DNA from: Liolophura sinensis
Lineage: Eukaryota; Mollusca; Polyplacophora; Chitonida; Chitonidae
Direction: 5' to 3'
Assembly: GCF_032854445.1 (NCBI RefSeq)
Contig: NC_088295.1
Span: forward strand, 85,790,644-85,854,643
Length of the DNA stretch: 64,000 bases
The position numbers and the translations under genes were made by a program. Shown piece by piece: positions 1 to 64,000 of the stretch (position 1 is its first letter; each line of letters begins with the position of its first letter). The notes beneath the pieces are model-generated. The model did not search any database and was not told the origin of the DNA. It saw only the letters and a list, made by a program, of their open reading frames with translations.

Positions 1-513
1 GCTTCGTCATCCTGTAGGTGTAGTACAGCTTCGTCATCCTGTAGGTGTAGTACAGCTTCGTCATCCTGTAGGTGTAGTACAGCTTCGTCATCCTGTAGGT
101 GTAGTACAGCTTCGTCATCCTGTACGTGTAGTACAGCTTCGTCATCCTGTAGGTGTAGTACAGCTTCGTCATCCTGTAGGTTTAGTACAGCTTCGTCATC
201 CTGTACGTGTAGTACAGCTTCGTCATCCTTTACGTGTAGAACAGCTTCGTCATCCTGTAGGTATAGTACAGCTTCATCATCCTGTAGGTGTAGTACAGCT
301 TCGTCATCCTGTACGTGTAGTACAGCTTCGTCATCCTGTAGGTTTAGTACAGCTTCGTCATCCTGTAGGTTTAGTACAGCTTCGTCATCTTGTACGTGTA
401 GTACAGCTTCGTCATCCTGTAGGTGTAGTACAGCTTCATCATCCTGTACGTGTAGTACAGCTTCGTCATCCTGTAGGTGTAGTACAGCTTCGTCATCCTG
501 TAGGTGTAGTATA
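1..513. repeat. 27-bp minisatellite, 19 units, truncated by window start
   Basis: Nineteen units of exactly 27 bp with no indels, each starting gcttcgtcatcc and ending tgtagtaca, with single-base variants (GTAGGT or GTACGT in the middle). Because 27 is a multiple of three, the frame starting at base 1 stays open to a stop at 607, but I take it as intronic. The unit resembles the junction at 3743-3768 (end of a linker exon plus its donor GTAAGT), so each unit carries a donor-like GTAGGT/GTACGT. Decayed relatives lie in the equivalent introns at about 3,760-4,060 and 9,390-10,040. Confidence 0.9.
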
Positions 514-716
514 GTCTCGTGTAAAGTTGGTAGAACCTCATCACCATTTAATAGTAGTAGAACCTCCTCAACATTCTTTAACACATCCTACTTCTGGGTC
601 CATTCTTAAAGTAAAGAAAGAAAGGTATTAGTTCCAGGCAAATCTCATTTTTATTGAACACTTACACTTGTCGGTAACATAACTGAATTCTGATTGTTTA
701 AAATACAATATTCCAG

Positions 717-818
717 TGACAGCGCCAATAACATCTCAGACATATACGTCGACTTCTAGTTCATCAACAATGTCACCCATGCTCGCGCCCCCTTTAACCA
801 CTCCAGCAACAACGTCTG
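717..818 (+). CDS. Thr/Ser-rich linker exon (upstream, older copy)
   Basis: Acceptor ttccag at 711-716 and donor G|gtacgt at 819; 102 bp, phase 1 at both ends. It encodes TAPITSQTYTSTSS-type sequence and is a diverged homologue of the linkers at 4279-4383 and 10640-10744, whose flanking intron sequence it also shares. Confidence 0.72.
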
Positions 819-3800
819 GTACGTTTCCTACTAATTTTCCACCATTTCTTCCATGATCATTGAAGACGATTAGTTTGAAATTGACTGCGAAACATTCTTC
901 AGCTACATACGGTTTGGTAAACGGTGGCTGATAGCACCCATCTAAACTGTGAAATTTGTGTCACGGCGAACGGCGCGATTTGAATAAAACAGAAATACCC
1001 CACACCCCGTGGAGATCATGGATCTACGTCTTCCGCGCTCCAAGTGATGGCGTGGTTCCGCGAGAGCGCGATTTCGCGAGGGCGCATTGTTAAACATATA
1101 TTGTTAAACATATATTTTGATATATATATATATATAGAATGAGGTGTCAGTTGTAGTCATTTATGCTGAAAACAGCAAGGAATAAACGAAAATTAGACCA
1201 CCTCTTAACCTTTGTTCTAACTACTATCCACGACAACATTAATTTTATATTGAATGGGATGAGAATGTATCATTCGCGCAAAATACAGAACGTGTTACGC
1301 TTTACAGAGCCGACGCCAGGTACACCTTCGGCAACAACACCTACCACGGCAATCCCAACCACGTCCAGCATTTCATCAACGCCGTATGCATCAACAAACC
1401 ATATAACAAGAACGGCTACAATGTCAACACGGCAGGCGACAACAAATCCTACGACTGCGTCAACAACCACAACTGCTGGTAAACCAAAGAGCTAAATTGT
1501 TTGATCCATTTTGCTACCATTGTCTGACTAATTCACGTAAACTACACGGGATATCTCACAGTTGTGTCCTAACGAGCCGCTAGCGTGTCTTACATTATCT
1601 TCTGTGACTGCCTCAACTTATATTTGTTGTCAGTTTTCAAAACCAGTTGAGGAGTTATCATAACTCTTTTTATGTCGAGGTGTTATGTTGTGTACGGACC
1701 GTCCTGCTTTGCTGAAGTTATCTTACCTGGTTTCAAAATTATTAAAGGATAATTTCAAATCAATTTGTTTAACTATTTCGTTCAGGATGTGTTTCTTTTT
1801 TATTTGATTTTAACACAATGTACGAAACAATGTAATATCCACGTATCTGCCCTAAGGCTTGCGTAAATACATATCTATCTGGCGCTAATCCTTTGTCTTA
1901 AGACACCTGTGGCGGTACCCGTCAGGCCTCTCCGGTGGGAGCCAACCTGACATCCCCTGGATATCCAGGCTTCTACCCCCACAACCAGATGTGTGCCTGG
2001 ACAATAGAGGCACCTGTTGGTCAGAGGCTGCTACTCACCATCAACGACATCAACATAGAATTCCATTCTGAATGTCAGTTTGATTACTTGGAATTTACAG
2101 AATCTACGGCTGTAAGTTCACAGTGCTATATTTCAATTATAAGATAAGCACGCCCATTTCTAATTGTCTATGTATATGGATTTCAAACTAGATGGATTTT
2201 TCTATGTATTTGGAGTTCAAAAACAGTTTCTGCTCCCGTGCCTAGTTTCGGATATTTAATCAAATGAATTAAATATGATAAAATTGAATTACCTATGTAA
2301 GATCAAATGTGGTTAACATTAAGAAGATCGGTACACCAGAGACTATATTTCCATCACTCTTGGTAGCGTTTGTTACACTGTCACTTATGACAGTTCAATT
2401 GACGTTATACAGGTGCGCTACGCTGCGACCTGTTTGTCACAGATACAGCATCAAACATCCCCCGACTTTATTTTGTAAACTTGAAAACAAGAGCAACATT
2501 ATTATTGTACGGTTTATTGGATAAACTTTTATCCAAGCCGGTATGTGTCACTGATGAAGAAAAATCTCCCCCTCCTCAATTCTCATAATTGTTGTATTTT
2601 ATTGTTGTAATTACCAGATTTCATTCATTGGTATTTTTCGTATTAACACGAAAGGCAAAATCACAGAGGTCGGTTATTATCTTGGATAATTTTTTCCTTA
2701 AAACAAAGTCTTTCTAATTACGAAAAAAATCCCATAAATAGGAGAACAATTCGAGCAAGCGCACAAGTTTTATCCATGACGATAATCGGATTCCGTAATT
2801 AGTCGATTGTGTAATGTAAAAGTTACTGTTTTCTTTTGACCAGGGAGCCCCTGACCGAGATGTCCGTCTGTGCGGTACACAAATACCGGCGCCTTTTGTC
2901 TCCACAACCAGATCTATTCAAGTGACATTTAAATCCGACTTCAGCGGAACCCGAGAAGGCTTCCATCTGACTTTCACCAGTAACAGATTTTCTTAGTTCT
3001 TATTTTATTTGTAGATTCGGATGACTGTACTAAATAGAAATCCCTCAATCCATTTTTTTTTAACAAAACCACATCAGCAGGAACAAAATGTTAAGAGACG
3101 CAACCAATCTACACACAAGCTTTACACTGTAGAAAGGAAACGTCAACTGTATTGCGCATGTACACGCAGGGAGTTCACAGAGACCAATGTGAATCTGTAT
3201 TTACAGCAAACAGAGTGTACGGTTAGCAAAACGGTAAACAGTTTGACCAAGGTTAATCCATATAACTTTTTCCTAGTGTTTAGGTAATTAGGTTTATTAA
3301 ATAATAAAAAGGTAAGAATACAATAAATATGTGGTGATGTATTATGCGAAGAACACCTTGTTTTCTTAGTTATAACTGTTTGTCTTTTATGATCATTGTC
3401 ACACACCATTTCCGGATAATGTAATTATGTCAGGTTCATTTGGTGCAATTTTGTGCAAATCTTCTCGTCGATTTCGTTTAGACTCGGTTTTCACAACATT
3501 TAATAATTCAAAATTTAACTGCCTGCATTCTGAATCTTATGAAGTTTACACTCTCTGCCATTTGCTCACGATCCTCCAGTGCACCTATTCATACGATGAC
3601 TCACAAGCCGCTATATTCTGTTTTAGCGACACTACCACCAGCCCAGACATCAACGCGTTCTCCATCAACGGGTAGACTTCAGACTTCAAAGAGAACAGCA
3701 TCATCGGCATTACCTCAGTCCGTGTCAACCACCACAGTGTCAGCGTCATCCAGTAAGTGTACTACAACTTCAACATCACCTGATATCACCTAGTATGTGA

Positions 3801-6800
3801 CATCATCAACATCGCCCGGTACGCGTAGTACAGCCTGTGCATCACCTAATAAGCGTAGTACAGCCGCATTATTGCCTAGTACAAAGCGTGGTCCGGCCTC
3901 AGTATCACGTAGTGTGTATAGTAGAAGCCCACTACACTCTGAGTATCGCCTAATAAGTGTTGCACAGCATCTATATCACTTAGGAAGCATAGTAGTAGTT
4001 AAAACCCAAGCACTCACTGACTCCAGTAGGTGATGTACAGCTTCACCGTACAGTTGTTGTAGTGCAGCCCAATAATCCAGTAGGTTTAATACAACCTCAT
4101 AATCCACGGAGGTATTGTGCAAGCTCATCAACAGTTACAAAGTTTAGAAGAAAGGCCCCGCTGATGTGTCCATTCTCAAAGAAAGGTGATAATTCCAGAG
4201 AAATGCCATTTTGAATGAACACCTACACTTGTTGGTAACAAAACGGAATTCAGATTGTTTTAAAATCCAATATTCCAGTGACAGCGCCAATAACTTCTCA
4301 GACAAACACGTCGACTTCTGGCTCATCACAGACGTCACCCCCACTCCGGCCCTCTTCAACCACTCCTGCAGCGACCACGGATGGTACGTTTCTTCCTAAT
4401 TTTCCATTCTTCATTTCTTCCAATACCGTTGGAGACGATTAGCTTAAAATTGAGGTCTAATCACCATGTACGACCTTCACTTACATACGCTTTCATGCAA
4501 TCTAACCAACAACTGAAACGATGACAATTTCTACCCTTTATACCAAACCATCACTCCGACGTTAAAAACGGATGCAAGTAAAAACAAGTATTGATTTTAT
4601 TTATTTATTTGATTGGTTTTTTACGCCGTACTCAAGAAAATTTCATTTGTACGACGGCGGCCAGCATTATGGTGGAATGAAACTGGGCAAAAAAAAACCG
4701 TAAAGGTAGTGCTTCATTTAATAACAAATAATATTACACGCACGTTACACTAATCTTCTTTGAACTTCGTAATATCCGTTTGTCTAATAGCAGATCTCTC
4801 TACGTTGCAGCGGTGTGTGGTGGTTCTATTCAGGCTGGGGGGTCGCCTGTGAACATCACATCCCCTAATTACCCAGACACGTACCCGATCAGCATAGAGT
4901 GTGTTTGGATAGTCCAAGCACCTGTTGGCAAGATCATAAGGGTCATCTTTAACGACGTTGACATAGAAGATCATCATTCCTGTAATTATGACTTTCTGCA
5001 GGTCTCGGAAACAAGGAACGTAAGTTACGCCTAAAGCCAATGTTTTAAATTTCTTAAATAGGTCTATAACGATGGTAACAAAAAAAGTATTATGCCATAG
5101 TACAACATAGTGTAATTTCTCATCCATACAAATCTAGACAAAATCTAACTTAACAATGCAACATTTTGGCAGCACTGTGTTCCTTGATTTCCGTAACAGA
5201 AACGCGCCATTTCAAAAAAAAAGGAATTGTAATGCAATGTGATGTAATGGAAGGTTGTTCTGCACCTGACTGTCAATCCGACATACAACTTTTGAGTTAC
5301 CCCACTACACAACTATCATGTCGCTTTACTGTCCAACGAAACCGAGAGCAGAAAAGTTGGGCACTAAAAAATGTGTTACCTTTATAAACACATCGCTGTT
5401 ACACTTAATACACGCACCCCGTGTTCATTCATCAAAACTATGTTTAGATTTATTTATTTATTTGATTTGTGTTTTACGCCATACTCAAGAATATTTCACT
5501 TATACGACGACGGCCAGCATTATGGTGGATGGAAACCGGGCAGAGCCGGGGGAAACCCACGACCATCCGCAGGCCTTGCTGGCAGACGTACGGCCGGAGA
5601 GGAAGCCAGCATGAAACTATGTTTAGAAATTATCATCATCATATTAAATATGGTTAATGTGGTGGATGTTTTCAATACAATTGTATGCAATTGCCATATA
5701 TTTGTTAAGTACTTATGTGTAAAGCAATACCCAAAAAGACACATTTTATAACTAAAATGTGAATGAAAAGCCAGAGAAGTACGACAATCAACCTTATCCG
5801 ACATTCAGGCATCCATAATGAGGCGGAGTGATGTCGGCTCCATACCTGTAAGATGCACATCGTATACAGACGTTATCAATGTAATTGATCTTACATGCAC
5901 AGGGTGAGACGCTGAAGAGCGTAAAGACGTGCGATACAAATATCCCTGAACCCTTCTACACGTCTGGCCAGTCCGTTCGTATCTTCTTCTTTGCTGATTA
6001 CGCCTTTTCTAGGAATGGATTCCATCTGACAGTTCAGAGTGTGGGTGAGTTTGTATACAGTTATACTCAAATCTTGACAACGTTCGTATTTTTCCAGATC
6101 GTAAGAAAATATCCGTCCTTTTCTTCGTCTGTCTCTCCGTTTGTTGGTCGTTTTGTCTTGTCATTGCCACTTCTCCTACAGTCCTGTGCTTGTCTGTAGT
6201 ACTTTCTGTAACTTTTTCGATTCAGATCCCGATGAGCCTCGGATTACTACAACAGCTGATCCAGGTAAAGACACAGAAACTCACCACTGAAGCAAGCAAG
6301 ACAATTAGTATGGGTGGCCAGGTGTTTTGTCGTGCTCCTAGTCCAATTCTCCCCATACATTCCTCTAAATCCTAGCTTAATGTCATCTCAGAACTCATAT
6401 TGAAAAACAAAAAAAGAATTGTGATAATTCTCGTCCTCCTGCCGAGACCACAGTGTGGGTTTGAAATGCGTTTTGTCGTTGTTGCAGCTCTTTTCGGTTC
6501 CCCGCCACCATGATACTGGCCATTGTCGTATAAGTGAAATATTGTTGAGTAGGTCGTAAAACGCCAATCGGAATACATAAATAAATATCGTTGAAAATAT
6601 AAAATGAAATGAAAACAGAATCTACAGCGGTTTACAAACTGTTTGTAATGGAAATGAATTTCTTGCTTCCTGATTTGGCGAGGGCGCATTGTTAAACATA
6701 TATTTTGATATATATATATATAGAATGAGTTGTCAGTTGTAGTCACTTATGCTGAAAACAGCAAGGAATAAACGAAAATTAGGCCACCTCTTAACCTTTG

Positions 6801-9800
6801 CTCTAACTACTATCCACGACAACATTAATTTTATATTGAATGGGATGAGAATGTATCATTCGCGCAAAATACAGAACGTGTTACGCTTTACAGAGCCGAC
6901 GCCAGGTACACCTTCGGCAACAACACCTACCACGGCAATCCCAACCACGTCCAGCATTTCATCAACGCCGTATGCATCAACAAACCATATAACAAGAACG
7001 GCTACAATGTCAACACGGCAGGCGACAACAAATCCTACGACTGCGTCAACAACCACAACTGCTGGTAAACCAAAGAGCTAAATTGTTTGATCCATTTTGC
7101 TACCATTGTCTGACTAATTCATGTAAACTACGCGGGATATCTCACAGTTGTGTCCTAACGAGCCGCTAGCGTGTCTTACATTATCTTCTGTGACTGCCTC
7201 AACTTATATTTGTTGTCAGTTTTCAAAACCAGTTGAGGAGTTATCATAACTCTTTTTATGTCGAGGTGTTATGTTGTGTACGGACCGTCCTGCTTTGTTG
7301 AAGTAATGTTAACCTGGTTTCAAAATTATTAAAGGATAATTTCAAATCAATTTGTTTAACTATTTCGTTCAGGATGTGTTTCTTTTTTATTTGATTTTAA
7401 CACAATGTACGAAACAATGTAATATCCACGTATCTGCCCTAAGGCTTGCGTAAATACATATCTATCTGGCGCTAATCCTTTGTCTTAAGACACATGTGGC
7501 GGTACACGTCAGGCCTCTCCGGTGGGAGCCAACCTGACATCCCCTGGATATCCAGGCTTCTACCCCCACAACCAGATGTGTGTCTGGACAATAGAGGCAC
7601 CTGTTGGTCAGAGGCTGCTACTCACCATCAACGACATCAACATAGAATTCCATTCTGAATGTCAGTTTGATTACTTGGAATTTACAGAATCTACGGCTGT
7701 AAGTTCACAGTGCTATATTTCAATTATAAGATAAGCACGCCCATTTCTAATTGTCTATGTATATGGATTTCAAACTAGATGGATTTTTCTATGTATTTGG
7801 AGTTCAAAAACAGTTTCTGCTCCCGTGCCTAGTTTCGGATATTTAATCAAATGAATTAAATATGATAAAATTGAATTACCTATGTAAGGTCAAATGTGGT
7901 TAACATTAAGAAGATCGGTACAGCAGAGACTATATTTCCATCACTCTTGGTAGCGTTTGTTACACTGTCACTTATGACAGTTCAGTTGACGTTATACAGG
8001 TGCGCTACACTGCGACCTGTTTGTCACAGATTCAGCATCAAACATCCCCCGACTTTATTTTGTAAATTTGAAAACAAGAGCAACATTATTATTGTACGGT
8101 TTATTGGATAAACTTTTATCCAAGCCGGTATGTGTCACTGATGAAGAAAAATCTCCCCCTCCTCAATTCTCATAATTGTTGTATTTTATTGTTGTAATTA
8201 CCAGATTTCATTCATTGGTATTTTTCGTATTAACACGAAAGGCAAAATCACAGAGGTCGGCTATTATCTTGGATAATTTTTTCCTTAAAACAAAGTCTTT
8301 CTAATTACGAAAAAAATCCCATAAATAGGAGAACAATTCGAGCAAGCGCACAAGTTTTATTCATGACGATAATCGGATTCCTTAATTAGTCGATTGTGTA
8401 ATGTAAAAATTACTGTTTTCTTTTGACCAGGGAGCCCCTGACCGAGATGTCCGTCTGTGCGGTACACAAATACCAGCGCCTTTTGTCTCCACAACCAGAT
8501 CTATTCAAGTGACATTTAAATCCGACTTCAGCGGAACCCGAGAAGGCTTCCATCTGACTTTCACCAGTAACAGATTTTTTTAGTTCTTATTTCATTTGTA
8601 GATACGGATGACTGTACTAAACAGAAATCCCTCAATCCATGTTTTTTTAACAAAACCACATCAGCAGGAACAAAATGTCAAGAGACGCAACCAGTCTACA
8701 CACAAGCTTTACACTGTAGAAAGGAAACGTCAACTGTATTGCGCATGTACACGCAGGGAGTTCACAGAGACCAATGTGAATCTGTATTTACAGCAAACAG
8801 AGTGTACGGTTAGCAAAACGGTAAACAGTTTGACCAAGGTTAATCCATATAACCTTTTCCTAGTGTTTAGGTAATTAGGTTTATTAAATAATAAAAAGGT
8901 AAGAATACAATAAATATGTGGTGATGTATTATGCGAAGAACACCTTGTTTTCTTAGTTATAGCTGTTTGTCTTTTATGATCATTGTCACACACCATTTCC
9001 AGATAATGGAATTATGTCAGGTTCATTTGGTGCAATTTTGTGCAAATCTTCTCGTCGATTTCGTTTAGACTCGGTTTTCACAACATTTAATAATTCAAAA
9101 TTTAACTGCCTGCATTCTGAATCTTATGAAGTTTACACTCTCTGCCATTTGCTCACGATGCTCCAGTGCACCTATTCATACGATGACTCACAAGTTGCTA
9201 TATTCTGTTTTAGCGACACTACCACCAGCCCAGACATCAACGCGTTCTCCATCAACGGGTAGACTTCAGACTTCAAAGAGAACAGCATCATCGGCATTAC
9301 CTCAGTCCGTGTCAACCACCACAGTGTCAGCGTCATCCAGTAAGTGTACTACAACTTCAACATCACCTGATATCACCTAGTATGTGACATCATCAACATC
9401 GCCCGGTACGCGTAGTACAGCCTCTGCATCACCTAATAAGCGTAGTACAGCCGCATTATTGCCTAGTACAAAGCGTGGTCCGGCCTCAGTATCACGTAGT
9501 GTGTATAGTAGAAGCGCACTACACTCTGAGTATCGCCTAGTAAGTGTAGCACAGCATCTATATCACTTAGGAAGCATAGTAGTATCAAGTAGTAAGCGTA
9601 CTGCAGTCTCAGTGTTATGTAGTACGTATGTATGTATGTCGTGCTTGACAAGTTTTACTGCCAAATGACGAAGAGTCATTATGTGTGTCTACTGTGCCTT
9701 CACTTGACCGGGCGAGTCCAGGCTGCAATTTGCTGCAGCCGCTAAAGTATTATGTCGAAGACACCAATCATGACACCCCACCCAAACACATTATTCTCAC

Positions 9801-12800
9801 AACTCGTCAACGAGTAATCTTTCCTTGCCCTAACCTCTCAGTGCTAGGCGATCAGAGATACTCATCATCTGTAGGCGCAGTGCAGCCTTATCATCCAGTA
9901 GGTGAGGTACAGCTTCAGCGTTCAGGTGTTGTAGTGTTGCCTCGTCATCCAGCAGGTTTAGCACAGCCTCATCATCCAGTAGGATGGGGTACAGGTTCAC
10001 CGTTCAGTTGTTGTAGTGCAGCCTTATCATCCAGTAGGTGAGACCGACCGATAGCACACTTGGTAGAGCGCCGCTTCGGGAGCTTCAATCCTGGGTCGAG
10101 TCACACCTAAGGCCTTAAAAGAGGAAGTTGTAACTTCCTCGCTTGACGTTCAACTTGAAGGGAAAAGTGCAAAGACTGGTTGACCCGTATCAGCATAATG
10201 GCTCGGGTGGGGCGGCTTCCTTGCCTTCGGTTAGCCGTGTCAGTGAATTAGCACTAGATAAAAAAAAAAGCAGTGGAAATCCGTCCTGCAACAAGGAGGC
10301 ACATTACATGCACTCTAAGGATTCCTTCGTCGTCATATGACTGAAAAGTAAGACGTTAAAACCCAAGCACTCACTGACTCCAGTAGGTGATGTACAGCTT
10401 CACCGTACAGTTGTTGTAGTGCAGCCCCATAATCTAGTAGGTTTAATACAACCTCATCATCCACGGAGGTATTGTGCAAGCTCATCAACAGTTACAAAGT
10501 TTAGAAGAAAGACCCCGCTGCTGTGTCCATTCTCAAAGAAAGGTGATAATTCCAGAGAAATGCCATTTTGAATGAACACCTACACTTGTTGGTAACAAAA
10601 CGGAATTCAGATTGTTTTAAAATCCAATCAATATTCCAGTGACAGCGCCAATAACTTCTCAGACAAACACGTCGACTTCTGGCTCATCACAGACGCCACC
10701 CCCACTCCGGCCCTCTTCAACCAGTCCTGCAGCGACAACGGATGGTACGTTTCTTCCTAATTTTCCATTCTTCATTTCTTCCAATACCGTTGGAGACGAT
10801 TAGCTTAAAATTGAGGTCTAAACACCATGTACGACCTTCACTTACATACGCTTTCATGCAATCTAACCAACAACTGAAACGATGACAATTTCTACCCTTT
10901 ATACCAAACCATCACTCCGACGTTAAAAACGGATGCAAGTAAAAACAAGTATTGATTTTATTTATTTATTTGATTGGTGTTTTACGCCGTACTCAAGAAA
11001 ATTTCATTTGTACGACGGCGGCCAGCATTATGGTGGAATGAAACCGCAAAAAAACCGTAAAGGTAGTGCTTCATTTAATAACAAATAATATTACACGTAC
11101 GTTACACTAATCTTCTTTGAACTTCGTAATATCCGTTTGTCTAATAGCAGATCTCTCTACGTTGCAGCGGTGTGTGGTGGTTCTATTCAGGCTGGGGGGT
11201 CGCCTGTGAACATCACATCCCCTAATTACCCAGACACGTACCCGATCAGCATAGAGTGTGTTTGGATAGTCCAAGCACCTGTTGGCAAGATCATCCGGGT
11301 CATCTTTAACGACGTTGACATAGAAGATCATCATTCCTGTAATTATGACTTTCTGCAGGTCTCGGAAACAAGGAACGTAAGTTACGCCTAAAGCCAATGT
11401 TTTAAATTTCTTAAATAGGTCTATAACGATGGTAACAAAAAAAGTATTATGCCATAGTATAACATAGTGTAATTTCTCATCCATACAAATATAGACAAAA
11501 TCTAACTTAAGAATGCAACATTTTGGTAGCACTGTGTTCCTTGATTTCCGTAACAGAAACGCGCCATTTAAAAAACAAGGAATTGTAATGTAATGTAATG
11601 AAAGGTTGTTCTGCACCTGTCCGTCAATCCGACATACAACTTTTGAGTTACCCCACTACACAACTATCATGTTGCTTTGCTGTCCTACGAAACCGAGAGA
11701 AGAAAAGTTGCGCACTAAAAAAATGTGTTTCCTTTATCAACACATCGCTGTTACACTTAATACACGCACCCCGTGTTCATTCATCAAAACTATGTTTAAA
11801 TTTATTTATTTATTTATTTGATTGGTGTTTTACGCCGTACTCAAGAATATTTCACTTATACGACGGCAGCCAGCATTATGGTGGATGGAAACCGGGCAGA
11901 GCCCGGGGGAAACCCACGACCATCCGCAAGCCTTGCTGGCAGACGTACAGCCGGAGAGGAAGCCAGCATGAAACTATGTTTAGAAATTATCATCATCATA
12001 TTAAATATGGTTAATGTGGTGGATGTTTTCAATACAATTGTATGCAATTGCCATATATTTGTTAAATACTAATGTGTAAAGCAATACCCAAAAAGACACA
12101 TTTTATAACTAAAATGTGAATGAAAAGCCAGAGAAGTACGACAATCAACCTTATCCGACATTCAGGCATCCATAATGAGGCGGAGTGATATCGGCTCCAT
12201 ACCTGTAAGATGCACATCGTATACAGACGTTATCAATGTAATTGATCTTACATGCACAGGGTGAGACGCTGAAGAGCGTAAAGACGTGCGATACAAATAT
12301 CCCTGAACCCTTCTACACGTCTGGCCAGTCCGTTCGTATCTTCTTCTTTGCTGATTACGCCTTTTCTAGGAATGGATTCCATCTGACAGTTCAGAGTGTG
12401 GGTGAGTTTGTATACAGTTATACTCAGATCTTGACAACGTTCATATTTTTCCAGACCGTAAGAAAATATCCGTCCTTTTCTTCGTCTGTCTCTCCGTTTG
12501 TTGGTCGTTTTGTCTTGTCATTGCCACTTCTCCTACGGTCCTTTGCTTGTCTGTAGTACTTTCTGTAACTTTTTCGATTCAGATCCCGATGAGCCTCGGA
12601 TTACTACAACAGCTGATCCAGGTAAAGACACAGAAACTCACCACTGAAGCAAGCAAGACAATTAGTATGGGTGGCCAGGTGTTTTGTCGTGCTCCTAGTC
12701 CAATTCTCCCCATACATTCCCTTAAATCCTAGCTTAATGTCATCTCAGAACTCATATTGAAAAACAAAAAAAGAATTGTGATAATTCTCGTCCTCCTGCC

Positions 12801-15800
12801 GAGACCACAGTGTGGGTTTGAAATGCGTTTTGTCGTTGTTGCAGCTCTTTTCGGTTCCCCGCCACCATGATACTGGCCGTTGTCGTATAAGTGAAATATT
12901 GTTGAGTAGGTCGTAAAACGCCAATCGGAATACATAAATAAATATCGTTGAAAATATAAAATGAAATGAAAACAGAATCTACAGCGGTCTACAAACTGTT
13001 TGTAATGGAAATGAATTTCTTGCTTCCTGATATCGTCCAGAATGAATCTATGTTTTTTATATATATATAGTCGTAAGAGTCACCAAGAATTCTGTAGTTC
13101 TGATGTTTTGGCTCTCGGACAGGGAGGTGTGGCGGAGTTCGACAGGCAGAGTTGTACCCTGTGAACATAACCTCACCCAATTACCCGGAACTCTACCCAG
13201 GAGACCTGAACTGCACCTGGACCATTGTGGCACCCGTCAATCAGCGTGTCATCATCACCTTCAATGATATGAACATAGAGTACGATCGCACTTGCAGATA
13301 TGACTTCTTGGAAATTAAGGAAAATACACCGGTAAGCAGCGTGAATCTCTACGAAAAAAACAAAACAAATAATTTTCATCATTTTGTTATTACTATAGTC
13401 AGGGGTTAAGATAAACGGAAGAACATGATACTCTATTCTTCTGGATCAGCCATGCAAGTGTTGTGTTCAGCGATTTGCAGTCAGTATACTTTGATAACAA
13501 TGCGCTTTACCAGTGACCTACAACTTGGCGAAGATTTTCAGATATTAGTATATTCTCTTTACCGAATTCACAACGTAACAAAGGTATAAGTTATTTATTT
13601 ATTTATTTGATTGGGGGTTTACGCCGTACGCAAGAATATTTCACTTATACGACGGCGGCCAGCATTACGGTGGGAGGAAACCGGTCACAGCACGTGGGAA
13701 ACCCACAACCATTCATAGCAACCACATCGGTGAGAGGCTTCTGGGTCATTAGGCTGCGCAAGCGCGCTAACCGACTGAGCCACGGAGGCCCTGTATAATT
13801 TATTGCAATTCACTCGGAAATGTTTCCATAGTGTGGTAAACAGCGAGGGCAATATATATGGCGTTACCTTGGTTTGTGATTATGCCTGGTTGCCAAAGAT
13901 ATTTGGTCGTACAATCGTTAAAAAGTGTTCATATAATAACTTTATTTTGGTATAATGATTTCTGCTGCATATTTTTCTCAGCGGATGAATTAAGACAAAA
14001 ATGGAAGTATCATCACTAACTACTTGCACTTCCATTGAGGTAAAGTTTGAAACAGACCGAAACGTCGTCCATGATTCACTTGATACCGTCATGTATAATT
14101 CATGAGGATTATTTGCATTTTTATTTTAATTATGATGTCGTTATCTTCAGTAAAAACTTCGTGTCCTTTCGCCTGGTCGGATTATACCCAAGTCTTTAAA
14201 ACTGGTACTTGTTGCTGCCTGCCTTGGCGCTCAGCACTGAGACGTTCGAGCAAGAAAACAGAACTGGTTTGCAATCTGTCAGAATAATTTCACTGGTTAG
14301 GGTGTCATGCCTGGTGTCCTCGGCATGATACTTCAGTGGCGGCAGCACTTTGTCAGCGTGGACTGGCCCTGTCGCAAGAAGATAGAGTATATGTATACAC
14401 AACTAATGACTCAGCAAGACGTAAAAACCCCAGCATACATACATTCGTGTCCAGTCGTCTGTCTTAATCCCAGATTCAGCACAGGGAGGTTCATATGGTT
14501 TTGCACTGGATGCTGTGTGTGTCAAACTGTGAATGTCCCGTTATTTACTTTGTCCACCAATTTCAAGTTAAAAGTTTGCATCTGTAACCTGCATGCCGCA
14601 CTGCGAAGTTATTAGTTGTTTTCGTTGGTTTTTAAAATGGATTTTTTATGTTTCTTTTTGATGTCAGTTTGTGGAATTTACTAGTATTCGTCTTCCAAAG
14701 CTGGCAACAACTCTCGCCACTTTTAATGGAGTTTCAGGGGAAAGGCACTGGTCAGTGTCATCAAAAAATCTAATCTGCTAAACATCTAACATTTTTTACC
14801 ATGATATCTGTATAGTCAGCTAAGTACTATGTTACAGGGTGAAACCCAAAGGAAGGAAGTGTACTGTGGAACGAATCTTCCACAACCCTTTGAGTCCCGC
14901 ACCAGTACGGTGTATTTGGTGTTCCGAACTGGACGTATCTACCACAGACCTGGCTTCCACCTTAGTTTTCAAATAAGTGGTAAGTGATATTTAACAACAA
15001 GCAATGTATTTGACCTAGACTGTAGTAAGTTTCTTGCCCACATCTGAATGAAACGTTACTATAGGTATAAGTACAGCTGACACTTGAGAAAACCACGATT
15101 ATACGACCTTGAGCACAGCGGTATATAATACCCTTTCCCTTTTAAAAATATATTGTCAGGCCTTGAAAAGGCATAACATTGAAGTTGGTTATTTTTTTAT
15201 ATAATTCAGGCCAAAATTAAAAATTGAGACAATTTTTGCGACAGGCAAAGACGTATTTTTAATACGTTGCCATAGCAGTATTCTTTTTGTGGTGTGTCGA
15301 CCGACAATTCTCTTTTCGTTTAATACTAAACACCTTTCATTTCCAATTATTGTTTGATAGTTATGCGTTGTTTCAGTATATTTTCGCTTTTCTTAGCCTG
15401 TAGATTTTAAGATTTAGGAAGGAAATACGTCATGGGTCTATGCAGGCCCTCAACGGACATTGTTTTATATTTATGTCAAAGAAAATTGCCATTACAATAA
15501 TACCGGCTATTTTCATTCGAACTATTTTAGTGACATCTTGACAAAGAAATAGTTTGATTATTTATAGTAACTAAAACTTTTTAATCAAATGGCAAGAAAA
15601 AAATTATCAAGCTATTTCAGTGGAACATGCGAAGCCAGAAGGAAAATATAAATAGTCGTGTGCAGTAGGTGAATTTCGAGTTCGAACTCTTTTATCGATA
15701 AAGGTAAAAAAAAAGTTCAACTATTTTTGATTACATATACTATAACTTGGGCGTCTGAAAAAGAATCCGTATGATGGAGAAAACTGAGATGTCGAACGTT

Positions 15801-17223
15801 TGTGAACTAGAGAAGTTTCCAAAGGAAAGAAAGCGTCATTTGTGCTCCTGGAACAGGGTGATACTGATGATCGGTTAATTAATGTCAACGAAGGTTGCCT
15901 GACATTTCTCTCAAGTCACATGACACAGTAGCACAGTTTTTACCTTTGACGACAAAGGCGTTCCAGCTCGAAAGGAAATGGGAAGGAAGTCCGAGCAGAA
16001 ACTATAGTTCCTTAAACCTTACGGGAGTGCGTATGTCCCATAAACGGAAGACCAAAGTACTATGAAAAGTACCTCAGAGGAACATTTTGCAGTAGTCATC
16101 ATATACACAATGTTTCTCTTTCTAGCTGTTGACTATAGCCGTACTGTGGTTTTCCTGAGGGCTAACGAGTCATTTGGAGATTTCTTCTTGAGAGGAGGTG
16201 TAAGCAGTAACGGTGAGGCTAGTGTTACGAGTCAGTCATTGACTTTCGTACCATTCTAATTAGCACATCTAAGGTCAAAGCTTGCGGGTCTACATGTACA
16301 ACGTTAAATCAATGACCACAATATAGTTTCCCAGAAACAATTTGAGAAAAAAAGTTTTATGTGATTTGTGCTCCTTGTGAAGACATTTGTTCTTTCTTTG
16401 TTAATTTTTGTTGTTGTTGTCTTTTTATATGTTGTTTATTTTTCTCAGGGAACGTGAGTATCGAATACTGGGAAATAGGTAATTCCCCTCTACTGACAAG
16501 TTATGTGACTTGGTCCCAGGGTGACACAAGCTTAGACTGGACGGGCAGGGAATCTGGTCAGGACGAAGCTTTTGGCGACAAACTGGCGTTAGGTTCACCA
16601 ATGATTCGCACCACCAACAACGACTCTGACACCAACGTTCTCTACACACCGATAAACATGTAAGTATAGTTCACAGACTTTTATTTTACTTGATTAATGT
16701 TTCACGTTTCATTTATACGACGGTGACCAGCACTTTTCCATCTCAAATCTTTTACAGACATTTCCGGTCGTAAGTGGGAAGGTCTGCCAGCACCTGTGGA
16801 TGGTCGTGCTCTGCCCGTTTTCCCTACACCATAATGCCGGCCGCCGTCGTATAAGTGAAATATTCTTGAGTACGGCGTAAAACACCAAACAAATGAACAA
16901 AGAAATTTACAGACATTTCCAGAAACACTGTTATCTACTGTACATACTGTGTCGTTTTCAGGTATGGGCCTAACTACTGGATGTGGGATGTACTGATGGA
17001 CTGCTCTGATACTGAGGACGGCTGGTTTAGTTTACAGGTGGTGTACAGGGATTCTGATGACACTCTGGTGACGGAGATGTTCAATACGACTCAGACACTG
17101 TGTTTTGGACAGCCAGGGGGGGTAACTCCTTCAGCTGCTCCCTCTGTACACCGCGCTCAATGTGGTTTTGTTAACGTGTTTTACTTAAACAAGAATTATT
17201 GCCGTATAACTGACATATCATAG
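717..17223 (+). CDS. Multi-CUB, Thr/Ser-linker secreted protein with C-terminal 'RGG/DW' domain (3' part of gene, 22 exons)
   Basis: I join 22 exons into an open frame of about 1,089 codons; the gene starts before the window. Order: linker, linker, CUB1, linker, linker, CUB2, linker, linker, CUB3, linker, linker, CUB4, linker, CUB5, C-terminal domain. Each CUB is encoded by a 209-bp exon (phase 1 to 0) and a 136- or 142-bp exon (phase 0 to 1), with the four conserved cysteines (CGG, C-x-W, C-x-[FY]-D, CG or CD). Linkers are 13-57 residues, Thr/Ser/Pro-rich, with both ends in phase 1, as expected for O-glycosylated spacers. CUB domains are extracellular protein- or carbohydrate-binding beta-sandwiches. 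The C-terminal domain resembles, from memory, one found C-terminal to mollusc alpha-amylases and in other lophotrochozoan secreted proteins. The product should be extracellular; its role is unknown. Exon joins are inferred from splice sites and phase, not from transcripts. Confidence 0.82.
1308..1478 (+). CDS. Thr-rich linker exon, unit A
   Basis: Acceptor tttacag and donor G|gtaaac; 171 bp, phase 1/1. It encodes 57 residues rich in Thr, Ser and Pro (EPTPGTPSATTPTTAIPTTS...). Splicing to 1903 creates the Asp of DTCGG that opens CUB1. Confidence 0.75.
1903..2111 (+). CDS. CUB1, first half
   Basis: 209 bp, acceptor cttaag, donor gtaagt. It starts DTCGGTRQAS and contains LTSPGYPGFYP, MCAWTIEAP and INIEFHSECQFDYLEF. 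The Glu of INIE and the Asp of FDYL match two ligands of calcium-binding CUB domains. Confidence 0.85.
2844..2979 (+). CDS. CUB1, second half
   Basis: 136 bp, acceptor ttgaccag, donor gtaaca. It encodes RLCGTQIPAPF (fourth Cys) and VTFKSDFSGTREGFHLTF. The Asp of KSDFS is the third predicted calcium ligand, so CUB1 has the full set. Confidence 0.85.
3627..3752 (+). CDS. Ser/Thr-rich linker exon, unit A
   Basis: Acceptor tctgttttag, donor A|gtaagt; 126 bp, phase 1/1. The exon end and donor (gcgtcatcca|gtaagtgtac) look like the ancestral sequence of the 27-bp minisatellite family that follows in the intron. Confidence 0.72.
3760..4060. repeat. Decayed 27-30 bp minisatellite in unit A intron
   Basis: Repeated cgtagtacagcc and agtgtgtatagtag blocks are degenerate copies of the unit at 1-513. 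At about 4,001 the array ends abruptly in gttaaaacccaagcactc, the 3' tail of the SINE that is complete in unit B at 10,040-10,376. Unit A has therefore lost about 770 bp. Confidence 0.7.
4279..4383 (+). CDS. Thr/Ser/Pro-rich linker exon, unit A
   Basis: Acceptor atattccag, donor G|gtacgt; 105 bp, phase 1/1. It encodes MTAPITSQTNTSTSGSS followed by QTSPPLRPSSTTPAATTD. Relative to the unit B copy it has one Ser-to-Pro and one Thr-to-Ser difference. Confidence 0.75.
4595..4690 (-). mobile_element. tRNA-derived SINE (family 1), 3' fragment
   Basis: It starts with a TTTATTTA tail then gattgg...ttttacgccgtactcaag and tacgacggcggccagcatta. These are the complement of the conserved 3' half of family 1 (complete copies at 13,590-13,793, 23,066-23,335 and 61,570-61,801). 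It is shared with unit B. Confidence 0.8.
4811..5019 (+). CDS. CUB2, first half
   Basis: 209 bp, acceptor gttgcag, donor gtaagt. It encodes AVCGGSIQAGG, ITSPNYPDTYP, ECVWIVQAPVGK and VDIEDHHSCNYDFLQV. The Glu and Asp calcium ligands are present. Confidence 0.85.
5449..5613 (-). mobile_element. SINE family 1, head-truncated, with target-site duplication
   Basis: A 14-bp direct repeat, aaactatgtttaga, flanks the element at 5435-5448 and 5614-5627. The element is antisense, carries the 3' tail and central region, and lacks the tRNA-like head. It is present at the same place in unit B, so it predates the duplication. Confidence 0.85.
5903..6044 (+). CDS. CUB2, second half
   Basis: 142 bp, acceptor tgcacag, donor G|gtgagt. 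It encodes GETLKSVKTCDTNIPEPF and VRIFFFADYAFSRNGFHLTV. Here the fourth Cys is in CDT rather than CGT; the Asp of FADYA is kept. Confidence 0.84.
6226..6264 (+). CDS. Short linker exon, unit A
   Basis: 39 bp, acceptor cgattcag, donor G|gtaaag, phase 1/1, encoding DPDEPRITTTADP. It is identical in unit B. Confidence 0.65.
6490..6588 (+). mobile_element. SINE family 1, 3' fragment (unit A)
   Basis: Sense fragment ending gtcgtataagtgaaatatt...taaaacgccaatc plus an AAAT tail. The matching fragment in unit B is at 12,845-12,946. Confidence 0.75.
6894..7064 (+). CDS. Thr-rich linker exon, unit B
   Basis: Copy of 1308-1478 with the same length, phase and splice sites. The encoded protein is identical. 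Confidence 0.75.
7490..7698 (+). CDS. CUB3, first half (unit B)
   Basis: Copy of 1903-2111. There is one amino-acid change in MC[A/V]WTIEAP (Ala to Val), and the other differences I see are synonymous. Confidence 0.85.
8431..8566 (+). CDS. CUB3, second half (unit B)
   Basis: Copy of 2844-2979 with identical encoded protein; acceptor ttgaccag, donor gtaaca. Confidence 0.85.
9214..9339 (+). CDS. Ser/Thr-rich linker exon, unit B
   Basis: Copy of 3627-3752; acceptor tctgttttag, donor A|gtaagt, phase 1/1. Confidence 0.72.
9390..10040. repeat. Decayed 27-bp minisatellite and dispersed repeat, unit B intron
   Basis: Degenerate 27-mers run at 9,390-9,640 and again at 9,865-10,040 (units such as cctcgtcatccagcaggttt). 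Between them, 9,718-9,862 is a dispersed repeat (family 3) that recurs inverted at 14,222-14,372. No exon seen. Confidence 0.7.
9718..9862 (+). repeat. Dispersed repeat family 3
   Basis: Contains ctaaagtattatg, gaagacaccaatcatgacac, acattattctcaca and cctctcagtgctaggcg. The same block order appears on the minus strand at 14,222-14,372. Probably part of an older SINE-like element; family not identified. Confidence 0.6.
10040..10376 (+). mobile_element. tRNA-derived SINE (family 2), full length
   Basis: The head carries a degenerate tRNA-like region (gatagcacacttggtagagc and gcttcaatcctgggtcgagt, A- and B-box like). The body has aacttcctcgctt, ataatggctcgg and gtcctgcaacaaggaggca, and the 3' end is ttcgtcgtcatatgactgaa then taaaacccaagcactcactg. 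Other copies are at 33,363-33,612, 53,326-53,669 and 58,861-59,210. Only its 3' tail remains in unit A. Confidence 0.85.
10640..10744 (+). CDS. Thr/Ser/Pro-rich linker exon, unit B
   Basis: Copy of 4279-4383 with the same splice sites. It differs by TPPPLRP for TSPPLRP and TSPAA for TTPAA. Confidence 0.75.
10956..11047 (-). mobile_element. SINE family 1, 3' fragment (unit B)
   Basis: Duplicate of 4595-4690, starting with the TTTA tail and carrying tacgccgtactcaag and acgacggcggccagc. Confidence 0.78.
11168..11376 (+). CDS. CUB4, first half (unit B)
   Basis: Copy of 4811-5019. The protein is identical even though the Ile-Arg pair of KIIRVIF is ATC CGG here and ATA AGG in unit A, two synonymous changes side by side. 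Confidence 0.85.
11801..11970 (-). mobile_element. SINE family 1, head-truncated (unit B copy)
   Basis: Duplicate of 5449-5613. The flanking repeats have started to diverge (aaactatgtttaaa on the left, aaactatgtttaga on the right). Confidence 0.8.
12260..12401 (+). CDS. CUB4, second half (unit B)
   Basis: Copy of 5903-6044 with identical protein; acceptor tgcacag, donor G|gtgagt. Confidence 0.84.
12583..12621 (+). CDS. Short linker exon, unit B
   Basis: Identical to 6226-6264. Here it splices to CUB5 (giving PGRCGG), whereas the unit A copy splices to the next linker. Confidence 0.65.
12845..12946 (+). mobile_element. SINE family 1, 3' fragment (unit B)
   Basis: Duplicate of 6490-6588 with one visible base difference in the ggcc[a/g]ttgtcgtataa region. 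Confidence 0.75.
13123..13331 (+). CDS. CUB5, first half
   Basis: 209 bp, acceptor cggacag, donor gtaagc. It encodes GRCGGVRQAE, NITSPNYPELYP, NCTWTIVAP and MNIEYDRTCRYDFLEI. It diverges clearly from the duplicated cassette. Confidence 0.85.
13590..13793 (-). mobile_element. tRNA-derived SINE (family 1), near full length
   Basis: The reverse complement begins with a tRNA-like head (ctccgtggctcagtcggtta) and ends ttctt/gcgtacggcgtaaac plus an (AAAT)n tail. The middle of the body is shortened. It lies in the intron of CUB5. Confidence 0.88.
14222..14372 (-). repeat. Dispersed repeat family 3, inverted copy
   Basis: The reverse complement shows gccactgaagtatcatgcc, gaggacaccaggcatgacac, attattctgaca and gtctcagtgctgagcgcc, matching 9,718-9,862. 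Confidence 0.6.
14838..14979 (+). CDS. CUB5, second half
   Basis: 142 bp, acceptor gttacag, donor G|gtaagt. It encodes KEVYCGTNLPQPF and VYLVFRTGRIYHRPGFHLSF. The Asp found at this point in the other CUBs (SD, AD or TD) is replaced by Thr-Gly, so calcium binding is doubtful in this domain. Confidence 0.84.
14980..16125 (+). other. Intron between CUB5 and the C-terminal domain
   Basis: About 1.1 kb, AT-rich, with no exon-like stretch or recognised repeat seen on either strand. Confidence 0.6.
16126..16197 (+). CDS. C-terminal 'RGG' domain, exon 1
   Basis: Acceptor ctctttctag; 72 bp, phase 1/1. It encodes AVDYSRTVVFLRANESFG and DFFLRGG. I use donor G|gtgtaa at 16198 because the next exon is phase 1; the stronger-looking gtaagc two bases on would break the frame. 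Confidence 0.65.
16449..16659 (+). CDS. C-terminal 'RGG' domain, exon 2
   Basis: 211 bp, acceptor tttctcag, donor AT|gtaagt (phase 2). It encodes NVSIEYWEIGNSPLL, QGDTSLDWTGRESGQDEAFG and TNNDSDTNVLYTPINM. The DW-x-G-x-E and TTN ... YTP spacing fits the family I recall. Confidence 0.8.
16676..16903. mobile_element. Two SINE family 1 fragments in opposite orientation filling an intron
   Basis: 16,676-16,735 is an antisense fragment (tacgacggtgaccagca). 16,765-16,903 is a sense fragment (gtaagtgggaaggtctgcca to gtacggcgtaaaacacc). Together they occupy most of the 302-bp intron between the two flanking exons. Confidence 0.78.
16962..17223 (+). CDS. C-terminal 'RGG' domain, terminal exon and stop
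   Basis: Acceptor cgttttcag, stop TAG at 17221-17223. It encodes YGPNYWMWDVLMDCSDTEDG, WFSLQVVYRDSDD, then QPGGVTPSAAPSVHRAQCGF and VNVFYLNKNYCRITDIS. The end (H-x-x-QCGFVNVF-x-x-N-x-x-YC-x-I) matches my memory of the family C-terminus, so I read through the possible donor GGTAACT at 17122. Confidence 0.75.
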
Positions 17224-17402
17224 ACAATATATACTACACATTTTCTTGGGATCTGGTAAACGTTATTTAATTAGAATACAAAAGAATATAATATACACCT
17301 TGCGTCTAAACCTTTCCCTGCAGTAGTTTAAATAATTTCCGGCTTTCCATGCTGTTCCATGGTGTTTAAAAAAGGTCATATACATGTCATTGCATATTCA
17401 GA

Positions 17403-17408
17403 AATAAA
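17403..17408 (+). terminator. Polyadenylation signal AATAAA
   Basis: First canonical AATAAA after the stop at 17223, 180 bp downstream. A plausible end of the multi-CUB gene; no transcript evidence. Confidence 0.45.
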
Positions 17409-18087
17409 ACAGCAAGATTGCGCATGTTTTACATACGGTTATGCATATGTATAATTCCTTGGTAATAACTGTATCAGCCCTAACCCTTTCGTATGACTGG
17501 GGTTCAATCCCGCATGAAGTCATGCCCATAAGACTTCAAGATAGATAATCGAAATATTAATTTTCTTCGCGCTCAGAATAAGAGGAATAGGCCAAGTAAT
17601 GACCGGCCAGTTTCAGAATGCTGGAGCGGGTGTCGTGTATGGTGTCTGCAGCATGGCATTCCACCGGGGCAGCACTAAAAATATGTCAGCATTGAAGTCC
17701 GCTGCAAGGACGGCGTCGTGAAATTACCGAAATAATGTTGAAAGCGTCCATTGATTAAAACAGGCAAACAAAGATTACGTATGATGTCCTCCATAAGGTC
17801 ATGCATATGTAATTGCATACTCAGAAACAAAAATAAAAAAACATCACGTCTGGCATAAGGAGAAGTAAGGAGAGCCAAAAAGAGAGCCAAGCGATGGCCA
17901 CACAGAACGTTATAATCTTGGGTGCCCCAAGATTAAGAGACTTTCTTACTTCTCCAGAATACACGGGTGTAGTTGCTCGTACCTTTATTTACATTAGTCG
18001 ATTCACTGATTGAGTGAATAAGGGATATTAAACGATGTACTTCAGAACATTTCACTTCTAAAACAGAAATCAGTCCGCATATACGAT

Positions 18088-18305
18088 ATATTTATTTGAT
18101 AAGGGTATTACGCCGTAGTCGAGAAGAATCATTTATACGACGGCGGTCGCGGGCACTGGCCGGGGACACCAACGATTACCACCGGATTCCCACGTACGAC
18201 CGGAGAAGAGGCCAGCATGAGCTGGAACTCACAGTAACCGCACAGGTGGGAGGCTCCTTAGTCTGTGCCGTGCTAGCATGTTCACCACTCTGCCAAGGAG
18301 GCCAG
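18088..18305 (-). mobile_element. SINE family 1, diverged full-length copy
   Basis: Starts tatttatttgat then attacgccgtagtcgagaag and tacgacggcgg. The tRNA-like head (complement of ctgccaaggaggcc) is at the right end. Confidence 0.75.
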
Positions 18306-19224
18306 CCGACAGGTTCGAGGAAAGTGATCCCTAACAAACTCCATGTAAGGCGACATGAACGCTCCTTTGAAGGCTCTGGACCGCTTATTACATTATCAGC
18401 AGAGGAAGCTTGGCCGGGCCCCGGGATAATAACCCCTTTTCATCATACGTATTAGCTTTATTCCCATACCCTGTAGAAGTACGGTTTATACCTCATTCGC
18501 TAAAGATCCGCTATGCCCCGAGTTCTACATTTGTATCCGTAATGTGGATAAGCTTATTCATAGTCTACGAGTATCTGAAAATAACCCCCAGTTTTCAACC
18601 TCCCAAGACGTCTTTGTCCTATAAGAACATCGTCATTTATTCTACGGATAACACGCATCTGATTCAAAAAAGCTTGAACATCTATATTTCAGTGCAAGAT
18701 GATACAAGGCCTTGTAACTGATTGATATTTAACTTGAAATTTTCTTTTTAACTGGTGAGAAAATTTTTACCTGATGTAGAGTATATCTACATTGACAGGT
18801 CAGCGGAATATTTATTCTGAACTATATGATAGGCGTACAAAATGGCTTTTCCCTTTAATCAGAAAAGACTCGGTTGTCTTCGGAAGATGGAACACATCTC
18901 TTTTCACAAACAAAATTGAGCATTAATGACAGAAGGTGCTGTAAAATGAAGGAGACACAAAAATATGAGAAAACATACTATTTCACTTCATACCCGCTTT
19001 AAAAATTGCCCACTGTGACAAACAGTTGCCAAACATCACCAATGGTTCACATTCATGCAAATTCACGCACTATTGTCGACATAAAAATGTTTCTTCTAGC
19101 CATGTCACTCAACGCCATTTTATCAATGTCAGTTCTTAAGTATGGCATTAAAAATGATAAAATAAATACACCCCTCTAAATAAAATGCACAAAATTGTCT
19201 ACAAAATACAGTCGTAACGAATGT

Positions 19225-19378
19225 GTACCACGTGATACGTGATACTTCAGGATTGATTACTGTATCTGTCAGTCATACTCTGATACGTGATACTTCAGGA
19301 TTGATTACTGTATCTGTCAATCATACTCTAATAAGTGATACTTCAGGATAGATTACTGTATCTGTCAGTCATACTGTT
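19225..19378. repeat. Short tandem repeat, about 48 bp, 3 units
   Basis: Three copies of gtgatacttcagg...attactgtatctgtca...tcatact with few differences. Confidence 0.85.
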
Positions 19379-20184
19379 TACTCACATCTGTCATCGCCGT
19401 GTCCTCTGATAATAAAAGAATGGAGAGATTGACGAAATTAACACCAACGAAGTATATTATACTTGTTTATGAAAGATGAATTTCGTCTATTCCCAATGTG
19501 ACTTTACTGTGTGAAGTTTATCACTGCTTTTTGGAAGGACTTAACCTCAGCCGCATACATGTACCAGATCACAACAGATCTACAGAAGACTGTAATGGGG
19601 CTAAACATAGCGCACAACTGTTGGCCTTTCAGAGAGAAACCTGCATCCATCCCGAGTCATTACCTTGCAGAGTCTGTAGCCTAAATATCCCCGGATGGGA
19701 GTGAAACATTCGCAGGAATCGATAACTTTAAAAGTTCAGTAGAAACCAAGCTCTGAACCTAATACTTTCGAAACGGTACAGTGGGTGTGGTGATTACTGG
19801 TTTAATTTCATTTCAACCATATGTTAATAACATGGTGGCGGTCATTTTGACTGGTGGAGGAAATGTGAGTGCCTGGATTAAACCAATGGTCTCTGGCAAG
19901 TAAGTGATGAAAGTTATGTGTCCAAGCGATTGGAAAGGACAACCATCTTTACCGCACAGTAATAACAGGCTCTCACACTGAGAAATAGGAGTAAAAGATA
20001 GAACACCAAAATTAACTTATTAAGAGAACATGACGGAATAAACAGATTAGCAACAACTCTTGGTGGGTTGAAGGCAGAGTGTTCGAGTCCAGCTTTCGTT
20101 GGTTAGACTGTGGATTAAAATCAGTGTGTTTGTCAGATACCTGGCGAAGTGTGGTAGTTTCTTCCTAGCTGTGCACAGTTTCCA

Positions 20185-20270
20185 TTACGTCAAATCTTCA
20201 TCGCATTCATTTAAATGAAATGTTCTTGTGTAAGGCGTAAAGCATTAATCAAATGAATAAATACAGTACA
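20185..20270 (+). mobile_element. SINE family 1, decayed 3' fragment
   Basis: Recognisable only from aaatgttcttgtgtaaggcg and cattaatcaaatgaataaat. Confidence 0.5.
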
Positions 20271-21142
20271 ATTTTTGTGATATTTTGGGACATTCTACCT
20301 CATTTTAGCTCCTGCCTGTTAACATCATTTGCCTGTAGCGGGCCATTATTCAGATTACACTGTCCGCCTAAACATCAATGCACAGTGATGTGCAAACAAA
20401 AGTGTTCTGGTAAAACGTTGAGATAATTTTCGACCCTCGCTAGTCTTCTTGTGTCCACCCGTCCGTCGCACCATGTTGATGGCGTTAATTCTTCACTGTA
20501 AAGTCCACTCTTTATTGTTGATGATTTATGGGTTGGCACCAGAGATTTCCTCCTCCAATCACTTGATTAGAATATTTACTTTAGGCAGGACAATGGAGAT
20601 AACTTGAGCATATATAGGTGTTAATGAGATTGCTACGTTCATGTATAGATTTTCATAAATGTGAGGTTGCGTATGTGCACCACAGGGAAATTAATAAGAT
20701 ACAAAACTTCATCAAAGTAAAAGACAGTTTATACAAATACATGCACACTAAACTTTCACAAGTGTAAGAAACTGTAAGAGCTACGCAGTGTCTTGCACAA
20801 GCATACACGATTATTCTTACTGGTATATGCCGTTCAGTCTAGCCAATTATCCACTCTTCCATAACTGTTCCATCAACTGTTAACAAGTTTTCAATCATTT
20901 AATGTCCTTCTTATCCAATGCCTTCATCCCCGTAACAACAGAATTTAGTTCTGGTCTCTTTATGGATTTCTGTAACTTTCATTAACATGCGTGGAGATAT
21001 TTATTGGGGTGTTTCACAAAGTACACTGATAAAAAACATCAATCAATTCGTTTCAATTTCAAATAAATACTTACCAAACTTTTCGTAGAAGAAAAAGGAG
21101 AAACAAGTGTGATGTGAAAATATAATTACATTTTTTTTTTCT

Positions 21143-21310
21143 CAGTTTATTTATTTACTGCTTGGTGTTTAATGCTGTGATGAGCCGTTTTACTTATAGG
21201 ACATTTTTATGGATGGAGGAAACCTCCCAAAGCTCTTGTCCGGCGAGAGTTTGATTCTGACACACGATCTCACTGGTGAAGAGCCTGAGTTTATAGCGTG
21301 CTAGAGCTGT
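21143..21310 (-). mobile_element. SINE family 1, strongly decayed
   Basis: tttatttatttactgcttgg, acttataggaca, ggatggaggaaacctcc and a residual ctcactggtgaagagcct keep the family order. Confidence 0.5.
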
Positions 21311-22257
21311 ATATATTCAAACCTGCAAGGCTTCTCTTGCAATAAAAGTTTTGTTTCACATCGGAGACTCTGAAACGCATAAAATACACAGATGTGTATA
21401 CCAATCCCAGTTTGAATGAGCAATGGGGATCTAATTCAGCGTAGTTACCTGGAGTCGGATATTGGTGAACTTTTTGAAGTTTCTCTGGAGTCTTGCCAAC
21501 AGGCTTCCAGATTAATCCACCGCAGATGTATACGGCGACATGTCTGATCCTGGTGATAGATCTGAATGATGAGTTTTGACATGGATGCGGCTTGAATCCC
21601 AGCGGCCATTGTTAACTGGCCATGTACTAGGTTACAATGTGTGTAAGAAGACCTCTTGTACTTGAGGGCGTGCAGCAGGTATTGGAGAGAACGGCCACCC
21701 ATAAACGTGACAAGCATGTAACGGGATATCAGCAACCACCCATCACCTATCCAAGATCAACAGGATTAGATTCAACACCTAACAAAGCTTCACAAATATG
21801 TTTACACATCTTTAACGTGATCTGTATCAGAATCTCCCATATTGGATAACTAAATCTGACCACCTTATTTACCTAAATAATATAAATGTAGGTCAAGTAT
21901 TTTGTCTTCCATTTGTTTTGATGGTAGCCATGTCAACTGGGAAGCATGCGCAAAGTAAACCGAATTGTTGTTTATATTTCTAGTCACTTCTCACAATTTC
22001 AATCTCTACCACTTGGCTTAAGTCATCTAAGATTATCACAGCTAATTGAAGATGCACAGTGGCAAAGTCAGCCCTGTCGGTGGTAAATATCATTTTCTTA
22101 CTATTGTATAATCGATCATGTATAACATTTTTCAAGAAGAGTGATCTGTCTTGACATCCAAATTCAAATTTAATTAAATATTAAATGGTGTTAGCTCATT
22201 TAAATTAAAAATCAAATTAACATTGAATTTATGTAGACTGAAGTTGAATTACCGTCT

Positions 22258-22368
22258 TTAACCTCTTAAGAGCAAGAGGGATGTTATCTGACGTTACGTT
22301 GAACTTTATTGACCCTAGCCGTTTCTTGGAGCTAGCACGTTACGTTCTTGGAGCCTATCAGACCCCAG
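22258..22368 (+). other. Possible non-coding first exon of the mucin-CUB gene
   Basis: The only support is a good donor, gaccccag|gtatgt at 22369, and the need for an exon upstream of the acceptor at 24226. Weak. Confidence 0.2.
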
Positions 22369-22705
22369 GTATGTAGCTGTTTTAAATGTCACTTATAATA
22401 ATATTTTCTTTAAACTTGATCAAAGTGTGTGCGTAGAAAAGATTTCTGAAAACTGGAAATTTATTTCCCTCAGTGAATTACATATAATGGTATCTCTGAA
22501 CCAATCTTTGTTTACTGATTTGTTGAACTGAGCCTGCTTTCAACGGAATTAGTCAGAAAGTAACAAGCAAAATGGACACAAACATTCATTTTCAGGTAAT
22601 TTCTGGTAGAGATGGGATACCTCCTCTAGTTAATATTTAGAATAAATAACAAATACCTAGAAAATTAATTTCAAAGATGATTGCATCGGATGTCGCCGGT
22701 TTGAA

Positions 22706-22845
22706 TATATCTTTATTTGATTGTGGTTTAACATCAAGACACACTTAAGAGCTATTCACTTGTATGATGGCGGTCAGTTTTATAGGTTGAGAAAATCGGA
22801 GTGCTTGGTGAAAACCACCAACCATTTGCAAGGTACTAACGAACA
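22706..22845 (-). mobile_element. SINE family 1, decayed fragment
   Basis: Shows tttatttgattgtggttta, cacttgtatgatggcggtca and aaaaccaccaaccatttgca in family order. Confidence 0.55.
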
Positions 22846-23065
22846 TGTGACGTACAGATATGAACATCATATTGCATGGTATAGAAGACAAGTGGTCTTC
22901 AACAAATGTTAGACTGCACAAACAACGCGATTGGCCGCTGAGAGAGAAGAGCTGACGCTGGTTTGGATAAACAGAAATATGTTCTTATTTAACAAGGCCT
23001 CCGACACAAGAGACCTGGCCGGAAATATACGTATTTCAGAAATAATGACACCATCGCAAGCGAGG

Positions 23066-23335
23066 GGTCTCCGTGGTTCAGTTTTTAGCGCGATAGAGCA
23101 GCGTAATGACCCAGGGGCCTCTCACCAATGCGGTCGCTGTGAGTTCAATTCCAGTTCATGCTGACTTCCTCCTCGGCCGTAAGTGGGAAGGTCTTCCAGC
23201 AAACTGCGGATGGTCGTGAGTTTCCTCCTGGCTCTTCCTGGTTTCCTCCCACCATAATGCTGCGCCACACCGTTGAAAAAGTGAAATATTCTTGAGTATG
23301 GCGTAAAATACCAAACAAATAAATAAATAAATCAT
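23066..23335 (+). mobile_element. SINE family 1, full length
   Basis: tRNA-like head from ggtctccgtggttcag to the B-box-like tgagttcaattcc, then gtaagtgggaaggtcttcca, ggtttcctcccaccataatg, gaaatattcttgagtatggc and an (AAAT)n tail. Confidence 0.88.
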
Positions 23336-24056
23336 AACAAGCGACAGTCTCTTAAAACAATGTTATGATCGGATACTGAACGTTCAAGCGGTATTATCCG
23401 GTTTTTGTTTTTAGGGCTTTTTTGAGGAAAAAATCAGACACTAATTGTGGTATTTTTCACAAATTGATTTAGCAACGAGGTTTGTCTATCATGGCGATTA
23501 CAACTAGTAATATGCTTGACAGTTAGCTTTTGAGTGCAAGCTAGAGCGCTCTAATCATATTCATTTCCAGGACATATCTTGGTTGCACCGGATGGAATAT
23601 ACAAAAGACATATCTTCATTCTTATTATTATATATGTAGTTTTGTGTGCAGTTTTAACATTTTTTTCATGTTCAAACATGAGAGAATGCTTTCTTTTTAT
23701 TGCCTTACATGTTTGCAAAATCTCACAATTCTGTGATTTGCGGTACCGCCTTCTATACTAAAACAAGTGCTTTGCAACGCGAAGCTGAGAAGACAAAGCA
23801 ATATTCTGATTGTGTATTTTTGATCTGAAATTAGATAGTTCAGAAGTTAAAATGGAATCCCTTTAAGCGTACATGTAATGAAGCTATATAAAGATGTAAC
23901 TTGTTGTACCCAACTTTCCCAAAACCTTCCTGTACCTAATTGTTTAAAATTGCATTCATTTCCAACCGTGAAAGATGTAGCCCTAAAGCATGTTGATAAC
24001 TTCAGAGTAGCCTTAATTTGTAAGTACTTGTTAGGGTATGTGAAAGACATAAAACA

Positions 24057-24058
24057 TT

Positions 24059-24089
<31 letters not shown>

Positions 24090-24155
24090 TTTGATTGGCA
24101 GAGCCCGCGGGAAACCCACGACCATACGCAGGTTGCTGGCAGACCTAAGACTTTT
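24057..24155 (-). mobile_element. SINE family 1 fragment with (TTTA)n tail
   Basis: About nine TTTA units followed by gattgg, gggaaacccacgaccat and cgcaggttgctggcagacc. It ends about 70 bp before the acceptor of the next exon. Confidence 0.75.
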
Positions 24156-24231
24156 TAGGGACCAGTTATGCACACTAATGCCCATTTCTGCTCCTCAGTT
24201 TTAATAATTTGCCTGTTTTGTTTCAGAGTGC

Positions 24232-24394
24232 ATGGCAGTGGAAGCAAACACCGAAAATGAACCATCTATAGACGAAACTGTTGGACATGAACCCAGGCGA
24301 CAGTTTTTTCTCCGGAAAAAACGGTTAATTGCCATTGCGTTGGGTGTGGTACTCCTTCTTTTTATCATCATCGGCGTTTCAGTTGGCGTTGCGA
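24232..24394 (+). CDS. Exon: cytoplasmic tail and membrane anchor
   Basis: Acceptor tttcag at 24221-24226, donor A|gtaagt at 24395, ends in phase 1. The hydrophobic stretch is about 20 residues and follows FLRKKR. Confidence 0.75.
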
Positions 24395-27106
24395 GTAAGT
24401 ACTATGCCCTGTCTTGTGTAGACAAGTTGCCTAAACGACCGTTATAAATTTCCAGGACCGTATAGTCTGTAGTACAAAACACGGGTGTTTGTTGCCGAGT
24501 CTTCACTCAAAAATTACCCTGTTAATTTTAACAGAAAGTCTGTTTTCTGAGTGATGCTATAATGTATTCCGTTAATATAACATAATACCATGTCATATTC
24601 AACATGATATTCTATTAGTCTAAGAGAATCTTTATGTTGAATGAATAGAATATGTGTGTTATATTTAACAGAATAATCTTTTGTAACAGAAGAATACGTT
24701 CTAGCATCATTTAGACTTTCTGTTGAAATTAACAGATTAATTTTTTAAGTGTAATTGTGGTCCTAAGATTGTTTCTTACGGTTGTCTGTGAGATAGTACA
24801 CTTCCTTCTTTCCACTGGATAGATTAAACCATAGAAACATACACACTGAAACATTCCATTTGAAGTCTAACCCCGCGGCTTTGCTTTCACTGATATTTAC
24901 CATTAATTTTGAGTTTTGGCGAATGTGTCTCAGTCAGATTTGAAATCAGACAACACTACTGCTGTATTGTTTGTAATGGAATAATTCACTGATTAAACAG
25001 ACGGACGAAGAGTTCAACAAAGTTCCGCAAGTGGAGCACAGAAAGTAACGGAGAGTACAGACAATGGTGTGAACGAGACAACGATGAGTACAACAGATGA
25101 ACCTGATCCCAACATAACCAGCAGCACCGAAACACAGCCATCTGCAAGTCCATCCAATGTACACACGAGCTCCTTCGCAGGGCAATCCACTTTACTACCA
25201 GCGTCGTCGCCATTTACTCTTAAGAGAAGTTCGGAAGAGTACTCCACTTTCCAAGAGTCATCCACAAAGTTTTCTGACACTACATCCACATCGAAAAAAA
25301 CAGATGCTGAAACCGCAGATAATACCTCACGAACTACAGCCACTGGGATTCCCACCACAGGACGAACCACGATTACCGAAACCCCAGCTACTACTACTCC
25401 ACCGGCGCAAGAATCACAAACATCGACATCGCAACCAGTAACAACGCCATCAGCCACAGGCACAACAGAACCACCGACAACATCATCAACTACAATCACA
25501 ACAGGGCCAACGGGAACACAACCACCAACGTCAACGTTATCAACTACCACTACAACTGAACCAACGACAACTCCACCAACTACAACGCCAACAGAACCAA
25601 CTACAACTCAATCAACTACAACGACAACCCCACTAACTACAACACCACCAACTACAACAACAACAGAACCAACGACAACTCCACCAACAACAACGACAAC
25701 ACAACCAACTACAACGACAACACAAGCAACGACTACGACATCAACTACTACAACAACAACTACAACAACAACAACCACACCTGCACCCACGCCCCCACCC
25801 GGTAAGTCCAGCATTCTGAAATGCCCTGTTTCTTGTGGCCACATAACAATAGATACATATACGTATATAAAGCATACTGCTTTACGACAGAACTAGAAAG
25901 ACGCACTTCCTGTTTGAGTTCTTGAATGACGTATAGGCCTACTACAAGCAAAATAGTGTCGAAAATTAGGTTCTATGTTTACTTTTTTCAACAACCTTGA
26001 ATACCACGGCAACAAAACTTAATTTTTTTTTACTTTTTAAGGTTTATTTTTGGTCAAATGCCTATTGCATTCATACATTTCGTTTGTATCAATAGTAAAG
26101 CCAATCCAATCAACTTTAAAAAGTTGGAAACGTGTAAGTGATAGGCCATATATCTAGTAGTTAAACACTTCAAAACCACTTAGACTTTGGAGGAAACCCC
26201 TTTTCCATGTCAAATCCCAATTTTCAGATACTTGCGGTGGGAATCGACTTGCCTCATCGATTGGCACCACTATTACTTCATCTAACTATCCGAACAACTA
26301 CGCCAACAACTTGAATTGTGTGTGGACGATTCAAGCACCTGCGGGCGAAAGGGTGCAGCTGACGGTGACTGACATGGACATAGAGGCCAACAGACAGTGT
26401 TCATTTGATTTCGTGGAATTCAAGGATAATTCGGTATTACATCTACCTGATGCGTGTTTTAGTTTAACGAATGTGTAATAAAGCTGAAAGTCTTTAAATT
26501 TCTTTAAAATTAAAGTTTTAAAGCTAACTGACCAGTAAGATACACAATACCCGATGAGAATCACATGCAAATGCTTGATCGCGTTGTCTTATCTGTGCCT
26601 CTGTGTTTCTTTTTGTATACACGTTTAACGAAAGACGCCCTCATGCATGACCATATCCAGATTTAGGACCCCAATCGCAAAGAGCTTTCAAGTTTGTCTA
26701 TGAAAGCTTAACGTTTTTATTAATAAACCATCATGTTTTGTTTAATTTACTTGTTAGTTTTAATACAGCTTGTATAGTTTAGGCGGCCAAGAGTTTGGGG
26801 GCCAAAACGTTTTCCAGAACTGAAGTGACTCTAGATATGCCCTGTTATGGTAATGTCACTATTGTTGTACAATGATTTGTATCAGTATTTCCTGCTTATC
26901 AAGTGAATGACATAATATGTAATGGACTGTTTCCTCTTTCACAGGGATCCCCTGTCCGCGTATGTGGTACGCAGGTACCACAACCTTACGTCTCCTCAAG
27001 CAATTCGGTCCAAATCACATTTAAAACCGACAGCTCCCAGACCAGGAAAGGCTTTCGTCTTACTTTCAGGGCCATAGGTATGCAATTGAGTTTACTTTCT
27101 ACTTGA
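24232..27106 (+). CDS. Predicted type II membrane mucin-like protein with one CUB domain
   Basis: Four exons: 24232-24394, 25001-25801, 26228-26433 and 26945-27106, about 443 codons. The N-terminus is acidic (MAVEANTENEPSIDE), then basic RRQFFLRKKR, then a membrane segment LIAIALGVVLLLFIIIGVSV. Positive charges before the segment place the N-terminus in the cytoplasm and the rest outside. A roughly 265-residue Ser/Thr/Pro stalk ends in nearly pure Thr and should be heavily O-glycosylated. One CUB follows with four cysteines and three calcium-ligand positions (MDIE, FDFV, KTDSS). The start is the first ATG after an acceptor at 24226; an in-frame GAG TGC precedes it, so an upstream coding exon is possible. 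The end is uncertain: I read through a possible donor at 27078 to TGA at 27104. It is likely a tandem paralogue of the gene at 717-17223, whose N-terminus may have this design. Function unknown. Confidence 0.75.
25001..25801 (+). CDS. Exon: Thr-rich mucin-like stalk
   Basis: 801 bp, acceptor ttaaacag, donor G|gtaagt. The first two thirds are Ser/Thr-rich with N-glycosylation sequons (NET, NIT, NTS). The last third is runs of TTTT broken by EP, QP or PP. This part is a low-complexity ACA/ACT/CCA coding repeat and probably varies in length between individuals. Confidence 0.8.
26228..26433 (+). CDS. Exon: CUB, first half
   Basis: 206 bp, acceptor ttttcag, donor gtatta (weak). It encodes DTCGGNRLASSIG, ITSSNYPNNYANN, NCVWTIQAPAGE and MDIEANRQCSFDFVEF. 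One codon shorter than the 209-bp exons of the neighbouring gene. Confidence 0.84.
26945..27106 (+). CDS. Exon: CUB, second half, probably terminal
   Basis: Acceptor tttcacag. It encodes VRVCGTQVPQPYVSSS and ITFKTDSSQTRKGFRLTF, then reads on to QLSLLST and TGA. Alternatively the exon ends at 27077 with donor gtatgc and a short last exon lies downstream (a candidate opens after attatacag near 27,813). Confidence 0.65.
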   Translation, partial: GSPVRVCGTQVPQPYVSSSNSVQITFKTDSSQTRKGFRLTFRAIGMQLSLLST

Positions 27107-27139
27107 TTTGATTTTATTTGTAAATTTACGCCCGGGAAG

Positions 27140-27145
27140 AATAAA
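27140..27145 (+). terminator. Polyadenylation signal AATAAA
   Basis: 34 bp after the read-through stop at 27106. A second AATAAA at 28067-28072 would serve the alternative gene end. Confidence 0.4.
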
Positions 27146-28255
27146 GCATTCAGAATCCAGAGATACCACAGTATTTCGCCAGTAAGAGAATAGCTACATG
27201 GCACATAGCCGCGTCCGAGCAAGGTGAAGATCCATTCCCGCACAGCACCGTAATGCAGTTTTATTACAAAACAAGTTAACATGCATAAATGAGTCTTTAC
27301 GTTGTATCCCGAAACGGAGATCATTGCTGATATCATAAGTTAACATAAGGCTTGGGTTGGATTGGAAATTGTTTACATTTGAATGCCTAAGTCTATAAGA
27401 ACCAAATGGTACTAATGGCTGACCGGATGGACTGATGAATGAAAGAATGATAAGATGGCTGACTCGAAGATTGAGTTGATGAAATGTTCAGTTGATGCGA
27501 TAGGATTCGACAGCCAACAAGAAATTGGCACACACATGTAGTTTGAATCGACAGAATTGAAATAAAAAGAACTGAGATGAGTAGGATTGTGTGAGGTTGA
27601 TTCGATTCACTTGAACCAACAGATAATATTATTTTACCAAGCTGTCTAAAGTTCACTTCGGTGCATATGTGAACAATGCGTGTGTGAACAGATTCGCATA
27701 TCTGTCAACTCCCTGTTGTTGATTTCAAAGCATAATTGGTAAAGTATTCTTTGGAATTCTACATTACTAGTATTTCGGACATACGAATGCTCTTTATGAT
27801 CTCCATTATACAGTCCTATATAGTGAATGCCCGCAAAATCAAGATTCTGATGGTGGACCACGAATCTCCGAGGCAATGTTTTCATATGATTGCCCAAATT
27901 GATGACAACACAGCAGTTTGAGTAATAGTAGACCAGTGACGTCTATAATTAAACATCACTGCATTTTTACCCAACTCTACTTAAGCCATTGTGCTAGGGA
28001 CGTTATTAATTTCGAATATAAAACTTGCCTTCCTGTTTCTTAATGTGTGACTTTTACATCTTCCGAAATAAAAGTAATTTTACGCCTTGGGTTTTTGGGA
28101 TGAGGCTGTGTGAATCCAACACTGTTTTGGGGGGAAATGACAAGTTAAATGTACCATAAAGTAAGTGGGTGTAAACCTACATGAAGGAATAAAAATAATT
28201 TCCGAGCTTTGTTATAATCCAACTAACGGTTGTTGTTTATGTACCATTTTTCGCG

Positions 28256-28504
28256 TCAGCCAACCAGCGGTCCCTCGGTGAATGGAATGACCATGTCCTT
28301 CACGTTATGGAAACTACCATTGGTTGGAGCAGGTTGAAGTCCGAGTAACTCGCACATCAGAGGGTACAAATTTACTGTTTCAAACGGCGTCACCTGGTAA
28401 TGGCGTTTGAAATTCGGTCCCCTGGCTAGGAAAAACGGATGCATAGATTGATACCTGTTATCGTACCCATGGTTACCATGTTCCTCGCGCAGATTTGATT
28501 GATT
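28256..28504 (-). CDS. ENPP exon 3 (terminal)
   Basis: Acceptor tttattttacag, phase 0, stop TGA at 28256-28258. It encodes NHGYDNRYQSMHPFFLARGP, VNLYPLMCELLGLQPAPTNG and KDMVIPFTEGPLVG. Confidence 0.9.
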   Translation of the reverse strand, partial: NQSNLREEHGNHGYDNRYQSMHPFFLARGPNFKRHYQVTPFETVNLYPLMCELLGLQPAPTNGSFHNVKDMVIPFTEGPLVG

Positions 28505-31500
28505 CTGTAAAATGAAGTACAAAGAGGATAAATTATGTTGGCAAACAAAGAATACTGATTAAGATGAGATATGGGTATAGTGGAACTTTCTAAAATGTTT
28601 TGAAAAATGTTTTCCGTGATAAACTCTGGTGCTAAAACTACGCATACTGATTAAGATAAGATATGGGTGTAGTGAAACATTCTATAATGTTATCAAAATC
28701 TTTTCAACCTTTCTTCATAAACATGCCATTTTTGAAAAGCGAAAAAAATTCTTAATCAAATGTGCAGAAACTTTTTTAAAGAACTCTGCTCAAGTGTAAT
28801 AAGCAATTTCGAGGCAGTCCTTGTCGAAATTATTTACGGGTTTCATTAAGGGCGGGTTACTTGTGTATTACTTCTGACTATATGACTATAAGATGAAATC
28901 TGTGGTCATGTCAATCTGTATGTCTCTAATATAACAGAACCGGATTCAGGAACCAGGAACTCACTAGATAACGCCACTAAAACATTACATAAGCTGTTGT
29001 TCTGAAAAAAGCACAGGACGCCATAGATAACATCTTTGTTAAGGCATACAGCTGCCATATTCCTAACTACGTGTCCAAAACGTACTCTAGTAATGGTCCA
29101 GCCCTCATCTGCCACGGCGAAAACGTCCATCACCCGGCGGTTGTTCTTGTAGTGATAAAACTCAGGGATATCTTCCTTTAGGTACACTGTCATGTTTGGG
29201 TGGGCGTGTCTCAGACGATTGTAGAGGTCTTGAGCTCTTCCCGGAGACGGCCGAATATTAGCGATTGGACCAGAATCCACGAGGTAGAACCAATCAGCGG
29301 GTACGTAATCTAAGAGGTCGATGACCATAGTTTCCGTGTTGATCTCGGCCATCCCATGGTCGCTGGTCAGAATCACATTGACTTCGTTCAGGAGACCAGC
29401 CTGGGACAGCTGGTCGTAGATGTGTCCTGCCACAAGGTCCATTTCCATGATTTTCTGCCGTATCTCTGGAGAGTTTGGCCCGTACGTGTGGCCCGTGTGA
29501 TCCGGCTCATGAAAATACAGAGTGGAAAAGTTAATGTCTAGAGCTTTAAACCAGTCCACCACAGCCTCGGTGCGCACATCAAATGGCGTCTTCTCCAAAT
29601 AAGGCATCCAGATATCGGGGCGAACGCCTTTCAACTTGGCCTCGCTGCCCGGCCAGAAGTAGGAAGCGCTCTTCAGACCCTGAAGCTTGGCCGTAATCCA
29701 GATCGGCTCCCCTCCATCCCACCACTTTGAGTCCGTCGTGCCGAAGGAGAAAGATTCGTTAAATACCGGATCATACATGTGGTTACTGATGATACCGTGG
29801 GACTCCTCATACAAACCTGTACAGAAATTAGGGCAAAGACACACATGTGGTTACTGATGATACCGTGGGACTCCTCATACAGACCTGTACAGGAATTAGG
29901 CACAGACAAACATGAGGTTACTGATGATACCGTGGGACTCCTCATACAGACCTGTACAGAAATTAGGGCAAAGACACACATGTGGCTACTGACGATACCG
30001 TGGGACTCCTCATACAGACCTGTACAGGAATTAGGATACAGACACACATGAAGTTACTGATGATACCGTGGGACTCCTCATACAGACCTGTACAGGAATT
30101 AGGCACAGACAAACATGAGGTTACTGATGATACCGTGGGACTCCTCATACAGACCTGTACAGAAATTAGGGCAAAGACACACATGTGGCTACTGACGATA
30201 CCGTGGGACTCCTCATACAGACCTGTACAGGAATTAGGATACAGACACACATGAGGTTACTGATGATACCGTGGGACTCCTCATACAGGCCTGTACAGGA
30301 ATTAGGGCAAAGACACACATGTGGTTACTGATGATACCGTGGGACTCCTCATACAGACCTGTACAGGAATTAGGACAAAGAAACACATGTGGCTACTGAC
30401 AATACTGTGGGACTCCTCATACAGACCTGTACAGGAATTAAGACACAGACACACATGAGGTTACTGATGATACCGTAGGACTCCTCACACAGACCTGTAC
30501 AGGAATTAGGACACAGACACACATGAGGTTACTGATGATACTGTGGGACTCCTCATACAGACCTGTACAGGAATTCGGACACAGACACACATGTGGTTAC
30601 TGATGATACTGTGGGACTCCTCATACAGGCCTGTACAGAAATTAGGACACAGACACACATGTGGTTACTGATGATACCGTGGGACTCCTCATACAGACCT
30701 GTACAGGAATTAGGCACAGACACACATGAGGTTACTGATGATACTGTGGGACTCCCCATACAGACCTGTACAGGAAATAGGACACAGACACACATGAGGT
30801 TACTGATGATACCGTGGGACTCCTCACACAGACCTGTACAGGAATTAGGACACAGACACACATGAGGTTACTGATGATACCGTGGGACTCCTCATACAGA
30901 CCTGTACAGAAATTAGGGCAAAGACACACATGTGGCTACTGACGATACCGTGGGACTCCTCACACAGAGCTGTACAGGAATTAGGGCACAGACACACATG
31001 AGGTTACTGATGATACCGTGGGACTCCTCATACAGATCTGTACAGAAATTAGGACACAGACACACATGTGGTTACTGATGATACCGTGGGACTCCTCATA
31101 CAGACCTGTACAGGAATTAGGGCAAAGAAACACATGTGGCTACTGACAATACTGTGGGACTCCTCATACAGACCTGTACAGGAATTAGGACACAGACACA
31201 CATGTGGTTACTCATGATACCGTGGGACTCCTCATACAGACCTGTACAGGAATTAAGACGCAGACACACATGAGGTTACTGATGATACCGTAGGACTCCT
31301 CACACAGACCTGTACAGGAATTAGGACACAGACACACATGAGGTTACTGATGATACTGTGGGACTCCTCATACAGACCTGTACAGGAATTAGGACACAGA
31401 CACACATGTGGTTACTGATGATACTGTGGGACTCCTCATACAGGCCTGTACAGAAATTAGGACACAGACACACATGTGGTTACTGATGATACCGTGGGAC

Positions 31501-33090
31501 TCCTCATACAGACCTGTACAGGAATTAGGCACAGACACACATGAGGTTACTGATGATACCGTGGGACTCCCCATACAGACCTGTACAGGAATTAGGACAC
31601 AGACACACATGAGGTTACTGATGATACCGTGGGACTCCTCACACAGGCCTGTACAGGAATTAGGACACAGACACACATGAGGTTACTGATGATACCGTGG
31701 GACTCCTCACACAGACCTGTACAGGAATTAGGCACAGACACATATGTGGTTACTGATGATACCGTGGGACTCCTCATACAGACCTGTACAGGAATTAGGA
31801 CACAGACACACATGAGGTTACTGATGATACTGTGGGACTCCTCATACAGACCTGTACAGGAATTAGGACACAGACACACATGTCGTTACTGATGATCCCG
31901 TGGGACTCCTCACACAGACCTGTACAGGAATTAGGACACAGACACACATGTGGTTACTGATGATACCGTGGGACTCCTCATACAGACCTGTACAGGAATT
32001 AAGACGCAGACACACATGAGGTTACTGACGATACCGTGGGACTCCTCATACAGACATGTACAAATATAGAGAGACAGACGTATATAAATAGTTAGTTTGA
32101 ATAAGGAAATTTTGTGGGAAACGTCTGTAATAGAGGATTAACTGCTAATCAAGCAGTTACGGACAAACCCAGAAAGACTTCACACAAATATCAGGGAAAG
32201 CTGACAGGACTAGGTTTACATTGCACAAAATGACGGGCTAACAGTGTGAGGTTGTAGATCTTAATCTTCCCGGTTAATGCACAATTTACTAAGGGTATCA
32301 AATAACTGATAATAAGAGAATACAACTCTTCACTACATATTAATTTATCCATGTGGCGACATAAACACTCAAAAACAGAATCCAAGAGGTGAACTATTTA
32401 GTTTCTTTCTCTTGCATACGTCTCAATTTTTACATAGATGTATTCATAAAGTATAAGAGATAATTCAAAACCACTGCAGCGTGATAGCAGAGACTGGTGA
32501 GTTTTTACACAGTTGGGATTGGACTTTAGGTGGGAAATGGTATCCATTGTGAGAGGTATTTAAACACACGTTAGCGCCTCCGTGGGTAAGTAGTTTATGT
32601 GCTAGCGCAGCACAATGCCTCAGGTGTCTCTCACCAGTGCCGTAGCTGAGAGTTCAAATCCAATTCACCTTGCTTCGTCTCCGGTTGTGCCCGAGGTCTG
32701 TCAGCTGCCCACGGATGGCGGAGGCCGTCGTATAAATGAAACATTGTTGAGTGCGGCGTAAAACACTAATCAAATAAATTAATAAATGACTGTCTAAATG
32801 ATTAACATACACTAAGAAACAGAGAAGTGCAGGTAAAACTGACCGGTAGCCATGGTGTAATGGCAGGGAAATGTCTTGGTCACCATCGAGTTGATCAGTC
32901 CCCTGGGTGCTCGAACACCCTCCCTGGCAAAGCGATCAAGGTTGGGGGTAGGGACCATGTCCATGTAGTCCCACCTGAAACCATCCATAGAGATAAGCAG
33001 CAGTTTGTCGCTGTACTTCTTGGTGGTTTCGTCCGCCAGTATAACGCCAACCAGCAGGGCACACGTAAGCATAGCGACAGGGGAAGCCAT
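28256..33090 (-). CDS. Ectonucleotide pyrophosphatase/phosphodiesterase, ENPP4/5-like
   Basis: Three exons (32844-33090, 29086-29816, 28256-28504) join cleanly into 408 codons, slightly shorter than vertebrate ENPP4-6. The enzyme hydrolyses phosphodiester or pyrophosphate bonds outside the cell using two zinc ions. Residues 1-19 are a signal peptide (MASPVAMLTCALLVGVILA). Metal ligands and nucleophile are present: Asp36 in SMDGFRWDY, Thr73 (nucleophile) in TKTFPCHY, Asp188 and His192 in EPDHTGHTYG, Asp235-His236 in TSDHGMA, and His338 in NHGYDN. The protein stops at EGPLVG just after the catalytic domain with no visible membrane segment, unlike vertebrate ENPP4/5, so it may be secreted. Substrate cannot be told from sequence; the ENPP4/5 assignment rests on overall resemblance, with ENPP6/7 as alternatives. 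Intron 1 contains the 68-bp exon-derived array. Confidence 0.9.
28545..28700. repeat. Imperfect tandem duplication in ENPP intron 2
   Basis: Two copies of tactgattaagat[g/a]agata followed by tgggt[a/g]tagtg[g/a]aac, about 90 bp apart. Confidence 0.55.
29086..29816 (-). CDS. ENPP exon 2 (most of catalytic domain)
   Basis: 731 bp, acceptor tttctgtacag, donor AGA|gtacgt, phase 1 to 0. It opens with LYEESHGIISNHMYDP, continuing TMATG from exon 1. Bases 29775-29816 are the copy from which, or alongside which, the upstream array was built. Confidence 0.9.
29775..32062 (-). repeat. 68-bp tandem array built from the intron 1/exon 2 boundary of the ENPP gene (about 34 units)
   Basis: I count 34 units of 67-69 bp, including the genuine exon start. 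In gene orientation each has a pyrimidine-containing acceptor (cctgtacag), then about 42 nt matching the first codons of exon 2 (LYEESHGIISNHM), then about 26 nt of intron. The unit is not a multiple of three, so all frames rotate and stay partly open on both strands; these ORFs are not genes. Blocks of about 12 units are themselves duplicated (30,593-30,865 matches 31,408-31,680, offset 815). Confidence 0.93.
32570..32790 (+). mobile_element. SINE family 1, full length, in ENPP intron 1
   Basis: Head gcctccgtgggtaag, B-box-like gagagttcaaatccaatt, body gcggaggccgtcgtataaat and tail gtgcggcgtaaaacactaat plus AAAT units. It lies about 50 bp from the exon 1 donor. Confidence 0.82.
32844..33090 (-). 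CDS. ENPP exon 1 (signal peptide and nucleophile)
   Basis: Starts at ATG 33090; donor ACC G|gtcagt at 32843, phase 1. It contains the signal peptide, LLLISMDGFRWDYMD and TKTFPCHYTMAT. Confidence 0.9.
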
Positions 33091-33362
33091 TTTTTACGGA
33101 TACACAATCCAACAACACAGGAGCTGAACTCTGTCTTTTCATACGAGTGGCGAAAAGTATATCAGCTCTTCTGTGTCCGGGACGTGTGTTTTCTAACACC
33201 TGATTTCCCATAATCTTATCGAAATATGATTGTCATGTTTCTCAGTACATCTGTATTTGTGTTGAAGTTCTATGAGTACCGTTATCTTTCATCTGGACTA
33301 CATCGTACACGCCCGATACCATCTGGCATACACGATGGGCAGACTATACTTAAATACAATCT

Positions 33363-33612
33363 GTAACTTCCTCGCTTGGAGTTCAGCATGAAGGGGATAG
33401 TTCAACGACTTGTTGACCATATCAGTATAATGGCTCGGGCGGGGCAGCTTACTTGCCTTCGGTAAGGCGTCTCAGCGAAGCGATATAAGATCGGTGGAAA
33501 TCCGTCCTGCAACAAGGAGGCACATTACATGCACTCTAAGGATTCTTTCGTCGTCGTATGACTGGAAAATTGTAAGTTTGACGTTAAAACCCCAATCACT
33601 CACTCACTCACT
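33363..33612 (+). mobile_element. SINE family 2, lacking the tRNA head
   Basis: Begins gtaacttcctcgcttggag and continues through gtcctgcaacaaggaggca to cccaatcactcactcactca. It lies about 270 bp upstream of the ENPP start codon. Confidence 0.82.
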
Positions 33613-33829
33613 AAATGCAATCACAATTACACACACAATTCTTCATTACTTACGTACTGATGTAATCAGATGTCAAAATATATCAAATCCAAATATGTTT
33701 ACTGCACTTGCAACTGCCTGAGGGCGTGAAACGCTTCATTTTACCTTAATGTACATTGTCTTACAGCCGGTGCATATAAGGGCATACAATTTCAAACATT
33801 TGATGGAAAGGAAAACATTTATTAATTTA

Positions 33830-34075
33830 TTAAATTTATTAATTTATTTATTTATTTGATTGGTGTTTTACGATTGTATGTATTTTGGTGGGAGGAAAAT
33901 CGGGCAGAGCTCCAGGGAAACCAACAATCATCGGCTGGTTGTTGCCAGACCTTCCCAGGAACGGCCGGAGAGAAAGCCCACATGCACTGGACTTGAACTC
34001 ATCGTGAACTCATTGGTGAGAGGCTCCTGGGTCATTGCGCCTTGCTGGAACTCTAACCATGCAACTTTGACCACG
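33830..34075 (-). mobile_element. SINE family 1 with internal deletion
   Basis: TTTA-type tail, gattggtgttttacg, then a gap to tttggtgggaggaaaatcgg, gaacggccggagagaaagcc and ttggtgagaggctcctgggt; the head is eroded. Confidence 0.78.
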
Positions 34076-34212
34076 CGAAAAAAAACATGTTATTTATACT
34101 AATATATATGATGCCCAAGAAATTGCTTACTTCTTAAGTAACGATAATTGTTATATACGTTCCACTTTTGCATATCCTTTAACGTTGTGACGATCGTGCC
34201 GCATATTTTTCG

Positions 34213-34350
34213 TATTGCACGTCGGCATTAGCAACGTTCATACTGCACCTCGGCATTGGCAACATTCATACTGCACCTCGGCATTGGCAACGTTCATACT
34301 GCACGTCGGCATTGGCAATGTTCATATTGCACATCGGCATTAGCAACGTG
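34213..34350. repeat. 28-bp tandem repeat, about 5 units
   Basis: Unit reads gcac[c/g]tcggcatt[a/g]gcaac then [g/a]ttcatact. Intergenic. Confidence 0.85.
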
Positions 34351-34879
34351 ATGTTACATCATTAATTGACACGGCGTCTTCTGTCTTTGTACAGATTCTT
34401 GTACCATTCTTAAAAAATACCACTACGAGTCTTGGTATCTTACATTTTGTGTCAATTTTCATTTTCAAAATTTACATTTTGGTGTATAATAAGTTATTGA
34501 ATGAATACCGGCTGTATGTGGAATCGTTTTATTGTTGCGTGGCGGAAACTCGCAAGCTCTTTCCGCTTCGGCGGGATAACCTATAAATATATAGGGAGGA
34601 AAGACTGCGAAGGGAAAATATCCACCTTCCTACATTTAAAGAAAAACACATTCGATCTGTCCGGATGAGACCTATTAGTTGTATATTTGTACAAAGACGA
34701 CAACGGCTTCCTGTTACGTCCCCTTCCACCAAGAGACAGTTTCAGTTTTGACATTGTTAATTATCTTCATCAGGATAACAATATAGCATTGAAGGTTCCG
34801 ACAATATGCCGTGTAAAATTCTAGCCTTATATGACATGTCAAATGCCCTTGATCAATCATGACCTAAGTCAGGGCCTAA

Positions 34880-34970
34880 GGTATCAATTTATTTACTTGG
34901 TGTTTTATGCCATTCTCAATAATATTTCACTTACACGACGGCGGCCAGCATTATGGGGGGGATTGACGGT
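34880..34970 (-). mobile_element. SINE family 1, 3' fragment
   Basis: tttatttacttggtgtttta, ttctcaataatatttcactt and acgacggcggccagcattat. Confidence 0.72.
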
Positions 34971-34974
34971 ATCA

Positions 34975-36400
34975 AGTCATAAAGTGTGTCCCCCATTTAA
35001 GGTAGGAATTTTTCCGTTTCTCCAATGTACGAAGACAACATGTCATGTGTATAGAAATATAGCTGTATGCTTTATTTTCTTGCAATCGTTATAAAATGTT
35101 TGGTTTGAATCGTTAAATCTACCACTGCATCTACTATGACATAATTAATCTGTAATCAAGTTCCGCCTGCTGGATACATCTGCTGTACACCTCCTGTAGC
35201 GATTATAATCCACGGATATGATTATACACATGCATAATACTGTATCACAATGCATGATGCAAATCGGGGTCAGTTGTTCCAAAGTGTGTTAGCTAGTACT
35301 GGTGTTAAGTCAAATTTTAAATCTAGAATTTTAGCCAAACTCAGCAGCAGATGCAGTTGTTCAAAGTCAAAGTATAACAGCAGCAGTTTTAGTTTAATAT
35401 ACTGTTGCGTAATTATTTTAGGGAAAAGTACAAACTTGGCTTACAGGTAATTCTGGTGTTAAGTCTTAAAACACTTCTGAACAACCGGCCATGTAGGTTA
35501 TATCTCATTATAGATAAATTAAACGACTATATCTGTCAATATAGACAAATTAAATGACTGTATCTCATAGCGGTAAACTAAAACTGAAGTCTAGATATAA
35601 CCCTTCCTAGAAGCCCTAGCTAACTCCTTCATGTAAAAGTGCATCGCAAAATTTTTATTTCAAAATACCACTGGTATATGAGGGACCTTTTCAATAAAAT
35701 TTAGGCATGACCTACTAAGTGTGTGCGTGCTCTCTGCGTTCGACCAGAAAACGACATACAAATAAGAAAAGTCTGAGGTCTCCGTGGCTTGGAGCAAGAG
35801 TTGTTCTGTACGGACTACATACAAACACACACACATACAATGCTTTACCTATACACGACCTATACTGTTGGGAGGTCATAAGAAATAAATAACACATACA
35901 TGGCCCCTAACTCTATACACGCAGCAATTCATGCCCAACACGTTTACATTTCAATTACTGTGCTAACAGTTGCAGCGAACTTGCACAATAATTCTTGGTA
36001 GTATTCCAATACACCATTACAATAAAAACGTTCTACGAAAAATGATATATACAAAATCTAACTACTTGTTATACTACGCAGAGCTCAAATCTGACTCAAC
36101 ATATGAAACATGTTGGTAAAATTAGGCCTACATGCACTATCACAGAGAAATCGACATGAAATAAACGATACAATGCATAGGTCTGAAAAACACGGTAGGA
36201 TCACAGAATGGGGAATTTACAGATGTGTTGGATGAAGGATGACATGGTTATGGGAAGATGTGATATGACTGTCACATACAGTGTTAAACACTCACTGCAT
36301 AGCTTACAACAATTGTTATCACAGAACAGTGAATATAGGTCTACTGAGGAAAACACACGGCAACCTTAGGTTCTAAGGTACACAAACTGCAGTAATACTT
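34975..36400. other. Intergenic stretch between ENPP and JHY-like genes
   Basis: No exon or further recognised repeat seen. A short tRNA-SINE-like head (ggtctccgtggcttgg, near 35,777) stands alone and is not called. Confidence 0.5.
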
Positions 36401-36459
36401 ATGAATAACAGTAAAAGCCTGAAAACAATACCTAAAACCTTCCCCAGGCGTGAGAGTCC

Positions 36460-36723
36460 CTACATAATTTCCATATTCTGTCGAATCATAGCTACGTTCT
36501 GTTTGTCCCGCTCATGGCGGTCGTGCAGTTTCTGCAGGTCTATGACGTCAATGGTTTTGGTGGGTGAGTTAGTATTTGAGGACGGGCGTGGGGAACCACC
36601 GGATGACTTGAGCGGTTTGCGTGGAGCAATGGGAGACATCTGCGCAGAGGCTTGGTATGAGTTGTACTGGTCCTCCTTCGGTCGAATTTTTGGCTTTGGA
36701 ACATTTTTGGCATATTCTCGGGC
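36460..36723 (-). CDS. JHY: JHY-like terminal exon
   Basis: Acceptor ttccttttaag, stop TAG at 36460-36462; 87 codons, phase 0. It encodes AREYAKNVPKPKIRPKEDQY and IDVIDLQKLHDRHERDKQN. A different minus-strand frame here is longer but has no family resemblance. Confidence 0.78.
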   Translation of the reverse strand, partial: AREYAKNVPKPKIRPKEDQYNSYQASAQMSPIAPRKPLKSSGGSPRPSSNTNSPTKTIDVIDLQKLHDRHERDKQNVAMIRQNMEIM

Positions 36724-39700
36724 CTTAAAAGGAATAAACCAAAAATACGTGTGAGTACAACGTCACAAACACTTGTTTTATCCTGTAATGATTGACACTT
36801 TTGAAACATTTATGCCCAAATTCAATTGATAATGCATAATGGAGACCTCTTCTCATTTAGACAGCTTTGCGGCTTCCATCTTTGATGGAGACGCTTGTTG
36901 GACACTTTGGTATAGAAATTAAAAACCAATTAATCTTCTACTCACAAGTGCTATCGACATCTAACTGCCAATCCAAGTTTATAATTCTCTTGTCAGCACC
37001 TATATTTCTGCAAACCACACAGCCATAACAGCTATCGTAAGGAATAGATTCCCCTGCTTTCACTGTTAGTGGGACAATAATGGCGGACGACGCTCGTACG
37101 TCCATTTGCGCATTCTAGCCTTCATTAAAGACTACTTCTCTTCCGCCAACCAACAATGAAATAAATAAATAACCCTTCCATTTGCAATAAAAAATACCAT
37201 GCTATACCGATTGCATTTTCACAACAAATAATGCTATAGTTTGAAACTAATCCCGTCTTCGTGAATCTGTTACGATCCCCACTCATCTGTATACAGTATA
37301 CTTGTATCTCGTTTATCACTTTAATAGTTTATCATTTGATTATCTCTCTGTGCACTTGTGAAATCCGTTACACTTGTAAGAACATTCAGAATTAAGCAAC
37401 GCGGGTAAATGACATGGAGCTAAGATTCCAACCAGGTAAGTTAACGTTCAACTTGGGTAAGTATATCAAGCAAAACCTTGTTGGCTAACTACACGAAGTG
37501 TGCTAATCAAAACCCCATAGTTTTGTAGCTCACAACAATATGGGAACAAAATCACAAAAATCGGGTAGATCATTTTTCAGCATGCAGTTCTTCAGACACT
37601 GTGTTCACAAGATCAAAATGTGAACTTACACCCTAAGCAGGTGGGTCAAACGTCATTGGTGCTGACAACAACACGTTATAGGGACCAACCAGCGGATAAG
37701 AGCTTTGAAAGATATAATGGTTACAAGACAAATATTAACTCTGGTCTGAAAAAACAGCTCAAAGATCATAGCGTTAAAAATCCATTTATGAACTTTTACT
37801 GAATTTTGCTCGGTTGTGCTCGAGCAAAATATGAATTCTGATTTTAAAAAGTAGGTCAAAGGTCAGATGGTGCTGACCAGAATGTTTCCCTGTCTAAGGA
37901 CTAATGTCTCTAGTTTAACTGAATAGGGCTTGATACTCCTGAAGATACAATGCCAGCAACCAAATATGAGTTCGAAGGTCAATAAAGTAGGTCAAAGGTC
38001 CATAAAGATAGGTAGGGAATCCTGCAAGGGACATAGTTATTCTCTTTTTTGTATTCTCTCTTTAAGAACTTATTTCCTATAAAACAATTTCACGGGAGGA
38101 ATTATTTTCCCCCGACATAGCCAACCTTCTTATTGGCTACTAAGTCAAGGGAAATTCTGATTTTTGTTTTAGTATAGTAAATAAATTCCCTTTCTTTCCA
38201 GCAGACAAAAAGACACCAAACTAACTAAATCCCGACACTGAGAAACTGTTGTTTTAAATATTACCACTTTGATCGGTTGGCTAAGTTTGGGGAAAATAAT
38301 TTCTCCCACGTTAGCAGAATAATCTTTTTATTCTCTTTTTTTTTAATGGACAAAAACCAAAAACAAACACATGGTCCCCGGTCCGCAGATATGCTTTTTT
38401 ATTGGAGCAGAGATTTAAGGAAGCTCACCAAATGTCATGATGATACTCAAATCAGCTCTCAAAATATTTTGGTAACAGAATGACGTATAAATGACAATAC
38501 CTTTTGGCCAAATTTGGCCAAAAAGTAGAATGTGTTCCAGATAAACAACGAAATACGTATGTTGTTAGCGCTAAAACAGACGCAACACCACAAACATTAC
38601 TGAAGCGCATTACATTGGGTGATATTTATTTAGAGCGTGCATTCACTTTCTATAGCTATAAGCCGTGAATAGAGGAATTGAACATACCACTAGGGACTTT
38701 GGCAAGATGTCATCCGTCTCCTTCATCCGGGGATAACTGGGAGGCTTAGACTTCGGGATATGTTGTTTGTTTCTCATCATAACCTCACGCGCGTAATTCT
38801 CCTGGCGGACTTTCTTCCCAGCCTGTAGCATAAAAACAGTCAATATATAATAGCACTACAACATGTACGTAAGAGATGAAGATTATGACACCAACTCAGC
38901 ATTTACATGTACATCAAGACAATCTAAACCTACAAATTTCATCTTAGACTCTCGTCTGCTAAATAAATTCACTTCCAACTAAATACGCAATACACTGACA
39001 TAAAATGTGTACTACGACGTCAAATACTTTAACGCTCTTTCTTAGGAATTTTTTAGTGAGGGCAAGTCAGGAACAACAGGTTAAACCGTGCCTTAATTCT
39101 CTTTAATACTGCTACTGACAAGTAAAGACATTTACCTGCTTCAAACAATCATACAAAAGCTCGTTACAATGACACATTTGGGATCTTTGGACGCGACTCA
39201 ACTCAACTGGTGGTACAGAGTAGGTCCCAGTCTCCGATGGCCACAGGACTTTAGGAGTGAACTTGCGTACACCTAATGACTAGAGTCCAACTGCGGTTGA
39301 GTAACGTCGTCGTTATGCATATACGAGCATTAACGACCCCGCAAGCGCTGGGCAGGGTTGAACTGAGTTGGGTCTTCATCTCCAGTGTATGCCAAACTTA
39401 ATCTGACTGTCATATTACCTTGTCTTTGTAGGATTCGTTGTCTAAATCAGGTCCCAATCCGCCTAGACGAACCTCCTTCTGCATCTTTCGGTAATCGTCG
39501 ATCGTGTACACCTTGTAGTCCGGTTTCCGCTGTTCCTTTATCTTTTTTTCGTAGAACTGGTTCACATATCCTTGGGGTGATTCTTTCGGCTGTGTATATT
39601 TTTTTCGGTTTGGGCTGGTTACTATCGGGGGTATCCTGTTATAGGGGTTCACGTCCGCAGTCGTGCCTGGGTAGGGTGAATCCATAACCGGAGCGTCTGT

Positions 39701-42700
39701 CTGGTCCCGCGGACTAAGGTAGTCACCATCATACATCTCCTGTCCATAAGTCTGTTACAAACAAATGCAGATTTATAGAAGTCAGAATATAACACAGAAT
39801 ACCTACATCACTAGAAGTTCTCTACCAAATGAAGTGTTGTTGAGAGACAGATATTTGAGTACATTTGATACACCCATGTAGGAAACGACGCCAGTATATG
39901 TGGAAATTTATCTTACCAAAAGCTCTTTCCCTGAAAAAATGTAACATCTGGACATAAATCCGATAAAAGTTATTTACCTTTTGATAGGTAGCACCTTTCA
40001 CTCTCCGTTTCCCACCTTTCATCAGGTCCAAAACAGGCAAACTATCAACCCGTTGAAGTAAATGACTTAGCAAATTGCCCATGCTACTAACACTGAGTAC
40101 GAGGACTGGTCTACTGATTAATTTACGTGATTTCAGTCTTCTGCACAGACGTATACAGGCATATACAGGTCTAACTGACAGATCTTGCTTATAAATAGCA
40201 TAACAATAAGCAAGGCTAGATGACATAAGGCAGGAGCTCAGGAACAATAACAAAACACAGCAGCCTTAATTCCTCACACTATTAACCTGCTTAGACAAGA
40301 GCCGCTTAACAACAGGGGGGCGCTTTTATAAAACTGCACGCAAGAACTTTTGACTGTAAATAATATATAATCAACTTGCACATAGAATCTGTATGAAAGC
40401 ATGTAATTTACGGGGAATACGTTCATTATATAAGTAAATGCAATTGTTTTCAAATCTACAGGTGAATGAATAAATCATGAACGCCTAATTTGAAATCCAT
40501 TTGCAGATGTATGTCATGAATGCTGAGTAAATCTGTCACAGCATTCTTGCTGATGAAGTCATTGATATTTTACAACAAAAAAAAGAATATGTTTCAAAAA
40601 CATGTCACGTTATATATGAAGTGATCATGTCATACATGAAGTACATCTACATGGTTTGACATGGCTGCGTTAATTTTGTTCTATTTCTCGGTACTGAAAC
40701 TGGACGGAAACTGAACAGCGCGAGTCAGTGGTTAACAACCATACCCATGGTACATATTTACAATACATACCTTAATTAATATGCACAAAAAATAAGGAAA
40801 ATTATGAAAGTTTGTTTCAGTTCAGTCCCACTGTTCAAATAGCACAATGATTTTGAACAAATACTAGAAAATGCTTCACAAAATGGTAGAGATGGCATGA
40901 CATTGTACACTTCAAACATATGACCATAAATGCATCGCAAACCAATTTCAAACCTGGGCAAGGAGCAACGTGTAACTACAAAATGACGATTGAATGTGAT
41001 AAATATCCGAGGAACCACAAGATGTATTTTATTAATTATTAATCATCTTTATGCGACATTTGGGTTTATCCCCGAAAAGATTGCAGTCGGTTTAACTGGT
41101 TTAACAGCCACTTGATAAAATTTTGGGCAATTTCAATGTCCGGTGACGAAAGTAAATATTTAAAATGCAAAACGTACCTGGTGGTAAGCTTGGTTTTCAT
41201 CCATTACTTGTTCTTGGAGCTGGAGCTGCTGGAGCTGCTGTTGCAGCTGGTGCTTTTTGGCAAGTTGTTGTTGATAGATTTGTTGCTGAACCAGTTGTTG
41301 CTGTTCAGTATTGTGTTGATGTTTCCTGAATTTATCAAAGTCAGATTTAACAGGATGGTGCTGTGGTGGTCCATCAGAATGGTAAACAGCGTGTGGTACA
41401 GTTGTCTCATAATTCCCATGAACCTGTTCTCTGGCAACCTGCCTATGTGGTGAAATCTGACGATAACCCACCTGGCCTTGATGAAATTGCGACACGTGTC
41501 GTGACCCTTGCTGCCAGTCAGCTGGAGGGGCCCGAGCCGAGTACATGACTTGGGCATTAGGGTCATGTTCACCAGGCACAATGGGGCCTAACGGGTGTTG
41601 CCTGGCCATAAAAGGTGGGGAACCATGTGTAGGAGGTGGGCTCATTAACTTAAGGTTGATGTCAACACTAATTCGTTGACCATCTTCAGTCCAAACTTCT
41701 TGGGTGATCGGCTTCAACATGAGCGGTCTCCGTGACGGGGAGAGATCTCCTGTTGATAAGGCCCCACGTTCTTCCTGTGCGCGATTGTCAGGAAAATCTT
41801 TCTGTTCGTACCCACGTGTGCCACTTTTTGAAGGCAGAAATCCACTGTCTGTTGGGTATTTCTGTAGTTTTCCGACTTTTTTACCTTTCCCCTTCACTTG
41901 CTTCTGTTGAGCCAGAGAGGCTGATCTGTTCTTCCATGTTGCCTCAGGATTTGTACTCTCCTGAACAACACTGTCCGTATCACTGTCCGTCTGTTGTTCT
42001 CTTCTCTTCACGGCGTTCCCAATTTTCTGAACATTCCGCAAGACCGGTTTTTCAATCTTTTGTTGCTCAAGCTCAAACTTCTTTTGCTTCATCTCACCAT
42101 AAGATCTTCCTTGTTTGCTTTTAAAGACGTTTTGCTTGTTCCTCTCTATATAATCTACAACAGGTCTCCGTGGACTCCTGGAGTGTTGATTCATCTGACT
42201 CTGCGGCAATTCAATAAAATACTCAGCCTCTGTTTGCGTTGGGTATCGAGCCAGGCTGTCTTGTGGTTGCTGTTGATGCGGGTGGTACTGTTGATCCTGA
42301 ACAAAGCCTTCATTTGGGTCAGACTGAGATTGGTAATGCATCTGTCCTTGATGGATATACATGGCTTGGTTATAACCTTGATGTGGAGCCTCTACCTGTT
42401 CCAAAGGATATCCAGGCATCTGCTGATGACCAGGATGAGTGTTTTCATACTGACTGGAATCAGTCTGATATGTGCCGTAATGATGTCTTGGTTGTTGAGC
42501 GTTCTGATATTGGTAGGGGTTCGCGGGAGGATTGACCCACTCGCCATTATCCTGTACAGCATATTCGTCATCCGTCCTCTCCGTGTCTCTGTAGGTATCG
42601 TCATCGTCATAATCAAGAGAATCCCTGACATACTCCACACTTTCGTCTGGCAGATTTAGTCTTGGTATAAGTATATCAGCGTCAGTAAGAACTTGTTGTG

Positions 42701-44063
42701 CCAGTCTCTCTTGTAAGTGTTTTTGGTAGCTTCGCTCTCGTATTAGTTCCGAGTCTTCGGTGCTCGTCTCCAAACTATCTGCCACAAACGGTACTGGAGT
42801 TCCTCGGGAAAAACGTGCTTTACGTTCGGGCACATTGCTCGGAACCCTTGTGTTAGAGGCGGAATTGGGTTTCTGTGACGAAGGTCTCATTACGTACTGC
42901 TTTGGAGACGGCTTTCTTGGTATGTAAACTGGCTCTTGTGTCAACTCCCTGTCATCGTTTAGTTGCGTATCAACATCTTTGTCCCCTTTCAGGGCATTGC
43001 GGTCTAACTCACGGTAAGTGGCATTATCTCTGAATTCATCATGGTCATCCAGACGACTCTGGACAAACCTATACTCTTCTTCTTCTTGTGGAGTGAATGT
43101 TGGCGATTCAACATACATCCGTTTGGGATTTGCGTGTTCCGCGTTCTCCATGTTTATGTCAGGATTGTCAACTGTTCTGTCTTGATATTCTTCGTTTGGC
43201 AATACTGCATATGTGTGTGAAGTGTTAGCGCGTGTTTCACCAGCATTTAAAGGATCACCGTGATACGCAGGTTTTGCATCATCATCTGCATTCAGCAAAT
43301 CCCGTATCGGTGCAGTGTCATTTGTACTGAAGTGATATGATTCTTTATCCTCATTCTGAACATTGGTTTTGTGTGGGGAGGACGAAGGCGGCAGATCTGA
43401 CGTGTTACGTACTGGAAGCAATATCCTCTGACTGCTGTCTCGCCCTTTTAGTCTTTTGGAAGAATAGGAACTCGTGGAATCTGCTTCAACAGGCGCAAAC
43501 ACTTCCTGTACCGTCCTGCTGGATGGTCGAGCCAGGTCCGTGGAAGACTGCACGGGGTTTGGTGGAGGATAGTGTAGGGAGTGGCGATCACTTGAGCTGT
43601 GTCTCTTGGTTTTAGCATTAGGATAGCCTGTATCAGTCTCTCTACCTATTTCCAAACTGTCTACCAGCTGCTCACTTTTCCTAACCTGATCAAGACTATC
43701 GATAAGTGAATATCTAGAAGACGGATGGTCATTTGTTACAGGTGACTCTTCTGTAGTAGTAAGCGCCCTTGATCGCGAGGGAGACCCGAAACTCTGCTCA
43801 GGGGCATCTTCCCGGAATGGACTTTGAATTGTGACATGTTTACTCCCTTCTCCATGACTCTGCTGGTCAAATGTTTCATTGTTCACCTGCCTTTCTGGCT
43901 CGTCTTCTTTAGCTTTGTCAGCCGTACTCTGAGTAGAATCGTCACCTTTACGAAAAGCGTTTTGAGAATTCTCACTCAATAGAGCTAAAAGTTCTGGATT
44001 TTGTGTAGTTATTTTCCCCTGATTATTCACAGCAGGGGAAGGCTTCTCCCGTTCACTGCTCAT
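36460..44063 (-). CDS. JHY: JHY (C11orf63)-like protein
   Basis: A large exon (41178-44063, 962 codons) and 3' exons at 39419-39751, 38688-38822 and 36460-36723, all phase 0, total at least 1,205 codons. The N-terminal part is disordered, acidic and Ser-rich. RRPVVDYIERNKQNVFKSKQ is followed by a basic, Glu/Gln-rich stretch; then come RRPLMLKPITQEVWTEDGQR, and a Gln-rich coiled-coil-like tail. The 3' exons carry KVYTIDDYRKMQKEVRLGGL, KVRQENYAREVMMRNKQ, AREYAKNVPKPKIRP and DLQKLHDRHERDKQNVAMIR. This order resembles, from memory, the conserved C-terminal region of vertebrate JHY, whose loss in mouse gives juvenile hydrocephalus with abnormal ependymal motile cilia. An RFX X-box sits at the likely promoter. 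The family assignment needs a homology search. One further middle exon (about 39,978-40,190) is uncertain. Confidence 0.62.
38688..38822 (-). CDS. JHY: JHY-like exon, basic 'QENYAREV' segment
   Basis: 135 bp, acceptor gctacag, donor GTG|gtatgt, phase 0/0. It encodes AGKKVRQENYAREVMMRNKQ then HIPKSKPPSYPRMKETDDIL. Continues the charged helix that starts at the end of the preceding exon. Confidence 0.78.
39419..39751 (-). CDS. JHY: JHY-like exon with 'LGGLGPD' motif
   Basis: 333 bp, acceptor ttgtaacag, donor AAG|gtaata, phase 0/0. It encodes TYGQEMYDGDYLSPRDQ, PKESPQGYVNQFYEKKIKEQ and DYRKMQKEVRLGGLGPDLDN. Confidence 0.8.
39978..40190 (-). CDS. Possible additional JHY-like exon
   Basis: The 3' part reads SLPVLDLMKGGKRRVKGATY then QK at donor AAG|gtaaat, phase 0, which would join TYGQEMYDGDY in the next exon. 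I find no good phase-0 acceptor for the 5' end (tatttataag at about 40,190 is the only one in frame), so it may be a chance ORF or need an unseen small exon. Confidence 0.3.
41178..44063 (-). CDS. JHY: JHY-like large first coding exon
   Basis: ATG at 44063 (MSSEREKPSPAV), ending DENQAYHQ at donor CAG|gtacgt. Acceptor candidates upstream are tag at 44083 or cag at 44077. 962 uninterrupted codons with biased composition (Ser, Gln, Asp, Glu) on this strand; long open stretches on the plus strand here are shadows. Confidence 0.9.
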
Positions 44064-46230
44064 TTCATGGACCCATCTGAATCTATGTGTGAAGCATGTA
44101 ATACCAGAACACTAAGTTGATTCTTTGGTAGACAGCCAAAGGTTATCACTGGCTTAATACTGTTACTGCGCAGTTTTACTACAGTCCTGGTGTTTGGCCA
44201 ACAAAAAGCAATACGCCACCTACAAACAACAATAAAATAATCTCATTAAATGATTTTTCTATTTTTGATTCACTGTTCAGTCTTGGGGCACACAATAGCA
44301 CCCTGAGTCATGATGTTGCACACAGTCATGTACCCCAAAAAACACCTTGAATGCCAGAACTTTACTTCAGCATATTAATTTACATACATACATGACTGGC
44401 ACAAACATATTTACTAATTTATTGATTATATAATGTCATACTTAAGAATGTTCCTGTTACACAACCGCATTTAGTTGTATAGGTGGAGGTAAATGCCAGC
44501 AACTTTATTCCAGTGTATCACAAATACGACACAGACATGTATAAATCATACATATATCACATTTTAAGCCTTTATTTATTTATTTTATTGTTGATTAAAA
44601 ATTGAAGAATTTCCCTCTAATATAATGAGTGTCAGTTTCATGGGAAAAGTAAAGGGCTACAGGGAATATCAAAGGTAAAATAGCGAACTTGGACAAGTTA
44701 CTGAAGAATTTTCCAATGTGTGACCTACAAGCTTCCACCCTATATTTGAGGAAGAGGCATGTTTTCTCTTTCCTTCAACAAACACAAGACTGCAAACACC
44801 ACCACAAAAATTGTTTTGAAAATAATGAAATACATATCCCACCATCATCATTTTAAGATGTGAACATGTAAAGTTATATGGTTTAAATGACCTAATTTAA
44901 AAAGAGTATATGGTACCAAAATGTTAGTGGTAGTATTCATTCATACTGTGAAAAAAAAAACCAAAAAAAAACCATAATTATCTACTTTTTTCCAGTTTCC
45001 CACCTATCAAATATCTCTGTTCAGACTTTTGGAAAATATAACACAGAATGTTTAAAGGCTAAAAACAATCTGAATATGACAGTCTGTTCAATATGGCCCC
45101 AAAGTATACAATAGAACTTTTTTCTGTACATTTTACCCACTGTAACTTTTTTCAAAAAAGATTCATAAATACTACATTTGGACTCATACATGTGTGCCAC
45201 AGCGCCTTTTTATGTACAATTGTTTTGTGGGGGGTAAACTTTTTTGTGCAAGATTTTCTTACACTGAGTGCCTCTTTTGTTTTACACCATATATTTTACA
45301 TGTAATTACTAAATTACTATGTGGATGGTCCTCTATACAAATATATACTCCCATTGAATGAAATTCTCTACATTTATAACTAACAATAATTATAAACAAC
45401 CTCATACACTACATGAAGTCAAAAGTGCCTCAAACAAAAAGGTGATAGCAAACCTTATACATGTATTTAATTCCAAAATCAACTACTGTAATTCTTCAAC
45501 CTTTTCGAATATAAACATATTCTGAAGGCATTAATGTGCGTAGACTGATAAAATTATAGTTTTTGTCAGTGTCATTGTCAGTTTATAGTGTAGTTTGCGC
45601 TGAAAGTTGCACTTTTATATAAGAAAAGGTTTAGGAATTAGGGTATTTTTAAAGGCAAGTTTTGAGATCATACTTTCCAAAGGTTTTTCGCCTTATTTTA
45701 GGTGGTTAAAAAACCATTAAAAATTAGTATTATTAAAATAATCCTGAGGAGGTTCATCAGATATGATTTTACATAAAACAAATACTGGTATTTTTAAAAT
45801 GTTCCACTTTACAGACAATAAATTTTCAAATTCTAAAAATAAATGAATAAATAAATAAATATAGTTTTGAGTAGAGATTTCCAATGTCACGTGACGTCTT
45901 AACCATTCACTTTAAGTCAGTTACGTTAACATCAGCATGGTTTTATGCCCTTTTTCCATGCTAAGCAACAATACTCTGTTATATCTTGACACGATTATAC
46001 TTTGCCTCTGCGTAATTATTATGGCAATGATTCGGACTGACCCATCATTACTCATTCAGTTAGGTGCATATTTAATCAAAACAGGAAAGTAAATCACGTC
46101 CACTCGGAACGAAAACTGGACATTAAATAATCCTGCATGGAACTTTAACACGTTAAGTTGCCATTTGTACACATACTTCACAAAATGTGTAAAGCAATAC
46201 TAATAATAGGTCAAACTTTAATTACTTTAC
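44064..46230 (-). other. 5' intron of the JHY-like gene
   Basis: About 2.1 kb of AT-rich sequence between the donor at 46230 and the acceptor near 44,080; contains poly-A/T runs and no exon-like segment. Confidence 0.5.
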
Positions 46231-46330
46231 CTTCCAGTCTCACCGTTAGTATCCTCCTACCATCATTGTGGACATAAAAGGAAGCCAAAAATTTAACAGT
46301 CCGGTACATCGTCCCCCGAAAAATGGCTGA
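46231..46330 (-). other. Likely non-coding first exon of the JHY-like gene
   Basis: Strong donor gactggaag|gtaaag at 46230, no long ORF, and an X-box just upstream. The 5' edge is a guess. The proximal acceptor to the coding exon is at 44083 or 44077. Confidence 0.5.
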
Positions 46331-46362
46331 TATCTATCCCGGCATGCCACATCTATTGACGC

Positions 46363-46376
46363 GTAGCCATGGTTAC
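46363..46376. promoter_or_regulatory. RFX X-box
   Basis: GTAGCCATGGTTAC is an imperfect palindrome fitting the X-box pattern (GTNRCC-N-N-RGNNAC, both half-sites) bound by RFX factors, the main regulators of ciliary genes. It lies about 30-130 bp upstream of the probable first exon of the JHY-like gene. Confidence 0.65.
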
Positions 46377-46479
46377 ATCAGCCAGCTACTGTCAGGTTGT
46401 AAACAGTGTGGTGTTAATATGTTTGTGGCGCATGCAGTGAAGTGAAGGGCCAACAGTAGATAACCGAAGAAGCATTGAT

Positions 46480-47495
46480 CAGTAAAGGCTAGCGTTCGTT
46501 ATTTGAACTGAAATGAATTTCATGGGAGTTGATGCCTCTATCCACGGGTACACAAGCGGTAGGCCAAGGCTAAGGCAAAAATTTCGGGAGGCGGAATTGT
46601 TTTAAGAACTTAAGTGGGCGACGGCATAAGGCGCCAGATTCTGCTTAATTTAAACTGCGATATTTTGGTTATGCAACATCACGAAAATAAAAAGTTATGT
46701 TTGGGATATTTGTTCTATACATGTATAGGGCCTACATAATTTGGTCTAGTGTTTTTTGAACTTTTCTTTTAATTTAAATCCGTTAAGTATAAGTCTAGGC
46801 CTATTTATAGGCCTAAAGTACTGCATCAGTGTGTTACACGTTTAATGCTCTTTACAGGTAGTTCCCCGCATTGTCACTGTCATTTTGTACGTATATCCTG
46901 TATTATATAAACTAAGAAATGTCGTTGATGCATTTTATTTCGTATGCATAGGCCTGTGCTTGGGGGTTTCAAGGGAACTAACTCTGCGAGTCTTGTGAAA
47001 AAAAAATCCATTTTTACAATAAATAGTATAACTGCTTGGAAAAGTTTGAAGTTGTTTGCCTGTTAATGGTTCCGTACATTCCGGGAGGAAATACTCTCCT
47101 GTCATTTTGCTTTTAAAGACCAGCGTTCTTTCTGGATAAGTAAGCACAACGAAACTTCCAATTTGATTCGTCCATTATATTAAAAGTATACGAGTGACAT
47201 CTTTCTTTATCTCTTGAAACGTTTCAACGCTATATTTCAGTACAGCAATGTATGTATGCTTGTGGTTTTATGTCGTACTTAACTAATGTTCATTCATATG
47301 ACAACGAGCAGTCATTCGGTGTGTGTATATTCATTGTGTATTCTTGTGCCTAGGCGAGTCCATGTTGCCAAATTCTCTATACCCCATGACAATTGTGAAC
47401 TAATATGATTTAGGTTAACCTCAGTTTCAAGCACGTTAAGCGTAAAGATATACGCACTGTGGACGTAGTCGTGTATTGTATATTGTGGAAGTATC
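46480..47495. other. Upstream intergenic stretch
   Basis: Nothing recognised on either strand; no convincing exon. Confidence 0.5.
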
Positions 47496-47845
47496 TTTAT
47501 CTTTGTGCATTGTAGAAGTGTCCTATCATATCGTTGTGCATTGTGGAAGTGTCCTATCATACCGTTGTGCATTGTGGAAGTACCCTATCATACCGTTGTG
47601 CATTGTGGAAGTGTCCTATCATACAGTTGTGCATTGTGGAAGTATCCTATCATACCGTTGTGCATTGTGGAAGTATCCTATCATACCGTTGTGCATCGTG
47701 GAAGAGTCCTATCATACCGTTGTGCATTGTGGAAATATCCATATCTTTGTGCAATGTTGAAATAAACATATTTTTTTTGTATTATGGAAGCATCCATACT
47801 TTTGTGCATTGTGAAAGTATGTCCACGTATATCTTTGTGCATTGA
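47496..47845. repeat. 31-bp tandem repeat, about 9 units then decayed
   Basis: Unit ttgtgcattgtggaagt followed by [a/g]tcctatcatacc[g]. The period is not a multiple of three, so open stretches appear in all three plus frames and are not genes. Confidence 0.9.
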
Positions 47846-47849
47846 GCAG

Positions 47850-50800
47850 GTTGTTGCCGAGTGCTTAAGTACTTAATCGCTAGGATAACCACGATTATGG
47901 ACAAGGAATTTGTGCATCCCCCTCCTTTGCTTTTCGTGGGGCTTGGTTGCACGAAGCACTTAGCGACCTTCACGGGGCTGTTTAGTCTGCGTAATGTTCA
48001 TTGGAGACCACCTGTTTTCCGCCATGAAGGTTTAGTATGCATAATGGTCAGTGTGAAAGTAATTTTTGTACTCTGGTTACAAATTCCTGCTCTTACGTCA
48101 GCTCAGCATCCAAACCACAGTTCAGCGATGTTATTACATGTGCACGAATCTAAATGCTGGGATTTACCGTCCGTGCGCTTAACCGCCTAATTTGTCACTA
48201 TATTTTCACTCTAACTTATTATGGATTTCTGGCAAGCATGCATGGACTGAACTAACTGATACGTTTTACAAAATAACTTTTATGTAAATTTTGGCTTCAT
48301 GTGATAAACTAACATCAATTAAAATATATACATTAAATGTGTTATCTAAATCATCACATTATATAATGCTAAATATAATGTAATTGCTTTGAAGACGTTG
48401 GACTTTGTCCCAAAGACACGCGATATGTCCTCACGCAGGTCAAAACACGTGGCCCTCTGGTTTTAAGGTCAGATTTGAACCTGTGGGAACATTTGTTCCC
48501 AGTCACGAAGTTTAAATTTTACCTGCAAACAAGTTTAAAGGACATTTGGCTTAAGGTTAACTTTGATCAAACAGTCGATTAAGGGGTTTAAAGATGAAGT
48601 CAAATAAAACGAGTGTAGGAAATTCCCATAGTGTGAATGAACTATCGGAACCTACTCGGTAGTCTGCTGGATCTCAGGTCAGGTAGAATTAAGTCGGCTA
48701 AAATTCTCGTGGGTCGTGGATTACCTTATGTGAGGGTGGTGGTGTCTACAAATATTTACAGCATGAAAGATACAGACGGTGGCAACCCAGAAGAGATCAG
48801 GCCTATGCGACAGTCCAGTATATAGACACCAGACCAAAGCAACTGATACAGTCGTTATATTTACATATGTGTGTGTGGACTGTTGCGAAATTGAAAGATA
48901 TGCTAAAGGTGTATGCTGGAATGCTGGTACGTATTTGTGCTGACTAAGTTGCGTAATTGGGGATGGGATACAATATGACATATGATGTATATCCAGACTG
49001 AAGCGTATATACACACCACCGCCATAATAGAATGTCAATGTTTATAAACATGTATATACGTGCGCGAAATTAAAGTTAACAAACTATATGGGACATCTTC
49101 GTATACAAGTTCAGACTCAAATGTGAAATTAAAATTGTCAAAGCTATGTAAGCATTGACATTTTCATGTCCTTACACGTGCTCAATCGGGAGGTTTGTCA
49201 GGTACTTGCCACAAGTCGGTGGTTTACTGCAGGCACGGGTTTGCTGCATGAACCTGGCCGTGGTCTTGTTTAAGTGATACATACAAGAGCATGGCGGTAA
49301 ACTTCAGTCAAATAAATCCCCGATATGAACACAGTATGTATTCATTGGTGCAAATATCTATTTTAAAAAACAAATTACCGCAATAACCTCCTCAAACTAT
49401 TGTTGTCACGCCTTCAAAGTTGTACATAAATTCGCACAGGTTTTGTTTCAGGAAAAGAGCTGAAGCTGTCAAGCCGGATGTTGCTTAGCTTTAATAACTA
49501 AAGTATGCTCGTGTGGTTATTTAGCTGTCTACTTCATCAATCTACTCAACAGTGATTAGATATATTTATGTATTTAAACGAATTAATGCTGAAGCGACCT
49601 TGTCAAAATGGGATTTTCACTCAGCGAACTGGCGCCAGGACGACTCGTCGCTGTTCACATCGTGTCTGCGTGTATGGGAGAAATCAGTGAAAACACAGGA
49701 AAGAATATAGGCTACAGTATAAGGATGCTTCTGTGCGTAAGTCTAAAGGCTTGAGGAGATATAGGCCTGACCGCTAAAAACAAGACAGGTCGTGATGGTA
49801 ATCTTGCTGATGCATCATGCTCTGTGGTCATGCATTTTTGGGAGGCAAGATTGAGAGAAGGGAGCGACGTTGGTGAGTACGGAAAACTCCTCCTCTCCTA
49901 ACGCACAGTGGCCTTTGTCGTCCGTGGCGGGATAAGGCAGCTTATGTACGGTAACGAATAGTTGTAAAAACACCGAATGATATATTATATAGACACAACT
50001 CTACCGCTCTGCATGTTTTCATACTGACCATCCATGTAAATGCATCGGATCAAATCAGGATGTAATCATGATATAATGTAAAGTATTGCGTTTGAAAACC
50101 AAAATCTGAAAGCCTATATGCATACATCCTTTCTTATCCCAAATCTCACTTGTATTTCCATGACACCATAAAGTATTATATTGTTTTAAGCATACACAAT
50201 GTTTGTACGTGGCACCTTTTTATGTGGTTTGTACATCTTAGCTGAAGGTCATAGTTTTTAGTGTATACACTGGAATTCATTAGTGTTTTCCGGCATTGTG
50301 TTGGTATTTGTATAAGGCTGTAGCATTTACAAGAAATGATACGACACGAAGACCTACATCTAATTTGTATCAAATGAAACGATAATCAATAGGTTGCTGA
50401 TTTGATCCAGATAGATCACATATTTCTATACCTTGTATTACGACATCGTTATTACTGGTGTGCATCCTGTAAGGTGTACAAAATCTCTGTGAATGTATGA
50501 GAATACAATGAGCAATAAAAACCGTAAATCTTTATACGGTTGCCAGGTATAGTTGTGCCAACTGAATATATAAGCTGAGAAAATCCGCGTGCATTACAAT
50601 GGATGTAAGCACTGGTTTGTTCCAGGTGCAAGGTCGTAGCACGAGCAGTAAATCTGGTAAACACAGGGAGCCGTCAATAACAGGATAAGAAAAAGTGCAG
50701 TCAGCCATAGTGAAGGGTAATGATATAAGTCTGAGATAAAAAACACAAAATAAAAGCTAGCAATTCCTTGAAGGGGAGAATCGCAGACAAGGGTCACAAT

Positions 50801-51230
50801 AGATATACCTGAATAACAACAGGTTAGCAGTACTGCCGTATTCAAAGTGCCCTGATCTTTGCTCTGTCGATACATCAATATCGTATTAAGTACAGTAGTT
50901 TACAGTCAGTGAATTGACACAGAGCTCAAGGAAAGTCACACTCTCTTAGTATATTGCTTATCTGTAAATGGATACACAAATGCTTTATATCTGGTATGCA
51001 ACGAGTCGTTAAGCACGCCAATATACGCTATACACGTTTTTATTATGTGGTATAAAATTCCTTATACATGTAGATATCAAGTTAGCGATAATATAGACCC
51101 CCTGTGTTCTCTGAAGAATTTCTAGTGTATATAATATGTGATATTCATCTACAGGCGTATTAAATACTAGTAATTTTCATTCTCGCTCCTCATGAAGATT
51201 TCAACATTGTCTGGCTGGTCCTTACTGTTG
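47850..51230. other. Intergenic stretch, no gene seen
   Basis: No exon with supporting splice sites and family resemblance. A 94-codon hydrophobic minus-strand ORF at 50594-50878 is unexplained but unsupported. Confidence 0.5.
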
Positions 51231-51238
51231 CAAAATAT

Positions 51239-51295
51239 TATTTTAATATGTAACCAGGGCACACCGACTGTGTGCCCTGGTTACATATTAAAATA
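51239..51295. repeat. Perfect 25-bp inverted repeat with 7-nt loop
   Basis: Left arm 51239-51263 and right arm 51271-51295 are exact reverse complements (core aaccagggcaca / tgtgccctggtt). Loop ccgactg. Could fold as a stable hairpin in DNA or RNA. Confidence 0.95.
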
Positions 51296-51299
51296 CTTG

Positions 51300-53060
51300 T
51301 TCATTTTTGTGTGGGGTGGGGTGAGGGTGGGTGTCAGTGGAATGTTTTAACTCGTCTATAATGTTGTTTTATTAATTTGGGTAATACTACTATACACCTG
51401 ACTGTTTTATGCGTGAGGTAGAGCGGGCTTCCTGGGTAAACTTGCGGACGTGCTTGAAGCACATCGACTGAAGGTCTGCCTGAGGCAGGAAATAAGTTCT
51501 TGTAGATGCATTAATTCATGTATCAGATATGATTCAGAGTGAAAATCCAAGTTTTCTTGAGTATTTTGACAAATAATAATCAAAATAGATTCTGTTTTTT
51601 TTCTATGCGTAATCTTATTATAATTTTATTTGAATTATGTCAATTTGTACATAGCTTTCGACTTAGCCATCAATTTGATGGTGTTGTCACTCCCAGTTAT
51701 TAAAAATTTAGTTCATTGATTGAATTGGTCGAAATGTCAACTTCTCGAGTTTGAGAGTTATTTACATTCATAGATAGATAGATATACTTTATTTGTCATT
51801 GGTTTATACTCAACAAATAAACATTAGCTAGCAGTGGCGCTATTGTCACCGACCCTACAGATATGAAAACATACACACACATATCAACTTCACGGACAAC
51901 AACACATTAAGAAGAAAAATATAAGTATTGAGGATATGTTGCCATGCGCAAAGAATATTTAAACATTCTTTAAATATCTATGAAATCACTGATGAGCGCA
52001 TGCAGCATGAAATATGTGCAGATAAATTTAACCATCACGTATACCCGCTTGTATTTAATGCTAAGGATATAATTGATTGGGTTTTACAAATGTATACTCT
52101 TTTTGTTCATTGGTATTTGGTAGAAAAAAAATAAGCAGATTGGAAGTATTGAAACTGTTGTCTGTGAACAAATAGGGTTGGTATACTTTGACGACTGCAG
52201 TGAGATCCTGGTAGGACGAACTTTGGTCACTTGTAAACAAATCGTAGGCTTCGTTCCTGGATTTTTTGCTAACTTATCAGAATTTGTCTTCATAGAATTA
52301 TGCAGATAAGAAAGCGTGCAGTCAGTGAAACTTGAATGGATACTAGAACTGGGGACTAACATTTTATCTTTGGTATATATTGTTTACAGTTTTGCGTGAT
52401 CGTAACATATAACGCATGTGGAGAACATTTTTATTGCAATAAAATCCCACGTTTATAGTATAATCCTGTGTAAGTGTGTACAGCATAACACAACCAAACG
52501 AGCCTTTCAGGACCCTGAACTCGCTGGTTAATCCCGCTTTGTAGCCTACCATTCCCTTGGCCAATTAGGTAACAGTCTCATTTATGCATCTTCCTACCAG
52601 CAAGGTTGATACTGCGCTACAGGCTGTCGGACATCGCTAGCTTGATCAAGTGAAGATGCATTTACGTAGCGAAGAGTGGTGGTATACTCCAGGCACAAAT
52701 CTGACCGCGCGTCGTGTGAATGAAATATCCTTGAAAATGGCAAAGAGTTAAACACCATCAAATAAATAAAATAAACAAATTAATGAATGTCACTGTATAA
52801 ATCCTAAGATGGACGGGGTGTTTACATGGCATCATGATAGAAGGTCTACATAGAACGCATTGTTTTTTCTTCTTTTATAAATGCAAATATTTCCCGAAAT
52901 TCGTTTTGACAAGAACATAGATGCGAAAGATCAATAAGGAAGAGATAATGAATGTATGTATGTTTACCAACTGTAGCGCGTGTGTTCTTTAACAGATGGT
53001 ATATTGCATCGACATTATGTCTGTCTGTGTGTGGAAATATACTTGGTGGGATGGGGCGCG
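51300..53060. other. Intergenic stretch, no gene seen
   Basis: Contains a short (GATA)n run near 51,772 and one SINE tail at 52,700-52,790; otherwise nothing recognised. Confidence 0.5.
52700..52790 (+). mobile_element. SINE family 1, decayed 3' end
   Basis: gtgaatgaaatatccttgaa, gttaaacaccatcaaataaa and an A-rich tail. Confidence 0.55.
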
Positions 53061-53067
53061 GATGTAT

Positions 53068-53130
53068 CCCCCCCTCCCCCCCATGGACAATTCCCCCAAT
53101 GGACATTTTCCCTATCGGACAATTCGCCCT
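53068..53130. repeat. 17-bp C-rich tandem repeat, about 3 units
   Basis: tggaca[a/t]ttccccc-type units (atggacaattcccccaa, tggacattttccctatc, ggacaattcgccctaac) after a C-run. Same family as 59,264-59,390. Confidence 0.7.
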
Positions 53131-53325
53131 AACATATACAACTATAACCAGTAAAAAACACCTACATTTTTGTTCTAATTTGACACAATTAATTTATGTC
53201 TACCACTGACTATTTCACGCATGACATTTTTGCACAACAATTTAACATTCATGGCAAAAACAGAGAGTCAAAACAGTTTAATATGTGTAAGATAGAAATA
53301 TAGTGTAAATGTCATTACTGGTGAC

Positions 53326-53669
53326 GGCCCCGATAGCTCAGCTGATAGAGCGTACGCTTCGGAAGCGGTAGATTCAGGGTCAATCCTGGGTCGAGTCACT
53401 TAAACACCTTGAAAGTGTTCGCTTGGTGTTCAGCATTAAGGAGATAGTGCAACGACTGGTAGATCAGTATAATGGCTCAAGCGGGGCAGCTTACTTCCCT
53501 GTGGTAAGTCGTCTCGTTGAAGCAGCATTAGATAAAAGAGCGATGAAAATCTGTCCTGCAACAAGGAGGTACATTACTCGTACTATGTGCACTCTAAGGA
53601 ATCCTTCGTCGTCATATGACTGAAAAATTGTTAAGTGCGACGTTGAAACCCAAGCACTCACTCACTCAT
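53326..53669 (+). mobile_element. tRNA-derived SINE (family 2), best full-length copy
   Basis: The head ccccgatagctcagctgata is A-box like, and gggtcaatcctgggtcgagt is B-box like. The body and 3' end match the other copies and finish in caagcactcactcactca. The tRNA-like head is part of the element, not a tRNA gene. Confidence 0.9.
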
Positions 53670-53739
53670 AACTGGTAGTGCGGCATGCGGTGATAATGAA
53701 GGAAGTCATTTTTAATCCTCAATCCTGGTGTCGAATGGT

Positions 53740-55000
53740 AGTCGGCATATGGCCACAAACAGAGAGATAGCATCTAGCTTGGCGTTGACTGTGTGTATGT
53801 TAGCATATGCCCACAATGGTATTTACTGGTATCATCTGGTATTTGCTGTGTTGACTTATATTTGTATATGGTCACAAACAGAAAGAGCATCGGCATTGTG
53901 CACGCATAATGCATGCCCACAAACAGAGAGAGCGTCGACACTATGTTGGCATATTGTATGTCCACAAACAGAGAGAGCGTCGACACTATGTTGGCATATT
54001 GTATGTCCACAAACAGAGAGAGCGTCTACACTGTGTTGGCATATTGTATGTCCAAAAAACGGAAAGAGCGTCTACACTATGTTGGCATATTGTATGTCCA
54101 CAAACAGAGAGAGCGTCGACACTATGTTGGCATATTGTATGTCCTCAAACAGAGAGGGCGTCTACACTATGTTGGCATATTGTATGTCCAAAAAACGGAA
54201 AGAGCGTCTACACTATGTTGGCATATTGTATGTCCACAAACAGAGAGAGCGTCGACACTATGTTGGCATATTGTATGTCCACAAACAGAGAGAGCGTCGA
54301 CACTATGTTGGCATATTGTATGTCCAAAAAACGGAAAGAGCGTCTACACTATGTTGGCATATTGTGTGTCCACAAACAGAGAGAGCGTTGACATTATGTT
54401 GGCATATTGTATGTCCACAAACAGAGAGAGCATCTACACTATGTTGGCATATTGTATGTCCACAAACAGAAAGAGCGTCGACACTATGTTGGCATAATGT
54501 ATGTCCACAAACAGAAAGAGCGTCTACACTATGTTGGCATATTGTATGTCCACAACCAGAAAGAGCGTCTACACTATGTTGGCATATTGTATGTCCACAA
54601 ACAGAAAGAGCATCAACACTTTGTAGCATATTGTATGTCCACAAACAGAAAGAGCGTCGACACTATGTTGGCATATTGTATGTCCACAACCAGAAAGAGC
54701 GTCTACACTATGTTGGCATATAGTATGTCCACAACCAGAAAGAGCTTCTACACTATGTTGGCATATTGTATGTCCACAAACAGAAAGAGCGTCTACACTA
54801 TGTTGGCATATTGTATGTTCACAACCAGAAAGAGCATCTACACTATGTTGGCATATTGTATGTCCACAAACAGAAAGAGCGTCGACACTGTGTTGGCATA
54901 TTGTATGTCCACAAACAGAAAGAGCGTCTACACTATGTTGGCATATTGTATGTCCACAACCAGAAAGAGCGTCTGGTATTGTATTGACATTGTGCTTGTC
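53740..55000. repeat. 45-bp tandem array, about 25 units
   Basis: Units of 45-46 bp: cacaaacagagagagcgtc, gacactatgttggcata, ttgtatgtc. Well ordered from about 53,910 to 54,975 and decayed at both ends. Runs of 45-bp units give a long open frame (15-residue period ERASTLCWHIVCPQT), but 46-bp units shift it repeatedly, so I do not call it coding. Two unit types (cagagagagcg and aacggaaagagcg) alternate in places, showing block duplication. Confidence 0.92.
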
Positions 55001-57550
55001 CGTTTATATAGCTGCAAACATCTACACAGACAAATCTTAAGCTGTATTACATGACACTGCGTCTGTGCATAGCTGTATATGACCACAAACTGGGAGAGAT
55101 CACTTTGCGTGCATGGAAACGCTTCGGCAGACAGGCGTATTTTATTGGAGATTGGCCCACAAAAAATAAATATCAATTCAGCTTCGTGATCCCACATATT
55201 GGGTAACTCAGTAACTTCAACTGCGCGTATAAAAAAAATCCACATGCAGAGCGTTGAACCAGTTTAACTATATACCGATGGCTTGATTTGCGTGTTTCTG
55301 GAATGCAAGTTGTAATATGCAATCATGCAAGCTGATTCGGTTTGTCCCTGAGTAGAGGTCATTTCAGTTGTTTAGCTTTGAAGATCCGCGGGTATGTGAT
55401 TGTATCACCAGTTTAGAAGTATAGTAAGGCACTTGCCCGGAAGACACATTGAAATTAAAGCTCCAACAAAACATGACTATTATCTGATACAGTTTCCTTC
55501 AACGTCACTAATAAATCTTTTTACCCTATAGATATGTATCCCGTTTATGCACACCACGCAATCCAGAAATAAGCCTTAATATACCCGGTTAGTGTAATTC
55601 CACAGATACGCCACAGAATCAAACACCATGCATGTATACGACACAATATACGGCCAAAATATGGGTTCGTTATACATGCATATAGATAACTTGTAGACAC
55701 CTCAAACTCCGTTGGTCCATATGTAACATACAGCAGATCATAATTTAGAATAACACAAGTACCATCCAGTCCTAAGCGTGTGCTCTATGCCTCCAGATAT
55801 GTATAAATGTTTCTGGTCCCCGTATATAGTTTTTATTTCCATATATCTTTTTGCATGGTTACTGTTCATTCACATCACACAGAACATTTTACTGTTCATT
55901 CACATCACACAGAACATTTCATTCATGTCACTGAAATCAGAATTATGGTAGCGAGGATTTACAGAGCAAAGAGGGTGAGGGTGGTGCGGATAGGAGGGGA
56001 GAGGGGTATGGGTCAGCTATAGCAGGACACTTAGTTAGGTATCTACCAAAGATACTATCTTGGATTTCCTGTCGAGTCAGAGGGAGCTGCATGGATTCGA
56101 TCTCACGATCCCATTGTCAAAGATTCTTGCTGTACAGCTTGGCTTCTCGGTTACTTACAAATTAGCTGTATATATACCAGTAATACCTTTCAGTAAAACA
56201 CGAGTCCAATCCAAGACACACAGTCATAGGAGGTTTGGGTTACCTGTATATCCAGATTGCATAATATGATAAATTTCTTTATGCCAGTCAAATCCCACAT
56301 GATGTTGAGGCCATTTCCAGCCATACAGAGTAGTGCCATTATCCGTAACACTGAGATTGTAATACCTATATGCAACGTAGAATCCACAATTTTTAGTAGT
56401 TTATTTCATTATTGCTTTACGCCGCATGTTACAATTTTCCACTTCTACCACATGTTGCGGTTAGTTTTGACGAGTGATATACTGACGAACCTTTTCACAT
56501 ACGACATTCAAACTTACACTGGTGGGAGATAAGTGGTCTTCACTTACGAATGTACAAGACTGCATAAATTGTTACAATGCATGTCTACCTTGTTCCTATA
56601 TATGTTTTATAAATCAAACGTACACATACTTGACATGGTTATCCCATGCGAGGGTTAAACATTGTCCAAAACGGGAATCACTCAGGTATGTGTGTTTTAT
56701 CTGTGCACTTTGAAGTTATCATTCACAAATGTATATATCCCGACCCACTGTAACAGCCATGCAACTGGCTATGTGTAATCTTTGCTGGCCTCACACTTAC
56801 GTGCCCATTCCGGTTGGGTTTTATTACACTGTGTCTTGGGCAATTACCAAATATTCCACCTGGACACCTGACCGTGACTGTGCGTATAATCCGGTTAACG
56901 GACAGGTGCGCCTGAAGCGCCCTATGTACAGGATATATGTCGGGATAATTATCATCAGAGGTCTAATGTCCAGGGCTTTGTTTACGGAGGGCTCTTCAGA
57001 CTGTATCACCTGTAACAGAGAGACACAAAAGCTTCTAACATCCCAGGTACAATTGTCCATTCATTTACTGATATTCGCCCACTGTTTGCAAAGAAGATAA
57101 CGTACATGCTGGAGATAAAGAGATATAAATGTAGCGCATGTCCTCGTTCCCAAGCAGCTTTAAAGCAAACAGATGGATTGGACTTTAATGACAAGAAAAC
57201 CAAATTAGCAGTATCTTGGTATGATTATATTTACATATATACATTGGCCGATAAACTTCAAAAGCCGTTCCTTTGTGCCCTCTATACCTTTTTTCTCATT
57301 ACCTTACATAAATTTCCGGTGTAAACTCTTTACAAGCATTGAACCTATTAGCAAGACACGCCTGAGTTACTCATCGATTGGTTGCTAGGTTGATTGACTG
57401 ATTAATTATATAAGCACGTGGGAAACTTCGATATATTTATGTATTTGTATACGATCCATATACTTTCCCCTGTACAATTTATATACAACCATGTAGGATT
57501 GGCCATAATTGGCAAAACAGATTTTGAAATTGATATATACAATTTATTAA
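55000..57550. other. Intergenic stretch, no gene seen
   Basis: A 30-bp direct repeat (tactgttcattcacatcaca) occurs twice near 55,860-55,920. Open stretches such as 56729-57100 have no family resemblance or clear splice frame. Confidence 0.5.
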
Positions 57551-57699
57551 TTTTATTCCATTTATTTGATAGACGTTCAACGAACGATGGTGGCCAATCG
57601 AGTTTTATGCATGGTTGGAGCAAACCAGAGCACTCTGGGTAAACAACCAAACTGTGGAAAGCTATATACGGACAACTGATATGCACAAATATATTCAAG

Positions 57700-57870
57700 T
57701 CCAGCGCATGCTGGCTTCCTCTCCGGTCGTACGTGGGAAGGTCTTTCAGCAACCTGCAGATGGTCGAGGGTTTCCGCCGGGCTCTGCCCGGTTTCCTCCG
57801 ACCATGATGATGGCCGCCGTCGTATAAGTGAAATATTCTTGAGTACGACGTTAAACAACAATCAAATAAA
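57700..57870 (+). mobile_element. SINE family 1, head-truncated
   Basis: tccagcgcatgctggcttcc, gtacgtgggaaggtctttca, atggccgccgtcgtataagt and gaaatattcttgagtacgac. A short antisense piece of the same family (catttatttgatagacgt) lies at about 57,560-57,605. Confidence 0.82.
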
Positions 57871-58276
57871 CATACAACTATACAACAGGTATATTACAGA
57901 ACAGCTAGATATGTATGAATGAAAGATGTCATGCAGTTGTAAGTTTACCCATGGAACAGCTTCAGGCCACTTGGTGGATGCTTTACTTCCTGCACGAAAC
58001 ACTTTGGGTTGGATGTGTATATTACTAGTACATGTAAATTGTATAAATTACCATTTTTGTATTCTTTAAAACTACTCCAAATTCCCTTAAATAAATCGTG
58101 GAAATGAACGATAACAAATGTATTATACACATATACAAACGAATCATACAGATTCTATATCAGTTAACTCAAGCGGCAAAACTATCTACCAAGATATACT
58201 CAAGGGTTATATCTTTGATATTTGTCCCACATAACCAGATAACTCAATCATATCTGATTGAGCAAGTCTTCACAGT

Positions 58277-58279
<3 letters not shown>

Positions 58280-58363
<84 letters not shown>
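58280..58363. repeat. (TA)n microsatellite
   Basis: About 80 bp of nearly pure TA with one or two TG interruptions near the end. Confidence 0.97.
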
Positions 58364-58860
58364 GTATGTTCTGTATTTTCCCCTCCTTCTGTGGTCCCTC
58401 CTCTATTATCCATACTCAAAGTGGATCTTAATAATTAAAATATTTAAACATTTACAAACTGGAAAGTTTTGGCAAATTTGCAGCAGTTTTTTTTTTTCAC
58501 GCGTGTCGTTCAGTTCAATTAAATCAACACTTTGTAAGACAATCAGTCGATACACCGTAGGTTTTATATGGGAAACGGTCAGTAGACAAAAGAAACGTAA
58601 AGCTTATTCATGATAAATACATGTTTTATTATTTGCAGCAACAGGCAGGAGATTACTGTCTCTGAAGGGTAAACCAGCTATGCCATCTGAATTTTATGCA
58701 TATATGAAAATAACAAACCGACTGTTTTGACCCCTTGACAGGCTATAGAGGCCTTAATATCTTCACCATATGAAGACAAATACCTGAATTTTGGGAACAT
58801 GCAAAAAAAAATTGCTTATATTGACCCCTAGGGCTATTCATTACAAGACACCTCACATAG

Positions 58861-59210
58861 AGTGAGTGAGTGCTTGGGGTTTAACGTCGTACTCAACAAT
58901 TTTTCAGTCATATGACGACGAAGGAATCATTAGGGTGCATGTACGTGTAATGTGCCTCCTTGTAGCAGGACGGATTTCCACCGCTCTTTTATTTAGTGCT
59001 GCTTCACTGAGACGACTTACCGAAGGCAAGTAAGCCGCCCCGCCCGAGCCATTATACTGATACGGGCCAACCAGTCGTTGCACTATCCCTTTCATGCTGA
59101 ACGCCAAGCGAGGAAGTTACAACTTCCTCTTTTAAAGTCTTAGGTGTGACTCCCGGATCTACCGGTCCCGAAGTAGACGCTCTACCAACTGTGCTACCCG
59201 GGCCGGTCCC
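58861..59210 (-). mobile_element. tRNA-derived SINE (family 2), full length, with target-site duplication
   Basis: cctcacatag(a) precedes the element (58,851-58,860) and follows it (from about 59,210). In minus orientation it runs from an A-box/B-box head through aacttcctcgcttggcgtt to the cactcactcact end. Confidence 0.9.
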
Positions 59211-59263
59211 TCACATAGAAGATCATATTCATATTTCCCACTGATCATATATACATGTACATA

Positions 59264-59390
59264 TATAGGGAGGGGAAATGTCCGGGAGGGGAAAATGTCC
59301 GGGAGGGGAAAATGTCCAGAGGGGAAAGTGTCTGTGGGGAAAATGTCCGGAGGGGGGAAAAGTTCGGGAAAAGTGGGGGGGTGAAATGTC
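59264..59390. repeat. 17-bp G-rich tandem repeat
   Basis: Five to seven units of ggaggggaaaatgtccg with variants. Closely spaced runs of 3-6 G could form a G-quadruplex on the plus strand. Confidence 0.85.
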
Positions 59391-59399
59391 ATACATTCC

Positions 59400-61560
59400 T
59401 TTTGTATACACCAGTGTTTATTTAATATATAACTAGGCCCTGTCAGCGCTTTGTATTGTTGTCTAGATCCATACACTACTGTCTGCAAGCATGTACAGGG
59501 ACACGATATAACTATATAATGTTGGGTAAAATATTTCCATACATATACATGCTGAATATTTTAACATTTTCAAAAGGGTTTTGTCTATATATATTCCGTT
59601 TTAATTTTTACAGTTATATATTTAACGGGTTTATACCATGCCATGTAAAGGAAGTACAATTGTGATGTATTGAGTACTTGAACATAGATATAGAAAATCG
59701 ATTTTCTCAAAATGTTTACAATAAACGCAAATTCACAGACTGGGCACATATACTAAGATACAGCATTATACAAATTCAATGCTACCAAATTGGTGAAGGG
59801 AATGCGACCTTGTCTATTATCCATGGAAAAACATATATGCATGCGAGCGAGTCCTGTATGCCATTACAGTCTGGCCACGTGAAGTTTAGTAGTGCCTGAT
59901 GAACATGCCTACAGCAAGTGCATGGTTGCAATTCTCAATATACTTTATTCCGCCCGTAAATACATGAATATGCTCAAATATTTATGTCGTCAACAATATC
60001 ACCATAAACAACTCAGGTACTCCACACCACACTGTTAGACACAAATTATCAATCATTTCACCCAAAACAATATGTTTGAGATCGACAGCCGTTTTCAAAA
60101 GCAACTTATTGGACGAGTGTATAAGCTGGTTCGAGCTTTATAGAATTAAAAACGTTTATGTTTCGTTAACACTTACAAAAAGTGGAGCATTGAAGTAACC
60201 GAACTGAATCTGCGGACCTCGGTGAAGACTGTTTATATGCATACACACGTGGACAAATAAGACGAGGCATCTTGTTTAGAACCATTAACGTTTGACAGAG
60301 TTCAGGCGTGTCGTGGAGTTGGGTGTAGAGCGTATCATTGGTGTGACTGGCCATTAGTACGATCATAAAACTGTCCAGATCAAGAGGCTTGTAAACGGTA
60401 CAGAAGAGGCAGCGTGTTAACGGCTTCATCTATATAAGTCTTCACACTTCAATACAATACACAATGTACAATTTGTATACGCATGCATGCAGAATAACAC
60501 GTTCTGTCAATAAAGTTTTGGATTAGCAAAGCCGGTCAGTTAAAATACAGAATTAAGAGACTCTATTATTTCCAAAATAAAAAAACAATATGCAGACAGC
60601 TACAGGGAATGGTTTGTATATATGAGGTACACGACAGGCTCATCATATAGTGATAGTTAGATCAAGCTTATCCGCACACCGAGAAAATGGTAGACGACAT
60701 TTTGAAACAATCATCTCCATTTTTCCTTGATGAGATGTACATACCATTGCTTAATCTGTTGTATAAACAATCTTGATTCAACGTCCGCGTAAGATCAAAC
60801 TTTTCTTCTCTTTTTCCAGATTTCTTAATTCTTCATACATTATAGAATGTCGGTTAACTACACGTATATATCCAATATGCTTATGGTGGATAATTTTTGT
60901 TTAAAACGATGTATAGGCCCAGTTTCTCGCACATGTGCTGATATGCACGTTCAGCCGTGCAGAATTTAGAGACAGGTGTATACATGACTGTATATACTGT
61001 TCATGAAGATAACATGATATATGTTTTGCACACTCACATATATTGTAGATGATGTATACGACGAGCTCAACCTGTAATTTAAACCGGTCGGGTGATATTA
61101 ATTAAGTAAATTAGTAATTTACGATGTAAAGAAGATAATGTACATATCCGTCTTGTCAACTCATTAATCTTTAGCTGCATCTGGTTGGTTGGAAATCTAC
61201 CTTACTATGAACAGTGTCACCCCTCAACCCGGAGGGTTTACCTTAATTGTATAGTTACGGGTATTATAGCAGTGTATATCCTCGGTCGTGCTGTCTTAGG
61301 ACTACAACAGCTAAGGTAAGATAACTGCCTTTCACAGTTACATGCGGATAGGCTTACATTCGTGATCAAATTATCTCTGAACAAGTGTTAAGTATATATA
61401 TATATGGTCAACACTAAAGCTTGAATTTATAATAGCAAATCTGCGACATTAATTTTCGAGGAGTATGCAAAGTTTACGTCATTTGATAAAATAACTGTAT
61501 AAAGATTAATTTAAACTGCCAGCGCTTGGTAATCACTGCAAATATATGGACGCGGCAATT
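59400..61560. other. Intergenic stretch, no gene seen
   Basis: AT-rich; no exon or repeat family recognised. Confidence 0.5.
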
Positions 61561-61569
61561 TTTTCTGGA

Positions 61570-61801
61570 TGTATTTGATTGGTGTTTAACGCCATACTCA
61601 AGAATATTTCACTTATACGACGGCGGACAGTATTAAGGTGGGAGGAAACCGGGCAGAGACCATCGACCATCCACAGCTTGCTGGAAGACCTTCCTACTCA
61701 CGGCCGGAGAGGAGTCCAGCATGAGCTAGACTTGAACTTACATCGACCACATTGGTGAGAGGCTGGGTCGTTGCGTTTTCCGACTGAGCCACGGAGGCCC
61801 C
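61570..61801 (-). mobile_element. SINE family 1, full length
   Basis: gtatttgattggtgtttaac, gccatactcaagaatatttc, acgacggcggacag, ggtgggaggaaaccgggca and, at the right end, the complement of the tRNA-like head (ccgactgagccacggaggcc). Confidence 0.9.
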
Positions 61802-62339
61802 TTCCTGGTTGTACAGAATTCAGTTATATGTATATGCGCAGGTCTATATAAGGTATAGCCTAGATGCTCTCGACTGCATCCTATTCAGTGATCCCGTGGA
61901 ATAGTGTCGCATTTATTCACCTGTACTGTATGGCTGTTGTACTATAACTGTAGGCCTAACTGTTGTTTGCATTAAAGAATGCAAAATAAATTTATATATT
62001 CACTTTTTTCAATGTTGTTTTTCTATATGTGGCGAATGCTCTGAAGACGGTATGAGCCATTTCCATCTTTAATAAAAGTGTTATTTCCTGTGTAGAACAA
62101 CGCTGACCTATCTAAGCCATCACCAAGCCACGCTGCTATTGTGTTGAAAATTTTATTACATTTCAAGCTTTCTTTATGACAATATGCACAAATAGGATTT
62201 GGAGAAAGACCCGCTTTGTGTATATACAAACGAGTTAAAGTTTGTATTATGCCACGAGAAAAGATAATCCCGACACTATGCCTTCGCTACATACGATAAT
62301 TCTATTGAGGGCGGGACAACTGTCAAATCCTTTGATGTA

Positions 62340-62400
62340 TTACCTGAGATATGTACCTTGGGGACAGCACACGGTCACGTGACAACGCTGTCTGTCTCAA
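62340..62400 (+). promoter_or_regulatory. Probable promoter with E-box and YY1-like motif
   Basis: GTCACGTGAC (62374-62383) is a palindromic CACGTG E-box of the USF/MITF type; ctcaaaatggcgtc (62397-62410) resembles a YY1 site, common just downstream of TATA-less starts. The surroundings are more GC-rich than the rest of the region. Confidence 0.45.
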
Positions 62401-62401
62401 A

Positions 62402-62686
62402 ATGGCGTCACCAGTGGCTAACACGGGCTGTGCCGAAATGGGACGATCAAACTGTAACTGCATCGTGACACGTTTTGACTGAACGTCTGAGACATCCCAG
62501 TGTTTTGCCTCCTAAAGATAGATGCTGTGGGCAGGACTGTAAACGTGTCTGTCTGTTGTGTTTAGTGTGCGAATCCTGACTTGGAACCGTGGGTTGTGTT
62601 TTGGCCGCGGAGTGTGGTACTGCCGCACGCAGGCTTCCCCTACACAACCTGGCTGTCACAGCGTCACCGCTCACTCAGAGACTCAG
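62402..62686 (+). other. Probable first exon of a plus-strand gene leaving the window
   Basis: Ends in an optimal donor, actcag|gtaagt at 62687. A short reading frame begins at 62402 (MASPVANTGCAEMGRS...) and stops after 26 codons, so the exon is likely mostly 5' UTR. No second exon recognised before 64,000. Confidence 0.4.
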
Positions 62687-62689
62687 GTA

Positions 62690-63300
62690 AGTTCTGACTT
62701 GTCACCGCGGCCGACGGCGGTCAACATTATTCTACGATGGGCTACAGCAGCCATATTTAAATGAGTGATGCATAGGACTTATCAGTATTGTTTTCGGAGA
62801 AATTTGCAAACTGAGCTGATGTACGTAGCAACCGTAACACGTATATATTGGATTCCATCCCCATTGCCAGTTGTTCGGAGTAAGATCGTGGATGAGAAAA
62901 AAATGTAGGTAGAAGACGAAGTTATTTGAATTATGTAGACCGTGACTTACTCAGTTTTATTTTCTTACCATAGAGTTAATTTATGGGGCTTAATTTCGAT
63001 TCACACAGGTTAGGTGTTTTTAGCTTGATGGATTTAACTCTTTTCTTATTGAAGATGAGTTTGTCCTTTAGGTGATTGCTTCTCTCTGGCTTGGTAATTC
63101 ATATATAAAATATCACTTTTTATTTAGCATGTAACATTTAATGCCACGTGTATCTATACGAAGTATGGCATTTTTGTGTGTATGTAAAGCCTACTGCAAT
63201 ACTTATGACAGGATGTATTCAGCAAAAAGATACAATAGAGATGTTTTTAGAACATTTTCTACTTTTGTTCTATGCACCTTGTTTATCTACAGTATGATGG

Positions 63301-63358
<58 letters not shown>

Positions 63359-64000
63359 TACCTGATGAACATGTAATATTAATATCATTTAATACAGTGA
63401 AGTGGAAATGTGTCAGGCTGTTCTTATGTAACACTCTTTTAACCCCTACCTGTATGGAGGAACCGATATATCTCCCTTTACCTTAGTGGACACACCTACC
63501 TCCCTAAAACAATCTCTGAAGTAACAAGTAGCATTCACTTATACAGTGGGCAGCATTTCCCACTGTGAGGAGTTTAGAAGTGTGGGTGAGAATAGCAGTT
63601 GTATATAATACCCAAAAAAAGAAGGAAAACTTAACGCAAGGTGTACAGTGGTCATCCATATTGATAAGTACGGAAAATTATTTGAAGGACTTTGAAGGGG
63701 CATAAGCATGACAGGGGAAAGGTATTCATTCATCAAGTGGCATTTTTTGTTAAAACTGTTCATGATTTCTGACTTTCAAAACTTTAATACAATACTGTTT
63801 ATGGATTAAAGGTGTCTAGGATAATTTCAAAAATAGAAATTAAATATTAGACAAACATCAAATTTCATAGTCTGCATTACATCAAGAAGTAAGTCAGCAT
63901 AAATCTGAAGAACAGTTGTCAATATGAAAGTACATGTAGCTATAATCACATAGTTAATAATACAAAATCTTTTAGTTTAATTACATATATGTGTAGATCT
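62690..64000. other. Downstream stretch (possible first intron)
   Basis: AT-rich, with a TA microsatellite at 63,300-63,359; nothing else recognised. Confidence 0.45.
63300..63359. repeat. (TA)n microsatellite
   Basis: About 55 bp of TA with single C and A interruptions. Confidence 0.95.

Follow-up and report, generated by a model that had tools for sequence, protein, structure and literature searches.

A mirage-type minisatellite repeats the intron 1 acceptor of an ENPP-type gene in the chiton Liolophura sinensis

Intron 1 of an ENPP-type gene in the chiton Liolophura sinensis contains a 68-bp minisatellite in which the real 3' splice site, together with the start of exon 2, forms the last of a long series of near-identical copies. 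To judge from its structure, the array is a repeat of a known kind, the mirage, now in a mollusc. We consider it likely that the array is near-neutral, a tolerated by-product of a minisatellite-rich genome and not a device, a reading drawn from a survey of ENPP, P450 and carboxylesterase genes in which exon edges were not in excess within arrays. The analysis concerned a window of 64,000 nucleotides (C1:85790644-85854643, where C1, C6 and C7 denote contigs) of assembly GCA_032854445.1, originally assigned to Liolophura japonica and later reassigned to Liolophura sinensis (PMC12441733). Positions given without a contig are those of the window.

Host gene and anatomy of the array

Three coding exons were recognised on the minus strand of the window (Table 1). 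Their predicted product of 408 residues matched Pfam PF01663 (type I phosphodiesterase; E = 7.3e-95, 318.9 bits against a cut-off of 23) and gave ENPP5 as its top PDB match (5vem, E = 1.2e-106). By this predicted product the array-bearing gene is ENPP-type.

Tandem Repeats Finder (TRF) reported a period of 68 with 33.7 copies, 92% matches and 0% indels, and splitting the minus strand at the exon-start anchor gave 34 copies, the last of which forms the genuine beginning of exon 2 (copy 34, at 29816). Each unit is made up of 26 nt derived from the intron (25 in five copies) and 42 nt derived from the exon, the latter encoding GLYEESHGIISNHM; the 67-nt units are those starting at copies 5, 8, 20, 29 and 32. 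The AG before the exon-like part is kept in 32 of the 33 upstream copies, in each case within CTGTACAG. The first-pass annotation had described a roughly 33-fold array in an ENPP gene, with the first 42 nt of exon 2 in each unit and numerous decoy acceptors preceding the genuine one, and this anatomy held. Its statement that every unit carries the genuine 3' splice site was borne out by the 32 copies with AG and broke down at copy 1, which reads TACAT.

Copies 2-33 share a mean pairwise identity of 0.927 and differ from the real copy at 2 to 9 sites, compared with 14 of 68 sites for copy 1. The inner copies have blocks in common, with identity raised at lags of 3, 11 and 12 copies, and the other boundary copy, copy 34, is no outlier apart from exon position +3. 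With its diverged edge copy 1 and block-sharing inner copies, the array exhibits a turnover pattern like that reported for amphioxus mirages (PMC3087553).

The array could also have been misplaced, or its copy number inflated, during assembly; it is known from one assembly only, and the amphioxus BflGb6 mirage was reported to be aberrantly assembled in a genome draft (PMC3087553). However, the PacBio HiFi reads, given as 8,347 bp on average at 14x (PMC11068029), exceed the 2.3-kb array, the copies of the array have diverged from one another, and exon frame and homology are correct on either side of it. Reads longer than the array and diverged copies make mis-assembly unlikely, and we regard an artefact of this kind as very improbable indeed. 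A 301-base array query against the 609-Mb genome gave 10 matches, all within the array, when the best candidates were scored and very common words skipped; no second copy of the locus was found among these best-scored matches.

Table 1. Coordinates of the host gene, its array and further boundary arrays in the same genome. The caret marks a splice junction.
Feature	Position	Strand	Unit	Details
Exon 1, coding	32844..33090	minus		ends ATGGCTACCG, then donor GTCAGT at 32843; based on frame and PDB alignment
Intron 1	29817..32843	minus		phase 1; in-frame join to GLY
Minisatellite, 34 copies with real exon edge included	29775..32062	minus	68 bp	3' part of intron 1 and start of exon 2
Copy 1, exon-like 42 nt	32014..32055	minus		preceding AG lost, reads TACAT at 32055
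Decoy copies 2 to 33, exon-like parts	29843..31987	minus		starts 31987 to 29884; CTGTACAG before each
Real intron 1 acceptor, CTGTACAG	29817..29824	minus		
Exon 2, 731 nt	29086..29816	minus		then donor GTACGT
Exon 3, coding part including stop	28256..28504	minus		basis includes PDB alignment
ENPP paralog array, acceptor edge	C1:86820007-86820091		37 bp	
ENPP paralog array, acceptor edge	C1:86825654-86826070		39 bp	~310 nt from exon
ENPP paralog array, acceptor edge	C7:7605082-7605519		52 bp	
ENPP paralog array, donor edge	C1:86824939-86825215		90 bp	
ENPP paralog array, donor edge	C7:7591141-7591396		88 bp	
ENPP paralog array, donor edge	C7:7610127-7610741		88 bp	
P450 acceptor array (probable)	C1:13845903-13846088		32 bp	ends ACACACAG^GTTCT; ~5 nt of exon per unit
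P450 two-copy duplication (probable)	C6:4129651-4129842		28 bp	spans apparent donor

Real and decoy acceptors

The acceptor sequence itself fails to single out the real site. Decoys 18, 29 and 32 match the real site at all 26 upstream nucleotides and, over 68 nt, differ from it at exon +3 and +37 alone; the base at +3 is T in the real copy alone, every one of the 33 upstream copies having C there. Of the 17 bases from -20 to -4, 12 are pyrimidines at the real site; decoys 2-33 have 10 to 12, and the acceptor of exon 3 has 13. The first-pass annotation had suggested that the real site might possess a feature absent from the decoys and had proposed polypyrimidine strength as a point of comparison; the latter did not set the real site apart, and of the former there remains the T at +3, the 26 upstream nucleotides offering none with respect to decoys 18, 29 and 32. 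Since the real site and three decoys are identical upstream, discrimination would have to come from +3, from the body of exon 2 and the donor of that exon, or from the order of the copies in the transcript. Exon 2 is long at 731 nt, which counts against its driving recognition of the last copy.

Predicted folding favours the real site slightly at most. The predicted unpaired probability of the acceptor 8-mer was 0.0085 at the real site, while decoys 2-33 averaged 0.0013 and reached 0.0078 at most; the mean openness predicted for decoy 17 was higher than that of the real acceptor, with decoy 6 equal to it to two decimals. The last five units were predicted to be no more stable than shuffled sequence (z = -0.73; 23 of 100 shuffles equally or more stable), giving no clear support to RNA structure that hides the decoys.

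Use of a decoy with the rest of the array kept would insert 68 to 2239 nt, a multiple of three in 10 of 33 cases, and every one of the 33 computed products meets a stop codon, 18 to 115 codons past exon 1. The inserts had been expected to measure 68n bases with the frame mostly lost; the loss of frame stands, and the lengths are not all multiples of 68. Array length might then fix the share of unproductive transcripts, and hence the amount of enzyme, a proposal in keeping with the early stop from all retained decoys and with the AG left intact in all but one upstream copy. The invariance of the acceptor motif is nevertheless unremarkable. No variation occurs among copies 2-33 in the 8-nt stretch CTGTACAG, but the same holds for 43 of the 68 columns, and an unbroken stretch of this length arises in about half of shuffles (P = 0.49 for the longest invariant run); the idea that the decoy acceptors are under selection was rejected. 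A P of 0.02 was obtained for those eight given columns, which had been picked post hoc, and was not used as evidence. Exon edges are, moreover, not in excess within arrays (see below), and the mirages of amphioxus are reported to be harmless (PMC3087553, PMC3902484). Overall, we consider it improbable that the decoys serve regulation.

A further outcome, absent from the first-pass annotation, is that a used decoy could be excised again. The bases after the decoy AG are GT in 26 of 32 decoys, GC in 4, AT in 1 and CT in 1. Where GT follows AG directly (AG^GT), a second splice to a later or the real AG could excise the insert exactly, so that scarless repair of used decoys is possible by sequence. 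Computed U1 pairing was -6.4 kcal/mol for CAG^GTCTGT, -4.7 kcal/mol for the true donor and -3.6 kcal/mol for the regenerated exon 1 junction; the decoy donor GTCTGT is weak, its bases +3 and +4 being C and T. In fission yeast, introns across several AGGT duplicates are reported, and an experimental AGGT duplication also made an intron (PMC4974935). The GT at +1/+2 varies among decoys and is no better conserved than its surroundings, and thus gives no sign that repair is selected. Two of the paralog acceptor mirages read AG^GA and AG^TG and would be irreparable in this way, which argues that repair is not a general reason for tolerance.

If such excision were in regular use, the array would act as a scarless ratchet, in which exon 1 joins early decoys and successive AG^GT sites carry it stepwise along the array as far as the real exon 2. 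The prevalence of AG^GT among the decoys, a computed U1 pairing at decoy donors that at least equals that of the true donor, and the transcription of early decoys before later ones are all consistent with a ratchet, whereas the GT shows no more conservation than the bases around it, the regenerated exon 1 junction would pair more weakly than the true donor, and the six decoys that lack GT would be dead ends. We consider regular use of this kind unlikely. Were it true, a single message would be made via very many splicing paths, with processing time set by array length, and the locus could serve as a natural instrument with which to study choice among acceptors identical over 26 upstream nt.

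Under the preferred reading, that of a near-neutral and tolerated mirage, a 68-bp segment across the intron 1/exon 2 junction would have been duplicated in tandem, as the structure of the array records, and the duplicated unit would then have expanded and been homogenised, presumably by unequal exchange. Copies of the acceptor would in this way have ended up inside the intron, with the last copy staying on as the working exon edge. The spliceosome would mostly join exon 1 to that last copy, the sole copy with a full exon and its own donor. A decoy used by mistake could splice from the GT directly after its AG to a later AG, and the insert would be gone; unrepaired products, with their computed early stops, would probably be lost to nonsense-mediated decay. 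The array may thus be tolerated because the last copy is mostly chosen and used decoys are often repairable.

Exon edges and arrays elsewhere in the genome

Boundary arrays were also found in ENPP paralogs, at acceptor as well as donor edges, and probably occur in two P450 genes (Table 1). The two C7 donor arrays with 88-bp units probably share descent. Two more ENPP acceptor matches are doubtful (C1:86829219, 24/30; C7:7582168, 25/30). An intron lies at the intron 1 site, or no more than 1 nt from it, in paralogs with exon ends at C1:86827312/86825341, C1:86843211/86843793, C7:7591322/7590377 and C7:7610668/7609305, and the exon reads through the site in three others (C1:51288927, C1:48519390 and C1:46940645). 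As several ENPP paralogs share the intron position and three do not, the array need not have made intron 1, and its creation of the intron was set aside as an unnecessary assumption.

Exon edges were then compared with arrays of TRF period ≥ 20 and score ≥ 60, edge positions being the ends of protein matches and so approximate. For ENPP paralogs other than the gene in the window, 6 of 76 edges lay in arrays relative to 11.7 expected from coverage eroded by 16 nt; one of the six probably stems from a doubtful match (C1:86845030-86845137, E = 0.033). The expectations for P450 and carboxylesterase exons were based on plain coverage of 500-nt flanks. A total of 3 of 80 edges of 40 P450 exons lay in arrays (7.1 expected), and one of the three, L063, is a gene end with no splice site; in the first batch of 20 of these exons two edges were flagged, neither of which was a boundary duplication on inspection (0/40). 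The P450 sample comprised 40 of the 99 exons listed, taken roughly by score with a few skipped by hand, and left out full-length matches, stop-containing matches and most same-cluster matches. None of the 40 edges of 20 internal carboxylesterase exons, out of 87 exons listed and several from the same clusters, lay in an array (1.1 expected).

Because arrays are clustered, edges approximate and exons non-randomly sampled, the pooled count over the ENPP, P450 and carboxylesterase exons (9 of 196 edges in arrays vs. 19.9 expected) is taken to indicate no more than that exon edges are not favoured. Mirages that are rampant or aimed at exon edges had been hinted at by the ENPP paralogs and were unsupported by the P450 and carboxylesterase exons. 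The proposal of the first-pass annotation that noisy splicing could tune the amount of enzyme likewise found no support in this count. The survey agrees with an origin of repeats at any position, followed by tolerance at certain edges and perhaps by elimination at others.

Comparison with mirages and other splice-site repeats

The parallel with amphioxus was absent from the first-pass annotation. "Mirages" were described as minisatellite-like repeats of intron/exon boundaries in the amphioxus genes Adh3, BflGb6 and BflGb9 (PMC3087553), with TnC and PGBD5 as further cases (PMC3902484). Data on Adh3 and RT-PCR of the globins were reported to suggest that they do not interfere with splicing (PMC3087553), and normal splicing is described as undisturbed by the Adh3, globin and TnC mirages (PMC3087553, PMC3902484). 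According to the first of these reports, AG/GT occurs in many but not all units, copy number differs between two haplotypes, cluster boundaries escape homogenisation, and mirages are possibly a wider cephalochordate phenomenon and may give rise to new introns (PMC3087553).

The chiton array resembles the mirages so described in that its tandem repeats (34 copies of 26 + 42 nt) span an exon/intron boundary, its units carry splice signals (32 of 33 upstream copies keep AG, and 26 of those 32 read AG^GT), its authentic boundary is the terminal copy, and its inner copies are homogenised and edge copy 1 diverged, with copy 34 no outlier apart from +3. It differs in number, with 33 upstream copies where the two reported haplotypes of BflGb6 have 6 and 3; in its 68-bp unit, compared to units given as 10-72 bp in Adh3, 150-160 bp in BflGb6 and 157 bp in BflGb9; and in its host, a mollusc, the mirages in those publications being from lancelets. 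No mollusc mirage was named in the titles and abstract starts of the open-licence PMC literature searched. Deposited RNA-seq of the species, described as five samples (PMC11068029), could directly show which acceptor is chosen, and the locus offers a natural experiment on 3' splice-site choice among near-identical acceptors. A chiton case with 33 upstream copies, together with the further cases from that genome, suggests that mirages follow minisatellite load generally.

The human interferon-induced gene 6-16 (G1P3/IFI6) reportedly contains a minisatellite with multiple splice donor sites; both it and the chiton array multiply one exon-edge splice site, a donor in the former and an acceptor in the latter. 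The donors of recursive ratchet points are strong and of the GTRAGT type. Drosophila ratchet points are described as juxtaposing acceptor and donor (PMC8605326), a trait shared by the chiton array through CAG^GTCTGT in its decoys, but the array differs from them in its weak donor GTCTGT, its many tandem copies and its 3-kb intron. Under the Rogers model introns are gained through tandem AGGT duplications, as reported for ATP2A1/ATP2A2, fission yeast SPOG_01682 and potato RdRp (PMC4974935). Such duplications, as described there, and the chiton array would both allow message-neutral excision between AG^GT copies; unlike intron gain under the Rogers model, the chiton repeats sit in an existing intron.

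Acceptor repeats at ENPP paralogs

At L036, the locus of an ENPP paralog elsewhere in the genome (C7:7605082-7605519), decoy acceptors were found to have long pyrimidine tracts (TTTACTTTTCAG followed across the splice boundary by TGATG) and an AG without a GT directly after it. Lacking that GT, L036 offers a contrast for weighing the repair hypothesis, under which a used decoy with AG then GT could be spliced out again, removing the insert exactly. At L030, the locus of another paralog, a SINE-like stretch located between C1:86825341 and C1:86825654 separates the exon from 39-bp acceptor repeats and was apparently inserted among these repeats.

Other repeats and duplications in the window

The tail of the SINE-like element in intron 1 of the ENPP gene is GAGTGCGGCGTAAAACACTAATCAAATAAAT, and tails of this type were found six times in the window, allowing ≤6 differences. 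ARAGORN called no tRNA around the element (32400-32900). The second large minisatellite has a higher-order period of 136 bp. A gene region of ~5.6 kb is present as two tandem copies (97–98% identity) and, judged from translations rather than a family search, reads like a CUB-domain gene.

Window coordinates of repeats and duplicated segments
Feature	Position	Remarks
SINE-like element	about 32560-32790	within intron 1 of the ENPP gene; start placed by eye
Second large minisatellite	53873-54974	45 bp x 24.4 copies
Duplicated segment pair 1	1100-3997 / 6688-9584	
Duplicated segment pair 2	3998-6674 / 10355-13031	

Residues of the ENPP protein

The window's ENPP protein retains the Asn of HGIISN, presumably the active-site Asn. 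Before this motif, exon 1 (32844-33090) encodes TKTFPCHY, compared to TKTYPNHY in ENPP5, placing a Cys at the position of a conserved-looking Asn.
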